DNA of 64,000 nucleotides from an uncultured archaeon (GTDB lineage: Archaea; Thermoproteota; Nitrososphaeria; JACIWG01): contig CALHLD010000024.1 in the NCBI GenBank assembly GCA_938034445.1, forward strand, positions 124,001-188,000, given 5' to 3'. The notes under the pieces were generated by a model that searched no databases, had not been told where the DNA came from, and was given only the letters and a program-made list of their open reading frames with translations. Both the position numbers and the translations under genes were made by a program. Below are positions 1-64,000 of the stretch, piece by piece; the first letter of the stretch is position 1, and every line of letters begins with the position of its first letter.

Positions 1-938
1 AGATTTTGCCAGACCAATTGGTAATAGCAGAGATTACATCGATAAGGGAGGGAATAGCCTATGCCACAAGAATAGAGTTTCCTGAGATACCGGATAAAGG
101 ATTTCAACCAAGGGCACCTGAAATATATGCACTTTTACTTTCAGACTTACATGTTGGAAGTAAAAGTTTCCAAAAAGAAACTTTTGAACATTTACTACAC
201 TGGTTACAGGGATACCATGGTGATAGGGAAATCATAAAGAAACTAAAATATGTAATAGTGGCAGGAGATCTTGTTGATGGTGTAGGTGTTTATCCAAATC
301 AGGAGAAAGAGTTAGAAGAAACTGACATAAGAAAACAATACATTTTAGTGGCACAATATATTGAACAGATTCCTAAACATATCCAGGTTATCATTATCCC
401 CGGAAATCATGATGCAACAAGACAAGCCCTGCCTCAACCTTCTATACCAAAAAAATATTGTGAAGAATTATATAGGATGGATAACGTGAAAATGTATGGA
501 GATCCTCTTGAAATAAAATTACATGGTATAAACTTTCTTGTTTATCACGGCCGGAGCTTAGACGATGTTTTTGCATTTTCACCATCATCAGAAACGAGTA
601 AACCAGAAAATGCTATGAAAATTTTGTTAAAAGCAAGACATTTAGCACCGGTCTTTGGGGCGAGAACTATTATAGCTCCGGCTGAAGAAGACTCCTTAGT
701 AATAGATACACCACCTGATATATTCCATGCCGGCCATGTACACATATTTGGTTACACAAAATATAGGAATACCTTAATTATAAACTCAGGTACCTTCCAA
801 AATCAAACAATGCATCAAAAGTCTATAGGAATAAATCCAACACCAGGAATAGGTGCAATAGTTAACTTAAACACATTAGAGGTTTTTGAAAAAGATTTTA
901 ATAAAATAACTATTCAACATAATCTTCAATATATTTAA
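1..938 (+). CDS. polB: DNA polymerase D small subunit (DP1), 3' part, truncated by window start
   Basis: Calcineurin-like motifs LLLSDLHVGS, VAGDLVDG, IIPGNHDATRQALPQP, HAGHVHIFGYTKY typical of archaeal PolD DP1. Confidence 0.9.
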   Translation, partial: ILPDQLVIAEITSIREGIAYATRIEFPEIPDKGFQPRAPEIYALLLSDLHVGSKSFQKETFEHLLHWLQGYHGDREIIKKLKYVIVAGDLVDGVGVYPNQEKELEETDIRKQYILVAQYIEQIPKHIQVIIIPGNHDATRQALPQPSIPKKYCEELYRMDNVKMYGDPLEIKLHGINFLVYHGRSLDDVFAFSPSSETSKPENAMKILLKARHLAPVFGARTIIAPAEEDSLVIDTPPDIFHAGHVHIFGYTKYRNTLIINSGTFQNQTMHQKSIGINPTPGIGAIVNLNTLEVFEKDFNKITIQHNLQYI

Positions 939-2130
939 CTAAATCAAATAGAACTGGATCATTGGAAAAAACTGCTTTAACGGTAGCTAAAGGAATAAGT
1001 AATTTAGGTCTTTTACTCCGACCCTGTCTTCCTAAACTAACAGTTTCAGCAGAAACAATACCTAACATTGATAATTCATTCAACAAACCACTAACTCTCC
1101 TTGTTGTTAATTCAGGAATACCTAACTTTTTACATAGTTGTAAGTAATTATTATAAACGGCTCCGGTAGAGACGTTATCCTTTAATCCAGCTACACTAAG
1201 AACAACTAACTTACTGTGAAGTGGCAAGGATCTAAGTGCATCTACAAGTCTATCCTGATCAATTTTTAACAAAGCTTCACGAACATGCTCTTCATCAACA
1301 ATACTCAGATTTTTTCTTTCTGCTATTTCACCGGCAACACGTACAAGGTCAACAGCCCGTCTAGCATCACCATGTTCCGCAGCAGCGAGTGCCGCCGCTA
1401 AATTGAGAGCTGCTTCTGTAAAAACATTAGGTTGAAAACCGAGTCTAATTCTATCGGCTAAAATAACTTTCAATTCTTCTGCTGTATAGGGAGGAAAGAC
1501 TAATTCTTCTTCACTTAAGCTACTTAAAACTCTAGGATCCAAATATTCTTTAAAGGTTAAATCATTTGAGATACCAATAAGAGAAATAAAGACTCCTGAA
1601 AGTTTTTCGTTTGCTCGTGTAAGTTCATATAAAAGATCATCACCATGACTTTTTACTAAGAAATCAATTTCATCTAGAATTATAAGACCAGAGACTCGAT
1701 CCCTTGAAAGAGATTTAAAAATTCTATCAAAAATTTCACTTAAAGCAAGACCGGTATGAGGAACAGGAATATTAAAATCACGTGCAATCTCATATAATAC
1801 TCTATATTCTGTACCGGCCATACGAGTATTCACATACGCAAAACGTACACTTATAGATTTTGAAAATGCTACTTGACTTAATTTAGAAAAAACATACTTT
1901 GCAACTGCTGTTTTTCCTGTCCCAGTTTTGCCATAAAGGAAAATATTTGAAGGCCTTGCACCATGAAGAACAGGAGAAATAGTTTCAGCTACAATCCTAA
2001 TCTGCTCATCTCTAAAATATAATTTATCAGGAATATAATCAGACCTTAAAACATTCCTATCTTTGAAAATACTTGTTTTATTTAAGGCTCGTTTAAAAAT
2101 ATCATCAATAGAAAAATTATTGGAAGCCAT
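910..2130 (-). CDS. cdc6: Orc1/Cdc6 replication initiator
   Basis: AAA+ Walker A (YGKTGTGKTAV), Walker B (LIILDEID), C-terminal winged helix; adjacent ORB repeats. Confidence 0.96.
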   Translation of the reverse strand: MASNNFSIDDIFKRALNKTSIFKDRNVLRSDYIPDKLYFRDEQIRIVAETISPVLHGARPSNIFLYGKTGTGKTAVAKYVFSKLSQVAFSKSISVRFAYVNTRMAGTEYRVLYEIARDFNIPVPHTGLALSEIFDRIFKSLSRDRVSGLIILDEIDFLVKSHGDDLLYELTRANEKLSGVFISLIGISNDLTFKEYLDPRVLSSLSEEELVFPPYTAEELKVILADRIRLGFQPNVFTEAALNLAAALAAAEHGDARRAVDLVRVAGEIAERKNLSIVDEEHVREALLKIDQDRLVDALRSLPLHSKLVVLSVAGLKDNVSTGAVYNNYLQLCKKLGIPELTTRRVSGLLNELSMLGIVSAETVSLGRQGRSKRPKLLIPLATVKAVFSNDPVLFDLVKYIEDYVE

Positions 2131-2662
2131 ATACCAACATTTCCACTGGACAACTATATATTATTTTAGCTAGACCCCATTTTTTCCATTAGAAAAGAAT
2201 TATAAGCAAAATTTTTTTATCTTCCTTCTTTAAGAAGAAAAGAATACCGATTTGATTTCTTAAAAATTTTATATTATATTCTTTATCAAATAAATTATAC
2301 TATTTTATCATTTTCTTTTTAGCTTTAAATATGAGATTATAACTTATTTTTTCTAATGGAAAAATAGGGGTCTGTCTTTTCCTGTTATCAATAATCTAAA
2401 TAGTTATCCCCTTTTTTCCTATAGGCACAGACCCCTTTATTTCCACTGGAGCTTTTTTCTATAATTTTAACAGTTAACGATTAAAAATTAGACCCCTTTA
2501 TTTCCACTGGACAGTTAATATGCTCCTTTATGATTTTTTTGTTTTCCATTGCATGTTAACAGTATGTTACTTTGTAGTACACTTGTTAATTTTCTTTTAC
2601 TAACTTGTTAACAAGTTAACAGTTTATCCATTTATCATTTTATCTACTTATTAGGTTATCGA
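2131..2662. other. oriC: Probable replication origin (oriC) with ORB elements and AT-rich tracts
   Basis: AGACCCCTTTATTTCCACTGGA (2490-2511), GACCCCTTTATTTCCACTGGA (2430-2450), AGACCCCATTTTTTCCATTAGAAAA (2172-2196), inverted TTTCTAATGGAAAAATAGGGGTCT (2350-2373), mini-ORB TTTCCACTGGA (2140-2150); next to cdc6. Confidence 0.9.
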
Positions 2663-3064
2663 ATGTCCTCCGGAGGAAAAAGAAGAATAAAAATAGAGTT
2701 TGAGGATTTCAGTGGTAGAAAAATAAAAATTGAAGTAACCGGCCCTTCTACAGGAGATGAAATTAGAAGGATTTATGAGTTTTTATCCAATAATATAAAT
2801 AATAATACAATAAATTATGATATTGAAAAGAAAGACACAAAATTTCAAAAATTTTATGATATTTTAGTTAAACATTTTCCTGTTGGTGTTTTTAACTCAA
2901 CAGATGCACTTTTAGTAGCACAAGAGGAATTTGGAACAAGTTTAAGTCAGGCCCTTGTATCAACATACCTTATGAGATTAGTTGATAGAGGTCTACTTTC
3001 AAGGAAATGGAGTTCCTCTGGATGGATATACTCTCTTGTAAAATCACCTATGATTCAGCAATAA
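2663..3064 (+). CDS. Origin-adjacent wHTH-like hypothetical protein
   Basis: 133 aa ORF; C-terminal half FNSTDALLVAQEEFGTSLSQALVSTYLMRLVDRGLLSRKWSSSGWIYSL looks like a winged helix. Confidence 0.65.
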   Translation: MSSGGKRRIKIEFEDFSGRKIKIEVTGPSTGDEIRRIYEFLSNNINNNTINYDIEKKDTKFQKFYDILVKHFPVGVFNSTDALLVAQEEFGTSLSQALVSTYLMRLVDRGLLSRKWSSSGWIYSLVKSPMIQQ

Positions 3065-3575
3065 CCTTTTTACCTTGTTCACTTAATGAATAAACAAAGA
3101 ACTTTCCTTGGCTTTCCCTATTTAGTAAATTTTTAGAATACAAGCTTTTTAGTAATCTTGCTGTATGTTCTCTTGATTTTTTAATTGAATTTTGAACATC
3201 CCTTGAACTTTTTGGGCCTGTAGAAATAAACCTGAGGATACTCATTTCTATATCGCTTAAACCTAAGTCTCCTTTTCGCTCCTTTACATTTTGTAATGTT
3301 TCCTGTCTTTCTTTTTCAATTGTATCCTTTTTTATAGGATATTTTTCTATTTTATTTTCTAGTAAATCCACCTTTACCATTATTTCTGATATTCTCTTAT
3401 TTTGTTCATCTGTCCGGTGTTTAAATTCTGTTAAAATTGCTTTTAAAAGGGAATATTCTTCTTTAGATATAGTTGTTTCTTTTTTCTTTAATTTTAATGT
3501 AATAATTATATGATAACATATCAGAGTTGCAAGTATAAGTGATGCAACAATCACAAAGTCAATGATATCCATCAT
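3048..3575 (-). CDS. Membrane-anchored MarR-like wHTH protein
   Basis: N-terminal TM (IIDFVIVASLILATLICYHIIITL), coiled coil, C-terminal wHTH (LSDIEMSILRFISTGPKSSRDVQNSIKKSREHTARLLKSLYSKNLL). Confidence 0.7.
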   Translation of the reverse strand: MMDIIDFVIVASLILATLICYHIIITLKLKKKETTISKEEYSLLKAILTEFKHRTDEQNKRISEIMVKVDLLENKIEKYPIKKDTIEKERQETLQNVKERKGDLGLSDIEMSILRFISTGPKSSRDVQNSIKKSREHTARLLKSLYSKNLLNRESQGKFFVYSLSEQGKKVIAES

Positions 3576-3612
3576 GCAACAAATAATATCACATCATATT
3601 GTTTATATACTT

Positions 3613-3999
3613 TTATGCATTTATTAATTGGTCAAGTAAATTTTCTAAAGTTATCATAATATTGTCAATTTGTTCTTTAGTTAGGATCCTTCCTTTGACG
3701 TTATCCATTAATGTTATTATTTTTTCTAAGGCGATAAAACTTTCCTTTGAAATTATTCCCAAATAATATGCTAAAATCAGAGTATAGAACGATTTTTTTA
3801 TATTTTTGATACCTCTTTCTTTAGTAATGACATATGCTCCTTTGGAAATTTTTCCTTCATCTATCTTTGTCATAATGTCATTAATTTTACCTCCAAATTC
3901 TTTTCTCACAATTATATAATCTAGTTGTTTCCTTGAAAAGCCTGAGTTAGTGATCAATTTATCTAATAATTTGTCTTCTTTTACTAATTCTTTCAGCAT
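3613..3999 (-). CDS. Hypothetical helical protein
   Basis: 128 aa ORF, no clear motif. Confidence 0.6.
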   Translation of the reverse strand: MLKELVKEDKLLDKLITNSGFSRKQLDYIIVRKEFGGKINDIMTKIDEGKISKGAYVITKERGIKNIKKSFYTLILAYYLGIISKESFIALEKIITLMDNVKGRILTKEQIDNIMITLENLLDQLINA

Positions 4000-4226
4000 C
4001 TATTTTACGTTAATGTAAAACAATTTAAAGATTTTCGTTTATTTTTTTCTCATGAAAGAATTTAAATTATTATATTTTACACTCTTTTTATGTAATTTTT
4101 ATTTAAAATATATGTATTTTTTATCTTTATTAATAATTTTTTGATTTATTTATAAAGTATTTAACTTATTTTCGTCTTTTTGAATAACTATATAAATACG
4201 GGTATAGTTACGTTTGTTGATGTTAA

Positions 4227-4466
4227 ATGGGTAGAAGAAAAAGGAAGGTAATAAAGGTATTTAAGAGGAGGCTACCAAAAATATTAGCCTGTCCAAGATG
4301 TGGTAATATTTCACTTATTGTTGATAGAGTTTCTGATGATTTAGTAAACATAAAATGTGGAACCTGTCACCTTTTCTATCCTTATTCCGCATCAAAAGAT
4401 AAAGAATACATAGATACTTATAATGAATTTGTAGATAAAATTAATCGTGGCGAAATCCAAATCTAA
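4227..4466 (+). CDS. Elf1-like zinc-ribbon transcription elongation factor
   Basis: MGRRKRKVIKVFKRRLPKILACPRCG...IKCGTCHLFYPY. Confidence 0.85.
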   Translation: MGRRKRKVIKVFKRRLPKILACPRCGNISLIVDRVSDDLVNIKCGTCHLFYPYSASKDKEYIDTYNEFVDKINRGEIQI

Positions 4467-4487
4467 TTAAATAATGGTGTCACATCG

Positions 4488-7400
4488 TTGCAGGAAAATG
4501 TTGCGTCACAAATGCAACAATGTTTTTCTTTACTTAAAGAACGTGTATCACTTGATTTAAAATACGAAAAATATTTTTCTTACATTACTGATTATTTGAA
4601 TAAAGCAATAGAAGTTGCAAATATCGCAAGAAGTAAGGGTCTTGATCCTGCTCCAAATATAGAAACAAAAATTGTATTCGATTTAGCATCAAGAGTTGAA
4701 GAATTAATTGGACTTAAAGGTATATCAAAAAGATTAAGAACATTATTGACGTATAACAAAAAAGAAGCCGCAGCTCTTATTCTGGCTATTGATGTAGCAT
4801 CTGGATTATTTGGTTCTTTATCACGTGAGGAGGCATTGGATAAAGGTGTGAGGGCCGGATTAGCTGTTGTGACAGATGGGGTCACTGTTGCACCGTTGCA
4901 AGGTATATCAAAAGTTGCAATCAAAAAAAATAAGGATGGATCACAATATGCAAGTATATACTTTGCTGGTCCAATAAGATCCGCTGGTGGTACAGATGCT
5001 GCTTTTACTTTAGTTATAGCTAATGAAGTTAGGAAAGTTTTGGGTCTTGATCGCTACCATATAAATGATTTTGATGATGAAATAGGTCGATTTATTGAAG
5101 AATTAAGAATATATGAAAGAGAGGTTGGCAACTTCCAGTTTAAGGTAACAGATGAGGATATAAAAACAGCACTAATGTATGTGCCAGTTGAAATTAATGG
5201 TGTTGAAACAAATCCGGTAGAAGTTATTATTCATAGAAACATGAGACGAATCGAAACAAATAGGGTTAGAGGGGGTGCTCTTAGGGTTCTGAATGATGGT
5301 TTAATTGGCCGTGCAAGAAAATTAGAAAAGTTAGTTAAAGAGCTTTCTATAAGTGATTGGAATTGGCTTGTGCACTTGAAGGGTGGTTCACAAGAAGCTG
5401 CTACTTTATCACATTTTGGTGATGTTATTGCTGGCCGTCCAATACTTTCTTATCCTGGTGCAGAAGGTGGATTTAGATTAAGATACGGTCGATGTTTTAA
5501 TACAGGTTTAGCGACTGTAGGCATTAATCCTTTAACTTCAGTCATTCTAGATTATGCTCTTGTTGTAGGAACACAAATAAAGATAGATAAGCCAGGTAAA
5601 AGTGCAACTGTTGCCTTTGTCGATTCGATTGAAGGTCCAATTGTTAAATTGAAGGATGAGTCGGTAATAAAAATTGAGGATTATCAAACAGCTGAAAAAG
5701 TTAAGCATGATATAGATAAAATTCTCTTTTTAGGTGACATACTAATATCGTTTGGTGATTTTGTAGAAAATAATGCTATTCTTGATAAGACAGCGTATGT
5801 AGAAGAACTTTGGTTACATGACTTTATTGATGCGTGCAATGCAACTTATGGTAATATCACTGTTGCATCACAATATCTAGAAGTTCCTCTAGAAAATATT
5901 CTTAAGTGGATGGAAAATCCAAATAGATATTATCCGGAATTCGATTTAGCATACAAAATTTCTAAAATTTTGAATATTCCATTGCACCCACATTATCTAT
6001 TTTTTTGGGATTTGTTAAAAATTAACGAAGTTATTATCTTAAGGAATGCTTTAAGAAATGGTTCTAAAAAAGATAATAAATTAGTTATAACTTACGATGA
6101 TAATGTTAAAAAGATTTTGGAAAAACTATGTGTGCCACATAAAGTTGAAAACAATCATATACTCTTTGATCCAGATACTACAAAAATATTGGACTCTTGT
6201 CTAGGTCTTAATAGAGAAGCAGTCTTCCTTTCAAAATATGATAGTGTTCTCGATCTTATATCTTTCTTAAGTGGTGTACTCATCAAAAATAAGGTATCTA
6301 CTTTCATAGGTGTACGAGTTGGAAGACCTGAAAAGGCAGAAGAAAGAAGGATGAAACCTCCTGTTCATCTTCTTTTCCCAGTAGGTTCATTTGGTGGATC
6401 CTCACGTGACCTCATGAAGGCATCAGAAAAGGCTGTATGTGTTCCAATTATTAACAGATATTGTCTTAAATGTTCTACTCTCCAATTTTCTTCAATATGC
6501 AAAAATTGTAATAGGCCAACAATGATTGTCTACACTTGTCCCTCTTGCGGTAATACCTCTGATAAAGATGAAGTTTGTCCAAGATGTAAAATATTTATGT
6601 CGCCCTATTCGCAAAAAGTCCTTGATCTCAAAAAGGAACTATTATTAGCCTCTGAAAAGGTTGATTACAAACCTGCATCTCCATTGAAAGGTGTTAAAGG
6701 CTTAATGAATGATTTAAAACAACCAGAACCTATTGAAAAAGGTCTTTTAAGACAAAAATATAATCTACAAATTTATCGTGATGGTACCATAAGATTTGAT
6801 GCTACAAATATGCCTCTTACTTCTTTTCTGCCGAATCTTATCAATACTGATTATAGTAAATTAACTAACTTGGGTTATGATTTAAATGATCTTATGTCAG
6901 GAAAACCTGTACCAATATATGTCCAGGATGTTATTTTACCTAAGAATGCTGCTAGACATTTGATAAATGTGGCTAAATTTATTGATGAATTGTTAGAAAA
7001 ATTTTATAATCTACCTGCATTTTATAAAATAAAGGAAGAAAAGGATTTAATAGGCCACATAATTGTGGGTATTGCCCCCCATACATCTGTTGCTATTGTT
7101 GGAAGGATTATAGGTTTCTCAAACTCGCAAGTTTGTTTAGCACACCCTTTTTGGCATTCTGCAAAAAGGAGAGATTGCGATGGCGATGCCGATTCAATAA
7201 CATTGTTACTTGATGTGCTACTAAACTTTTCACTTTATTATGTTCCTTCCCAAATTGGTGGCTTAATGGATACTCCACTCCTCTTACAACCTTATATTAT
7301 ACCTTCTGAAGTCGAAGATCAATCCCTTTCTATTGATTCATCTGAAAGATATGCCAAAGACTTTTATATGAAATCTTATAAATCTGCATCAGCTAGAGAG

Positions 7401-7922
7401 TTGACCTCAATACCTCTGATAAAAAACTTTCTTGCAAAAAAGGAGGAATATTTAGATTTGAAATATAATTATGATACTAAGGTATTGTTTTTAAATAAAG
7501 AAAGAAATTCTCTTGCAACAGCACCCTCTTTCTTAGAAAAAATAGAAAGACAATTCCATTATGAATTGATGATAAAGGCTGTTAGTTTTAACGAAGCAAT
7601 AGTCGCCATTTTGACAACACATCTTATACCTGATATACTGGGGAATCTAAAAGCATTTGGTTCACAGAAGGTAAGATGCAAAAAGTGTGGAGAAAAATAT
7701 CGACGTATTCCATTAAAAGGTGTTTGCATAAAATGCGGGGGTGAACTTCAACTTTCTGTAACTAAAAAAAGTGTAGGAAAGTTTTTAGAATTAGCTGAAA
7801 GGCTTGCCTCAAACGAAGGCGTCCCTTCTTATGTTAGAATGAGAGTTGAATTGGCAAAAGAAGATTTTGAAAGTCTTTTCGGTAAAGATCAAAAGCAAGC
7901 CACTTTAACTGACTTTATCTAA
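4488..7922 (+). CDS. polC: DNA polymerase D large (catalytic) subunit DP2; no intein
   Basis: 1144 aa; FAGPIRSAGGTDAAF, DCDGDADSITLLLDVLLNFS, multiple zinc ribbons, C-terminal PIP-like QATLTDFI. Confidence 0.97.
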   Translation: MQENVASQMQQCFSLLKERVSLDLKYEKYFSYITDYLNKAIEVANIARSKGLDPAPNIETKIVFDLASRVEELIGLKGISKRLRTLLTYNKKEAAALILAIDVASGLFGSLSREEALDKGVRAGLAVVTDGVTVAPLQGISKVAIKKNKDGSQYASIYFAGPIRSAGGTDAAFTLVIANEVRKVLGLDRYHINDFDDEIGRFIEELRIYEREVGNFQFKVTDEDIKTALMYVPVEINGVETNPVEVIIHRNMRRIETNRVRGGALRVLNDGLIGRARKLEKLVKELSISDWNWLVHLKGGSQEAATLSHFGDVIAGRPILSYPGAEGGFRLRYGRCFNTGLATVGINPLTSVILDYALVVGTQIKIDKPGKSATVAFVDSIEGPIVKLKDESVIKIEDYQTAEKVKHDIDKILFLGDILISFGDFVENNAILDKTAYVEELWLHDFIDACNATYGNITVASQYLEVPLENILKWMENPNRYYPEFDLAYKISKILNIPLHPHYLFFWDLLKINEVIILRNALRNGSKKDNKLVITYDDNVKKILEKLCVPHKVENNHILFDPDTTKILDSCLGLNREAVFLSKYDSVLDLISFLSGVLIKNKVSTFIGVRVGRPEKAEERRMKPPVHLLFPVGSFGGSSRDLMKASEKAVCVPIINRYCLKCSTLQFSSICKNCNRPTMIVYTCPSCGNTSDKDEVCPRCKIFMSPYSQKVLDLKKELLLASEKVDYKPASPLKGVKGLMNDLKQPEPIEKGLLRQKYNLQIYRDGTIRFDATNMPLTSFLPNLINTDYSKLTNLGYDLNDLMSGKPVPIYVQDVILPKNAARHLINVAKFIDELLEKFYNLPAFYKIKEEKDLIGHIIVGIAPHTSVAIVGRIIGFSNSQVCLAHPFWHSAKRRDCDGDADSITLLLDVLLNFSLYYVPSQIGGLMDTPLLLQPYIIPSEVEDQSLSIDSSERYAKDFYMKSYKSASARELTSIPLIKNFLAKKEEYLDLKYNYDTKVLFLNKERNSLATAPSFLEKIERQFHYELMIKAVSFNEAIVAILTTHLIPDILGNLKAFGSQKVRCKKCGEKYRRIPLKGVCIKCGGELQLSVTKKSVGKFLELAERLASNEGVPSYVRMRVELAKEDFESLFGKDQKQATLTDFI

Positions 7923-9231
7923 TTCTTATGTATTCGTGTGCACCTCTAGTTGGCTCAAAGCAAAAATGAACTTTTTGGTACCCTTTTCTAAATTCAATAA
8001 CTTTCTTTTTAACTTCTTCAACATCTTTATTCCTAACTATTATATCTGTAATAAAACCGGCAATCTCTTTCATTTCATTTTCTTTCATACCTAATCTTGT
8101 TACCTCTGATACTCCAAATCTTAATCCACCAGGGTTTGCGAAATGTCTACCTTCTTTAATATCCCATGGTAACAAATTTCTATTGCATATTATGTTCGCT
8201 TTCTCCAACTTTCTTTCTAAATCTCCACCTAGGCCATACTTTGTTATATCCACTAGAACAACATGTGATTTTGTAAATCCGTTCTTTTCACCCAATACCT
8301 TTAAACCTTTCTCTGCTAAAGCTTCTGCGAAAGCTTTTGAATTTTTAACAATTTGTGCCGCATATTCTTCTCCAAATTCTAACATTTCAGTTAATGCAAT
8401 TGCCTTTGCTGCTACAGAATGCAAATGATGATTGCTAACATTTCCTGGAAAAACCGCCTTTTTAATTTTTTCAGCAAACTTTTCATAGGACATGATCATT
8501 CCGCCTTGTGGCCCAAATAATGTTTTATGTGTACTGCATGTTACAGCATCCGCTCCTTCCCTAAGTGGGTCTTGGAACTGTTTGCCTGCAACCAGTCCTA
8601 TAACATGTGCTGCATCATAACATACAAACATCCCTTTTTCTTTTAAAAAGGAAGCTAATTCCTTAAGTGGTTGAGGAAATAAAAGAACTGACCCTCCAAA
8701 CATTGCTAATTTAATTTTGACTCCGTTTTTCTCCAACTCTTCAACTTTCTTTTTTGTTAAATCCACGTCTATATTCATTTCCTCGTAATTAAATGGAAAA
8801 TATTCTATTTTTAATCCATGAACCGCTCCTGCTGTTCCTCCTAACTCCATTTTTCCAGTACTTATGTGGCCACCACAAGGAATCGAAAGGCATATCATGT
8901 AATCACCTGGTAAAGTGAATGCCGTATAAATTGCCAAATTTGCACAAACTCCTGAAACTGGTCTAACATCAACGAATTCACAGCTGAACAGTCTCTTTGC
9001 AGTCTCGATGGCTAAAAGCTCAATTTGATCAATATATGTGCATCCTGCATAGACCCTTTCTCCAGGCCATCCTTCTGCATACCTATTACCTAAATCACTT
9101 GCTAACGCCTCCCTAACACCAGGACTTGGAACATTTTCACTTGCTATTAAAGGTAAACTTTCTGAGAACCATTTATGATGTTCGTAAAGTAATCTAAATA
9201 TTTCATCATATAGTTTTTTATTTGCGCTCAT
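7915..9231 (-). CDS. glyA: Serine hydroxymethyltransferase
   Basis: GNRYAEGWPGERVYAGCTYID, DAVTCSTHKTLFGPQGGMI PLP-lysine motif. Confidence 0.95.
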   Translation of the reverse strand: MSANKKLYDEIFRLLYEHHKWFSESLPLIASENVPSPGVREALASDLGNRYAEGWPGERVYAGCTYIDQIELLAIETAKRLFSCEFVDVRPVSGVCANLAIYTAFTLPGDYMICLSIPCGGHISTGKMELGGTAGAVHGLKIEYFPFNYEEMNIDVDLTKKKVEELEKNGVKIKLAMFGGSVLLFPQPLKELASFLKEKGMFVCYDAAHVIGLVAGKQFQDPLREGADAVTCSTHKTLFGPQGGMIMSYEKFAEKIKKAVFPGNVSNHHLHSVAAKAIALTEMLEFGEEYAAQIVKNSKAFAEALAEKGLKVLGEKNGFTKSHVVLVDITKYGLGGDLERKLEKANIICNRNLLPWDIKEGRHFANPGGLRFGVSEVTRLGMKENEMKEIAGFITDIIVRNKDVEEVKKKVIEFRKGYQKVHFCFEPTRGAHEYIRIR

Positions 9232-9309
9232 ACCATTCTACAAAAGAAAGGGTAGTAATTAAAATTTTAATTAAAAATTTTTAAAGCTGTAAATATACCT
9301 CTCCTATGT

Positions 9310-9483
9310 ATGAGTTCCAAGAAAAAGAAATCATCCGCACCTATGCCTGCTTCAAGTGCAGGGTTGCTTAGATTCTTTGAAGATGAAACCCATGGGATAA
9401 AAATTAAGCCCGCCCTTGTTCTTGCGTTAGCTTTATCTCTTGTTGTTTTTTCAATAATGCTCCTAATATTTGTTCCTCCATAA
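9310..9483 (+). CDS. secG: Preprotein translocase Sec61 beta/SecG
   Basis: Manually translated MSSKKKKSSAPMPASSAGLLRFFEDETHGIKIKPALVLALALSLVVFSIMLLIFVPP; not in supplied ORF track. Confidence 0.9.
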   Translation: MSSKKKKSSAPMPASSAGLLRFFEDETHGIKIKPALVLALALSLVVFSIMLLIFVPP

Positions 9484-9510
9484 TATTTCTATTTTATTTT
9501 GGTGCATTAA

Positions 9511-11271
9511 ATGGTCGATGATTCTACTACACAAATTGCAAATCATTATAAAAAACTCTTTAGGTTTCCTTCATTAAAATCAGGATTACTCTTATTGATC
9601 ATCTCAAGTACAATTTTATCTCTACCATTCTATTATTACATTGATCTGAAGTTGTGGCTATTTGTTTTTCTAAGCTTTTTGGCTACAATTTTAATCGTTT
9701 CTTATATTGATACACTTTTAACATCTTTTTCTCCTATTTCTTCATTGAGACGTATACTTTTTGCAATTCTTTTTCAACTCTCTCCTTTGCTATTATTCTC
9801 CCTTTTATCACTAATTATTATCTTCTTAAAATGGTTTGATTTTGACACTTTTTTAAAAATGTTTATGTTTTGGGTGTTTTTCACGTTTAATTTGCGTTAT
9901 TTTATATTATATGCTGTGTTTTATCAAAAATATTTTTATTCCTTTGCGCATTCACTGATTTTACCTCTTTCTATTACTACATTTTTATTGTTATATTTTA
10001 GAACTATAAGCCCCAACTCTATTATAATTGTTTTGGCAATAAATTTAATTTTATCCATATTCTTCTCAATTTATATCAAGTCTATTGAGGCTGTGGGTTT
10101 ATCCTTGCTCAGATTTGGTTCATTTAAAATCTTATCTTCATACTTATATGCATGGGTTGGTTCTGATCCTACTCCCCTAGAAAATTTATTGGAAAAAAAT
10201 AGTGTTGAATCAAAAATTGAAACATATAAAATTAATTTGATAAATTATAACAAAAAGGTATCATTAGTTGTACCTGGCATTCATCCTGGCCCCTTCTCTC
10301 CAATTGGCAGTTATAATTTACCTTATGAAATAATAAACTTCTACAAGTTACAGAACATTAGCTCAATGGTTTTCCATAGCCCTTCATCACATGAAGTTAA
10401 TTTGCCCTCAAAAATTCAAACAGAACGTTATCTTAATTCATTAAATGATCTTTACCTTATTTCTCAAGGTTCACTTTGCAGTAAACCAATTAAGATAAGT
10501 AAGAATAAAGTTACTGTAACTGGATTAAAGTTTGCTGATATAATTTTGGTTTTCATAACCTTTGCACCCTATGGAATGGAGGATCTTCCAACGGAAATCT
10601 GTGAATATGTCAAAAGGCTAGAAGTTAATGGTATAAAGAAGATTATATTAGTTGATGCGCACAATGCTTTAGGGCCTATCCCAAACAAAGAAGATATAGA
10701 AGATTTAAAATCTTGTCTAGATGAGCTAATTGAAAAGTTAAAAAAATCGCCATTACATCCTTTTAAATATAATTTTACTCAAAAATATTTGTCTGAATTT
10801 AAAGAAGTTGGACCTGGTGGAATTTCCTGTCTTGCACTTCTAATTGATAAATTCCCTTACATAATTTATTCAATAGACTCTAACAATTCTGTACCAAATT
10901 TAAGACTAATTTTAGAAAAAGAATTACAGAAAAAAGGGCTATCTTTAATAGAAATGTGTACAACAGATTCGCATTTTTCCTCAGGCAAAATGCTATCAGA
11001 AAAGGGCTATTATGCGTTAGGCGAATTATCTGATTGCAACTATATTGTATCAAGGCTTGCAAGTATAGCAAATGAACTTACAACCGATTTCCAAGACTGT
11101 TTTTTTAAAACCTATTACATATTATCTAATCTGAAAATTTTAGGTCGAAATCAAATTAATACTTACTCAATTTTCTTAAATGCTACTCTATCATATGTAA
11201 AAAAGGGTGCAATTATATTGTTTATACTTGTATTATTATTTTTTGCGTTTTTTGTTATGTTTATTTGTTGA
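9511..11271 (+). CDS. DUF2070 membrane protein
   Basis: ~7 N-terminal TMs followed by soluble domain with LVVPGIHPGPFSPIGSYNLP, LVDAHNALG. Confidence 0.8.
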   Translation: MVDDSTTQIANHYKKLFRFPSLKSGLLLLIISSTILSLPFYYYIDLKLWLFVFLSFLATILIVSYIDTLLTSFSPISSLRRILFAILFQLSPLLLFSLLSLIIIFLKWFDFDTFLKMFMFWVFFTFNLRYFILYAVFYQKYFYSFAHSLILPLSITTFLLLYFRTISPNSIIIVLAINLILSIFFSIYIKSIEAVGLSLLRFGSFKILSSYLYAWVGSDPTPLENLLEKNSVESKIETYKINLINYNKKVSLVVPGIHPGPFSPIGSYNLPYEIINFYKLQNISSMVFHSPSSHEVNLPSKIQTERYLNSLNDLYLISQGSLCSKPIKISKNKVTVTGLKFADIILVFITFAPYGMEDLPTEICEYVKRLEVNGIKKIILVDAHNALGPIPNKEDIEDLKSCLDELIEKLKKSPLHPFKYNFTQKYLSEFKEVGPGGISCLALLIDKFPYIIYSIDSNNSVPNLRLILEKELQKKGLSLIEMCTTDSHFSSGKMLSEKGYYALGELSDCNYIVSRLASIANELTTDFQDCFFKTYYILSNLKILGRNQINTYSIFLNATLSYVKKGAIILFILVLLFFAFFVMFIC

Positions 11272-12794
11272 AAATATTTTACCCCAATTCAAATATATAC
11301 CCCATTTTCCTTAGATTATGTGTTAAACTGATGCGTAACCTAAATAGTATAATAGAAGAAATATTAAAAAAGACTTCAGGTTTAACTAGAGATGATATTA
11401 TTTCTTTAATTCAAGAAAAGAAGAAAAAAATTGGAAGTGGTTACCTAACTGACACAGGTGCTGCTTATTTGGTAGCAGCCGACCTGGGTGTGAGTTTAGA
11501 ATTCAATCTTCCCTCTACGGTTGAAATTAAAGATCTCTATATAGGTGCAAATTCTGTAAACGTTAATTGTAGAGTTTGTTCTGTGTCTAAATTGAAAAAA
11601 TATGTGAAAAAAGATTCGGCAGAAGGTTATTTGCTTCTTTTTACAGTTTTTGACAAGACTGGATTAGTTAAATGTTATGCTTGGGATTCCAAAGCAGAAG
11701 AAATTATGGCCATGAATTTAAAACCTAATGATGCAATCCAAATTAAAAAGGCTTATGTGAAATTAGATTTTGATAATACCCCTTCATTACATATTGGTCA
11801 AAAAGGTTCAGTAGAAAGGATAAGCATTCCTGAATCTACTGCGAGTTTGCCAACATTAGAAGACATCTCCCTTCCATTAGATAATTTTGCGCCTAAAACT
11901 ACATTATTCTGTTTAAAGGGCATTATACATACTCCTCCTTCACTTTCCACTTATACAAGAAAGAACGGCTCAAATGTTATAATATGTTCATTTCTAATAC
12001 GTGGATTAAAGTCATTTGATCAAAAGAATAGAGTTGTCCTATGGCTAAATGAAGATATAACCAACCATTTTCCACCAACCGGTTCAATAGTAGTAATTGG
12101 GCCCCTAAGATCTAAATCGTTGGCAACAGGCGAAATTGAATTCCATGGCGATGAAAAAACAATTATACTCCCGCTCTCACAAAAGCAACTATCTGAAGGT
12201 TCAGCGTCACCTTTTCGTATGGCTGTTAATGTTCTTTCAATAGGACCTTTAAAGAAAACAAAAAAAGGCGCTCCATTGGTAAATGTTCTTGTATATACAA
12301 ATGATAGTAAATATTATACATTAATTGGTTTAGAGGATGTGACCTCCTTTTTACTATCAATAAAACCAGGTGAGGCAATAGAAGGGGTGTTCAAGGTTAT
12401 AGATAGTGATAAGTTAATTTGTGTTAAAGCATCTGATATTGGTAAAAAATTTGGTGCTCCCGTATTGGACATGTCTCCTTTTTATGAAAAAATTTCAAAT
12501 ATAAAAGCTACTGTTAATGAAAATAAAATTTATTTTATCAAGGCTGTTGCTATTTCGCAAGCTACATCAAAAGAGATCCAATTAAAAAATGGTGAAAAGA
12601 TAAGTTTTTCAGAAATACTAATCGGAGATGAGACAGATGAAATAAGCTTAGTTGCATGGAGAGATTATACACAACTAATTGAAAATATATTCCCTGGTGA
12701 AAGATTGCTCATAAATGGAGTTAAACTTAAAACAAAACCTTTCCTTTGTTTAGAAGTAAAACCATATACCTCTATTTATAAGCTCAGAGAATAA
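11265..12794 (+). CDS. RPA-like OB-fold single-stranded DNA-binding protein (start possibly 11331)
   Basis: Multiple OB-fold repeats, e.g. FTVFDKTGLVKCYAWDSKAEEI, ILIGDETDEISLVAWRDYTQLIENIFPGERLLINGV. Confidence 0.8.
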   Translation: MLKIFYPNSNIYPIFLRLCVKLMRNLNSIIEEILKKTSGLTRDDIISLIQEKKKKIGSGYLTDTGAAYLVAADLGVSLEFNLPSTVEIKDLYIGANSVNVNCRVCSVSKLKKYVKKDSAEGYLLLFTVFDKTGLVKCYAWDSKAEEIMAMNLKPNDAIQIKKAYVKLDFDNTPSLHIGQKGSVERISIPESTASLPTLEDISLPLDNFAPKTTLFCLKGIIHTPPSLSTYTRKNGSNVIICSFLIRGLKSFDQKNRVVLWLNEDITNHFPPTGSIVVIGPLRSKSLATGEIEFHGDEKTIILPLSQKQLSEGSASPFRMAVNVLSIGPLKKTKKGAPLVNVLVYTNDSKYYTLIGLEDVTSFLLSIKPGEAIEGVFKVIDSDKLICVKASDIGKKFGAPVLDMSPFYEKISNIKATVNENKIYFIKAVAISQATSKEIQLKNGEKISFSEILIGDETDEISLVAWRDYTQLIENIFPGERLLINGVKLKTKPFLCLEVKPYTSIYKLRE

Positions 12795-12798
12795 ATTT

Positions 12799-15528
12799 TT
12801 AATCCCAAAAAGGTCTAGTTCTAATAAAGTTTTTTTCAGCTCTATAAATTTCATTTAATAATTCTGTTATGTCTGCCTTTTTATCTAGTATTTTACTTGC
12901 ATTTTGGGGTCCAATTCCGTAACCAGAAAGTACAAAGATCGCTCTTTTGCCAAAATTCTGGATTAATGAAGATACGCACCAGAGTTTTTTGTATTGTTTT
13001 TCCTCCTCTTTTGAAAGTTCTTTTCCTCTTATCTTCTTCATAATTATCTCTTTTGCTTTTTTATCCCAAATGGATGTGATCGTAACTAATCTGGATCTAC
13101 ATATAGTGCAGTATATGGTTTCCTCTATGTCTTTAGTTTGTATGATTTTCTCCAGTTTGCCACATGTTAGGCATAATAATAGATGCTTTTTGTTTTCTAA
13201 TCTTTCTTTAACAATATTTAGCATTGTTTCATCAATATCGTATACACTTGCAACATTTTTTATAGCATGCTTAAAACCTATTTTTGCTAAAGGAGAAAAA
13301 TTTTCTACTTCCCTATAAAAGATTTGTAATTTTCTTTCGCGTATCTTTCTTAATATTTCACTAGTTATTTCTAAATCAAACTTATCTATAAAAATTTCAT
13401 TTAGAGTTTCATTATAAAAAGCAGTACCATAATATCTTCTCAACAAAAATGAACTGAGCTTACTATCATAAGAAAGATGGCGAGGAACAATACCAAATCT
13501 TTTTGCAATATTCCAACCACGTGTACGGATAAGATTAGTATCTTTTAATGCGACTTCTAATACTTCTTTTAAATTGACTTCTTTAGATAAAACCCCTTTA
13601 ATGTCACTAAATGTAAGAATGTATCCACCATTAAGAATTATTCTGTAAGGATCAAAATTGTATTCAATATTGTATCCTAATTTCGAAGATAAGAGTGTAC
13701 TTAATAGAATTCCTAAAGTATTATTCACCTTAGTTCCAAAGCACGCATGTAGTACAAATATACCTCTACCCTTCTCTTTTTCAATAATTATTTGCCTATC
13801 ATCTGGAATTTGTTCCAACAAATTCCTAGTATTTTCTAATTCTTGTTTTATTATAGCACCTGTACCACTATGCGTTATTGAATTTAAAATTTCTTTTCTT
13901 AATCTACCTGCTCGCTGTGCAGTAAAAAAATCGACAGGAATTGTCTCACCAAACCAGAATGGCACTTCACTTTCTGATAGGCTTTTAGGCTCCACTTTAA
14001 CAATCTGTTTTGTTTCATCAATTGAAATTATACTCCATCCGTTGCCCTTCAAAATAAAAGGTTTCTCTGCCTCCAATGCTTCATTAACAAATAAATGATC
14101 AATACTTCCTATTTTACTATTATTAAGTGCATTTATTACAGAATACTGTACATTATCAGGTATCATTGAAATATTATTAAAATAATATTCATAACTTTTT
14201 CTTCCTCTAAAAATTTGGTTATCCACTAAACGAATTGCACCAATTTCAGATAAAATTTCTAAAATTGATAAAATTTCTTCGATGGTTATGTCTTTGTAAA
14301 AAAGTGTTTTCCTAGAAAATTTTAAGATTTCATCTATTCCAATTGACTTATACACAATTGTTAATCCCACTATATGGTGTGCTAAAACATCTAATGCCTT
14401 ATAGTGGACTGTTGGTTCCTCCAATTTACCATCTTTTATCAGTTCACATATTGCTTCTGTTTCCAGATAATCATCAATAGAATTACTAAGAATAATTCCT
14501 TTTGCTCTCCCTCCGATCCTATGTTCACTACGTCCTACACGCTGCAATAGTTTTATAGCTTGACGAGGGGATTCAATTTGAATAACTAAAGATATTGTGC
14601 CAATATCTATTCCTAATTCCAATGAGGATGTTGAAATAACAATTTTCGTTTCTCCTTCTTTCAAGTTTTTTTCAGTCTGTTCACGAACTTCCCTAGAAAG
14701 GGATCCATGGTGTACTTCTACCGGTAATTCTGGTCTCTTGGCTTTTATTATTGCCGCTAAATACTCAGCCATCTGTCGAGTGTTAGTAAAAATAATAACA
14801 GATTTCTTGTTCAAGAAAGGCCCTTCAATTATTTCTATAATCTTCTCCGCCAAATAATTGATTTCTCCATCAACGAAAATATTTTCAAAAGAATATTCTC
14901 TAGATGATTTATCAACTATAATTGCTCCATCCCTTTCTAGGCCAAAAAGAAATTTTTTAATTTTATCTGGATTTCCTACAGTAGCCGACAAGCCAACACG
15001 AATAAAATTTTCTTTAACTTTTTCTAAACGTTCTAAAGATAATGCAAGATGTACTCCTCTTTTACTATTAATTAATTCATGAACTTCATCTACTATAACC
15101 CAATCAAGGTTTTTAAACCATTTTATATAAGGTTGCAAAGTTATAAGAACTCCTAACGTCTCAGGTGTAGTGATTAAGATATCTGGTGGATCCTGCTGGA
15201 TTAGTTTACGTAACTTTGTAGGAGTATCCCCATGTCTAACCTCAACTTTCAAATCAAAGTATTCAGCATAATTTCTTATTCTACGTAATAAGTCACGATT
15301 AAGTGCTCTTAAGGGTGTAATGTAAAGTACATAAGGTTTCCCTCTAATTTTATTTTCTGACGCATAAAAAAGTATAGGTAGTATTGCTGCCTCTGTTTTT
15401 CCTGTACCAGTAGGTGAAATAATTAGCGTATTTCTTCTCCTTAAAATAATAGGTATCACTTTTTTCTGTATGTTAGTAAGTTCCTTGAATCCAAGATTGG
15501 ATATTTGGCAAAATAATTTTTCCATCAT
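12799..15528 (-). CDS. lhr: Lhr-type ATP-dependent helicase
   Basis: SF2 motifs ISPTGTGKTEAAILP, DEVHEL, GLSATVGNP, SSLELGIDIG, LQRVGRSEHRIGG; DUF1998-like/zinc C-terminal region. Confidence 0.92.
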   Translation of the reverse strand: MMEKLFCQISNLGFKELTNIQKKVIPIILRRRNTLIISPTGTGKTEAAILPILFYASENKIRGKPYVLYITPLRALNRDLLRRIRNYAEYFDLKVEVRHGDTPTKLRKLIQQDPPDILITTPETLGVLITLQPYIKWFKNLDWVIVDEVHELINSKRGVHLALSLERLEKVKENFIRVGLSATVGNPDKIKKFLFGLERDGAIIVDKSSREYSFENIFVDGEINYLAEKIIEIIEGPFLNKKSVIIFTNTRQMAEYLAAIIKAKRPELPVEVHHGSLSREVREQTEKNLKEGETKIVISTSSLELGIDIGTISLVIQIESPRQAIKLLQRVGRSEHRIGGRAKGIILSNSIDDYLETEAICELIKDGKLEEPTVHYKALDVLAHHIVGLTIVYKSIGIDEILKFSRKTLFYKDITIEEILSILEILSEIGAIRLVDNQIFRGRKSYEYYFNNISMIPDNVQYSVINALNNSKIGSIDHLFVNEALEAEKPFILKGNGWSIISIDETKQIVKVEPKSLSESEVPFWFGETIPVDFFTAQRAGRLRKEILNSITHSGTGAIIKQELENTRNLLEQIPDDRQIIIEKEKGRGIFVLHACFGTKVNNTLGILLSTLLSSKLGYNIEYNFDPYRIILNGGYILTFSDIKGVLSKEVNLKEVLEVALKDTNLIRTRGWNIAKRFGIVPRHLSYDSKLSSFLLRRYYGTAFYNETLNEIFIDKFDLEITSEILRKIRERKLQIFYREVENFSPLAKIGFKHAIKNVASVYDIDETMLNIVKERLENKKHLLLCLTCGKLEKIIQTKDIEETIYCTICRSRLVTITSIWDKKAKEIIMKKIRGKELSKEEEKQYKKLWCVSSLIQNFGKRAIFVLSGYGIGPQNASKILDKKADITELLNEIYRAEKNFIRTRPFWD

Positions 15529-15662
15529 TCCTTTCTCTTAAAGTTTGAGTATTCATAAAAGAAGAGTATCAAAAGTCCTAATGCAAACAGTAGATAAAGT
15601 AGTATATTCCAATAATTAAAGAATGATGTTATATCCACATCAGAAACTTCCTTCTCTACCAT
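15525..15662 (-). CDS. 45-aa single-TM microprotein, translationally overlapping lhr (ATGA)
   Basis: Manual translation MVEKEVSDVDITSFFNYWNILLYLLFALGLLILFFYEYSNFKRKE*; stop overlaps Lhr start. Confidence 0.6.
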   Translation of the reverse strand: MVEKEVSDVDITSFFNYWNILLYLLFALGLLILFFYEYSNFKRKE

Positions 15663-15688
15663 ATATAATTTTTTTGTTGTATAATAGG

Positions 15689-15761
15689 AGCTCCGGGCGG
15701 GCTTTGAACCCGCGACCTATAGCTTACAAGGCTATCGCTCTGCCAGCTGAGCTACCGGAGC
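15689..15761 (-). tRNA. tRNA-Thr(TGT)
   Basis: GCTCCGGTAGCTCAGCTGGCAGAGCGATAGCCTTGTAAGCTATAGGTCGCGGGTTCAAAGCCCGCCCGGAGCT; cloverleaf folds. Confidence 0.95.
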
Positions 15762-15794
15762 TCGTCAAATCTTAATAAAGTGTATTTAAAACTT

Positions 15795-16112
15795 TTACTT
15801 TAGACTATTGAAAACAAATTTAGAAAAAATTTCAATTTCTTCATCCGTAAAATAGTATGTGATGTAATCTTTTCTTTTTTTTGCAAGCAATAATGCCTTT
15901 AAATGATAACACATTTTTTTTCTTTTTTTGATAAGACATAGATAATAAAAATCTTTACAGGTGCAAAAAAGTGGTTTGTCGTTTACTAAATAGTCTCCTT
16001 CCTCTCCTACAACGGACCAAATTTCAATATTACTTGGTAAAAATATATGTCTTTTAACACCGCCTCTATCTAAAATTAATTTTATTCTTTCTTTTTCTCT
16101 TTTTTTCTTCAT
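15795..16112 (-). CDS. SWIM zinc-finger domain protein
   Basis: FCTCKDFYYLCLIKKRKKMCYHLKALLLA (CxC...CxH). Confidence 0.8.
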   Translation of the reverse strand: MKKKREKERIKLILDRGGVKRHIFLPSNIEIWSVVGEEGDYLVNDKPLFCTCKDFYYLCLIKKRKKMCYHLKALLLAKKRKDYITYYFTDEEIEIFSKFVFNSLK

Positions 16113-16155
16113 TGTATACTAATATACTTAAATAAAGAATATAAATTGTTATCAA

Positions 16156-16914
16156 GTGTTGCATACAAAAATAACTTTCCTATATCCAGATGCCACCTTA
16201 AAAATAGAAATAGGCAGTGATAACTTTTTATGTATTAGTGATTTGCACATTGGTTATTCGCCTTCTCCACTAGTAAAAGTTGATAGTAAAAGAATTGCTT
16301 TTATTCTTTCAAGGAAAATAGAAGAACTTTGTAAAAAAGCAAAATCTAATAACCTAATAATTTTAGGTGACTTAAAACATACTATTGGACGTGTTACTTT
16401 AAATGAACAAAGATCACTTAAATTATTTTTTAATAAAATTAGCTCATGCTTTAAAAAAATATATTTAGTTCAAGGAAATCATGATGCTGGTATTCAAAAC
16501 CTTTTACCAACAAATACTGAATTAATCAAAAAAGGATTAATTTTAAGCAACTTCTATTTTATGCATGGTCATTCTTTACCAATTCCAGATGTAAGAAAAG
16601 TAAACACGATTATTATGGGCCATATCCATCCACTATATTTTAAAGAAAATTCTCCATTAAACGGCCAAAGAATTTGGGTAATAATTAAGTTACACATAAA
16701 ACAAATTTTCCCATCTCTAAAGAAAGTATATCGTCTAATAATTATGCCTACCTTTAATTATGAGCTCTATTTGCCATCATATTTTATCTCTCCTTATAAT
16801 TTTATTGGTAGAAACTCTCCATTGTTGAATAAATGTAAGCAAGATATATTGTCTACAAAAATCATATCTACGAATGGTGTACTTTTAGCTGACGCTCGAA
16901 GTAATATTCCCTGA
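16156..16914 (+). CDS. Calcineurin-like metallophosphoesterase
   Basis: CISDLHIGYSP, LGDLKHTIG, VQGNHDAG, FMHGHSLP, IMGHIHPLYF. Confidence 0.9.
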   Translation: MLHTKITFLYPDATLKIEIGSDNFLCISDLHIGYSPSPLVKVDSKRIAFILSRKIEELCKKAKSNNLIILGDLKHTIGRVTLNEQRSLKLFFNKISSCFKKIYLVQGNHDAGIQNLLPTNTELIKKGLILSNFYFMHGHSLPIPDVRKVNTIIMGHIHPLYFKENSPLNGQRIWVIIKLHIKQIFPSLKKVYRLIIMPTFNYELYLPSYFISPYNFIGRNSPLLNKCKQDILSTKIISTNGVLLADARSNIP

Positions 16915-17673
16915 TACTACCCTTTTGAATTTTGGTTTCCTTGGTATTATAGCCACTTCTTTTTTAACTAATATCCCTTCACCCTGGGCAAAAATATATG
17001 CCTTAATTCCAAATTTATTTTGTGGTGTTACCGAATAAAATGAATATGGATAAAATAAAAATGGATCTTCAACTCTAGTAAAATCATGTGGTAACTTAAT
17101 AATAAACTCATTGCTATTTTTTATTGTGCCCTCACATAATACATATTCGTCAAACTTTTCATCTTTTCCTTTAATCCATTCCCTTATTATTATACCACCT
17201 GTCACATTCTTCATACTTTCCATTAGTTTGCAAGTTATCTCTTCATCTGGTTCGCAATATAATTTATCAATAAGTAATAATTCGCTTTTAGAGCCTTCCA
17301 TTTTCTCGTTTTCTACTTTATAAACTGGTAAAACTTTCAGTCTTATTTCTGTTCTAGGAAAAAGTATCCTACCACCAAATCTTGGACAACCAATAATTAA
17401 TGAACACCTTGTTTTGAAATGCTTACTGGAAACAGTTGGTGGAAATGTCTCAGGGTATTTAATTTCTGTTTCTCCTTCAACTAGATCTTTTTCAATAATA
17501 AAAGAAAAAATAACTCTATATTCAGGGAAACCTTTTTTCTCTTTTCCATTTAGTAGGTCAGAAATTGTAATTATATATAATTTGAGTTTCAAAACTCTAC
17601 CACTATAATTTTTTATCCTTAAACTTTCTCCAACAAACAAAGTACTTTTCTCAATAAATACATCTTTTATCAT
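16885..17673 (-). CDS. Arrestin-like beta-sandwich domain protein (tentative)
   Basis: 262 aa; FPPTVSSKHFKTRCSLIIGCPRFGGR resembles the arrestin-fold PPT/S..GKHF..RY.L signature. Confidence 0.45.
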   Translation of the reverse strand: MIKDVFIEKSTLFVGESLRIKNYSGRVLKLKLYIITISDLLNGKEKKGFPEYRVIFSFIIEKDLVEGETEIKYPETFPPTVSSKHFKTRCSLIIGCPRFGGRILFPRTEIRLKVLPVYKVENEKMEGSKSELLLIDKLYCEPDEEITCKLMESMKNVTGGIIIREWIKGKDEKFDEYVLCEGTIKNSNEFIIKLPHDFTRVEDPFLFYPYSFYSVTPQNKFGIKAYIFAQGEGILVKKEVAIIPRKPKFKRVVSGNITSSVS

Positions 17674-18302
17674 CTAATTCACTTCAACTAAGTAATATTC
17701 CCTTAGAAAACTTGGTTTTTTAATCACTTTAACCTTTTTATAATCATGATTAAAAAGATGCAATCTAATATTCTTCTCCTTAATACCCCACTTTTCTTTA
17801 TTTTCAGAAATAAAATATATAATACGTTGTGTCATTTCCTTCAAAAATTTTATTTTTGTTTCTTGAAATTTAAGCTCTTTTTCATAAAATTCTAATACTT
17901 TAGTTAGCGCAAGCCATCTAAAGAAAATTATAGCCACAACACTCCATCCCAACAATATTAAAAGATTAAAATCCAGATATCCAAATGAAAAAATATAGAC
18001 AATAGAAAACATAAATATAAAAATAAATATTCTAATCAAAAATTTTGTTATTAAAAAAATTTTTGCATAAAAGTGTGCACTTGAATCTTTTGATGGCAGA
18101 TTTATTATGTAATCTGCTATCTCAAATATTTTTCTCTGTTCATTTCTATCAATTTTATGTTTAATTATATCCTTAACCTCTTCTACTTTAATTTTAACTT
18201 TTTTTTTAAATCAACATTTCTTCCTGTGGTGTATCCATCAAAAGCTTCAGCTAAAAAAAGTAAACTGTTTATCTTACTCTTATCTATTCCAGTTTTTGGC
18301 AT
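17674..18302 (-). CDS. Two-TM membrane protein, apparently interrupted by a frameshift in an A9 tract
   Basis: 17674-18039 ORF extends upstream in frame to the A9 run (T9 at 18199-18207 on + strand), then joins MPKTGIDKSKINSLLFLAEAFDGYTTGRNVDLK in another frame; 629 nt + 1 = 210 codons. Confidence 0.6.
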
Positions 18303-18465
18303 AATTTTACTTTCATTTATTATTAAGGCTTAATAAATGTTTGTAACATTATCTGGATTGTATATTTTAGATAAAAAGTTTATAATTATTAATAATTTTT
18401 AAAAAAAATTTAATATTTAAAAAATTAAAAAGAATAATGCTTAAATATAAAGTAATGATAACCAT

Positions 18466-20182
18466 TTGTTCATGTCACAAGAAGCGCCCACTCTGTTTGT
18501 TAGGAGGGCTTCTGGCTTAGTTAGAACAATAGGTCCGTTTACTGCCTTTATGATTGTCTTCAGCCATACAGTAGGTGGAGGCATCCATAAACTTGCAGTG
18601 CAAGCTGCGTACACAAGTCCTGGCGCCTACATTCCATACTCCTTCCTTGTTACAGGTTTGTTAGCAGGATTACCTACTGCCATAATATACACAATGCTTG
18701 GCTCAATGATGCCACGAACTGGAGGTGACTATATATTTATAACGAGAGGTTTAAGCCCAATACTAGGTTTCGTTTCTTCCTGGGGGTTTCTGGTTTACTG
18801 AAGTATTAAGTTATGGTATTATCTCCTGGTATTCTATAGACTTTTTTGCAGGTGCGTTAACCATATCTGGTGTTGTGCTTAATAATCCTGGATTAACTGG
18901 GTTTGCACAATGGCTTTCTACAATAGAAGGCCACTGGATTGTTGGCTCACTATTTGTTTTCGGTTTTGCTCTACTTGCACTTTTTGGTATGCGGGTATAC
19001 AGTTGGATAGTAAATATACTGGGCACCCTTGCTATCATAGGTGTTATTAGTAATCTTATTATCTTAGGTGGTTTTGGGCTTGCAACTGGCGCAGCTGTAA
19101 CTGGATGGAATCGAGTGTTTGGTGAGGGTGCCTATCAAAAAATAGTACAAAAGTCTTTTGAGCTCTCTTCTCAATATGGGGCTGTCTTCCCAGTTTCTGT
19201 ATTTAGTTGGACTGATACAATGCGTGCTGGAATTGGTGCAATATGGGCTTACATAGGTATCACATCTGCCGTATATGTAGGTGGTGAAATAAAATCCCCA
19301 TCAAAAACTTTATTCATTTCACAGGTACTAGGAACAATTGTTATTATGCTCTACTATATCGGATTACCTGCATTAGTATATAATACATGGCGCGTTCCTT
19401 CTAATATTTTAGAAGAAACAGGAGCAAGTAAAATTCTCGCACAAATGAATGTACCGCAAGATAGAGTTTACTTTATTGCACTTTACCAATTCCTAATAAA
19501 TAATTGGGGTTCAAAAAATGTTGCAGCTCTCTTAGGTGTGCCTGAAACTAGCCTACTTCCAGCTGGTGTAGTAACCACGTATACTGTTACACTTTTGCCC
19601 TCTGAATTGGCTTGGCTCCAAGTATTAAATGGTGTACTAGTTGGAATCGTATTGCTAAAGGACATTCCTGCATTCTTCCTAGTAAGCAGTAGAATGATTT
19701 TTGCATGGTCATTTGACAGATTCTTTCCTGAGATTTTCTCTAATGTTAACAGCAAATTTAACAGTCCCCATTGGGCTATAATTCTAACAATGATTGGCGG
19801 CCTACTTGGTGTTATACTAAATATAATAAGTGGTGAATGGCTTGCCTCAGTAGACACAACCATGTTATATCAATTTGCTGTAATGATTGCAGGTTTATCC
19901 GCAGCAGTTTTACCCTTTATAAGATCAGACATATATGAAAAATCACCAGCAAAATATTCAATAGCTGGTATACCTCTACTTAGTCTTTTTGGAATAATTG
20001 CCTTTGGATCAAACTTTTATTTCCTAATTGTAGCTGGAACATGGTTGAATCCAGAAAGAGACTTGGTCATGCAAACCTTCTGGATGGCTCTTGGTGTTGC
20101 AATATTTACTGGCTACCTTATTAAGAACGTTAAACGTGGTATTGACGTAAAAACAATATATACTGAGATTCCACCAGCCTAG
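18466..20182 (+). CDS. APC-superfamily amino acid permease, frameshifted at GGGGG (18782-18786)
   Basis: 18466-18801 and 18875-20182 ORFs join as ...GFVSSWGFWFTEVLSYGIISWYSIDFFAGALTISGVVLNNPG... if one G is removed; 1716 nt = 572 codons. Confidence 0.85.
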
Positions 20183-20225
20183 CCCCCACTATTTTATTTT
20201 TATATATGGTTCATGCAAATATAAG

Positions 20226-21191
20226 GTGGCGGTCTTGGCTAAAATATTCTTTGCTGTTGACGTTCATGGAAGTACACCTGTATGGCGAAAATGGGTAAAT
20301 GTAGTAAGTATGTATAAGGTTGATGTACTAATTCTAGCCGGTGACCTAACAGGTAAAGCTGTTGTACCAATTTTTAGAAAAAATGGAGAATATGAGACAA
20401 TAATCCTTAATAAAAGGTATACTGCAAAAAATGAAGAAGAACTTAAAAAAATTGAGGCCATGATCGAAAGTATGGCTTATTACTATGCGATTATGACCAA
20501 AGAAGAAGCAAATGAAGTAGCAAAGGATCCCAAAAAACTAGATCTGTTGTTCAAAAACGCTATGGTGGATCGTTTAAGAAAATGGCTTGACCTACTACTG
20601 GAAAAAGTTGATACTAATAATGTAACAACAGTTGTCATGCCGGGAAATGATGATGAACAGTATATTGATGAAACCATCAAAAGTTATGAAGATCGTAACA
20701 TACTTTATCCCTTAGACAAAACTCTATTACTGCCTCATAACTATGAACTCGTCTCCCATGAGTATGTGAATCCAACACCTTGGAGAACTCCTAGAGAAGC
20801 TGAAGAGGATAAATTATATAAAATTGTTGAGGATAAAATAAAAAGATCTAACATTAAAGATTATTCAAAAGCGATCTTTAATTTTCACTGTCCTCCATTT
20901 AATACTAACCTAGACCTTGCTCCAAAGTTAGATAAAAACATGAAAATTGTATATGTAGGTGGTAAGCCAACAATGATTCATGTAGGCAGTACGTCAATAA
21001 GGAAGTTAATTGAAAAGTATCAACCAATACTTGGCCTACATGGACATATTCATGAAAGTTATGCGAGTGATAAAATAGGAAATACTATTGTGCTCAACCC
21101 AGGAAGCGAATACACTGAAGGCATACTAAGAGGCTTTTTCATAGAATATGATTCCGAAGGTATTAAAAACTATTGGAAAATTGAGGGGTAA
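20226..21191 (+). CDS. Metallophosphoesterase
   Basis: FFAVDVHGS, LAGDLTGKAV, VMPGNDDEQ, GLHGHIHES. Confidence 0.9.
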   Translation: MAVLAKIFFAVDVHGSTPVWRKWVNVVSMYKVDVLILAGDLTGKAVVPIFRKNGEYETIILNKRYTAKNEEELKKIEAMIESMAYYYAIMTKEEANEVAKDPKKLDLLFKNAMVDRLRKWLDLLLEKVDTNNVTTVVMPGNDDEQYIDETIKSYEDRNILYPLDKTLLLPHNYELVSHEYVNPTPWRTPREAEEDKLYKIVEDKIKRSNIKDYSKAIFNFHCPPFNTNLDLAPKLDKNMKIVYVGGKPTMIHVGSTSIRKLIEKYQPILGLHGHIHESYASDKIGNTIVLNPGSEYTEGILRGFFIEYDSEGIKNYWKIEG

Positions 21192-21193
21192 AA

Positions 21194-22009
21194 GTGACTA
21201 ATTCCCATTTCATTACATTAGGTGAAGACGAATTTATTAATGAGGCACTAAATATTGTCTCAAAAGCGGAAGAAAAGGGAATTATACTAAGAATATTAGG
21301 CTCATTAGCCGTTCGTTTATATATCTCTGGTAATCAACAAGCTCTTTTGTTGCATAGAAGAAGACTCAACGCTCCAGAACAAGTTTTTACAGATTTGGAT
21401 CTTATTGGCTATGGCAAGCAAAGAGGTTCTATAGAAAAATTTTTTAATGATCTTCAGTATCAGCCTGATAGAATTGTTAATCGTATATTTGGAGACCGTA
21501 GACTAATATTCTATCATCCAAAAGGTTATTTTATGGTTGACATATTTTTAAACAAATTAGAGTTTAGCCATGATATTTATTTTGGAGAAAAACCTGGTAA
21601 AGGTCGTCTAGAACTCTCATATCCAGCAATAACTCCTACTGATATAGTTCTTGAAAAGCTTCAAATTCATAAAATAAATAGAAAGGACTTAATAGATTTA
21701 GCTGCTATTTTTCTTGTAAAGGATGTAAACTCTGACCCTCTATCCATTAATGGCTCCTATATTGCTAAAATTCTCTCCCAAGACTGGGGTTTTTGGTATG
21801 ATGCAACGAACAATTTAAATAAATTAAAGTCCATAGTAAAAGAACTATTTGAATTAAAAGAGCTCCAAGAAGAATACTCAAAAATTATCCAAAAAGTAGA
21901 TTCTCTTTTATCAATGATAGAGAAGGAGCCGAAATCAAAGGATTGGCTGAAAAGAAGTCAGATTGGGACCAAAAAGCCTTGGTATAGAGAAGTTGAAGAT
22001 TTATTCTAA
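21194..22009 (+). CDS. Nucleotidyltransferase-fold (AbiEii-like) protein
   Basis: LRILGSLAVRLY...FTDLDLIGYGKQ...MVDIFLNKLEFSHDI; NTase-like GS...DxD pattern. Confidence 0.65.
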   Translation: MTNSHFITLGEDEFINEALNIVSKAEEKGIILRILGSLAVRLYISGNQQALLLHRRRLNAPEQVFTDLDLIGYGKQRGSIEKFFNDLQYQPDRIVNRIFGDRRLIFYHPKGYFMVDIFLNKLEFSHDIYFGEKPGKGRLELSYPAITPTDIVLEKLQIHKINRKDLIDLAAIFLVKDVNSDPLSINGSYIAKILSQDWGFWYDATNNLNKLKSIVKELFELKELQEEYSKIIQKVDSLLSMIEKEPKSKDWLKRSQIGTKKPWYREVEDLF

Positions 22010-22024
22010 ATTTTGCAAATATAG

Positions 22025-22100
22025 TGGGGTCGATGGGATTTGAACCCATGATTTCACGGGCCCGAACCGTGTAGCCTGGACCAGACTAGCTGACGACCCC
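22025..22100 (-). tRNA. tRNA-Pro(CGG)
   Basis: GGGGTCGTCAGCTAGTCTGGTCCAGGCTACACGGTTCGGGCCCGTGAAATCATGGGTTCAAATCCCATCGACCCCA. Confidence 0.95.
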
Positions 22101-22152
22101 AATACCATCAAAGAGATAACCATATATACCCCTTATTAAATCTAAAGTTGAT

Positions 22153-22266
22153 GCCGGGAGCGTGCCGAGATACACATCGCTCGAAAGCTCAGCCTGGTTA
22201 GAGCGCTGGACTCATAATCCAGAGGTCGCGGGTTCGAAACCTCAGGCGAAAAGCCCGCTCTCGGCA
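22153..22266 (+). tRNA. tRNA-Met(CAT), elongator-like, with two predicted non-canonical introns
   Basis: Acceptor GCCGGGA/TCTCGGC; D arm GCTCAGCCTGGTTAGAGC; anticodon arm CTGGA-CTCATAA-TCCAG; T arm GCGGG...CCCGC; ~25 extra nt before D arm and ~14 extra nt in T loop. Confidence 0.9.
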
Positions 22267-22346
22267 TAAATAAAATTTTTATAAAAATGCTTAAAACATT
22301 CAAAATAAATAGGGTTCACAATGTATTGGTGTAATTGTGATCCACT

Positions 22347-23465
22347 TTGCCGCTGCAAGAGAAAGAAATTAGTGTATTTGTACCTGTTTATGTAAACTCT
22401 GACCTATTAGATTCTCTGCTAGAAGAATTAGTGAGAGATAACTATGAAAATAAGGAAATTTTTGTTATTATTGATAATCCTAACCAAGATTCATTAAATC
22501 TTGTTGAAAAATATAAAAATAAGGTATTTTTTATTTTAAATAATCAAAGAATAGGTAAAGTAAATGCGTTAAATAAGGCCGTAAATTATTCTAAGGGTGA
22601 CATTCTTCTTTTCCTTGACTCTGATATAAAACTGAACAATAATGACGGCTCTTTTCTAAGCAAAATAGTAAGTGAAATGACTGAAACAGACATTCTTGAT
22701 ATAAAAAAGGATATAATAAGGGATTCATTTATTTCAAAAATGGTTAATTATGAATATATTAGTTCAAACTTTGTAAGTTATCTTTATTCCAGATTTGCAA
22801 AAAAATGTGTAGGTATTAATGGTGCCGCTTTTGCTATAAAAAAAGATGTCTTTAAAGAAGTTGGAGGTTTCTCAAAAGTGGTTTCAGAAGATTTTGATTT
22901 AGCTATTAAAGTCGCATTAAGAGATAAATACTTTAAATTTTATGAGAAAATAGAAGTTAAAACAAAATCTCCTGGAACTTGGAAGGATTGGTTTGCTCAA
23001 AGGAAAAGATGGAGCATCGGTGTTGGCTTATGGCTTAAAGATCATTGGCGTGAACTATTAAAGTATGTTAGGCAATATCCTTCTCTTGCATTATTAAGTT
23101 TTGTTATACTTTTTCCTACGTTCATTCCTATCCTTTTATCCTATTTTTTATCAAATTTTTTAGGTTATAAGCTTCTAAATTTTATTATAATATTTTTTGC
23201 TACAAAGTTCCCTCTACTTATTGCTTTTCCCTTTATTTTCTCTATATCACTTTTACTTCTAACAAGTTTTATGAATTTTGTAATAAGCTTTATATTATTT
23301 TTGACACTTTTCTTTTTATTTGCTAAAAAATTGAATTTTCATTTTAACATTTTAGAATTTACAATATATTATTATTTTTATCAACCCTTTGCATTTTTTG
23401 TCTTAATTATAGGAATAATCACTCCTTTTGTATACAAAAAATATAAACTTGATTGGAAAATTTAA
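22347..23465 (+). CDS. Family 2 glycosyltransferase with C-terminal TMs
   Basis: VFVPVYVNSDLLDSLLEEL, LFLDSDIKL, EDFDLAIKVALR, QRKRWSIG (Q/RxxRW). Confidence 0.92.
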   Translation: MPLQEKEISVFVPVYVNSDLLDSLLEELVRDNYENKEIFVIIDNPNQDSLNLVEKYKNKVFFILNNQRIGKVNALNKAVNYSKGDILLFLDSDIKLNNNDGSFLSKIVSEMTETDILDIKKDIIRDSFISKMVNYEYISSNFVSYLYSRFAKKCVGINGAAFAIKKDVFKEVGGFSKVVSEDFDLAIKVALRDKYFKFYEKIEVKTKSPGTWKDWFAQRKRWSIGVGLWLKDHWRELLKYVRQYPSLALLSFVILFPTFIPILLSYFLSNFLGYKLLNFIIIFFATKFPLLIAFPFIFSISLLLLTSFMNFVISFILFLTLFFLFAKKLNFHFNILEFTIYYYFYQPFAFFVLIIGIITPFVYKKYKLDWKI

Positions 23466-23467
23466 CA

Positions 23468-23543
23468 AGCCCTGGGCGGGGGTTGAACCCGCGAACCTCC
23501 GCCTTACCAAGGCGGCGCTCTAACCAGGCTGAGCTACCAGGGC
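23468..23543 (-). tRNA. tRNA-Thr(GGT)
   Basis: GCCCTGGTAGCTCAGCCTGGTTAGAGCGCCGCCTTGGTAAGGCGGAGGTTCGCGGGTTCAACCCCCGCCCAGGGCT. Confidence 0.95.
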
Positions 23544-23630
23544 TCAAACAAGGTTAGCAAAGCTTTCTATTTATAAATAACTGTTTACCTAAATATTTTT
23601 ATACGAAAGAGTTTACCGGTTTTATACCAA

Positions 23631-26054
23631 TTGAGCACTATGCTTGGCAATATATTAGACAAAAAAACCTTCGATCCTGAAGATGAACTATCTATTTTAG
23701 AGTATTGGAAAAAGTCAAATGTTTACCGTTCTTTCGACCCTTCTTATGAATGGTTTGTGATAGATATCCCCCCTCCATATGCTACGGGCTCAATGCATGT
23801 TGGCGGTTCAGCACATTATGTACAAATTGATATAATTGCAAGGTATTTCCGGATGAATCAAAAAAATGTCTTCTTTCCTTGGGGTGTTGATAGAAATGGT
23901 TTGCCAGTTGAATTAATGGCAGAAAAAAGATTGAATAAAAAAGCAACCGAAATTCCTAGGGAAGAGTTTCTACAACAGTGTAAGAATATACTTGATGAAA
24001 CAGAAAGTAAAATAGTTGAAACATTATATAGACTGGGTCTAAGTTGTGATTTTGAAAATTGTTATAGAACTGATTCACCCGAGTATCGTGCCTTTACACA
24101 GGAAACGTTCATTGAAGTTTGGAATAAAGGTCTAGTTTATGAGGAGGAACGACCGGTTAACTGGTGCCCAAGTTGTAGAACTACGATTGCTGATGCGGAA
24201 TTAGAGAAGGAAGAAAGAAATGCCACGCTATATTATATAAAATTTAAGTTAAGTTCATTATCTAATCCTTTAAGTGAAATAATTGTTGCCACAACTAGAC
24301 CCGAACTATTAGGTGCCTGTCAAGCAATAATATTTAATCCCAATGATAAGAGATATTCTAATTTAGAAGGTTCGCATGTTACGGTTCCAATATACGACTA
24401 TAACGTTCCAATAATATCGCATCCATATGCAAAACCGGAATTTGGCAGTGGACTAGTAATGATTTGCTCTTATGGTGACCAATCAGACATAAGACTCTTT
24501 AAAGAATTAAGGCTAAAACCAAAAGTTTTAATAAATGAATCTGCAATAATGAATGAAAATTCAGGCCCACTTTGTGGGCTTAGTGTAGAAGAAGCTAGAA
24601 AAAAAATAGTCTCCATGTTGGAAGAAAAATCTCTATTACTAAAGAAAGAAACAATTGTTCAAAACGTTCCCGTATGTTGGCGGTGTTCAACACCAGTTGA
24701 ATACATAAATGTAAAAGAATACTATCTAAAACAAATTGATTTCTTAGATGAAATTTTAAAGATATCAAAGGAACAGATAAAATTTTTTCCACCAGAATCT
24801 ATTAATATACTAATTAATTGGATAAAATCCATTACATCCGATTGGCCTATCTCCAGGAGACGATTTTATGGAACAGAAATCCCGATCTGGTATTGTAAAA
24901 AATGCGGTTCCCCAAACCTACCTAAACCAGGCAGCTATTATCAGCCATGGAAACAATCTTTTCCACTTAAAACTTGTAGCAATTGTGGTGGTACCACTTT
25001 TGAAGGTGAGGTTAGAACATTTGACACTTGGGTTGATTCTAGTGTGTCAGCTTTGTATGTGTTGAAATTGGGTAGAAAACTAGGCTATTCTTTACCAGAT
25101 GTTCCAGTTGGGATGCGCCCCCAAGGGATTGACATTGTTAGAACATGGCTCTTCTATTCTCTTCTAAGAATTTACCAATTAACTCAAAAGCCAGCTTTCA
25201 AGTACGTTAGACTTTCAGGTATGGGCCTTGATGAGCATGGTCGTGCTATGCATAGACATTTGGGAAATGTTATCTATCCTGAACCAGTAGTGAAAAAATA
25301 TGGTGCTGACGCTTTTAGATTTTGGGCTGCATGTGAAGCAAAGTTAGGCTCGAATTATCTATTTTCAGAAAAAAGAGTTGCTGGTGCAAAAAAGTTTATT
25401 ACAAAACTTTGGAACATATCCCGCTTTATATCGCAATTTCCATATTATGATATCACACCAGTGGAACCAATAGATAAAGCTATATTAGAAAAGCTTGATG
25501 AATTAATACAAGTATGTAGAAAATCGTTTGATGAACTTGATTCCTTTGAAGCGGCAAAAGCTATTAGATACTTTACTTGGAACATATTTGCCGACCATTA
25601 TATTGAGGCTGTAAAGTCTAGAGCTTATAACAAAAACAACGAATTCTCAGAAGTTTCTTCAAAAAGTGCTATTTCCACACTTTATCATGTCCTTTATTCA
25701 GTAGTCTGTCTACTTGCACCTATAACACCATTCGTTTCCGAAGCAATTTATCAAAAAATCTTCCATTTCAAAAAGAGTGTTCATCTTGAAACCTATCCTA
25801 TGCCTAAAGGAATGAGCAAAATCTTTTCACCATACTTTGATAAATTTATGTACTTAAATTCACTTATATGGAATTACAAAAAGAAGCGATCTTTATCCCT
25901 TGCTTCTCCTATTTCAGGATTGTGTTTGCCTGATGATTTAAAAATATTCGAAAAAGAAATAGTATCAATGCATAAAGTTGAGAACATATTTTTCGGCTCT
26001 CCACCATCTAATAACTTCGAAATGCTTGATGAGAGCGTTTTTGTTAAGCTCTAG
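23631..26054 (+). CDS. valS: Valyl-tRNA synthetase
   Basis: Class I aaRS: PPPYATGSMHVGGSAHY, editing domain ATTRPELLGACQA, FGSGLVMICSYGDQSD, GMGLDEHGRAMHRHLGN. Confidence 0.88.
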   Translation: MSTMLGNILDKKTFDPEDELSILEYWKKSNVYRSFDPSYEWFVIDIPPPYATGSMHVGGSAHYVQIDIIARYFRMNQKNVFFPWGVDRNGLPVELMAEKRLNKKATEIPREEFLQQCKNILDETESKIVETLYRLGLSCDFENCYRTDSPEYRAFTQETFIEVWNKGLVYEEERPVNWCPSCRTTIADAELEKEERNATLYYIKFKLSSLSNPLSEIIVATTRPELLGACQAIIFNPNDKRYSNLEGSHVTVPIYDYNVPIISHPYAKPEFGSGLVMICSYGDQSDIRLFKELRLKPKVLINESAIMNENSGPLCGLSVEEARKKIVSMLEEKSLLLKKETIVQNVPVCWRCSTPVEYINVKEYYLKQIDFLDEILKISKEQIKFFPPESINILINWIKSITSDWPISRRRFYGTEIPIWYCKKCGSPNLPKPGSYYQPWKQSFPLKTCSNCGGTTFEGEVRTFDTWVDSSVSALYVLKLGRKLGYSLPDVPVGMRPQGIDIVRTWLFYSLLRIYQLTQKPAFKYVRLSGMGLDEHGRAMHRHLGNVIYPEPVVKKYGADAFRFWAACEAKLGSNYLFSEKRVAGAKKFITKLWNISRFISQFPYYDITPVEPIDKAILEKLDELIQVCRKSFDELDSFEAAKAIRYFTWNIFADHYIEAVKSRAYNKNNEFSEVSSKSAISTLYHVLYSVVCLLAPITPFVSEAIYQKIFHFKKSVHLETYPMPKGMSKIFSPYFDKFMYLNSLIWNYKKKRSLSLASPISGLCLPDDLKIFEKEIVSMHKVENIFFGSPPSNNFEMLDESVFVKL

Positions 26055-27310
26055 TTATGATATTTATATTTTAATATTGCACCAATTCCTCCAAAATTTT
26101 TAAGCATAGTACCTGCTTCTGTTTTTGAAGAGATAACCTCAACTTTTGCCCCGACCATATCTGCTTTTCTAGCAATATATTCTATGTAGTCCTCTTCCTC
26201 TATTTCATAATCTGCTCTTTGACATCCTGTACATGTTTCGGTGATAATTTCTTGTTTTCGTTTTATGTACTCTTCACGGGTAATATGTTCAACCTTTTCT
26301 TTTCCACAGTATTTGCATTTCACTTTAAGTATTATCATGTTAAGATCTTCAACAATGATTATTATATCCACATTTCCTTGATTTAAGCTATTCTCTATTG
26401 CTTGGATCCCATAGAGTGCAAGACCATTTTCCTTAGAAACTTCACGCAAAAAGTTTTGAACTAACTTCATTTCTTCAACAAGTCTTAAATCTTCTAAAAC
26501 TTTTTCTGCTTTCATGACCGTTTCGCGAATACCTTCTTCACCAGCATAGGATGTGTCTATAACAGCAACGATCTTATCTCTAAGCTGATAATGTAAATAC
26601 TCACCTTTTAAAAAATCATCTTTTGTTGGACCTGGACCGCTGATAATTAGTTTGGTTATATTATTTTCCTCTAAAAATAGTTTTGTTGCATGTTTTCCAA
26701 CACGATGAAAAAATTCATTTATTTCCATTTCCCTAAGTCGCTCAAATCTTCGTGCGGACTGTCCTCCTGCCCTATGCTTTCCTGAAACTCCAGATGTTAA
26801 AACCTCGGCAACCTCAACTCTATCTCCATAAAGTAGTCCTAAACCCGCTTCAGATGTATCTATAGAAATTATCCCAATATATGTTTCTTCTTTCAACATT
26901 TCCTTTAAAAATTCTGTATGGAAATGATCATCACATCTATAAAGGTATGTTTGTACAGGTTTGATTGGCACTATCTCATAAAGAAAGATTGTTTCGCTTC
27001 CTAATCCATTTGTTGGTAAAGCGCCACAAAATATTACTAATCCATTTTCTGGTGTTTTCTTATAAAGTTTTAGACGTTGCATGGTTTTTACTAGCGCATC
27101 TTGTACATGGTTTCTTGTAGTATCTGACTTTATGTTAGATGCGGTTCCCCACTCTTCTCTTAAGGCATTTATTACTTCATGAATTGGTTTTCCTGGAGGT
27201 ATGTATAGTGAAATTAGTTCGGTGCCTCTTCCTTTTTTCTTTGAAAGTTCTGCCACTAATTGTTTTAATCTATATTTTTCAACTGAACTCTTCTCTTCTA
27301 CTTTACTCAT
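26051..27310 (-). CDS. prf1: Peptide chain release factor aRF1
   Basis: ELISLYIPPGKP, NIKSDTTRNHVQDAL, GGQSARRFERLRE. Confidence 0.95.
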   Translation of the reverse strand: MSKVEEKSSVEKYRLKQLVAELSKKKGRGTELISLYIPPGKPIHEVINALREEWGTASNIKSDTTRNHVQDALVKTMQRLKLYKKTPENGLVIFCGALPTNGLGSETIFLYEIVPIKPVQTYLYRCDDHFHTEFLKEMLKEETYIGIISIDTSEAGLGLLYGDRVEVAEVLTSGVSGKHRAGGQSARRFERLREMEINEFFHRVGKHATKLFLEENNITKLIISGPGPTKDDFLKGEYLHYQLRDKIVAVIDTSYAGEEGIRETVMKAEKVLEDLRLVEEMKLVQNFLREVSKENGLALYGIQAIENSLNQGNVDIIIIVEDLNMIILKVKCKYCGKEKVEHITREEYIKRKQEIITETCTGCQRADYEIEEEDYIEYIARKADMVGAKVEVISSKTEAGTMLKNFGGIGAILKYKYHN

Positions 27311-27367
27311 TTTCCTCTCACATTATGTTTTTATTTTACTATTTATGATACTATATGCGAGATACCC

Positions 27368-28048
27368 TTGGAACGTGTGGTAATTAAATTAAGTGGTTCG
27401 GTGTTTAAGCTACCTTTTGATGCAAACTATATTAAAACTTTATGTGAATCATTTATTTCTATATTAAATGATGGAATACAGCCGATTATAGTATCTGGTG
27501 GAGGTGAAATTGCAAGATCTTATATAAACATTATGCGGGTGCTTGGTGCTGATGAGACAACTTTAGATGAGATTGGAATCCACGTTTCTCGGTTAAATGC
27601 AAAAATAATTATAAGTGCCCTTGGCTGTTATGCTTATCCTGTAGTTCCTACGTCCATGGATGAAATCTCCTTGGCTTTAAATTCAGGGAAAATAGTGGTT
27701 CTGGGTGGTCTCTATCCTGGACATTCTACTAATGCGACAGCAGCTTTAGTCGCAGAGAAATCTAATGCCTTTGTTCTTATTAATGCGACAGATGTTGACG
27801 GTGTCTATACAGCTGATCCCAAAGTTGATAAAAATGCAAAAAGATATGACCAAATTGATACCCATACTCTGTTTAACTTAGTAACAGCCTCCCCAATTAT
27901 TGCCGGCTCCTATGATCTCTTTGATCCTTTAGCTATTAAAATAATTGAACGTTCTAAAATCAAGACAAGGATAATTTTATGTACACCACAAAATATATTA
28001 AATTCAATAAAAGGTGTTAAAGTAGGCACTGAGATTGTTATAAAGTGA
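27368..28048 (+). CDS. pyrH: UMP kinase
   Basis: VIKLSGSVF, VSGGGEIARSYI, ATDVDGVYTADPK. Confidence 0.93.
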   Translation: MERVVIKLSGSVFKLPFDANYIKTLCESFISILNDGIQPIIVSGGGEIARSYINIMRVLGADETTLDEIGIHVSRLNAKIIISALGCYAYPVVPTSMDEISLALNSGKIVVLGGLYPGHSTNATAALVAEKSNAFVLINATDVDGVYTADPKVDKNAKRYDQIDTHTLFNLVTASPIIAGSYDLFDPLAIKIIERSKIKTRIILCTPQNILNSIKGVKVGTEIVIK

Positions 28049-28053
28049 CCTAA

Positions 28054-28278
28054 ATGTCAGAAAAACAAGATAAGACAAGAACTATTCCTCCACATACCCA
28101 TTGCAAAATTTGTGGTGCTGCCATACCTTTAGGGAAAGTTTTTTGTTCAAATGCATGCAAACAAAAATCTATAGAAATGGATAAAAGAATGAAACGAACA
28201 CAACTTATTTACTTTATCATTTTCTTAATCCTCATGCTCTTCACCTTAATATTCATTTATATTAGACCTTCACAATAA
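28054..28278 (+). CDS. DUF2116-like zinc-ribbon membrane protein
   Basis: HCKICGAAIPLGKVFCSNACKQK then one TM. Confidence 0.8.
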   Translation: MSEKQDKTRTIPPHTHCKICGAAIPLGKVFCSNACKQKSIEMDKRMKRTQLIYFIIFLILMLFTLIFIYIRPSQ

Positions 28279-28380
28279 AGTGCATTTAATACATGTAAGA
28301 GGGAAAACGTTTAGTAAACAAAATTTACTAAAATTTGTAAATTTATCATCTAGTATTTGGTTATAAAGTAAATGGTATAA

Positions 28381-28465
28381 TGCGGGGGGTGGGATTTGAA
28401 CCCACGAACGCCTACGCGAACAGATCTTGAGTCTGTCCCCTTTGACCTGGCTCGGGAACCCCCGC
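28381..28465 (-). tRNA. tRNA-Leu(CAA)
   Basis: GCGGGGGTTCCCGAGCCAGGTCAAAGGGGACAGACTCAAGATCTGTTCGCGTAGGCGTTCGTGGGTTCAAATCCCACCCCCCGCA; long variable arm. Confidence 0.94.
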
Positions 28466-28680
28466 ATCAAACAAATAAACATAATTTACTTATAAAAATT
28501 AAAATTAAACAACTCACATGTCATCAGCAAAATTTTTATATCCCTTTTTTGCGGTTAATGTTTGCGCAATGGCGGCGCTTTGTTAGAGCATGGGGACAAA
28601 GTTCCCCTTTTGCAATGAATAACAAGCCTCCAGTTGCGCGTACAAAATGAGGATTCGAAGCAAAACTTCGAATCCGAGAA

Positions 28681-28706
28681 GGGTGTGATGCTTAGTCAAT
28701 TAAGGT
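28681..28706 (+). other. 5' arm of 16S rRNA processing stem
   Basis: GTGTGATGCTTAGTCAATTAAG complementary to CTTAATTGACTAAGCATCACA at 30230-30254. Confidence 0.9.
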
Positions 28707-28717
28707 AATAGCGTCCG

Positions 28718-30222
<1,505 letters not shown>

Positions 30223-30229
30223 CGAAATG

Positions 30230-30254
30230 ACTTAATTGACTAAGCATCACATCC
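30230..30254 (+). other. 3' arm of 16S rRNA processing stem
   Basis: acttaattgactaagcatcacatcc pairs with 28681-28706. Confidence 0.9.
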
Positions 30255-30324
30255 TTGTTAATGCAATCCATGATCCGTTAAGATCATGGATGAAGGACAT
30301 AGGAGACCAAAAGTCTCCGATGAA

Positions 30325-30358
30325 TGTCGTGCATAGGTGTGACAGCCAGACGGTATCT
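30325..30358 (+). other. 5' arm of 23S rRNA processing stem (bulged)
   Basis: tgtcgtgcataggt-gtgacagccagacggtatc pairs with gatactgtctggtcacaaaacctatgcacgaca near 33450-33483. Confidence 0.88.
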
Positions 30359-30361
30359 CTC

Positions 30362-33449
<3,088 letters not shown>

Positions 33450-33566
33450 TGATACTGTCTGGTCACAAAACCTATGCACGACAGAATTATTAATATAACA
33501 TAAAGTTATTATATAGACTTCTAAAACAAGAAAAAATATTTTTAAATTTCCTCTTTTCTAATTTTT

Positions 33567-34256
33567 TTATGTTGCTTTCCTTTCATAAATTTCAAGGAAA
33601 GCAATCTTTGAAATGTTAGGTAAGTATTTGAAAATATCGTTTGCTAAAGCTCTTTTGACAATTTGTAATCCCTCTTCAAGATAAAGTTCTACTGGTAATT
33701 CAAATGTTAGTACGTTTTCTTGTATAGAAAACTTTAGTTTTTCCTTTTCTATAGGTATTCTTCTCAGGAAAAGTGCCTCTATCTTTTCTGCATCTTCCTT
33801 TAATTCTCTCACTACCTCAACTTCATAAAGAATAGTTTTTCCAGAATATTTGTGGTTAAAATCTATATGCACTCTTCCTGAAGCTAAAAGTTTAACTCGC
33901 CCTATCCTGTTATCTATTTCAATTTCATCTCCGATTTTCAATTGATTTGCACGTTCTCCTAGTCTACGTAATGGGATGATTTTTACTTTTGACGGATCCC
34001 ATATACCAAATGCTTTTTCAGGAGGGATTTCTAGTAAAATTTTTTCTCCTACATTCATTTCTTTTAATTTTTCGTCTACTGGTTCCAGAACCCACCTTTC
34101 CCCAATAGCAATTAATCTAGGATTATACTTTCTTGTCGGATCAAAGACATTATATTCTTTGGCTTTTTCCTCTAAAGTTGTTTCAATAAGTTCATTTGTC
34201 TCTTTAACAATTCCTGTTAAGTTAGCGTATATTAACGTACCTGGTTCAAATGGCAT
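33567..34256 (-). CDS. FKBP/SlyD-type peptidyl-prolyl cis-trans isomerase
   Basis: LEEKAKEYNVFDPTRKYNPRLIAIGE, GEKILLEIPPEKAFGIWDPSKVKIIP, VHIDFNHKYSGKTILYEVEV. Confidence 0.88.
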   Translation of the reverse strand: MPFEPGTLIYANLTGIVKETNELIETTLEEKAKEYNVFDPTRKYNPRLIAIGERWVLEPVDEKLKEMNVGEKILLEIPPEKAFGIWDPSKVKIIPLRRLGERANQLKIGDEIEIDNRIGRVKLLASGRVHIDFNHKYSGKTILYEVEVVRELKEDAEKIEALFLRRIPIEKEKLKFSIQENVLTFELPVELYLEEGLQIVKRALANDIFKYLPNISKIAFLEIYERKAT

Positions 34257-34290
34257 ATAAAACCCCCCGCTCGGTCTTCTATTTATTTTT

Positions 34291-34809
34291 TTACTTCCTC
34301 AATTTCCTTATCCTTTCTTCACCATCAATTTCTTTTATTATTTTAATTACTGGTTCTGGGACTAAATGCTCCCAAGGTTGTCCTTCTAAAATCCTATTCC
34401 TTATTTCTGTTGCAATAAATTTCTCCCTTTCTGTCAAAGGAACTTCTATTACAGGAAAATTTTCTTCAGAAAAGAGTCTTAATGTTAGTGGATCGTTTGA
34501 AAATACAATCTCAAATTTTGGAACAAGCATCCTCACTATTTTTGTCCACAAATAATGTACCTTAACATCAGGAATGGGTATTATCATCCATTTTCTCTGG
34601 TCAATATTTTCTTTTTCTAAAACAGATTTAATCATTAGTATCCTCTCTGCTGCTGTAAACGGATTTCTCCTTTCATGGCTTCTATTAGCACTACCTAAAC
34701 CTATGTATAAGAAATCAGTATATTCTAAAGCATATTTAATAGCAAATAGATGGCCATAGTGGAAAGGTTGAAATCTTCCAATGAAGAGTGCTGTTTTATA
34801 TTTATTCAT
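34291..34809 (-). CDS. nadM: Nicotinamide-nucleotide adenylyltransferase
   Basis: ALFIGRFQPFHYGHLFAIKYAL, NRSHERRNPFTAAERILMI. Confidence 0.93.
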   Translation of the reverse strand: MNKYKTALFIGRFQPFHYGHLFAIKYALEYTDFLYIGLGSANRSHERRNPFTAAERILMIKSVLEKENIDQRKWMIIPIPDVKVHYLWTKIVRMLVPKFEIVFSNDPLTLRLFSEENFPVIEVPLTEREKFIATEIRNRILEGQPWEHLVPEPVIKIIKEIDGEERIRKLRK

Positions 34810-34965
34810 ATCTTTTGAGCTTCTTCTATCAATAATTAAAGTTTTATGTGCTTTACTCCATAATTTACTTGACCCCCCCTTTTAATAAAATGTGGCAACG
34901 TTTAAATCAAAATCTAAATTAACCACCAATGTGGATATAAAGTGGCTAAAAAAGGTGATTAGAAA

Positions 34966-35574
34966 TTGTATATTCCAGGCGCAACTGCCTTAGGAATTGT
35001 GTTTAAAGATGGTGTAGTGTTAGGCGCAGATAAAAGATTCGCGTACGGCAATTTTTTGCTAAGTAGGAGTTCAAAAAAGGTGTTCTTAATAACAAATAAT
35101 GTAGGTGCCGCTTGTGCGGGAATGATTTCAGATATGCAAAATCTTATAAAACGAGTTACAGTTGAAATAAAACTTCGGGAACTCGAAATAAGACGACCTG
35201 TTCCCCCTAATTCAGTAGCAAAGCTGATGTCTGTTATAATGTTTAGTGAACGTCTTTATCCTTTACTAACCCAGGTTATAGTAGGCGGCATTGGTGAAAG
35301 ACCTTCTGTTTACGTTCTAGATCCTTTAGGTTCTATAATACCAGATGAATATGCAACTGTTGGTTCTGGAACTGAGATTGCAATTGGTGTTATAGAAAGT
35401 GAATACAAAAAAGATATGAACGAAAAAGAAGCAACAGAACTTGCGATCAAAGCTCTCAAAGCTGCAATGCAAAGAGATATTGCAAGTGGCGATGGTATAG
35501 ACTTACTTATAATAAAATCCAATGAAACCAAAGAACAAGAAATAAAATTACAATCAATATATTCTCTTAAATGA
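34966..35574 (+). CDS. psmB: Proteasome beta subunit, predicted non-catalytic paralogue
   Basis: PGATALGIVFKDGVVLGADKRFAYG; aligning to TTTVGIV of the second copy puts Ala at position 1. Confidence 0.9.
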   Translation: MYIPGATALGIVFKDGVVLGADKRFAYGNFLLSRSSKKVFLITNNVGAACAGMISDMQNLIKRVTVEIKLRELEIRRPVPPNSVAKLMSVIMFSERLYPLLTQVIVGGIGERPSVYVLDPLGSIIPDEYATVGSGTEIAIGVIESEYKKDMNEKEATELAIKALKAAMQRDIASGDGIDLLIIKSNETKEQEIKLQSIYSLK

Positions 35575-36554
35575 TGAAATTTATGGCATTTTATCCACAA
35601 CAGCTTATATTAAAGCTAAAAAGACAAAAATACCAGCTTGTAGGTGTACATTCTGCTGTAAAAAAATGCAACTGGCTCCATCAAAGTCTACTTTATAATA
35701 GAGTTTGTTATAAAGAACAATTTTTTGGAATAAAATCACATAGATGTCTCCAAATGTCCCCGTCACTTTTTCACTGCAATTTTCATTGTTTGCATTGTTG
35801 GAGAATAATGCCAGAGGATATTGGCATTGAATGGAACGAACTTGCCCCTCCAAGGCAAGGATGGGACACCCCTGAAAAAGTTTTTGAAGAATCTTTCGAG
35901 GCACAAAGAAAAATACTTTCAGGCTATAAATCTCTTGTTTTAAAGGGAATGATTGAACAATCAAAATATGTTGAAGCGCTTACTCCAACACAAGTAGCAA
36001 TCTCCCTTACAGGCGAACCAACCCTCTATCCATATTTGGGTGAATTAATAGAGTTGTACAAAAGAGCAAGGTGTACAGTATTTTTAGTAACAAATGGCAC
36101 CTTGCCAAATGCACTTTCTTCGCTTTCAAGCCTACCCACTCAACTTTATATTTCTTTAACTGCATATGATTACGAATCTTTTATCAAGCTAAATAGGCCA
36201 GTATCAAAAACTCTCTGGTATTCAATTTCTAAATCATTGGAATTAATGAATTCATTAAATTGTCCAACTGTTTTGAGAATAACTTCAATAAAAGGCTTAA
36301 ACATGGAAAAACCTGAAGCCTTTGCAAAAATAATAAATAAATATGAACCATTATATACCGAAGTAAAAGCATATATGCACATTGGTTACTCGATTTATAG
36401 ACTAAAAAGAGAAAATATGCCATCACATGATGATATAAGATTGTTTGCTAAACAATTATCAGAGAATACTGGTTATAAAATAATCGGTGAATCAAAGGAT
36501 AGTAGAGTGGTCCTGCTTTCTAAAAAATTAAATACGCCAAAAAAGTTTAATTAG
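35571..36554 (+). CDS. taw1: 4-demethylwyosine synthase Tyw1 (radical SAM)
   Basis: CNFHCLHCWR, VAISLTGEPTLYPYLGELIE, FLVTNGTLP, QLYISLTAYD. Confidence 0.93.
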   Translation: MMKFMAFYPQQLILKLKRQKYQLVGVHSAVKKCNWLHQSLLYNRVCYKEQFFGIKSHRCLQMSPSLFHCNFHCLHCWRIMPEDIGIEWNELAPPRQGWDTPEKVFEESFEAQRKILSGYKSLVLKGMIEQSKYVEALTPTQVAISLTGEPTLYPYLGELIELYKRARCTVFLVTNGTLPNALSSLSSLPTQLYISLTAYDYESFIKLNRPVSKTLWYSISKSLELMNSLNCPTVLRITSIKGLNMEKPEAFAKIINKYEPLYTEVKAYMHIGYSIYRLKRENMPSHDDIRLFAKQLSENTGYKIIGESKDSRVVLLSKKLNTPKKFN

Positions 36555-36584
36555 GTCGCTATAAACTTTGGTTAAGACTAAACT

Positions 36585-37172
36585 ATGAATAATGAAATAG
36601 CAAATGAAATAGATTTTGATGGTTTACTAAAAATTTTAGAAGACTTGGATTTGCAAAGGGAACACACATATAAAGAAAGCAGGCAAATATTAATTTCTTT
36701 TCCAAAACTTTTTGTGTTGTTGCATGAAGAAAAATATGTTGAAGCACAAGATTTGCTAAGCCAACTCGAGATAAGAATAAAAAAGCTTAGATCTGAAATT
36801 ATCCCTCGATGGCAAAAATATCTTTTACAAGCAGAAATCGAATATGTCGAAGCCTACGCTTATTTATCACTACTACAGAAAGGTCGTATACCCTCACAGA
36901 AAGATATGTGCGTTGAAGTAGATGCTTACCTTTTAGGTTTGCTTGATTGTATAGGTGAACTTAGGCGCGCCGTCTATGATAATATAAATAAGAAAAATTA
37001 TGTTAAAGCGTCTCTCTGTTTTAATTATATGAAATCTATTCTAGAAAAAATTTTTCCATTATCATATTTTGACAACGTTATTCCTAGTTTAAGGCATAAA
37101 GTAGATTTGGCTCGAAAGTTAATTGAAGAAACATATATTGATCTAACAAAAATAAATGCATTAAAATGTTAA
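36585..37172 (+). CDS. Translin family protein
   Basis: Helical ORF ending in GLLDCIGELRRAVYDNINKKNYVKASLCFNYMKSILEKIFPLSYFDNVIPSLRHKVDLARKLIEETYIDL. Confidence 0.82.
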   Translation: MNNEIANEIDFDGLLKILEDLDLQREHTYKESRQILISFPKLFVLLHEEKYVEAQDLLSQLEIRIKKLRSEIIPRWQKYLLQAEIEYVEAYAYLSLLQKGRIPSQKDMCVEVDAYLLGLLDCIGELRRAVYDNINKKNYVKASLCFNYMKSILEKIFPLSYFDNVIPSLRHKVDLARKLIEETYIDLTKINALKC

Positions 37173-37249
37173 AAACGTCACGCTTAATTATACTAAAATA
37201 TGAGCAAAAAATACTTATTTCTTTAGTCAACAAATCACTTTGAGTCAAA

Positions 37250-37969
37250 ATGACAGTATCATTTAGAGAAATAAAACCTTCCATCCTATCAACATTATTA
37301 GAGTTATTATGTTTAGGCGCTAAAAGTAAACCTGTAGAAATATCTACTTCTGAGTTGGGGAAACGCTTAGGAAAGTCGCAGCAAAGCATGTCGAAGCATA
37401 TTATAGAATTGGAAAAACTTGGGCTAATAGAGGTCACTTACAGAAAAAGGAGATCGGTCATTAAATTAACAGAAAAAGGTGTCTCAATTTTATTAAGTCT
37501 TTATTCAACTCTTAGAGAGGTATTTGAAGAAGCACCAAATATAATTGAATTAACTGGCATCGTGTTCTCAGGATTAGGCGAAGGCTCATATTATGTCACA
37601 ATAGAAGGGTATAGAAAGCAATTTATTAGAAAACTTGGATTTGACCCCTATCCTGGAACATTAAATGTTAGGCTAACATCAATAATGGAAAAAAAGCAAA
37701 GAAAAGATTTAGAATATTATAATGGTATTTCCATAGAAGGTTTCAATGACGAGTATAGAACCTATGGTGGTGCTAAATGTTTTCCTGTAATAATTAATGA
37801 TACAGTAGAAGGTGCGATAGTTTTGACAAAGCGCTCTCTCTATGACGAATCTGTATTAGAAATAATTGCTCCAGTAAATCTTAGAGCGAAATTAAATCTT
37901 AAAGATGGCGATAAAGTTAGATTAAAAGTCTATATATCAGAAAAAAGTATAAATTCTAAATCTGGTTAA
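37250..37969 (+). CDS. ribK: CTP-dependent riboflavin kinase with N-terminal wHTH
   Basis: wHTH (LGKSQQSMSKHIIELEKLGLIEV) plus GLGEGSYYVTIEGYRKQFIRKLGFDPYPGTLNVRL. Confidence 0.93.
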   Translation: MTVSFREIKPSILSTLLELLCLGAKSKPVEISTSELGKRLGKSQQSMSKHIIELEKLGLIEVTYRKRRSVIKLTEKGVSILLSLYSTLREVFEEAPNIIELTGIVFSGLGEGSYYVTIEGYRKQFIRKLGFDPYPGTLNVRLTSIMEKKQRKDLEYYNGISIEGFNDEYRTYGGAKCFPVIINDTVEGAIVLTKRSLYDESVLEIIAPVNLRAKLNLKDGDKVRLKVYISEKSINSKSG

Positions 37970-38600
37970 TAATATTGGGGTCTTTTAAAAGCAGAGAGCT
38001 TTTCACTCCCTCAAGTTTTTCAGAAATTCTTATTACGGTACTATCCAACTTATGCTTAATTATATAGTTTCTAATTTCTTCTTCACTATGAACTTGATCA
38101 TATCCTAATGCAATAATATCTGGCTTAATCTTTAAAAGTACATTATATATGTTTTCCTCTTCTTCCCCTCCTAGTAAAGCATAATCCACAATCCTTAATG
38201 AATTAACAAGTTCAAGTCTCTTGTTTTCATCATTATATGGTTTTTTCCCTCTAATTTTCTCAGCTATTTTGTCTCTAGAAACAATTACAATCAAAATATC
38301 ACCAAAATCTTTTGCCTTCTTTAAAGTTAAAATATGTCCAGGGTGTAGAATATCGAAAGTTCCTCCGCATAAAACAACTTTTATCTTTTTTCTTCCTTTA
38401 CAAGTAGGCTTTATTCCTTCACGGGATCTTTTTAACAATCCTTTTTTAATTAATCTATTTATAATCTCCTTATTTTTTTGCTTAAATGGTGTTAAAAAAG
38501 TTGTAGTGTTTCTGAAATTGATTTTATTTCCCTTTAAATTTTCTAGGAAAATTTTTAAAAGAAATTCTTTCTCAATATTATGTTTCAAGGTTTTCACCAT
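37956..38600 (-). CDS. ribL: FAD synthase-like cytidylyltransferase with N-terminal wHTH-like domain
   Basis: VVLCGGTFDILHPGHILTLKKAKDFGD, IRGKKPYNDENKRLELVNSLRIVDYALLG, IALGYDQ. Confidence 0.85.
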   Translation of the reverse strand: MVKTLKHNIEKEFLLKIFLENLKGNKINFRNTTTFLTPFKQKNKEIINRLIKKGLLKRSREGIKPTCKGRKKIKVVLCGGTFDILHPGHILTLKKAKDFGDILIVIVSRDKIAEKIRGKKPYNDENKRLELVNSLRIVDYALLGGEEEENIYNVLLKIKPDIIALGYDQVHSEEEIRNYIIKHKLDSTVIRISEKLEGVKSSLLLKDPNIINQI

Positions 38601-39640
38601 TTTATTTCTAAAACTCCTTGAAACCTAAGTGCATCTAAAAGTCCTTCTGCGTATCCCACACTGAGCATGGCCAAATTTTCCTCGCCTAAATTATAAAATC
38701 TAACAGCATCATCTAAATAACATTCTATGTTTTCGAAAAGGGTTTCAAATTTTTTTTCAGTTATTTTTTCTTTTGCATACTTTAAAGCTGCTTGTGTGTT
38801 TTTTACATATTTTTCTATAAGATATCCAACTCTTCTTTTTACAAATTTAGAATTATTTACTTCAACTTCTCCCTGTAGGTTAAATAACACTTTTAACGCC
38901 TCCTTTTCTATAAAATGTAAGTCTGATGGTATAATAAGCGAATGTGGTGGTGTTCCAAAATCTATGTTTAATAGTTCTTGAACTCTACCAATGTACACTT
39001 TCTCATTTTTTCTATGGATTCTGCAAGCAACAATTATAAAGGTTTCATCAGAAAAAGCTCCTAATTTGTAAATATCTTCAGCCTCTTTAAGTATCTTAAA
39101 AGCATTATTAGGCGTTATTCCTTCCTTGCTTTCAACATCATATTCAAGCAGGAAAATTGTATGCAGTCTCTTGATCAAATTTTCGTATAATGTGAAATAT
39201 ACTGTTGTTGCAGGTGTGCCACTATGTCGAACAATTGTAGCTATTTTTCCAAACTTGTAAGAATGAAGCCCAAAGGAATTCATCAGAATAGATGCTATTG
39301 AAGTATTATGTATTACTTTATATGGTATATTCCTTTTTTTGCACTCTAAGATAAGTGCTAAATGTGTAGTTGCAAAAAGGGGATCACCTAACACGGCAAA
39401 GCCAACATTTTTAATCTTAGCTTCCTCTAAAATTTTATCCATTTGTTCCTCTACTTTTTTCCTTTCAAATATAACAATCACATCTTTCTTAATAGTCTCC
39501 TTTAATTCTTCTTCAAAATTTTCTGGAATGTAAGTAGTGTAGCCATCAAGAAAAATTACATCACTTTCCTTTAGCACTTCAAATCCTTCTAAAGTTATTG
39601 ATTTTATTCCCTGCACTCCTAATCCTACTAAAGCCAACAT
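38594..39640 (-). CDS. dphB: Diphthine synthase (DphB) fused to C-terminal DUF357-like domain
   Basis: LALVGLGVQGIKSITLEGFEVLKESDVIFLDGYTT, LGDPLFATTH, IHNTSIASI; C-term DAVRFYNLGEENLAMLSVGYAEGLLDALRFQG. Confidence 0.9.
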   Translation of the reverse strand: MLALVGLGVQGIKSITLEGFEVLKESDVIFLDGYTTYIPENFEEELKETIKKDVIVIFERKKVEEQMDKILEEAKIKNVGFAVLGDPLFATTHLALILECKKRNIPYKVIHNTSIASILMNSFGLHSYKFGKIATIVRHSGTPATTVYFTLYENLIKRLHTIFLLEYDVESKEGITPNNAFKILKEAEDIYKLGAFSDETFIIVACRIHRKNEKVYIGRVQELLNIDFGTPPHSLIIPSDLHFIEKEALKVLFNLQGEVEVNNSKFVKRRVGYLIEKYVKNTQAALKYAKEKITEKKFETLFENIECYLDDAVRFYNLGEENLAMLSVGYAEGLLDALRFQGVLEIKW

Positions 39641-39733
39641 CCACTTATCTATCTAATAGGTTCTAAAGTACTATGATAAAGAATTTTGCATTTATAAAAA
39701 GTTAAAAATACCTTAAGATTTACCAAAATGACA

Positions 39734-39825
39734 GGGCCTGTGGCTCAGCCAGGAAGAGCGGCTGGCTCTTAAAATTGGCTCCTGGAGAGACCAGTAGGTC
39801 CGGGGTTCAAATCCCCGCAGGCCCG
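39734..39825 (+). tRNA. tRNA-Lys(CTT) with ~18-nt canonical 37/38 intron
   Basis: GGGCCTGTGGCTCAGCCAGGAAGAGCGGCTGG-CTCTTA[intron]A-CCAGTAGGTCCGGGGTTCAAATCCCCGCAGGCCCG. Confidence 0.9.
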
Positions 39826-39898
39826 TTATGTTAAATTAAACATTAACAATATAAAAAAATTTAAATTTATTTTTTCCAAAAACTAAACTGTTGACCAA

Positions 39899-40351
39899 AT
39901 GCTTAAACAAGCTATTAGGGATATAGTCTTTTTTCATGGACATGAATATATCAGTGCAACGCATCCAACAACCTTTGAAATTACAAAAGAGGATCGCCTA
40001 ACTCCACGGGGTGACTGTATTATAGGTATCCGTTCATCGAAGTCATGTGATGATCTTCTTCCAGAAGTAAAGGATAGTCTCAGAATAGATAATGCAAAAG
40101 TGGTTCTTACAATAAAAGTAGGTAAGGAAATTTTCAAAGTTTTTGCAAGAGGTTCCTCCAAGTTACCTTTAATTGATAAAAGAAGTATAGTGGTAAGAAA
40201 AAGTGATTATATCTGTCCCAGGACGCTTGCTATAAAGTCAACGGCTTCAGCCAAAGATTTTCCCAGAAATTTGATTAAACTTTTACAAAAAAGGGATAGC
40301 GAAGGAATAATGACAATCGAAGTCTTCTCTTCTTATAATTTTTTAAAGTAA
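39899..40351 (+). CDS. DUF371 protein
   Basis: FHGHEYISATHPTTFEITKEDRLTPRGDCIIGIRSSKSCDDL. Confidence 0.85.
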   Translation: MLKQAIRDIVFFHGHEYISATHPTTFEITKEDRLTPRGDCIIGIRSSKSCDDLLPEVKDSLRIDNAKVVLTIKVGKEIFKVFARGSSKLPLIDKRSIVVRKSDYICPRTLAIKSTASAKDFPRNLIKLLQKRDSEGIMTIEVFSSYNFLK

Positions 40352-41056
40352 CCTTTCATTAAAGTTATAGCCATTTTCGCCAATTAATGGAACAAATATG
40401 CATTCAATATTTTCTTCTATTTTAAGTGTACCGTCTGACCTTTTCCTTCCTTTGGTTAAGGTTTGTGAAAAAAGATCTCCTATAGGTGCAAGTATAATTC
40501 CTCCTACCTTTAATTGTTTTATGAGAATTTTAGGGAAGTGAGGTGCAGCAGCTGTTATTATAATCTTGTCATATATTTCTCTCTCTTCATAAGGTGGATA
40601 TCCAACAGTTCCATCTCCATATATAACTTTTACATATTCTGAATAACTTGTACGTTTTATATTATTCTCTGCAAAAGTAACTAGCTCCTTTATTCGTTCT
40701 ATAGTATTAACTTTCCCGTATTTTTCTTTTTTTCCATCACTTATGATGTACGCCATTAATGCTGCATTATAACCACTTCCTGCTCCTATTTCAAGAACGG
40801 TTTCTCCCTTCCTCAAGTCAAGTTCCTCTAGCATAATTGCAATCATATGCGGCGCTGAAATTGTCTGTCCTGTATTTCCTAACGGAAGTGGCATATCCAA
40901 ATATGCTTGGCTTTTAGTGTCCGGCCAAACAAATTCTTCTCTTGGTACATTTAAAAAACTTAATTCCACACTCTTACTCTTAATTATCCCCTGCTCCTTT
41001 AACCTTTTAACAAGTCTTTTCCTCTGTTCTTCATAATCTATTTTCATCAAAACCAT
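40343..41056 (-). CDS. pcm: Protein-L-isoaspartate O-methyltransferase
   Basis: GQTISAPHMIAIMLEELDLRKGETVLEIGAGSGYNAALMAYI. Confidence 0.94.
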   Translation of the reverse strand: MVLMKIDYEEQRKRLVKRLKEQGIIKSKSVELSFLNVPREEFVWPDTKSQAYLDMPLPLGNTGQTISAPHMIAIMLEELDLRKGETVLEIGAGSGYNAALMAYIISDGKKEKYGKVNTIERIKELVTFAENNIKRTSYSEYVKVIYGDGTVGYPPYEEREIYDKIIITAAAPHFPKILIKQLKVGGIILAPIGDLFSQTLTKGRKRSDGTLKIEENIECIFVPLIGENGYNFNERLL

Positions 41057-42069
41057 CTGTCCAAAGCTGATTCCTTTTTTGCTCTTTCTTCCTTATATTT
41101 TTTTATTGTATTAAGCACACGTTCTTCAGAAAATTCATATTTAGTACATAAAAAATCTAATATTCCTTTTTCATCAATTTCTTTAAAGACCACACTTACA
41201 TTTTCTGCAACCTTTGGTTTCAAAAAGATTTCACGGACTGCATTATAATCTATCAACTTTAATTCTTCTTGTATGTCCGGTATATTTTCTAATTTGCCAT
41301 ATTGCTTTATCACCTTCAAGGCTTTAATCGGTCCGTAACCCTTAAAACCTTCAGGATTAAAATCAGTTCCCACCAAAATTCCAATATCAATTAATTGCTC
41401 TCTTGTTATTCCAAGATTTTTTAAAGTTTCATCTAACAGTATTTCCTCTGGCTCTATCTCCTGGTATACATTCTTACCTGGAAGCTTTCTTTTGCCTGAA
41501 ATTGTAATATTCCTACATAATCTTTTTCCACCAAATAAGAGTGTATCAAAATCTTGTGAAGCAACAGCGTATGCCTGTCCATTTATTGTCAGATATGCTG
41601 CTGTAGCCTCTCCCTCTGATGGTGCTTGTATCCAAGGAACTCCCATAAGATCTAAAAGCTTTTTAGAATCATTTATCATTTTATCTGTCAAGTAAGATGT
41701 ACGTTTTGCATATTTTATTGCTTCATCAATGTCTCCTTTCTCCAGCGCTACTGAATATTTGATTTTTGCTTCTTCTTTTAGTGTTTTTCTCCTAGTCAAC
41801 TCCATGCTTTTTAGCATTGGCGGTTCACCATCAAAGATATAAAGTGGTTTAATTCCAATTGTAAGCAAATTCATAGTTCTATAGTAAAGACCGCTTAAAT
41901 GACTTGTAATATTTCCTTGTGAATCCTTTAATGGTTCACCTGTTCTTCCACGTATTGTGGATAAAAATTGGTAAAGTGCATTATGTGCATCAATTGCCAG
42001 TATTTTTCCAGCTAAATCTTCTAAAGTTATCTTTTTTACATTAATTATCTCTTTTATATCTACACCCAT
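41047..42069 (-). CDS. fen: Flap endonuclease FEN-1
   Basis: MGVDIKEII, GEPPMLKSMELTRRK, APSEGEATAAYL, VASQDFDTLLFG, GTDFNPEGFKGYGP, C-terminal PIP box SALDRWF. Confidence 0.97.
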   Translation of the reverse strand: MGVDIKEIINVKKITLEDLAGKILAIDAHNALYQFLSTIRGRTGEPLKDSQGNITSHLSGLYYRTMNLLTIGIKPLYIFDGEPPMLKSMELTRRKTLKEEAKIKYSVALEKGDIDEAIKYAKRTSYLTDKMINDSKKLLDLMGVPWIQAPSEGEATAAYLTINGQAYAVASQDFDTLLFGGKRLCRNITISGKRKLPGKNVYQEIEPEEILLDETLKNLGITREQLIDIGILVGTDFNPEGFKGYGPIKALKVIKQYGKLENIPDIQEELKLIDYNAVREIFLKPKVAENVSVVFKEIDEKGILDFLCTKYEFSEERVLNTIKKYKEERAKKESALDRWF

Positions 42070-42070
42070 T

Positions 42071-42301
42071 CTATACCTCTTCCTTTTTTTCCCTTTCTAT
42101 TTTTTCTATCCTCCTTTTATCTTTTCCGCTCCATCTTGTTAAAATTAATCCACTTATTTCTAATTCGAGTAAGGCAAAATTTAGTTCACTTAACGAAAAG
42201 TCATAATTCTCTTTCTTCAGAATATTTATTAATTCTTTATCTGTAAGAACATTTTTCTCATTTAATTTGCTCATTATCAAATGTTTTAGACTTGTTCTCA
42301 T
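42071..42301 (-). CDS. Small wHTH-like protein upstream of fen
   Basis: 76 aa; LTDKELINILKKENYDFSLSELNFALLELEISGLI. Confidence 0.65.
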   Translation of the reverse strand: MRTSLKHLIMSKLNEKNVLTDKELINILKKENYDFSLSELNFALLELEISGLILTRWSGKDKRRIEKIEREKKEEV

Positions 42302-42442
42302 TAAATCCTCCTCACACTCCTTTCATTTTTATTCCTTTTTTTATTTATAATTTTTCTAAACAATTCCTGTTTACTCCTTATATAGGACTTTCCTATTATC
42401 TTAAAAAGTTTTAATAAAGGACAAATTGTCCAAATTATACTA

Positions 42443-43603
42443 ATGGATAAATTTGATGTAACTATTATTGGTGGCGGTTTCTCCGGTCTTCTATGCGCAA
42501 AAGAATTATCAGCAAGGAATCTGTCCGTTAAAGTTATAGAAGAACATAACGAAATAGGTTATCCAAACAAATGTAGCGGGGTTATCTCATTAAAGACAAT
42601 GCAATCCCTTAATATTCCTATTTCTAAAAATCTTGTAGAAAATCGATTTTCTAAAATTGTCTTTTATTCTCCAAGTGGCATCAATTTTTCACTGGATTTT
42701 AAAGGAAATGAAATTTTTGTTTTGAATAGATATAATTTAGACAACTATTTAGCAGAAGAAGCTATCAAAAATGGTGCAGAAGTTTCTATACTTTCAAAAG
42801 CAACTTCTTTTTTGCAAAATGATATTAATGTTAAGATAAAAGTTAATGACAATCAAACCCTTACATCAAGTTATTTAGTTGACGCCAGAGGTGCAAACTA
42901 TTATGGTGATAAAATGGGTTTATATAATGGTGTCCAAGCATATGCCTTCTATAAGGATTTTGACTCTGAAGCCATACACGTATTTTTTGATAAAACAATA
43001 GCTCCAGGTTTTTTTGCATGGTTGATTCCAATTAATGAAAATTTGGCAAAGGTCGGTCTCGCATCAAAATTAAATTCATTTGAATTTATTAAAACATTTT
43101 TTAAGAGGCTTGGTATAAAAAATTACATAAAAATTAATTTTTCACCGATTGTAGTTGGAGGTGTGAAAGGAAATCTAGTAAGGGATAAAATTTTGTTTGT
43201 GGGTGATTCCGCGGGCCAAACCAAACCAACTACTGGTGGCGGTATATATTTTGGTGGTATGGGTTCAATCCTTCTAGCCAAAGCTATCTACAATAAAATA
43301 CTCAACCCCTCTATTTCATTGGTGGAAGAATATGAGAAAAAATGGATTTTAAATTTTTATAAAGAAATAAAATTAATGAAATTCGCAAGAAATATGCTTG
43401 AAAATATGGATAATAATGTAATTGAAAGGCTTTTTTCTATAGCTAAAGATGTTCTTTCTAATAATACATCATTAAACATTGATTATGATCTGCATATTTC
43501 ATCTATAATTAAATACATTGGTGTCAAAAATATACTAAAAATTAGTGGCAATGTTTTTGGAAATACAATTACAACAATTTTAAAAAGTTTAATAACTAAA
43601 TAA
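42443..43603 (+). CDS. Geranylgeranyl reductase family FAD-dependent oxidoreductase
   Basis: DVTIIGGGFSGLLCAKELSARN, LFVGDSAGQTKPTTGGGIYFGGMGS. Confidence 0.92.
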   Translation: MDKFDVTIIGGGFSGLLCAKELSARNLSVKVIEEHNEIGYPNKCSGVISLKTMQSLNIPISKNLVENRFSKIVFYSPSGINFSLDFKGNEIFVLNRYNLDNYLAEEAIKNGAEVSILSKATSFLQNDINVKIKVNDNQTLTSSYLVDARGANYYGDKMGLYNGVQAYAFYKDFDSEAIHVFFDKTIAPGFFAWLIPINENLAKVGLASKLNSFEFIKTFFKRLGIKNYIKINFSPIVVGGVKGNLVRDKILFVGDSAGQTKPTTGGGIYFGGMGSILLAKAIYNKILNPSISLVEEYEKKWILNFYKEIKLMKFARNMLENMDNNVIERLFSIAKDVLSNNTSLNIDYDLHISSIIKYIGVKNILKISGNVFGNTITTILKSLITK

Positions 43604-43640
43604 AGAAAACTTTATTTATCATTTAAATAAGTGCGTTGGT

Positions 43641-43817
43641 ATGTCACAAGTCAAACTACCAAAATGTTCATCATGCAATAGACCTATTTCTGTTGGAGAG
43701 AAAGCTGTAAAATTTTATTGTCCCAACTGCGGTCTAGTACAAATCTGGCGTTGTGAAAAATGTAGAATGTTTGCTAGAGTTTATAAATGTATAAATTGTG
43801 GATTCGAAGGACCTTAG
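43641..43817 (+). CDS. Double zinc-ribbon small protein
   Basis: Manual translation MSQVKLPKCSSCNRPISVGEKAVKFYCPNCGLVQIWRCEKCRMFARVYKCINCGFEGP; immediately upstream of aEF1B. Confidence 0.88.
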   Translation: MSQVKLPKCSSCNRPISVGEKAVKFYCPNCGLVQIWRCEKCRMFARVYKCINCGFEGP

Positions 43818-43826
43818 GTGATAGTT

Positions 43827-44090
43827 ATGGGAAAAATGGTTATACGCTATAAAATCTTTCCAACCGACATAGATGTTAACTTGAAAACAATTTATGATGA
43901 AATAAAACAGAAGCTAGGAAATAAGGCAGAAGTAGGCCAATTTAAAACTGAACCTATAGCTTTCGGCTTAAGTGCCTTAATTTTAGACATTCGTGTAGAT
44001 GATAATATTAATATTGACGAAATAGAATCTATATTTAAAGAATCAAAAAATGTAAGTGAATTTGAAGCTGTAGCTTCAACTAAGGTTTAA
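43827..44090 (+). CDS. ef1b: Translation elongation factor aEF1-beta
   Basis: MGKMVIRYKIFPTDIDVNLKTIYDEI...EPIAFGLSALILDIRVDD. Confidence 0.92.
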   Translation: MGKMVIRYKIFPTDIDVNLKTIYDEIKQKLGNKAEVGQFKTEPIAFGLSALILDIRVDDNINIDEIESIFKESKNVSEFEAVASTKV

Positions 44091-44497
44091 TCTTTAACAT
44101 TTTTATCCTTTAATATAACCTCATACCAAATATGTTTTCCATCCTTATACAAATAGTAAGCATTTAAAATTTCCATATTCGGATATTTTTCTTTTACTCT
44201 ATTTATAGCTGTTTCTCTGTAATTTACATGTGGTTTTATTTTAACGACACCCATATGCTTTGGTCTTCTACCTGATCTTGGCCTCTTTACTCTTTTTCCT
44301 TTACGGCTTAAACGGACTCTAACAACTATATATCCTTTCTTTGCCTTATATCCAAGTCTCCTAGCTCTATCTATTCTAGTTGGTTTATCTATTCTAACTA
44401 TCGCCTTCTCTTTTCTCCATTTTTCCGCTCTTAATCTAAGTATTTCTAAATTTTCTCTATATATTTTTCTCCAAGTCTGCGCTATTTGTTTATACAT
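44087..44497 (-). CDS. rpl15e: Ribosomal protein L15e
   Basis: RIDKPTRIDRARRLGYKAKKGYIVVRVRLSRKGKRVKRPRSGRRPKHMG. Confidence 0.96.
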   Translation of the reverse strand: MYKQIAQTWRKIYRENLEILRLRAEKWRKEKAIVRIDKPTRIDRARRLGYKAKKGYIVVRVRLSRKGKRVKRPRSGRRPKHMGVVKIKPHVNYRETAINRVKEKYPNMEILNAYYLYKDGKHIWYEVILKDKNVKD

Positions 44498-44564
44498 ACA
44501 CTATTCCCGCTATAAACATAGATATTAAATTTTGCTATTAATAAACAGTTTGGGGTGAAATTAA

Positions 44565-45530
44565 ATGATAGAAATTGATACTGCCTCGTTAATAAGATTG
44601 GTTGAAGAAAAGAAGCCTAAACGTGTATTAGTCACATGTCCTCCAGGTATTAGATTAAAGTGTATTGAAGTAATAAGCGATCTTTCAAATACTTATAACT
44701 TTGATGCAATTTTTTTAGGTGAATCATGTTATGGTATTTGTGATTTGGCTGAAAGTGAAGCTTCCTTTTTGCAAGCTGACCTATTATTGCATATAGGCCA
44801 TAATTCTGCTCTTGAAAAAGCGGGAAAAATTACATATTTTATAGACGCCTACGATGACATTTCCTTCATTCCTGTGATAGAAAAGGCATTCCCTTATATA
44901 AAAATATATAAAAAAATAGGATTGTGTACCATTGGTCCTCATTTAAAAAAGCTTGATGAGGCAAAAGATTATCTTCAAACATTAGGTTTTTTTGTATATA
45001 TTGGTGACTCTGTTCCTCCATTAAAAAAAGGTCAAGTCTTTGGCTGCAACTATTCCACATGCGAAACAATTATTCCTCATGTTGAAGTTTTCTTGTTTAT
45101 GGGCTCTAGTCGCTTTCATGCTATAGGTCTTTATAACTTTTTTGAAAAGCCAGTTTTCATGCTAGACCCATATACTTTAGAGGTTATTTCAATTGAACAG
45201 GATGCACTAAGAATAAAAAGACGTTTAATTTTTAATTTTTATAAAGCGGTAGATGCAAAAAGTATAGGCATAGTTATAGGACTAAAGGAAGGTCAATTTA
45301 ATATGAATGCAGCTCTAAAATTATATAAAGAATTAAAATCTCTTGGTCGAAAGGTCTACCTTATTGCTATGGAAGATATTTCAAATGACAAGTTAAATGC
45401 TTTTTTAAATATAGATGCATTTATTGAAACTGCTTGTCCTCGAATAAGTGAAGACTTCTTTGATAAACCTGTACTTTCCATGCAGTACGGTTTTAAACTC
45501 ATAGAATATTTAAAAGGGCAAAAATTTTAA
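44565..45530 (+). CDS. dph2: Diphthamide biosynthesis protein Dph2
   Basis: VLVTCPPGIRLKCIEVI, GESCYGICDLAE, FGCNYSTCETI, ACPRISEDFFDKPVLS. Confidence 0.93.
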   Translation: MIEIDTASLIRLVEEKKPKRVLVTCPPGIRLKCIEVISDLSNTYNFDAIFLGESCYGICDLAESEASFLQADLLLHIGHNSALEKAGKITYFIDAYDDISFIPVIEKAFPYIKIYKKIGLCTIGPHLKKLDEAKDYLQTLGFFVYIGDSVPPLKKGQVFGCNYSTCETIIPHVEVFLFMGSSRFHAIGLYNFFEKPVFMLDPYTLEVISIEQDALRIKRRLIFNFYKAVDAKSIGIVIGLKEGQFNMNAALKLYKELKSLGRKVYLIAMEDISNDKLNAFLNIDAFIETACPRISEDFFDKPVLSMQYGFKLIEYLKGQKF

Positions 45531-45538
45531 TCAAAGGA

Positions 45539-46129
45539 TTGATAAACGGGTGCTTAAATGAATTGATGTATAAAAAGAAAAGATTATGTGTACCAGGTGA
45601 AATTATAGGAGTCATAGAAGAATTTATGCCATCAAAAAATGTATACCAAGAAAATTATAATCTGAGATCAAAGGTTGTCGGAAAAATATTCTTTGACCCT
45701 GAATCAAAGATTGTAGATATTATATCTCCCTCTTTAAACTTAGGTTATCCAAAGATTAATGATGAGGTAATCGGTATTGTTGAACAAGTACAAGGAGGTA
45801 TAATATCTGTAAAGATTATAGAAATAAATAATAAACCTGTTCATTCACATTTTATCGGTTTACTAATCTTACGATCACCTCCTTTAGAAAAAGTTCATGC
45901 AAAGATGATCCTAAAGTCTGGCGACTTAATAAGAGCAAAAGTTATAAGTTTAACCAATAATCTAATACATCTTTCCATAAATGATGATAAATACGGTGTT
46001 ATATACACAAAATGCAGTTTTTGTGGTGGTGATGTGCAAGCTGTTGGAAAACGCATACAATGTCTACAATGTAGAATGGTTGATGAAAGGAAATTGGCTA
46101 ATGATTTCGGAAGGTTTAAAAAGCACTAA
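45539..46129 (+). CDS. csl4: Exosome subunit Csl4
   Basis: VPGEIIGVIEEFMPSKNVYQENYNLRSKVVGKIFFD, S1 domain, C-terminal CSFCGGDVQAVGKRIQCLQC. Confidence 0.9.
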   Translation: MINGCLNELMYKKKRLCVPGEIIGVIEEFMPSKNVYQENYNLRSKVVGKIFFDPESKIVDIISPSLNLGYPKINDEVIGIVEQVQGGIISVKIIEINNKPVHSHFIGLLILRSPPLEKVHAKMILKSGDLIRAKVISLTNNLIHLSINDDKYGVIYTKCSFCGGDVQAVGKRIQCLQCRMVDERKLANDFGRFKKH

Positions 46130-46142
46130 ATAAAGGGCAAAA

Positions 46143-46442
46143 TTGGGAATGAATTCCAGTTATAAGACTTTAGTAAGAGAAATTGAATTAGGCTCCATTG
46201 ATATGAGTATTGCTTTAGCGTTGCAATCAATTTTAATAAAACATCCTAATGTATCTTTTGCAGGTGTGACCCCACCACATCCCCTTTTTGGGAAAGTATC
46301 AATAAAAATAATGTCAAAGGATATTATCCCTGAAAAATGTTTAATTGAAGCTGCAACAGCTTTCAAGAAGGAACTTTCTTCTTTATATGATGACATTATT
46401 TCCTCCTTATCAAAGAGTCCAGAGGATGTGAGAGTAGCATGA
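46143..46442 (+). CDS. rpoL: RNA polymerase subunit L (Rpb11)
   Basis: FAGVTPPHPLFGKVSIKI pattern, position between csl4 and tfs. Confidence 0.8.
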   Translation: MGMNSSYKTLVREIELGSIDMSIALALQSILIKHPNVSFAGVTPPHPLFGKVSIKIMSKDIIPEKCLIEAATAFKKELSSLYDDIISSLSKSPEDVRVA

Positions 46443-46777
46443 AATTTTGCGAAGTTTGCAATTCGCGTTTAAAGATAAAACAGTTTAAAGAAGGAGGTAA
46501 AACAGTATTAAGATACTATTGCCCAAGATGCAACAAAGTTTATGAACCTATCGTTCTAACTTCCATGGAAAGTAAGAAAGAAGAAAATAAACCAATTAAG
46601 GTATTAAGTGAAAAAGAATCAAAGATAGATACTATGCCGACAATAGAAATCGAATGCCCAAAATGTGGAAATAATAAGGCATATTGGTGGCTATTACAGA
46701 CTAGAAGTGGAGATGAACCACCCACACAATTTTATAGGTGTACAAAGTGTGGATACACGTGGAGAATGTACGCTTAA
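46439..46777 (+). CDS. tfs: Transcription factor S (TFIIS/RpoM-like)
   Basis: MKFCEVCNSRLK...IECPKCGNNKAYWWLLQTRSGDEPPTQFYRCTKCGYTWRMY. Confidence 0.95.
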   Translation: MKFCEVCNSRLKIKQFKEGGKTVLRYYCPRCNKVYEPIVLTSMESKKEENKPIKVLSEKESKIDTMPTIEIECPKCGNNKAYWWLLQTRSGDEPPTQFYRCTKCGYTWRMYA

Positions 46778-46817
46778 TTCTACACTTATAAATAGAGAAT
46801 AATTTTCCTTGCTTTAA

Positions 46818-47861
46818 TTAATCTGTACCAGTTTCTACTATTAATTTTTCAGCTTCATCACGCGATAAATTCACTTTATGTAGAATGGTGTATCTTTCCC
46901 TTAATTTTGGCGCTAACAACAATGCTCTTATTGCCTCCTCCCTACTTACCCCTATCTCATGTATCCTTGTAGGCGCACCTATATTTTCCAATGCAGACTT
47001 TATATATTCATAATCCAAATTATGTAACTTTGCCATTAAAATTGTTCCTATACCGCATTTTTCACCATGTAATCCTTTACCTGGCGCAATCACGTCTAAT
47101 GCATGACTGAATAGGTGTTCAGATCCACTACAAGGCCTACTACTCCCAGCTATACCTGCTGCAACACCAGCACTAATTAATGCTTCAACAACATCTCTAA
47201 CTTTTTCTTTTGGTGAAAATTTTATTTTCTCAGAATTCCTGATTATAACATCTGCACTTAAAAGAGCTAAATTTGCAGCATATTCTCCATAATATTCTCC
47301 TTTTTCATCTCTTGCAAGTTGCCAATCTCTTACTGCCGTAACTTTTGCTATCAAATCACCACATCCACTACGGAAATATCTCATAGGTGCTGAAGAAATT
47401 ATCTCTATGTCCGCTAAAACTCCGAGGGGTGAAGAAGAGATAATTGAATAAGGTCTTCCACTGTCCTTTATTGATGCAAATGGGCTAGCTATCCCATCAT
47501 GTGCAGCATTAGTTGGTACACTTATAAACGGCGTCTTGCTTTCATGTGCACTTAACTTAGCTACATCTATGCACGTCCCTCCTCCCATTCCAATAATCAA
47601 ATCGATTTTTTCTTCCTTAATTTTTATTTCAACTTTTTTAACATTCTCAAAATCAGCGTTTAAAACAATTTCCCAAAAAAGTATGGTATCCATCTTTAAA
47701 ACTTCTTCAACTCTTTTTCCATATAATTCCATTAATTTTTTATCTGTAACAATAAGTATTCTTTTTGATTCATAAACTTTTTCTATAAACTCTCCCAATT
47801 TCTCTAAAGCGTTTTTGCCTACCAAAATTGCTCTCGGTAATTCCATATAATGGAAACTCAT
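46818..47861 (-). CDS. egsA: sn-glycerol-1-phosphate dehydrogenase
   Basis: LIIGMGGGTCIDVAK, FISVPTNAAHDGIASP, SGSEHLFSHALD. Confidence 0.94.
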   Translation of the reverse strand: MSFHYMELPRAILVGKNALEKLGEFIEKVYESKRILIVTDKKLMELYGKRVEEVLKMDTILFWEIVLNADFENVKKVEIKIKEEKIDLIIGMGGGTCIDVAKLSAHESKTPFISVPTNAAHDGIASPFASIKDSGRPYSIISSSPLGVLADIEIISSAPMRYFRSGCGDLIAKVTAVRDWQLARDEKGEYYGEYAANLALLSADVIIRNSEKIKFSPKEKVRDVVEALISAGVAAGIAGSSRPCSGSEHLFSHALDVIAPGKGLHGEKCGIGTILMAKLHNLDYEYIKSALENIGAPTRIHEIGVSREEAIRALLLAPKLRERYTILHKVNLSRDEAEKLIVETGTD

Positions 47862-47951
47862 ATTATAAGGTGTTTTGGAAACATTTATTTAAACCCTAAT
47901 TAAAACCCTTCGATAAAGTACAATATCATAAAAAGGGTGTGTTGATAAAAA

Positions 47952-48599
47952 TTGAATATGAATTTTAATAAGGAAATGGCCAAGATATATCATGGAACAA
48001 CTACAGTTGGGATAGTCTGCTCAGATGGAATTGTGTTTGCTACTGATACAAGGGTTACAGCAAATGGATATATTGCGCATAAAAAAGGGAAAAAGCTTTA
48101 CAAGCTATCCGATCATCTAGCTATGACTATAGCTGGTACAGTAGCTGATGCACAAAACGTAATAGATATATTACTATTCTATATAAGAAAATATGAATTG
48201 GAGCGACAAACAAAAATCCCTGTGAAAGCAGCAGCAACATTAGCTTCAAACATATTTATGTCAAGTAGGCTCTTCCCTTACATTACACAAGTAATAATAG
48301 GAGGTGTAGATGGTTCTTCCCCTTCCTTGTATCAAATTGACTTTTTTGGATCCTTAACTGAAGAAAAAATTGTATCTACCGGAAGTGGCTCCCCGATTGC
48401 TTACTCTATATTAGAGTCAGGATATTTTCCATCAATAAGGGTAGAAGATGGTATTAAATTAGCTGTAAAGGCTGTTTTAGCGGCTATGAAAAGGGATACT
48501 GCAACAGGCGAGAGTTTTGATGTTGGCGTTATAGATGTTAATGGGTACCGTGAATTATCCGAGAATGAAAAAAGCAAATTAATAGAAGTCTTACGGTAG
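47952..48599 (+). CDS. psmB: Proteasome beta subunit, predicted catalytic
   Basis: YHGTTTVGIVCSDGIVFATDTRVT; T1/D17/K33 retained; GSGSPIAYSILE. Confidence 0.95.
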   Translation: MNMNFNKEMAKIYHGTTTVGIVCSDGIVFATDTRVTANGYIAHKKGKKLYKLSDHLAMTIAGTVADAQNVIDILLFYIRKYELERQTKIPVKAAATLASNIFMSSRLFPYITQVIIGGVDGSSPSLYQIDFFGSLTEEKIVSTGSGSPIAYSILESGYFPSIRVEDGIKLAVKAVLAAMKRDTATGESFDVGVIDVNGYRELSENEKSKLIEVLR

Positions 48600-48605
48600 G
48601 AAAGG

Positions 48606-50519
48606 ATGCAGTACAAAAATTCCGAAAAAGCATCGGCAACAATCTTTTTACAGAATATACCACCTGAAGCACAAGTTACAACTATTGAGTATGAGGGTCC
48701 AAGATTTGCAATATATACAAAAAATCCAAGATTTTTTATAGAAAATAGTTTCATAATATCGGATATCGTATCCTCTCTCAAAAAAAGAATTGTAATAAGA
48801 GCCGATAAATCAATAAGAAAAAGCGAAGAAGAAACTAAAGAAATAATATTGCAAAAGCTCCCTAAAGACGTTTCTGTTGATCGTTTCATTTTCGACAAAG
48901 TTTTAGGTGAAGTATTTATTGAGTTAAGAGACATACATAAAATTTATTCAACAATAGGCGAGCAAAATCAGGAAATTTTTTCACTTACTGGTTGGCGTCC
49001 AAAATTTAGAAAAACCTCGTCTATAAAATCTGAGGGTCTGGAACAAGTGTATTATGCACTACAATTTGACTGGTCTAATAGAGAACGTATACTTAAAGAA
49101 GTTGGAGAATACATTTTTAGGCCAAAAATTTACGATAAAATAGAAGTATTTGTCTCATTTCTCGGTGGATTCCAAGAAGTAGGACGTTCATGTGTTTATG
49201 TAAAAACTAATGAAAGTAACATACTGATTGACTGTGGAATAAATCCTGGCGCAAAAAATCCTATTGAAGCCTATCCTCGCCTTGACATGTACCTAAAAAA
49301 TTTAGAGGAACTTGATGCTGTAATAATTAGTCATGCGCATCTGGACCATTGCGGCTTTTTACCTGTTTTATTTAAATATGGATACGATGGTCCCGTTTAT
49401 TGTTCAGAGCCTACGTTGTATCTCATGAGTCTTCTTCTTTCAGATTTTATTAAAGTTTCGTCATCAGAAAGTTCCACTCAATTATTTGATTTAAAGGATT
49501 TGAGAGAAATGATACAACATTGTATTCCATTACCCTATGGATCTGTAACGGATATTTCACCTGATACGAAATTAATACTAAATAATGCAGGGCATATATT
49601 AGGTTCTGCCTCTGTTCATTTACACTTTGGTGAAGGTGTATATAATCTAGTTTATACAGGCGATTTTAAATTTGAAAAAACACAACTGTTAGAAGCAGCT
49701 CAGTATGGTTTCCCACGAGTTGAAACATTAATAGTCGAAAGTACTTATGGTTCCAAAGAGGATATAATGCCTCCAAGAGAGGAGGTTGAAAAATATTTTG
49801 TTAACGCTATAAATCATACACTATCAAAGGGTGGTAAAGTCCTAATTCCAGTTCCAGCTGTAGGCCGTGCCCAAGAAATAATGCTTGTATTGGATCATTG
49901 CCTAAGAGCTAAAGAAATAGTTGAATGCCCCGTATTTATTGAGGGTATGATAACAGACGCTACAGCAATTCATTTCACTTTTCCAGACTATCTCTCTTCC
50001 GAACTAAGGTCATCGATTATTGAACAAGGTGTTAATCCATTTGAATCAGAATATTTTACTATAATAAATAAGCCTGATGAGAGAGAAGAAGTTTTGCAAC
50101 AGGGTCCGGCTATAATAATGGCTACCTCTGGCATGCTTGAAGGTGGTGCATCAATCAAATATCTTGAAGCATTAGCTGGAGATGAAAGAAATAAAGTACT
50201 TTTTGTAGCTTATCAAATAAGTGGAACGTTAGGTAGACGTGTTCTGGATGGTGCTAAACAAATAAGTATCATAGATGATGAAGGAAAAATAAAAATTATT
50301 GATTTAAAATGTGAGGTTGACCAGGTTGTTGGGTTCAGCGGCCATAGCGATTATAACCAAATTATGAGATTTATATCAAAACTTAGGCCAAAGCTTAAAA
50401 ATGTCATAGTAAATCATGGTGAAAGAAATAAAACCATTAACGTAAGCAATAGTATTAAAAAATTATTCCATATACCTTCGGAAGCTCCATCATGTCTTGA
50501 TGCAATGAGACTTGTTTAG
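48606..50519 (+). CDS. aCPSF1: KH plus metallo-beta-lactamase/beta-CASP ribonuclease
   Basis: VFVSFLGGFQEVGRSCVYVKT, SHAHLDHCGFLP, VESTYGS, FSGHSDYNQI, VIVNHGE. Confidence 0.96.
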   Translation: MQYKNSEKASATIFLQNIPPEAQVTTIEYEGPRFAIYTKNPRFFIENSFIISDIVSSLKKRIVIRADKSIRKSEEETKEIILQKLPKDVSVDRFIFDKVLGEVFIELRDIHKIYSTIGEQNQEIFSLTGWRPKFRKTSSIKSEGLEQVYYALQFDWSNRERILKEVGEYIFRPKIYDKIEVFVSFLGGFQEVGRSCVYVKTNESNILIDCGINPGAKNPIEAYPRLDMYLKNLEELDAVIISHAHLDHCGFLPVLFKYGYDGPVYCSEPTLYLMSLLLSDFIKVSSSESSTQLFDLKDLREMIQHCIPLPYGSVTDISPDTKLILNNAGHILGSASVHLHFGEGVYNLVYTGDFKFEKTQLLEAAQYGFPRVETLIVESTYGSKEDIMPPREEVEKYFVNAINHTLSKGGKVLIPVPAVGRAQEIMLVLDHCLRAKEIVECPVFIEGMITDATAIHFTFPDYLSSELRSSIIEQGVNPFESEYFTIINKPDEREEVLQQGPAIIMATSGMLEGGASIKYLEALAGDERNKVLFVAYQISGTLGRRVLDGAKQISIIDDEGKIKIIDLKCEVDQVVGFSGHSDYNQIMRFISKLRPKLKNVIVNHGERNKTINVSNSIKKLFHIPSEAPSCLDAMRLV

Positions 50520-50803
50520 CCTCTCCATATACAGACTGAAGGTGGTGTAATGATTATTCTATCCTCACCTAATCTTGCAATATCTCCTCCACTTGATGTT
50601 GCTATTTCATAAAGTCTACTAACTGCCTCTTTTAATTCATCAATATTCTTTTGTGCCAAAGGTGTAATCCTCAAAATTACGATAGTGTTATTTTCTAAAT
50701 CTTCTTTAACCTTTTCAATTTCACTAATTGACTTTAATGGATATGCCTTTAAAATCATTTTAGCTCCTTCTTGTTTTCCTTTATTAATTAGTTCACTTGA
50801 CAA
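50516..50803 (-). CDS. sepF: SepF-like cell division protein
   Basis: ILKAYPLKSISEIEKVKEDLENNTIVILRITPLAQKN...GGDIARLGEDRIIITPPSVCIWRG. Confidence 0.88.
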   Translation of the reverse strand: MSSELINKGKQEGAKMILKAYPLKSISEIEKVKEDLENNTIVILRITPLAQKNIDELKEAVSRLYEIATSSGGDIARLGEDRIIITPPSVCIWRG

Positions 50804-50904
50804 GGCTCTAACTCCTTCATATTTGCCTTAGGATAAACTTCTTTTTAAATGTTAGTCTATTTTAAGCTTTTGATAAAAAAATTGTAACCATAATTATTAG
50901 GTTA

Positions 50905-51393
50905 CTATAACTTAATGTTTTTAAGAATAGTCCAATACTTATCTCCAATGTAATGCAAATTATCCAATATTGGCCCCTTGTCCATTTTTTCGGCGTCATT
51001 CTTATTCATTAATGCTTTCCCTATAGCGATAAACTTATTATACATTACATCTTTTACGCATACTATACTGTTTAAATTAAAATCGGCTTCAAAAGAAACT
51101 ATACCTGGTCGCATAATCTTCGCTCCTCTACATATATGTGGTATGGCTCCTGAATCAACCTTTAAAGAAGGAAATTTTTCAAGAAAATCCTTATTGGAGA
51201 CAAGGGAAGGAAAAATTGTATTCCTCTCTTTAATCAAAACTATTTTTCCTAAAATAAAAATTTTATTATCTTTATCTATTTCAATCACACGATTACCCAC
51301 ATACTCTATTTTTTCAATTTCAATTCCAAAGCTATTCTTTATTTCTTCCTCTATCTTTTTTGTATCTTTCTTAGAAAGATAAAATTGGTGCAC
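50905..51393 (-). CDS. PUA-domain RNA-binding protein (MCT-1-like)
   Basis: SLKVDSGAIPHICRGAKIMRPGIVSFEADF...NKFIAIGKALMN. Confidence 0.87.
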   Translation of the reverse strand: MHQFYLSKKDTKKIEEEIKNSFGIEIEKIEYVGNRVIEIDKDNKIFILGKIVLIKERNTIFPSLVSNKDFLEKFPSLKVDSGAIPHICRGAKIMRPGIVSFEADFNLNSIVCVKDVMYNKFIAIGKALMNKNDAEKMDKGPILDNLHYIGDKYWTILKNIKL

Positions 51394-51520
51394 ATCTATG
51401 TTAAAAAATTTTCTATTCTTAAACTTATCCTACATCACTGGCCAACATTATTAACTATCATAAAATAGAAAAAGTAAATAAAGCAGATTTTTTAGAGTTG
51501 ATATCACTAGGCGATCTACA

Positions 51521-51748
51521 TTGTCACTTGATCTTGCTGTTAAAATGTTAGAAAAAAGTTTAGGAAAAATAGTGTTAATAAAACTAAAAAGTGGTCGTGC
51601 TATAAGAGGAGTTTTAAAAGGCTATGATCAGCACATGAACTTCCTACTTGAACAGTCAGAGGAAATACTAGACGATGGTAGGACTTCATCCTTAGGTACA
51701 ATAGTTGTACGTGGCGATAATGTTATACTAATATCTCCATCACCATAA
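51521..51748 (+). CDS. Sm-like archaeal protein (Lsm)
   Basis: [34 protein letters not shown]...[15 protein letters not shown]. Confidence 0.95.
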
Positions 51749-51763
51749 ATAAGGTGAAATAAA

Positions 51764-51910
51764 ATGAAAGGCACATCTTCATTTGGCGTGAAAGGAAAAC
51801 GCGCTCGAACTCACATAATTTGCAGAAGATGCGGTAAACCTTCTTTTCATATTCGCAAAAAAAGATGTGCAAGCTGTGGATTCGGCGCCTCCAAAAAGCT
51901 TAAAAAATAA
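51764..51910 (+). CDS. rpl37e: Ribosomal protein L37e
   Basis: Manual translation [48 protein letters not shown]. Confidence 0.94.
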
Positions 51911-51996
51911 AAGTTTTTCTAAGAAATTAGCATAATACATAACCTAAACCTAACCAATACATTTAATTATATGTTCCAACAAAAGATTGATTGTAA

Positions 51997-52650
51997 ATGT
52001 CTTTAAATGACCTGTTAATAGGCATCGTCACTGGCTCGATAGCCACTGGTATTATAAGTCTATTCATTTATAGAGTTAAACATAAAAAACAATCTAAATC
52101 AGTTTCTCCTACTTCTCCAATTAAGCCACCAACAATTCCTGAAGAAGAAGTCAAAAGTGCTAAACAAGAAGTAAAAACATTGTTACTTGAGAAAGACCTA
52201 TTAAGTAGTGCAATAACACGCGTATTCGAATTAGAAGCACAAGGACAGATTTCAAAAGATGAAAGAGATCTATTAGTTAAAAAATATAAGACGCAATTAG
52301 AAGAAGTTGATAAGAAACTTGAAAATTTAGAACTAATTATAGAAGTAAGTGAACTTGAAAATTTAAGAAGTGAACTTGTAAGTCTACTTTCTAAAAAAAT
52401 AGATGAGGTTGACAAAAAACTTGAGAAAGCTATCAGCAGACTTGATATACAAAAACCAAAACCCCTACAACAATTACCTACATCAGAAAAGGTAATATCG
52501 TCTGCAACAACACAACCGGCTAAGGTCGAGAAAAGGTCTTCTAGACCACTTGAATCCTCTATAGAAAGAGAACTTAAACGTTATAGAGAAGAAATACTTA
52601 AAGCTCTTGAAAAATTAGAACAAATTGATGTTGAGGAGACCCAAAGTTGA
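51997..52650 (+). CDS. TM-anchored coiled-coil protein
   Basis: N-terminal TM (LLIGIVTGSIATGIISLFIY) then charged heptad-rich sequence. Confidence 0.6.
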   Translation: MSLNDLLIGIVTGSIATGIISLFIYRVKHKKQSKSVSPTSPIKPPTIPEEEVKSAKQEVKTLLLEKDLLSSAITRVFELEAQGQISKDERDLLVKKYKTQLEEVDKKLENLELIIEVSELENLRSELVSLLSKKIDEVDKKLEKAISRLDIQKPKPLQQLPTSEKVISSATTQPAKVEKRSSRPLESSIERELKRYREEILKALEKLEQIDVEETQS

Positions 52651-53327
52651 CTGCTTCATCAATTTTTCTCGAAATTACTAAATCCCTTATTGATGAGATA
52701 AAGAGGTCAAAAATTATAGGTATAGGCAGCGGAAGGACTATGTCTGATTTTCTAGATAGTATGTCAAAAATTTGCAAACTTGGAAATAAGTATATTCCAA
52801 CTTCATATCAAATATTATTCAAGTTAAAAGAAAATGGGTTTGAAGTTGCAGACTCAATAACTTCGAATGAAATCGACTTATACATTGATAGTGTTGATCA
52901 AATTGAAGACAGAACTTTCTTTTCAATTAAAGGTGGAGGTGGTGCTCTTTTAAAAGAAAAAATTTTAATGTATAACTCAAAAAAGATAATTTTTCTGGTT
53001 CAAAATAAAAAATTTGTAAGTAAACTTGGAATTAACTGTCCAGTGCCTGTGGAAATTTCTCCATTTGCTGTAAACTTTGTTTCAAATTATTTAAAAAAGA
53101 TTAATGGCATACCAGAGGTTAGAAAAGATCTAAGAGGTTTCCCTGTTTTTACAGAAAATGGGAACATAATATTAGACACAACTTTCAAAGAACTAATGGA
53201 TCCCCCCTCTCTAGAAAAAGAAATAAAAATTCAAGCTGGTGTTATTGAAGTTGGTTTATTCACGAAAAAGCCTTCAAAAATTTATTTAATAGAGAACAAC
53301 ACATTTAAAATAATTGATCTAGATTAA
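52647..53327 (+). CDS. rpiA: Ribose-5-phosphate isomerase A
   Basis: KIIGIGSGRTMSDFLD, DLYIDSVDQIE, IKGGGGALLKEKIL. Confidence 0.9.
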   Translation: MTASSIFLEITKSLIDEIKRSKIIGIGSGRTMSDFLDSMSKICKLGNKYIPTSYQILFKLKENGFEVADSITSNEIDLYIDSVDQIEDRTFFSIKGGGGALLKEKILMYNSKKIIFLVQNKKFVSKLGINCPVPVEISPFAVNFVSNYLKKINGIPEVRKDLRGFPVFTENGNIILDTTFKELMDPPSLEKEIKIQAGVIEVGLFTKKPSKIYLIENNTFKIIDLD

Positions 53328-53921
53328 AAATTCCTCTAGTAAAAATGCGGAAAATAGTGTTCCAAAAGTGCCTAAACCAGCACCAGCAAAAACTTGTAAC
53401 CAATTATGTGCTCTAACTTTTACTCTAGCCCACATAAGTAATGGTGTAAGAATTAGGAGTGGGGAAAAAAGGCCATTAGAAATTATTGAGAGAAGAGTTA
53501 AAGGTGTACAAAATCCTATTACATGGATACTAATCTTCCATCTTAATGTTATAATCAAGGTTATACATGCAATAATTAATGATGTCAGAGAAAAAATGGT
53601 ATAATATTTTAAGTTTAAGCTAAAAAATATAATTGCACTAATAATGTATCCTAGAATTCCTGCAATAAAATGTTTAGGCCTCTCCTTTAACTCTGAAATA
53701 TAGATATCATCATGACGTTTTATAATTCTTATAAAAGTTGAAGAAAAAGGCAAAAAAGCATAAAAGAATATACTCACTAAAACTAGAATAAAATAACCGA
53801 AGTTTATCTGATAACCTAAATAATATGGTGCAATTATACAAAAAATGGTACTAACGATAGGTGAAGAAAGTAAAGTGGAAAGCCAACTTGCAAGAATGTT
53901 ATTTTTCAACAACGAAGCCAA
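53319..53921 (-). CDS. PAP2-like membrane phosphatase
   Basis: KERPKHFIAGIL...SIHVIGFCTPLTLL...WARVKVRAHNWLQVFAGAGLGTF with multiple TMs. Confidence 0.65.
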   Translation of the reverse strand: MASLLKNNILASWLSTLLSSPIVSTIFCIIAPYYLGYQINFGYFILVLVSIFFYAFLPFSSTFIRIIKRHDDIYISELKERPKHFIAGILGYIISAIIFFSLNLKYYTIFSLTSLIIACITLIITLRWKISIHVIGFCTPLTLLSIISNGLFSPLLILTPLLMWARVKVRAHNWLQVFAGAGLGTFGTLFSAFLLEEFLI

Positions 53922-53965
53922 AAAATTTTATCTATAAATATGTTTTTAACAAACCTATAAAGAAG

Positions 53966-54037
53966 GGGCCGGTAGTTCAGCGGTAGAATACCCGACTTGC
54001 ACTCGGGAGGTCGCGGGTTCAAATCCCGCCCGGTCCA
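53966..54037 (+). tRNA. tRNA-Ala(TGC), island insertion site
   Basis: GGGCCGGTAGTTCAGCGGTAGAATACCCGACTTGCACTCGGGAGGTCGCGGGTTCAAATCCCGCCCGGTCCA. Confidence 0.96.
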
Positions 54038-54039
54038 CT

Positions 54040-54690
54040 TAATTTTTTAAGCGGATCCTTAAATAAAGGAACATCCTTTCCTTTAATTGATGAGGGTTGA
54101 GGGCTAAGTATTCGTATCTCCTTGAGGATGGGGATTTCCGGCGCTGGTTTGATAATCTTGCGGCAAGTCTTATTTGACGGCCACCGTTATGGATGCTATA
54201 ATTCTTATGCCTGCAAGCTCCCATGAAATTAGCTCGCCTGTAAGCAAAATTGCCAAAATGTTAGATGCTGGAGCCATTAGAAGGAAAGTTATGGCTGGGC
54301 CTATTCCAGGCCCTGCGTATAGGACTCCGCCGAAGAGGGGGAACCATTGTGCACGAGCAAACCGTCAAGAATGGAGCCATTCCAAGGGCAAGTCCATAAC
54401 CAACTGCTTTGCTGCTTCCCATATACTTTGTAATAGCTTCTTTTGGCACAAACTCATATAGATTAAGCCTGCAACCGTGAAGGCGAAGAGTAGGCATATT
54501 GTTCCGTGGCTGAAGTAGTCATATAGATAGACAAGCGGAATTTGCCATAATGGATGACCGCGCAGTTCAATTGGCGTGGAGGTGGGCGCAAGTGAATACG
54601 TTGTATACGGCTGTAGATCAGAAGCCCTATAACAACAGCTATGAAGACTAGGATTATGCTAGCTCAGATGGTCCTTAAGGTTTTTTCTTC
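54040..54690 (-). pseudogene. Degenerate DUF318/UPF0718-type permease
   Basis: Minus-strand fragments YEFVPKEAITKYMGSSKAVGYGLALGMAPFLTVCSCTMVP with frame changes, followed by GPGIGPAITFLLMAPASNILAILLTGELIS-like sequence. Confidence 0.65.
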
Positions 54691-54970
54691 CATTCTTTTC
54701 GCCTTTAGTGAGTGCCTCTCCAAGCAGTTTCTTAACTTCGTCTAGGTTTGGGACTCTTTCCACGATTTTGACAGTGTTGTTTATTGCCAGTGCTGGGGAG
54801 ACCAGAACACCGTATTTTTGCACCGTTTCCTTCGACATTATGTTAGCTCTCTATTCGGCGATAGGCCGTTCTGTTCTATACTGTAGACTACGGCTTTTGG
54901 ATTTAGGCTTTCGGCTAAACGCTTGAACTTGGCCCAACTCCTAATTTTGACCACACCTTCGCCTGAACCC
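54690..54970 (-). pseudogene. Degenerate thioredoxin-like protein
   Basis: Minus-strand YGVLVSPALAINNTVKIVERVPNLDEVKKLLGEAL; upstream half in a different frame. Confidence 0.5.
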
Positions 54971-55248
54971 TCTTTTGGCTACATAAATGTCCTCATCTAA
55001 TAGTTTCATATTTATATTTAAGGGGCGTTGCAAGCCCTTTTATGGGAAGAGTTCAATCTCCTTTTTGGCGCCGCATTTAACACAGACAAGCTTAACGTGA
55101 GACTTGTTTTCTGTTAGTCCTTCACCCCCTCCATTCATGCTCGCATTGAGCTTTACTTTCTTCTGGTTGGTTCATGTTTTGTCCTCAACATTATTTTTCA
55201 TATTTAAGGATTTAAATTTATTGTTTTCAAAGCATAACACTTATATAT

Positions 55249-55261
55249 GTAACATTGTTAC
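55249..55261. promoter_or_regulatory. Perfect palindrome GTAACATTGTTAC between TATA-like sequence and padR start; candidate PadR operator
   Basis: ttatatatGTAACATTGTTACctaATG. Confidence 0.6.
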
Positions 55262-55264
55262 CTA

Positions 55265-55651
55265 ATGACTATGTGTGGTCCAAAAAATTGCGGTTGCTGG
55301 CACAACTATCCAGAAAGAGGATGGATACAATTTCTACTAATGAGGATACTTTACGAAAAACCCATGCATGGCTACCAGCTCCTAGAAGAAATAGAACAGC
55401 GAAGCGGTGGATACCACAAACTAGAGCCGGGTTCGATATATACGCTTCTAAGAAGAATGGAAGAAAGAGGCTTTCTAGAGTCTAAATGGGAAAAAGTCGA
55501 AGGCGGGCCGGACAGAAGAATTTACCACCTAACAGATAAGGGAATTGAGGCCCTAAAAATGGGATTGGAATCAATTATTAAAAGGAAGATGCTCTTCGAG
55601 GATTTAGCTAAATTTTATCGTGAAAATTTCGAAAAAACAGAAAGGAGGTGA
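55265..55651 (+). CDS. PadR-family transcriptional regulator
   Basis: MRILYEKPMHGYQLLEEIEQRSGGYHKLEPGSIYTLLRRMEERGFLESKWEKVEGGPDRRIYHLTDKG. Confidence 0.94.
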   Translation: MTMCGPKNCGCWHNYPERGWIQFLLMRILYEKPMHGYQLLEEIEQRSGGYHKLEPGSIYTLLRRMEERGFLESKWEKVEGGPDRRIYHLTDKGIEALKMGLESIIKRKMLFEDLAKFYRENFEKTERR

Positions 55652-55658
55652 GAGGTAA

Positions 55659-55895
55659 ATGTGCAGATGTTGCTGCGGCTGTGGCGGAATGGAAAGGCAC
55701 CACACACATCATGAACACAAGCGTATGCACTATATGGGCTTACCATTTCCGTTAATCGACGTTGAAGAAGAAATAAAAATGCTCGAAGAATATAAGGAAG
55801 CCCTCACAAAAAGGCTAGAAAAAGTGAACGAACGCTTAGAAACCTTAAAGGCTAAGACTTCCCTCACCACCTCCACCAAATTTTCTGGAGGATGA
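55659..55895 (+). CDS. Cys/His-rich small protein (DUF5320-like)
   Basis: MCRCCCGCGGMERHHTHHEHKRMHY...IDVEEEIKMLEEYKEALTKRLEKVNERLETL. Confidence 0.75.
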   Translation: MCRCCCGCGGMERHHTHHEHKRMHYMGLPFPLIDVEEEIKMLEEYKEALTKRLEKVNERLETLKAKTSLTTSTKFSGG

Positions 55896-55902
55896 AAACA
55901 TC

Positions 55903-56238
55903 ATGGGAGTAATAAATTTGAATCAGCTTGTGGAGTTCTCCCAAAAGAAAGGCTTATTGGATACTATGGAAGAGCGCAAGCGTGCAAAGAAAGACTTGCT
56001 GAAAACAAAAAACTACAATCTTGTGCTAATATGCCTTAATGATGGCCAAGAAATTCCCTCGCGATCAGAACCATACGAAGTTTGCTTTTACGTTATTGAG
56101 GGAAAGGGTGAATTTACAGTGGGCAAAGAAAAAGCAAATTTATCCGTTGGCGAAATGCTTTTAACTCCAGCAAACTTGCCAAGAGGAATAAAAAGCCAAG
56201 GGCGCCTAATCTTGTTGGGAATCCAAGAACCGCATTAG
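55903..56238 (+). CDS. Cupin-domain protein
   Basis: CFYVIEGKGEFTVGKEKANLSVGEMLLTPANLPRGIKS. Confidence 0.88.
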   Translation: MGVINLNQLVEFSQKKGLLDTMEERKRAKKDLLKTKNYNLVLICLNDGQEIPSRSEPYEVCFYVIEGKGEFTVGKEKANLSVGEMLLTPANLPRGIKSQGRLILLGIQEPH

Positions 56239-56249
56239 AGGTTGGAACC

Positions 56250-57188
56250 ATGGAATCAGCAATAACTGTTCAAAATTTAACAAAACATTTTGGGGATGTA
56301 ACAGCTGTAGATCACATAAACTTCAGCGTTAAAAAGGGCGAAATCTTCGGTTTTTTGGGTCCAAACGGGGCTGGGAAAACCACAACCATCCGCATTTTAA
56401 CCGGACTCTTAAAGCCCGACGGGGGAACAGCTTCTATAATTGGCTATGATGTTTTGAGGAATCCGATAGAGGCTAAACAATGCATTGGAGTTGTCCCAGA
56501 AGTTTCAAACGCTTACATAGACTTATCCGCTTGGGAAAACCTAATTCTAATAGGAAGACTTTATGGAGTTTCAAGCCATAAGCTTAAGGAAAACACCACC
56601 AAACTTCTAAAAGATTTTGGATTATACGAGGTTAAGGACAAGCTTGTTAGAGGCTTCTCGAAAGGAATGAAGCAAAAACTTCTATTATGCATGGCTTTGG
56701 TAAACGATCCAGAAGTGCTCTTTCTTGACGAGCCAACTTCTGGGCTTGATGTTGAAAGCACCAGACTTCTGCGAGAAAAAATAACCCAATATAATAGGGA
56801 TGGAAAGACTGTTTTCCTTTCAACCCACAACATGGAAGAGGCAAACCAGCTATGCCACAGAATAGCAATAATAAACCATGGGAAAATAGCCGCCATAGAC
56901 ACGCCTGAAAACCTAAGAGCTCAGAGCATGGAACTCCAATACATAGAAGTCCTCTTTGATAAACAAGTGAACATCCAAGAAATTTCAAAAAACCCAAACA
57001 TCAGCAAAGCTTCCTTTGCAGGAAATAGGATACGAGTTTATACAGCTAATCCATCAGCCGTAATAGAATTTTTGGTGGAATTTGCCAAACAGAAACGCCT
57101 ACACATTTTAAGTTTAAACACGATGATGCCCTCGTTGGAAGATGTTTTCATAAAACTCATAAAAGAAAAGGAGGTTATGCCAGTTTGA
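56250..57188 (+). CDS. ABC transporter ATP-binding protein
   Basis: Walker A LGPNGAGKTTT, signature FSKGMKQKL, Walker B EVLFLDEPTSGLD. Confidence 0.97.
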   Translation: MESAITVQNLTKHFGDVTAVDHINFSVKKGEIFGFLGPNGAGKTTTIRILTGLLKPDGGTASIIGYDVLRNPIEAKQCIGVVPEVSNAYIDLSAWENLILIGRLYGVSSHKLKENTTKLLKDFGLYEVKDKLVRGFSKGMKQKLLLCMALVNDPEVLFLDEPTSGLDVESTRLLREKITQYNRDGKTVFLSTHNMEEANQLCHRIAIINHGKIAAIDTPENLRAQSMELQYIEVLFDKQVNIQEISKNPNISKASFAGNRIRVYTANPSAVIEFLVEFAKQKRLHILSLNTMMPSLEDVFIKLIKEKEVMPV

Positions 57189-57937
57189 GTAACCCTGCAG
57201 AACAATTTAGGCGCTCTTTAGTTATAGCCAAAAAGAATATAAAAATTTACTATTTAAAAGGACCAGTAATTATTTTCGGATTGGTATTCCCGCTTTTTTT
57301 GGCTCTGGCTTATATTATAGGAAGAAACATACCATTAGAAGAGGTGTTGCCGGGGTTAATTGGAATGACAACATTTTTCACAGCCACATCAGTAGGGCCG
57401 TCAATTGTTCCTTGGGAAACCCGCTCAAAAACCCTTGAAAGACTCTTATGTTGCCCAATTGCTCTTTGGACAATTATTTTTGGAGATATGGTCTCCTCCT
57501 TCCTTTTTGGGCTTGTCATATCTGTAATTCCGCTTCTTTATGTTTTGACTTTAAACATTGAACTGTTAAACTTCATAGTTTTGCTTTTCAGCTTAATTAT
57601 CGCAAACTTTTGTTTCTCAGCTTTAAGCGTTCTTTTGTCAGCTTATCCGCCAACCGATATTCCAGCCACATCCCAGATGCTATCTTCCCTGGTCAAATTC
57701 CCATTGGTTTTCATTAGCGGAGTTTTCATATCAGTTGAGCAGTTGCCAGAGTGGGGGAGAATAATAGCGTCTTTTTCGCCATTAACATATTTTACAGACT
57801 TGACAAGACAGCTAATTTTGGAAAAGGGCTATTATCCATTGGCATTAGACCTTGTAATGATAGTGATTTTTGCTGTGATATTCTCTCTGGCAGCGATAAA
57901 ATTGCATGAAAAAACTTTAACAAAGCGGTTAAGTTAA
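57185..57937 (+). CDS. ABC-2 type transporter permease
   Basis: Six-TM-like ORF with ABC-2 pattern (SSLVKFPLVFISGVFISVEQLPEWGRIIASFSPLTYFTDLTRQLI), 4-bp overlap with ATPase gene. Confidence 0.92.
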   Translation: MSNPAEQFRRSLVIAKKNIKIYYLKGPVIIFGLVFPLFLALAYIIGRNIPLEEVLPGLIGMTTFFTATSVGPSIVPWETRSKTLERLLCCPIALWTIIFGDMVSSFLFGLVISVIPLLYVLTLNIELLNFIVLLFSLIIANFCFSALSVLLSAYPPTDIPATSQMLSSLVKFPLVFISGVFISVEQLPEWGRIIASFSPLTYFTDLTRQLILEKGYYPLALDLVMIVIFAVIFSLAAIKLHEKTLTKRLS

Positions 57938-58773
57938 TGCAATAAAGACTGTTGTCAGACTGATTGGAAAGAACCACTTTAGAGAATAAAAATGTTGAAA
58001 CTAAAGTTTTTTGTATACTACGTCTTTTTCTCTTACTCGCTGCACAACTTTTAAGCCTATGCTTTGTCCAGCTTCGGCTCTTTGCACATTTTTATGCTCG
58101 ATTTGCATGGACTCAACAACCTGCTCAAAGTCTGTTGTTGGTGAGTTTGCAGAAACTCTTCAAGAGTTTCTTTCCGGCTTTGCCAGTCATACTCATGGCT
58201 TGTAAATTTGCTCCAATAATGCGGATGCCTGTGCACGAGCTCCAGGAGAACCCTACGCTGGAGAACCGTTAAGCCCTCAAGCTTCAAGCCCAAAGCCTCA
58301 AAGAGCATAAGAGCTCAGCCTCCAACCACAAATTTAGCGGTTCATGGAAAAGGGTATAAAAAGGCAGCGACGAATCGACTCTTTTGAACAGTTGAGAGAG
58401 ATGAGTTAAAGTGAAACTATGGAGCATAAAGTGTGTTAATCTTAAATCTGATACGCTTTAAACTTTAATGTGGGCTTTATTGACTGAAAAAGTTGAGGAA
58501 GAAAAGCTTCCGGTTTCAGAAAAAGTTAAGGTTTTGCGTTTTCAAACGCTTTTTAAGGGTGGGCGTTGATTGGCTGCAGCAGACCTGTTCGAGGCTTTTG
58601 GAAGAAAACACGTAGCCCTATACTTATGGTTTAAGCGTGGAGATTCTTGGAGGAGAAGGCAAAAGTTTGTTTTCAGATCCAAGGAAGAGTGGGAGAAAGC
58701 CAAAAAGGCCATTGAAAGCCTTGCAGCGGAGCTTTAGGGCTATGCTGGCTGAAAAACGCTATGTCTGGCACCG

Positions 58774-59406
58774 GTGGAGGATAGGCTCTACCAAAATAGG
58801 ATTCTGGGAAGGACCCGCCAGTATAACACGCTGGTTGTTTTGTCAACAGCCCTCGGAAAAACAGTCATAGTCCTACTATTAGCCATAGAAAAGGCTGAGG
58901 AGGGCAAAATATTCTTTTTAGCGCCCACAAGGCCGCTTGTCCAGCAGCACCACCAAACCTTCCTGGATAAAACATGGTTTGACGAGGCCTTCTACTGGTC
59001 AAGCATTTCAAGAGCCAGAAAAATTAAGTGCATAATAAGCCAACTAAACAGGAAGCTGCCGGAACTCTTAAAAGGAACGATCAAGCCTGCCGTAACCCTA
59101 ATGGACTACCAGCCGAAAACAACGCAGGCCACAACAGTAAAAGCTCAAACGCTTCAAGCAGAGTTAGCCACCCCACCAAGAAAAGAGCTTTGGAAACCCC
59201 AAACAATACAGACTAAAGGCTTAAGCCAAGCCATGAAATGGCTGGTGGAAAACCTCCCAAACCAAACAATAACAATAGAAGAAGTTGTCCAACGCGCATA
59301 TGAAGAGGAAGGCCTGGAAAAGGCGGCAGTGGAAACAGCCATATGGCGCCTAACACAACAAGGCCAAATATACCAACCACAACCAGGAAAAATAAGAAAA
59401 CTCTAA
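58774..59406 (+). pseudogene. Chimeric ORF: SF2 (Hef-like) helicase N-terminus joined to a wHTH C-terminus
   Basis: LYQNRILGRTRQYNTLVVLSTALGKTVIVLLLAIEKAEEGKIFFLAPTRPLVQQHHQTFLD then QAMKWLVENLPNQTITIEEVVQRAYEEEGLEKAAVETAIWRLTQQGQIYQPQPGKI. Confidence 0.65.
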
Positions 59407-59993
59407 AAGGATTCACTTAATTATTTAATTGCATACCGCCAGGTCCACTTAAATTTTTAAGGCGAACCTTTAGATAATTGGAAATTATGTTTCCTATGTA
59501 AATTTTCAAAAGTTGAATTATTAGATTTGACAAAAAATAGGACTAATACGTATGGGTCATATATATCCAGCGAACATGTTCTAACTGTCCAAAATTTCTT
59601 TTATATGTCGTCCTGCAGCAGGATTACCCTCACTCAAATAACAGTGTTAGGTTTAGTTATAAAATTCCAACATCGCTCAGATATTTTTATCATACTGGTA
59701 AACTGAACAAAGCAAAAAATAAGCAAAACAAAGATTTATACTATTCTCGTTAACATGTAGAAGAAATTTTGTAGCAAACTACACAACAATTTACGATATC
59801 TCTAGATATTGTAATATTATAGTGCCTTACTTATTTCCTGAGATTGTTTAACGGTCTTCTGTAGTCTTATTTGATTTGAAAAATATATTTAACAAAAATC
59901 CCTCTTTATTTTGATAACTTTATACAAAAGTTATAAGAATATAAAAAAATTGTAGAGGTTTATTAATCTTGTCTAAAAAATGAAATCAGTTGC

Positions 59994-60068
59994 TTAAGCT
60001 TTTTTCTGTTCAGTACTTTGAGTAGTCTGAGTGGTTTCGGTTTCCTTCTTGGCCTTCTTCTTAGCCAA
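59994..60068 (-). CDS. Candidate 24-aa Lys/Thr-rich microprotein
   Basis: TTG start preceded by AGGTGACC: (M)AKKKAKKETETTQTTQSTEQKKA*. Confidence 0.4.
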   Translation of the reverse strand: MAKKKAKKETETTQTTQSTEQKKA

Positions 60069-60142
60069 GCAGGTCACCTGAAAATCCTTAATATAAGAAT
60101 CTATATATAAATTTTACTATTTAATTTCATCATTATCTATTC

Positions 60143-60925
60143 CTATTTTAGATTATGGAATAATAGCGCGCAGTCTCTATCTGGGTGTATATTATAATAA
60201 GGTTCTTTAATTTTAGTATTGCCAAATGGATTAAAAGAATGGAAAAATGTAGTAACATATCTAAGTAAAAAGATAACAATGTATGTGCAAAAAAAGAGAA
60301 AATGAATCAACAACTCTTCACTAAAAATAATTACAACTATTATGAAATTTGCGAAAAAGCTTATCCAATGAACAAAAGCATTATAATTTGGATTTCTTGA
60401 ATAGGAAGGTGAAAAAATTGTATCTAAAAATATATAGAATATTACAAACGCATTAAATAGGCTCACATACTTATTATTAACATATCTTGGATTTCCTCTA
60501 CCTTTAAAATCTGCAATCGAATATGTTAGTGCTAGCACAAAATCGTAGCTTTCCATTGCAGATGAAACACCAGACGCTCCCAAAGAAGCGTATTCCGGAA
60601 ATATCAATAAAGAGTATGAATTTGCTAAAATAGCGGAGATAAAAGGACTAAAATAAAAAGGTAGATGATTACTTTTAACATCCTCATTCAAAATGTTTAG
60701 TAAAATATAGAAAAGAAGAAAAGTTAACATAGCTTGAAAGTTTAATAGAAAGTGTTCTATGTCACGATGAATTAGAATCGATGTTATAACACCCCATGGT
60801 GTTCTCCAAGATAAAGACATAATCTCCTTAATGAACGGAAAAAAATTTGTGACAACAAGTATGAATATGCATAGAAAATTAAAGACTAGATAATATAAGC
60901 AAACTAAAAGCTCTCCCTTATACAA
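60143..60925 (-). CDS. Rhomboid-family intramembrane protease
   Basis: TPWGVITSILIHRDIEHFLLNFQAM, SLGASGVSSAM (GxSx), FVHWISFFANFII (catalytic-His-like). Confidence 0.78.
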   Translation of the reverse strand: MYKGELLVCLYYLVFNFLCIFILVVTNFFPFIKEIMSLSWRTPWGVITSILIHRDIEHFLLNFQAMLTFLLFYILLNILNEDVKSNHLPFYFSPFISAILANSYSLLIFPEYASLGASGVSSAMESYDFVLALTYSIADFKGRGNPRYVNNKYVSLFNAFVIFYIFLDTIFSPSYSRNPNYNAFVHWISFFANFIIVVIIFSEELLIHFLFFCTYIVIFLLRYVTTFFHSFNPFGNTKIKEPYYNIHPDRDCALLFHNLK

Positions 60926-61022
60926 TAATAACTATTAAAGCATGCTACATATATAAATATATCATATAATTTTTGAAAACCAATCTTTTAGGATAAACCT
61001 TTAATGTAAAGTCAAAAGAATA

Positions 61023-61097
61023 TGGGTCCAGCCGGATTTGAACCGGCGATCTTTCGGTTATCAGCCGAACGCTCTAACCAAGCTGAGCTATGGACCC
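61023..61097 (-). tRNA. tRNA-Ile(GAT)
   Basis: GGGTCCATAGCTCAGCTTGGTTAGAGCGTTCGGCTGATAACCGAAAGATCGCCGGTTCAAATCCGGCTGGACCCA. Confidence 0.95.
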
Positions 61098-61327
61098 CTA
61101 AAAAGAGTAAAAAATTGACAGATATAAAAATTTTTGTAAAAATGCTTATCTAACTTCAGACCACTATATATCTAATACAAAATCGCTACCAACAAAAACA
61201 AACCTTTATAGCATCAAAAAGCCTTACTGAATATACCTCAAAAAGCATAAACCAGCAAACATGCCATGAAATACAAAAAACTATTGCCAATAGACAAAAA
61301 CAGCAAAAAACCAAAAACATGAGAAAA

Positions 61328-61402
61328 TGGGCCAGCCAGGATTTGAACCTGGGCTTTACGCCGTGTAAGGGCGTTGTCTTAACCGGACTAGACCACTGGC
61401 CC
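61328..61402 (-). tRNA. tRNA-Val(TAC)
   Basis: GGGCCAGTGGTCTAGTCCGGTTAAGACAACGCCCTTACACGGCGTAAAGCCCAGGTTCAAATCCTGGCTGGCCCA. Confidence 0.95.
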
Positions 61403-61469
61403 ACACAATATTATCACTTGATTAAATTTAAAATCTTTTCCTCAGCATCATATATTGCGTTAAAAGGGA

Positions 61470-61555
61470 CGCCGGGAGGGGGATTTGAACCCCCGAGTCT
61501 CGTGAGAGACGCAGGGTTAGCAACCCTGTGCCCTGCCTGGCTGGGCGATCCCGGC
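61470..61555 (-). tRNA. tRNA-Ser(GCT)
   Basis: GCCGGGATCGCCCAGCCAGGCAGGGCACAGGGTTGCTAACCCTGCGTCTCTCACGAGACTCGGGGGTTCAAATCCCCCTCCCGGCG; long variable arm. Confidence 0.94.
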
Positions 61556-61606
61556 TTTCTGACGCAAAATTAAAAAAATAATTGACTTAAAATCTTTTTG
61601 CAAAAG

Positions 61607-61922
61607 TGGCGGTAGCCCCATTAGTGTTCACGCCTAAACAGGGCCTATTAACTCTACCCAATCCTTCACGTAGACGTGATAGCGTGGACGCCCTACCTTA
61701 GGGTTGCTTCCTCCCGGACCTCACCCGGTTCGGTAGCTGAAGGTCACCTTCCTTCCTTCGAAGGAGGCGCCTCTTACGTCCACCCATCACGGCGCGAATT
61801 CATCTTGGGATCGAGTTAACGGTTTCCTTGTTTAGGTGTTTTACCTAATGGTTACTGGCCCCTGCTATAGCCGACTGCAGGTTAATGGGAGGCGGCTATT
61901 CTCCCGGCCCTACCTACCGCCA
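61607..61922 (-). ncRNA. Signal recognition particle (7S) RNA
   Basis: Reverse complement contains ACCGAACCGGGTGAGGTCCGGGAGGAAGCAACCCTAAGGTAGG (helix 8 core); terminal ATGGCGGTAG.../...CTACCGCCA pairing. Confidence 0.93.
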
Positions 61923-61940
61923 TAATATATTATAGGGAAG

Positions 61941-62870
61941 TTATATTTTAACTTGATTATTTTTAGTTCCATTTAATTCTGATAATATTGTGCATAAAGA
62001 GCATTTTTCAGAGAAAGTTGGTGCACCACAGATTTTGCATTTTTTTCTTTCTTTTTTTGGAAGTGTTATTGACTTAGATATGCCCATAGCTGAATGAAAT
62101 AAAGAGTATTTTATTCCCGGGTGACTTCTTTCTAGATTGTTCAAGATTTCACGGATTTGTGATCGTATTCCCTCATGCATATATGGGCATGCCATTTTTT
62201 GAAAACGTTCATTATTCAAAAATGAATAGAGTGCTAACTCTTCCTCATATATTTCTGCTAATGGCTTTATTCTTCTTTGAGGAAAAATGGATGTCTCATA
62301 ATGTACTGGCAAATTCCATTTTAATCGTTTCAAATCATTGTTTAATAAATTTATCAAAAATGTTTGTATAATATCATCTAAGTTATGTGCTGTCGCCACA
62401 ACCTGTATGTTTAATTTCTGTGCTATGAGATCCATTGCTCTCCTCCTGAATATACCGCATATACTGCAGGCTGACCATTTTTTTCTTAAATTTGAAATTT
62501 CATCAATAGTATATCCAAAAAGATCTTTGAATTTGAAAATGTAATGGGGGACTTCTAGTTCATTACAAACTTTCTTAACAATTTCTAGTGCGTCCTCCCT
62601 ATACTCACTTATTCCCTCATCAATAGTTGCAACAACTATTTCAGATGCATGGGTTTTAGTTATTTTATTTAAAATTCTAAGCATCGCAAGACTATCTTTT
62701 CCACCTGAAACCATAAGCAAAATTTTTTCTCCATAATTTAACATATTATACTTTGATATAGTTTTTATAACCTTTTCTTCTATCGATTCCTTGAAACATT
62801 TTATACAAAAGTATCTACCACTATACGCTCTATAATATATTGCTGACCCATTACAAAAGGAGCAAAGCAT
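61941..62870 (-). CDS. TtuA/NcsA-type tRNA thiolation enzyme
   Basis: LLMVSGGKDSLAMLRIL PP-loop, CSICGIFRRRAMD, ATAHNLDDIIQTFLINLL, N- and C-terminal zinc ribbons. Confidence 0.92.
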   Translation of the reverse strand: MLCSFCNGSAIYYRAYSGRYFCIKCFKESIEEKVIKTISKYNMLNYGEKILLMVSGGKDSLAMLRILNKITKTHASEIVVATIDEGISEYREDALEIVKKVCNELEVPHYIFKFKDLFGYTIDEISNLRKKWSACSICGIFRRRAMDLIAQKLNIQVVATAHNLDDIIQTFLINLLNNDLKRLKWNLPVHYETSIFPQRRIKPLAEIYEEELALYSFLNNERFQKMACPYMHEGIRSQIREILNNLERSHPGIKYSLFHSAMGISKSITLPKKERKKCKICGAPTFSEKCSLCTILSELNGTKNNQVKI

Positions 62871-63050
62871 ATTTAATTCACAATCCTACGATTAAATCAC
62901 TCTTATTTTAATTATTCGTAAAAATGTTTGACTATACTTCAGAAAAATCTAGTATACCTTCTTATTACTTCTAATAGTCCATCTTGGCTTGTTTCACTCA
63001 TGATTGTATATGATTATATACAATTATTATTTTATAAAAGTGGGAGTCAC

Positions 63051-63389
63051 ATGTTTAAAAAAATAATCTTTGCAATTATAAGTATAGTTGTACTGTTCTC
63101 AAACATATATTGTATCAATGTTAGAGGATACACTTTATTAGATTCAAATTCAACAGAGGATCTATTTGAAAATCTTTCTTCTAAATTCGTTAATTTATTT
63201 GAAAAAATTGTTATGATCCTTAAGGGTGCTATATTAAATATTTCTAGGATAGCTTATTCGCTTGTTGCTATGGTTGGTGTGCTAATTTATTTTAGTAGAT
63301 TAAATAAACGGCTTGGATTAGATCTTATAAAAGGTGCACTGATATTAGCTCTACTTTCAGAAATTATTTTTCCATTTTTAGTTAGGTAG
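63051..63389 (+). CDS. Small secreted/membrane hypothetical protein
   Basis: Signal-like N-terminus (FKKIIFAIISIVVLFSNIYCINVRG) plus two hydrophobic helices; ORF track extends upstream to 62928. Confidence 0.55.
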   Translation: MFKKIIFAIISIVVLFSNIYCINVRGYTLLDSNSTEDLFENLSSKFVNLFEKIVMILKGAILNISRIAYSLVAMVGVLIYFSRLNKRLGLDLIKGALILALLSEIIFPFLVR

Positions 63390-63400
63390 TTGCATCATAT

Positions 63401-64000
63401 TTATTCTACTCTGTATCTTAAAAACGCAGCAATTCCACCTAACATATTTAATTGTATTCCAACATTAGTGTTATCATCTAAGAAATAAATTGTTCCTCTA
63501 TGCCTAAGAATGTTAGAGAAAATGTCTACTATTTTATCTTCCTCTATTTTATTTTTTGATAGAAAATCTTTGACTATCAGGAGACTTTCACAAGCACCTA
63601 TTAATGCTGCTTTTTCTATTTTTTCTATAGAAAGTAGTGATAAGCCATCTCCTTTGTAAAGTGAAGATAATACATTCTCCATTATTACTCTGGCTTTCGA
63701 AAAGAAATTTTCTTTGAATATCTTTGAAAACATTTCTGAATTGATCGCCTGTCTTATTCCATCAAATCCACCATATTCTACTCCTTCTACTATTATAATT
63801 TGTACCTTTTTACTTATATTTGAATTTTCAAGAAAATTTTTAAATCCTAGCTTAAATGGTCCAGGCCCAAATATCACAATTTTGTTCCCTTGAGTTAAAG
63901 AGGTTATTATTTCAAAAATTTGTTTATAATATGCTTTTATCCACTCATGTTTTATATCATAAAGTTTTCCTTGATAGTCTGAGTATACTTCAGCTACATA
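63401..64000 (-). CDS. pelA: Pelota (Dom34) homologue, C-terminal part, truncated by window end
   Basis: VIFGPGPFKLGFKNFLEN, IIVEGVEYGGFDGIRQAI, ILRHRGTIYFLDDNTNVGIQLNMLGGIAAFLRYRVE; frame stays open to 64000. Confidence 0.9.
   Translation of the reverse strand, partial: YVAEVYSDYQGKLYDIKHEWIKAYYKQIFEIITSLTQGNKIVIFGPGPFKLGFKNFLENSNISKKVQIIIVEGVEYGGFDGIRQAINSEMFSKIFKENFFSKARVIMENVLSSLYKGDGLSLLSIEKIEKAALIGACESLLIVKDFLSKNKIEEDKIVDIFSNILRHRGTIYFLDDNTNVGIQLNMLGGIAAFLRYRVE

Follow-up and report, generated by a model that had tools for sequence, protein, structure and literature searches.

Archaeal tRNA genes can carry non-canonical introns, which two published accounts describe as bounded by bulge-helix-bulge (BHB) or relaxed BHB motifs and as occurring several to a tRNA (PMC4090602, PMC6379350). 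Position 59/60 is already a listed intron position in the review text (PMC4090602), and 8/9 is absent from the examples given in that text; the position itself is not claimed as new here. The two predicted introns of the tRNA-Met gene described in this study resemble known non-canonical introns in being short (14 nt), in having bulge splice sites beside a 4-bp helix, in occurring together in one tRNA and in going with a predicted (alpha-beta)2 splicing endonuclease. They differ from them in that the splicing helix of intron 1 draws on the 5' strand of the acceptor stem, a copy of which is also found in the leader.

The closest earlier case in which an intron goes together with a 5' tRNA fragment is the Caldiarchaeum tRNA-Thr(GGU), where the fragment accompanies an extra intron near the same tRNA position (PMC3293823). 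The Caldiarchaeum fragment spans positions 1-27, stands 1.8 kb off or at a far greater distance and differs among members of a population (PMC3293823), whereas the copy described here is about 7 nt long, lies 2-16 nt upstream, is presumed to be on the same transcript and is kept across families. The permuted tRNA-Met of Thermofilum pendens is also comparable, with acceptor-strand sequence between the promoter and the tRNA 5' half and a permuted junction at 59/60, matching the position of intron 2 here (PMC3218864); in that gene, however, the sequence lying upstream is the 3' half, which ends up in the tRNA itself, whereas the element described here duplicates the 5' strand and leaves the 3' half where it usually stands. 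A literature search covering mostly open-access papers returned no account that links a leader copy to an 8/9 intron.

The elongator tRNA-Met gene and its host

The window, meaning the whole 64,000-nt stretch of DNA that was analysed, lies on contig C24 of a 1.8-Mb genome (G000) that is 95% complete. The nearest named relatives of this genome are the Nitrososphaeria MAGs DRTY7.bin_36 and MAG-19, with HR04 further off; judged by these relatives, the organism belongs to the class Nitrososphaeria rather than to the Thermoproteales setting that the original prediction had evoked.

The locus is predicted from its sequence to be a functional, single-copy elongator tRNA-Met gene, the elongator type being assigned from a CAU anticodon and from exons that are the same as in intronless elongator tRNA-Met genes across the class. 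A second elongator tRNA-Met gene was not found in the 95%-complete genome. The other CAU tRNAs are an initiator (L024) and a tRNA that has a canonical intron and resembles tRNA-Ile2 (L041), and the gene at 22164-22266 is therefore probably essential for its host. Three relatives (G001, G002 and G004) carry the same two insertions in a nearly identical mature tRNA, indicating that the insertions are due neither to chance nor to sequencing error. The default ARAGORN scan of the window did not report the gene, and Rfam returned a single distorted match (40 bits, 22178-22249) in the wrong register; both outcomes are expected because the introns were still in place.

Upstream of the gene, GAGATAACCATATATACC is the only site that scores like the promoters of the 43 other tRNAs in the genome. 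The distance from this promoter-like site to the leader copy is a constant 40 nt in four genomes, and the distance from promoter to acceptor differs by 2 nt in G004.

Several other tRNA loci were noticed during the searches. At 39734-39825 (+) of the window, default ARAGORN reported a 'tRNA-Stop(tta)', which becomes tRNA-Lys(CTT) when introns are allowed and fits a Lys tRNA with a canonical intron. A tRNA-Leu(UAA) elsewhere in the host genome (L078, G000:C11:59150-59550) has a D-arm insertion of about 22 nt, part of which (TCGTCAGCG) is complementary to the exon near the 3' side of the anticodon stem (CGCTGACGA). Two 3' tRNA fragments ending in CCA, one of them like tRNA-Glu(TTC), were also seen (L087, G000:C50:7300-7645, and L086, G000:C40:1-700), as are left by elements integrated into tRNA genes. 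In another genome, a second elongator tRNA-Met (L160, G059:C1:501500-502000) has unrelated sequence in place of the part 3' of the T loop, as after integration. A tRNA-Tyr(GTA) was not found in the host genome by family search, ARAGORN or the T-arm pattern, and it may be heavily interrupted or lie in an assembly gap.

Exon and intron borders

Table 1. Features of the elongator tRNA-Met locus, in coordinates of the window.
Feature	Position	Strand	Basis
tRNA-Pro(CGG), divergent neighbour	22024..22100	-	ARAGORN and Rfam; context
Promoter-like BRE/TATA GAGATAACCATATATACC, possibly common to the divergent tRNA-Pro(CGG)	22113..22130	+	Score, spacing, conserved letters
Leader copy of the acceptor 5' strand, GCCGGGA + GCG	22153..22162	+	10 nt can pair with the 3' end CGCTCTCGGC
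Exon 1: acceptor 5' strand GCCGAGA and U8	22164..22171	+	7/7 pairing with 22259-22265; invariant in four genomes
Intron 1 at 8/9, 14 nt, ACACATCGCTCGAA	22172..22185	+	Helix 22166-22169 : 22180-22183 (CGAG:CTCG)
Exon 2, A9 to A59: D arm, anticodon arm (CAU), variable loop, T stem 5' strand, most of T loop	22186..22238	+	Homologous intronless genes
Intron 2 at 59/60 (T loop), 14 nt, ACCTCAGGCGAAAA	22239..22252	+	Helix 22233-22236 : 22247-22250 (TTCG:CGAA), T stem outer
Exon 3: G60, T stem 3' strand, acceptor 3' strand TCTCGGC, A73	22253..22266	+	

The original prediction had described an insertion between the acceptor stem and the D arm and one of about 14 nt in the T loop, and both are present. 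Its reading of a CAU elongator tRNA-Met with two non-canonical introns and none at 37/38 was likewise borne out, whereas the start of the tRNA had to be revised, as had the length and limits of intron 1. The tRNA had been begun at 22153, with an intron 1 of about 25 nt. The strand at 22164-22170 makes seven of seven Watson-Crick pairs with the acceptor 3' strand and is then followed by U8, a nucleotide that is nearly universal in tRNA, placing the true start (predicted mature 5' end GCCGAGAU) at 22164 and leaving an intron 1 of 14 nt. The strand first taken as the acceptor, GCCGGGA at 22153-22159, would put a G-U pair in the stem and a G at position 8, and a 25-nt intron from 22160 was rejected because it would leave no U8.

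With both introns cut between bulge nucleotides 2 and 3, a standard 75-nt tRNA is obtained, and the genes of G001, G002 and G004 give the same result. The expectation that removing the two insertions restores a standard elongator Met cloverleaf was thus confirmed for the borders in Table 1. A BHB-type motif was found at both introns, in agreement with the suggested check for such motifs: intron 2 has a strict BHB (4-bp central helix, 3-nt bulges) with the T stem outside, and intron 1 shows the 4-bp helix and the letters of 3-nt bulges, but only two outer pairs and one inner pair, which makes it of the relaxed type. In G004 intron 2 is 13 nt long and its inner letters are changed. The borders rest on homology and motif, by which introns at 22172-22185 and 22239-22252 are almost certain. 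A permuted or split gene was considered and rejected, as the three exons stand in order within 22164-22266 and what lies upstream repeats the 5' strand.

The suggested check of the splicing endonuclease pointed to the two-subunit, broad-specificity type as predicted from the protein sequences. The genome has two PF01974 genes, one encoding a catalytic alpha subunit and the other a separate beta-like subunit in which the catalytic His and Lys motifs are missing. The alpha subunit is closest to the Aeropyrum (alpha-beta)2 enzyme and matches 3p1z end to end (3-178), including the loop region and the catalytic Tyr/His/Lys region; its loop GFYGKPLGIHKPK aligns without gaps to the Aeropyrum loop GYYGQPLDVEKPR, an alignment that does not single out the functional Lys. 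The loop of the (alpha-beta)2 enzyme has been described as conferring broad specificity (PMC6379350), and the predicted enzyme fits the removal of relaxed, non-canonical introns.

The leader copy and the 8/9 intron across the class

The supposed acceptor strand of the original prediction is a leader-encoded second acceptor 5' strand, and it is a more unusual feature of the locus than the introns. The segment 22153-22162 can pair with the last 10 nt before A73. The usual archaeal TATA-to-start distance would put the copy inside the transcript, and the copy is predicted from this promoter spacing to be transcribed. In G004 divergence affects the 3' flank and the stretch from promoter to copy, with the copy itself unchanged. 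The copy is not a general trait of tRNAs in this genome: at the 43 other tRNAs no comparable leader copy was found, the best pairing run being 7 and most being 3-4.

A search requiring both insertion and copy had yielded f76 as a third family; a search of 400 class genomes in which the copy was not required recovered families f1, f9, f76, f81 and f84. Family f9 (HR04 and its genus) has a 35-55-nt insertion at the same position and the same kind of upstream copy. The survey set comprised 80 distinct elongator tRNA-Met genes from across the class with readable borders. An 8/9 insertion was seen in 22 of these, distributed over the five families, and all 22 have the copy, which pairs at 6-7 of 7 positions with the gene's own acceptor 3' strand and is separated from the acceptor by a spacer of 2-16 nt. 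Among the 58 genes without an 8/9 insertion none has the copy (two reach 6/7 pairing, neither of the GCCG type), and G464, a member of family f9, is without both insertion and copy. Searches for a Met-type 8/9 intron of at most 30 nt in 398 Thermoproteota genomes (roughly 320 of them outside the class) gave no convincing tRNA except this gene; those of the other matches to the 8/9 patterns that were inspected individually are not tRNAs.

The pairing is kept as the letters change. The helix of intron 1 occurs as CGAG:CTCG, CGGG:CCTG, CGGG:CTCG and CGGG:CCCG, and retains four pairs in 21 of the 22 genes, with family f84 having 3/4 pairs. The copy reads GCCGRGA, GCCGGGG or GTCGGGA and follows the acceptor changes, matching its own 3' strand at 7/7 positions in 15 genes and at 6/7 in seven (an A-C mismatch at pair 7).

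On an aRF1 tree, monophyly of the intron bearers was rejected (AU p 3.1e-6); five changes are required by the best tree, and well-supported branches force at least two. As the intron bearers are not one clade, the intron and the copy have, on this tree, changed together more than once. The independent contrasts on well-supported branches number only two, so that no phylogenetic sign test can reach significance.

Further insertions were observed within these families. Two f76 genes (L199 and L200, in G654 and G663) are elongator tRNA-Met genes with insertions at 8/9, in the anticodon arm and in the variable region, and other f76 tRNA-Met genes also have a T-loop insertion. At two loci (L218 and L219, in G726 and G679), CTCGAAA stands between copy and acceptor and may record a tandem duplication of acceptor and intron.

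Explanations for the upstream strand

The strict co-occurrence of the copy with intron 1 suggests a role in the removal of this intron. In the proposed mechanism, the transcript would begin with a leader of about 14 nt and contain EndA-type introns at 8/9 and 59/60. The helix of intron 1 and the acceptor stem are mutually exclusive because both use acceptor 5' nucleotides 3-6. By pairing with the acceptor 3' strand, the copy would free the true 5' strand for the splicing helix, and the (alpha-beta)2 endonuclease could then excise intron 1; the true strand would subsequently displace the copy, and RNase P would trim the leader. The strand swap, the action of the enzyme and the order of these steps are put forward as a model built on sequence and predicted folding. 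In Methanopyrus, 3' and 5' processing precede intron removal (PMC3695527), whereas the spare-strand model needs the reverse order for intron 1, with splicing before leader removal.

In silico, the acceptor stem of the leaderless G000 precursor closes and helix 1 has a probability of 0; with the leader present, the copy occupies the 3' strand, and the probability of helix 1 rises to about 0.7. For the 22 genes, helix 1 is cheaper to form with the native leader than with no leader, by 7.4 kcal/mol at 37 C and by 5.5 kcal/mol at 70 C. Shuffled leaders also cut this cost, the native ones being better by only about 1.5 kcal/mol, and much of the leader effect is therefore one of composition. Shuffles are a poor control for such GC-rich leaders, and natural leaders of intronless genes were added, against which the native leaders lower the cost by 5.9 (37 C) and 4.8 (70 C) kcal/mol. 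Besides the order of processing in Methanopyrus, three folding predictions stand against the mechanism: helix 1 is improbable in the free RNA of G004 and family f9 even with the leader; in G000 neither the T stem nor the intron-2 helix is left free by the copy; and the copy is predicted to be still paired after both introns are removed, so that a protein or a cleavage step must resolve the pairing. Overall, the mechanism taken as a whole, with the part that it assigns to the copy, is given an even chance of being right, and the probability is just as evenly balanced for the proposition that the spare strand is a repeatedly gained functional device holding the 3' strand, with intron 1 removed before 5' maturation.

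The copy could instead be a scar of intron gain, left by a tandem duplication of the 5' end or by insertion and loss of a mobile element and having no role, with EndA cutting co-transcriptionally before the 3' strand exists. One such event would also predict the perfect co-occurrence; additionally, the Caldiarchaeum 5' tRNA-Thr fragment and its new intron arose together via an inserted element (PMC3293823), and the f81 leader has CTCGAAA, letters with which other 8/9 introns end. However, a neutral scar should decay, and the copy is kept between the deeply separated families f1 and f9, and also where the remaining leader is unalignable (spacers of 2-16 nt). The copy further tracks the acceptor sequence of its own gene, although its small pairing variation could partly reflect recent duplication. 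Combined, these observations leave a purely neutral scar possible and rather unlikely; a scar may also have been kept because it was helpful, in which case both readings would be true together.

A role of the copy at another step, such as 3'-end processing, RNase P timing, transcript stability or transcription start, with only an indirect link to intron 1, would suit its position at the predicted transcript start and the stem that it forms with the 3' end. It is an improbable reading given that the copy is absent from the 43 other tRNAs of the genome and from the 58 Met genes without an 8/9 intron.

The model in which the tRNA begins at 22153 and a 25-nt intron (about 22160-22185) is excised gains something from the ability of the upstream strand to form an acceptor stem and the same splicing helix, and from its usual distance from the promoter. 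Across the 22 genes, however, this start would place G, C or A at position 8 and an A-C mismatch in the stem of seven genes, whereas the downstream strand has 7/7 pairs followed by T in 22/22; the spacers, moreover, range from 2 to 16 nt. A start at 22153 is therefore very doubtful. That the gene is a decayed or unexpressed pseudogene, as its being missed or mis-scored by standard tRNA finders might hint, is hardly credible for the sole elongator tRNA-Met found in the genome, with exons, motifs and promoter kept in four species.

Genes of this kind can be missed, or begun at the wrong base, by standard tools. The gain and loss of copy and intron together bear on how tRNA introns arise. An intron beside the acceptor stem poses a folding problem, in that the splicing helix and the stem compete for the same nucleotides; if the spare-strand mechanism is true, duplicating the strand in the leader would solve this problem simply and by RNA alone, and would fix splicing before RNase P.
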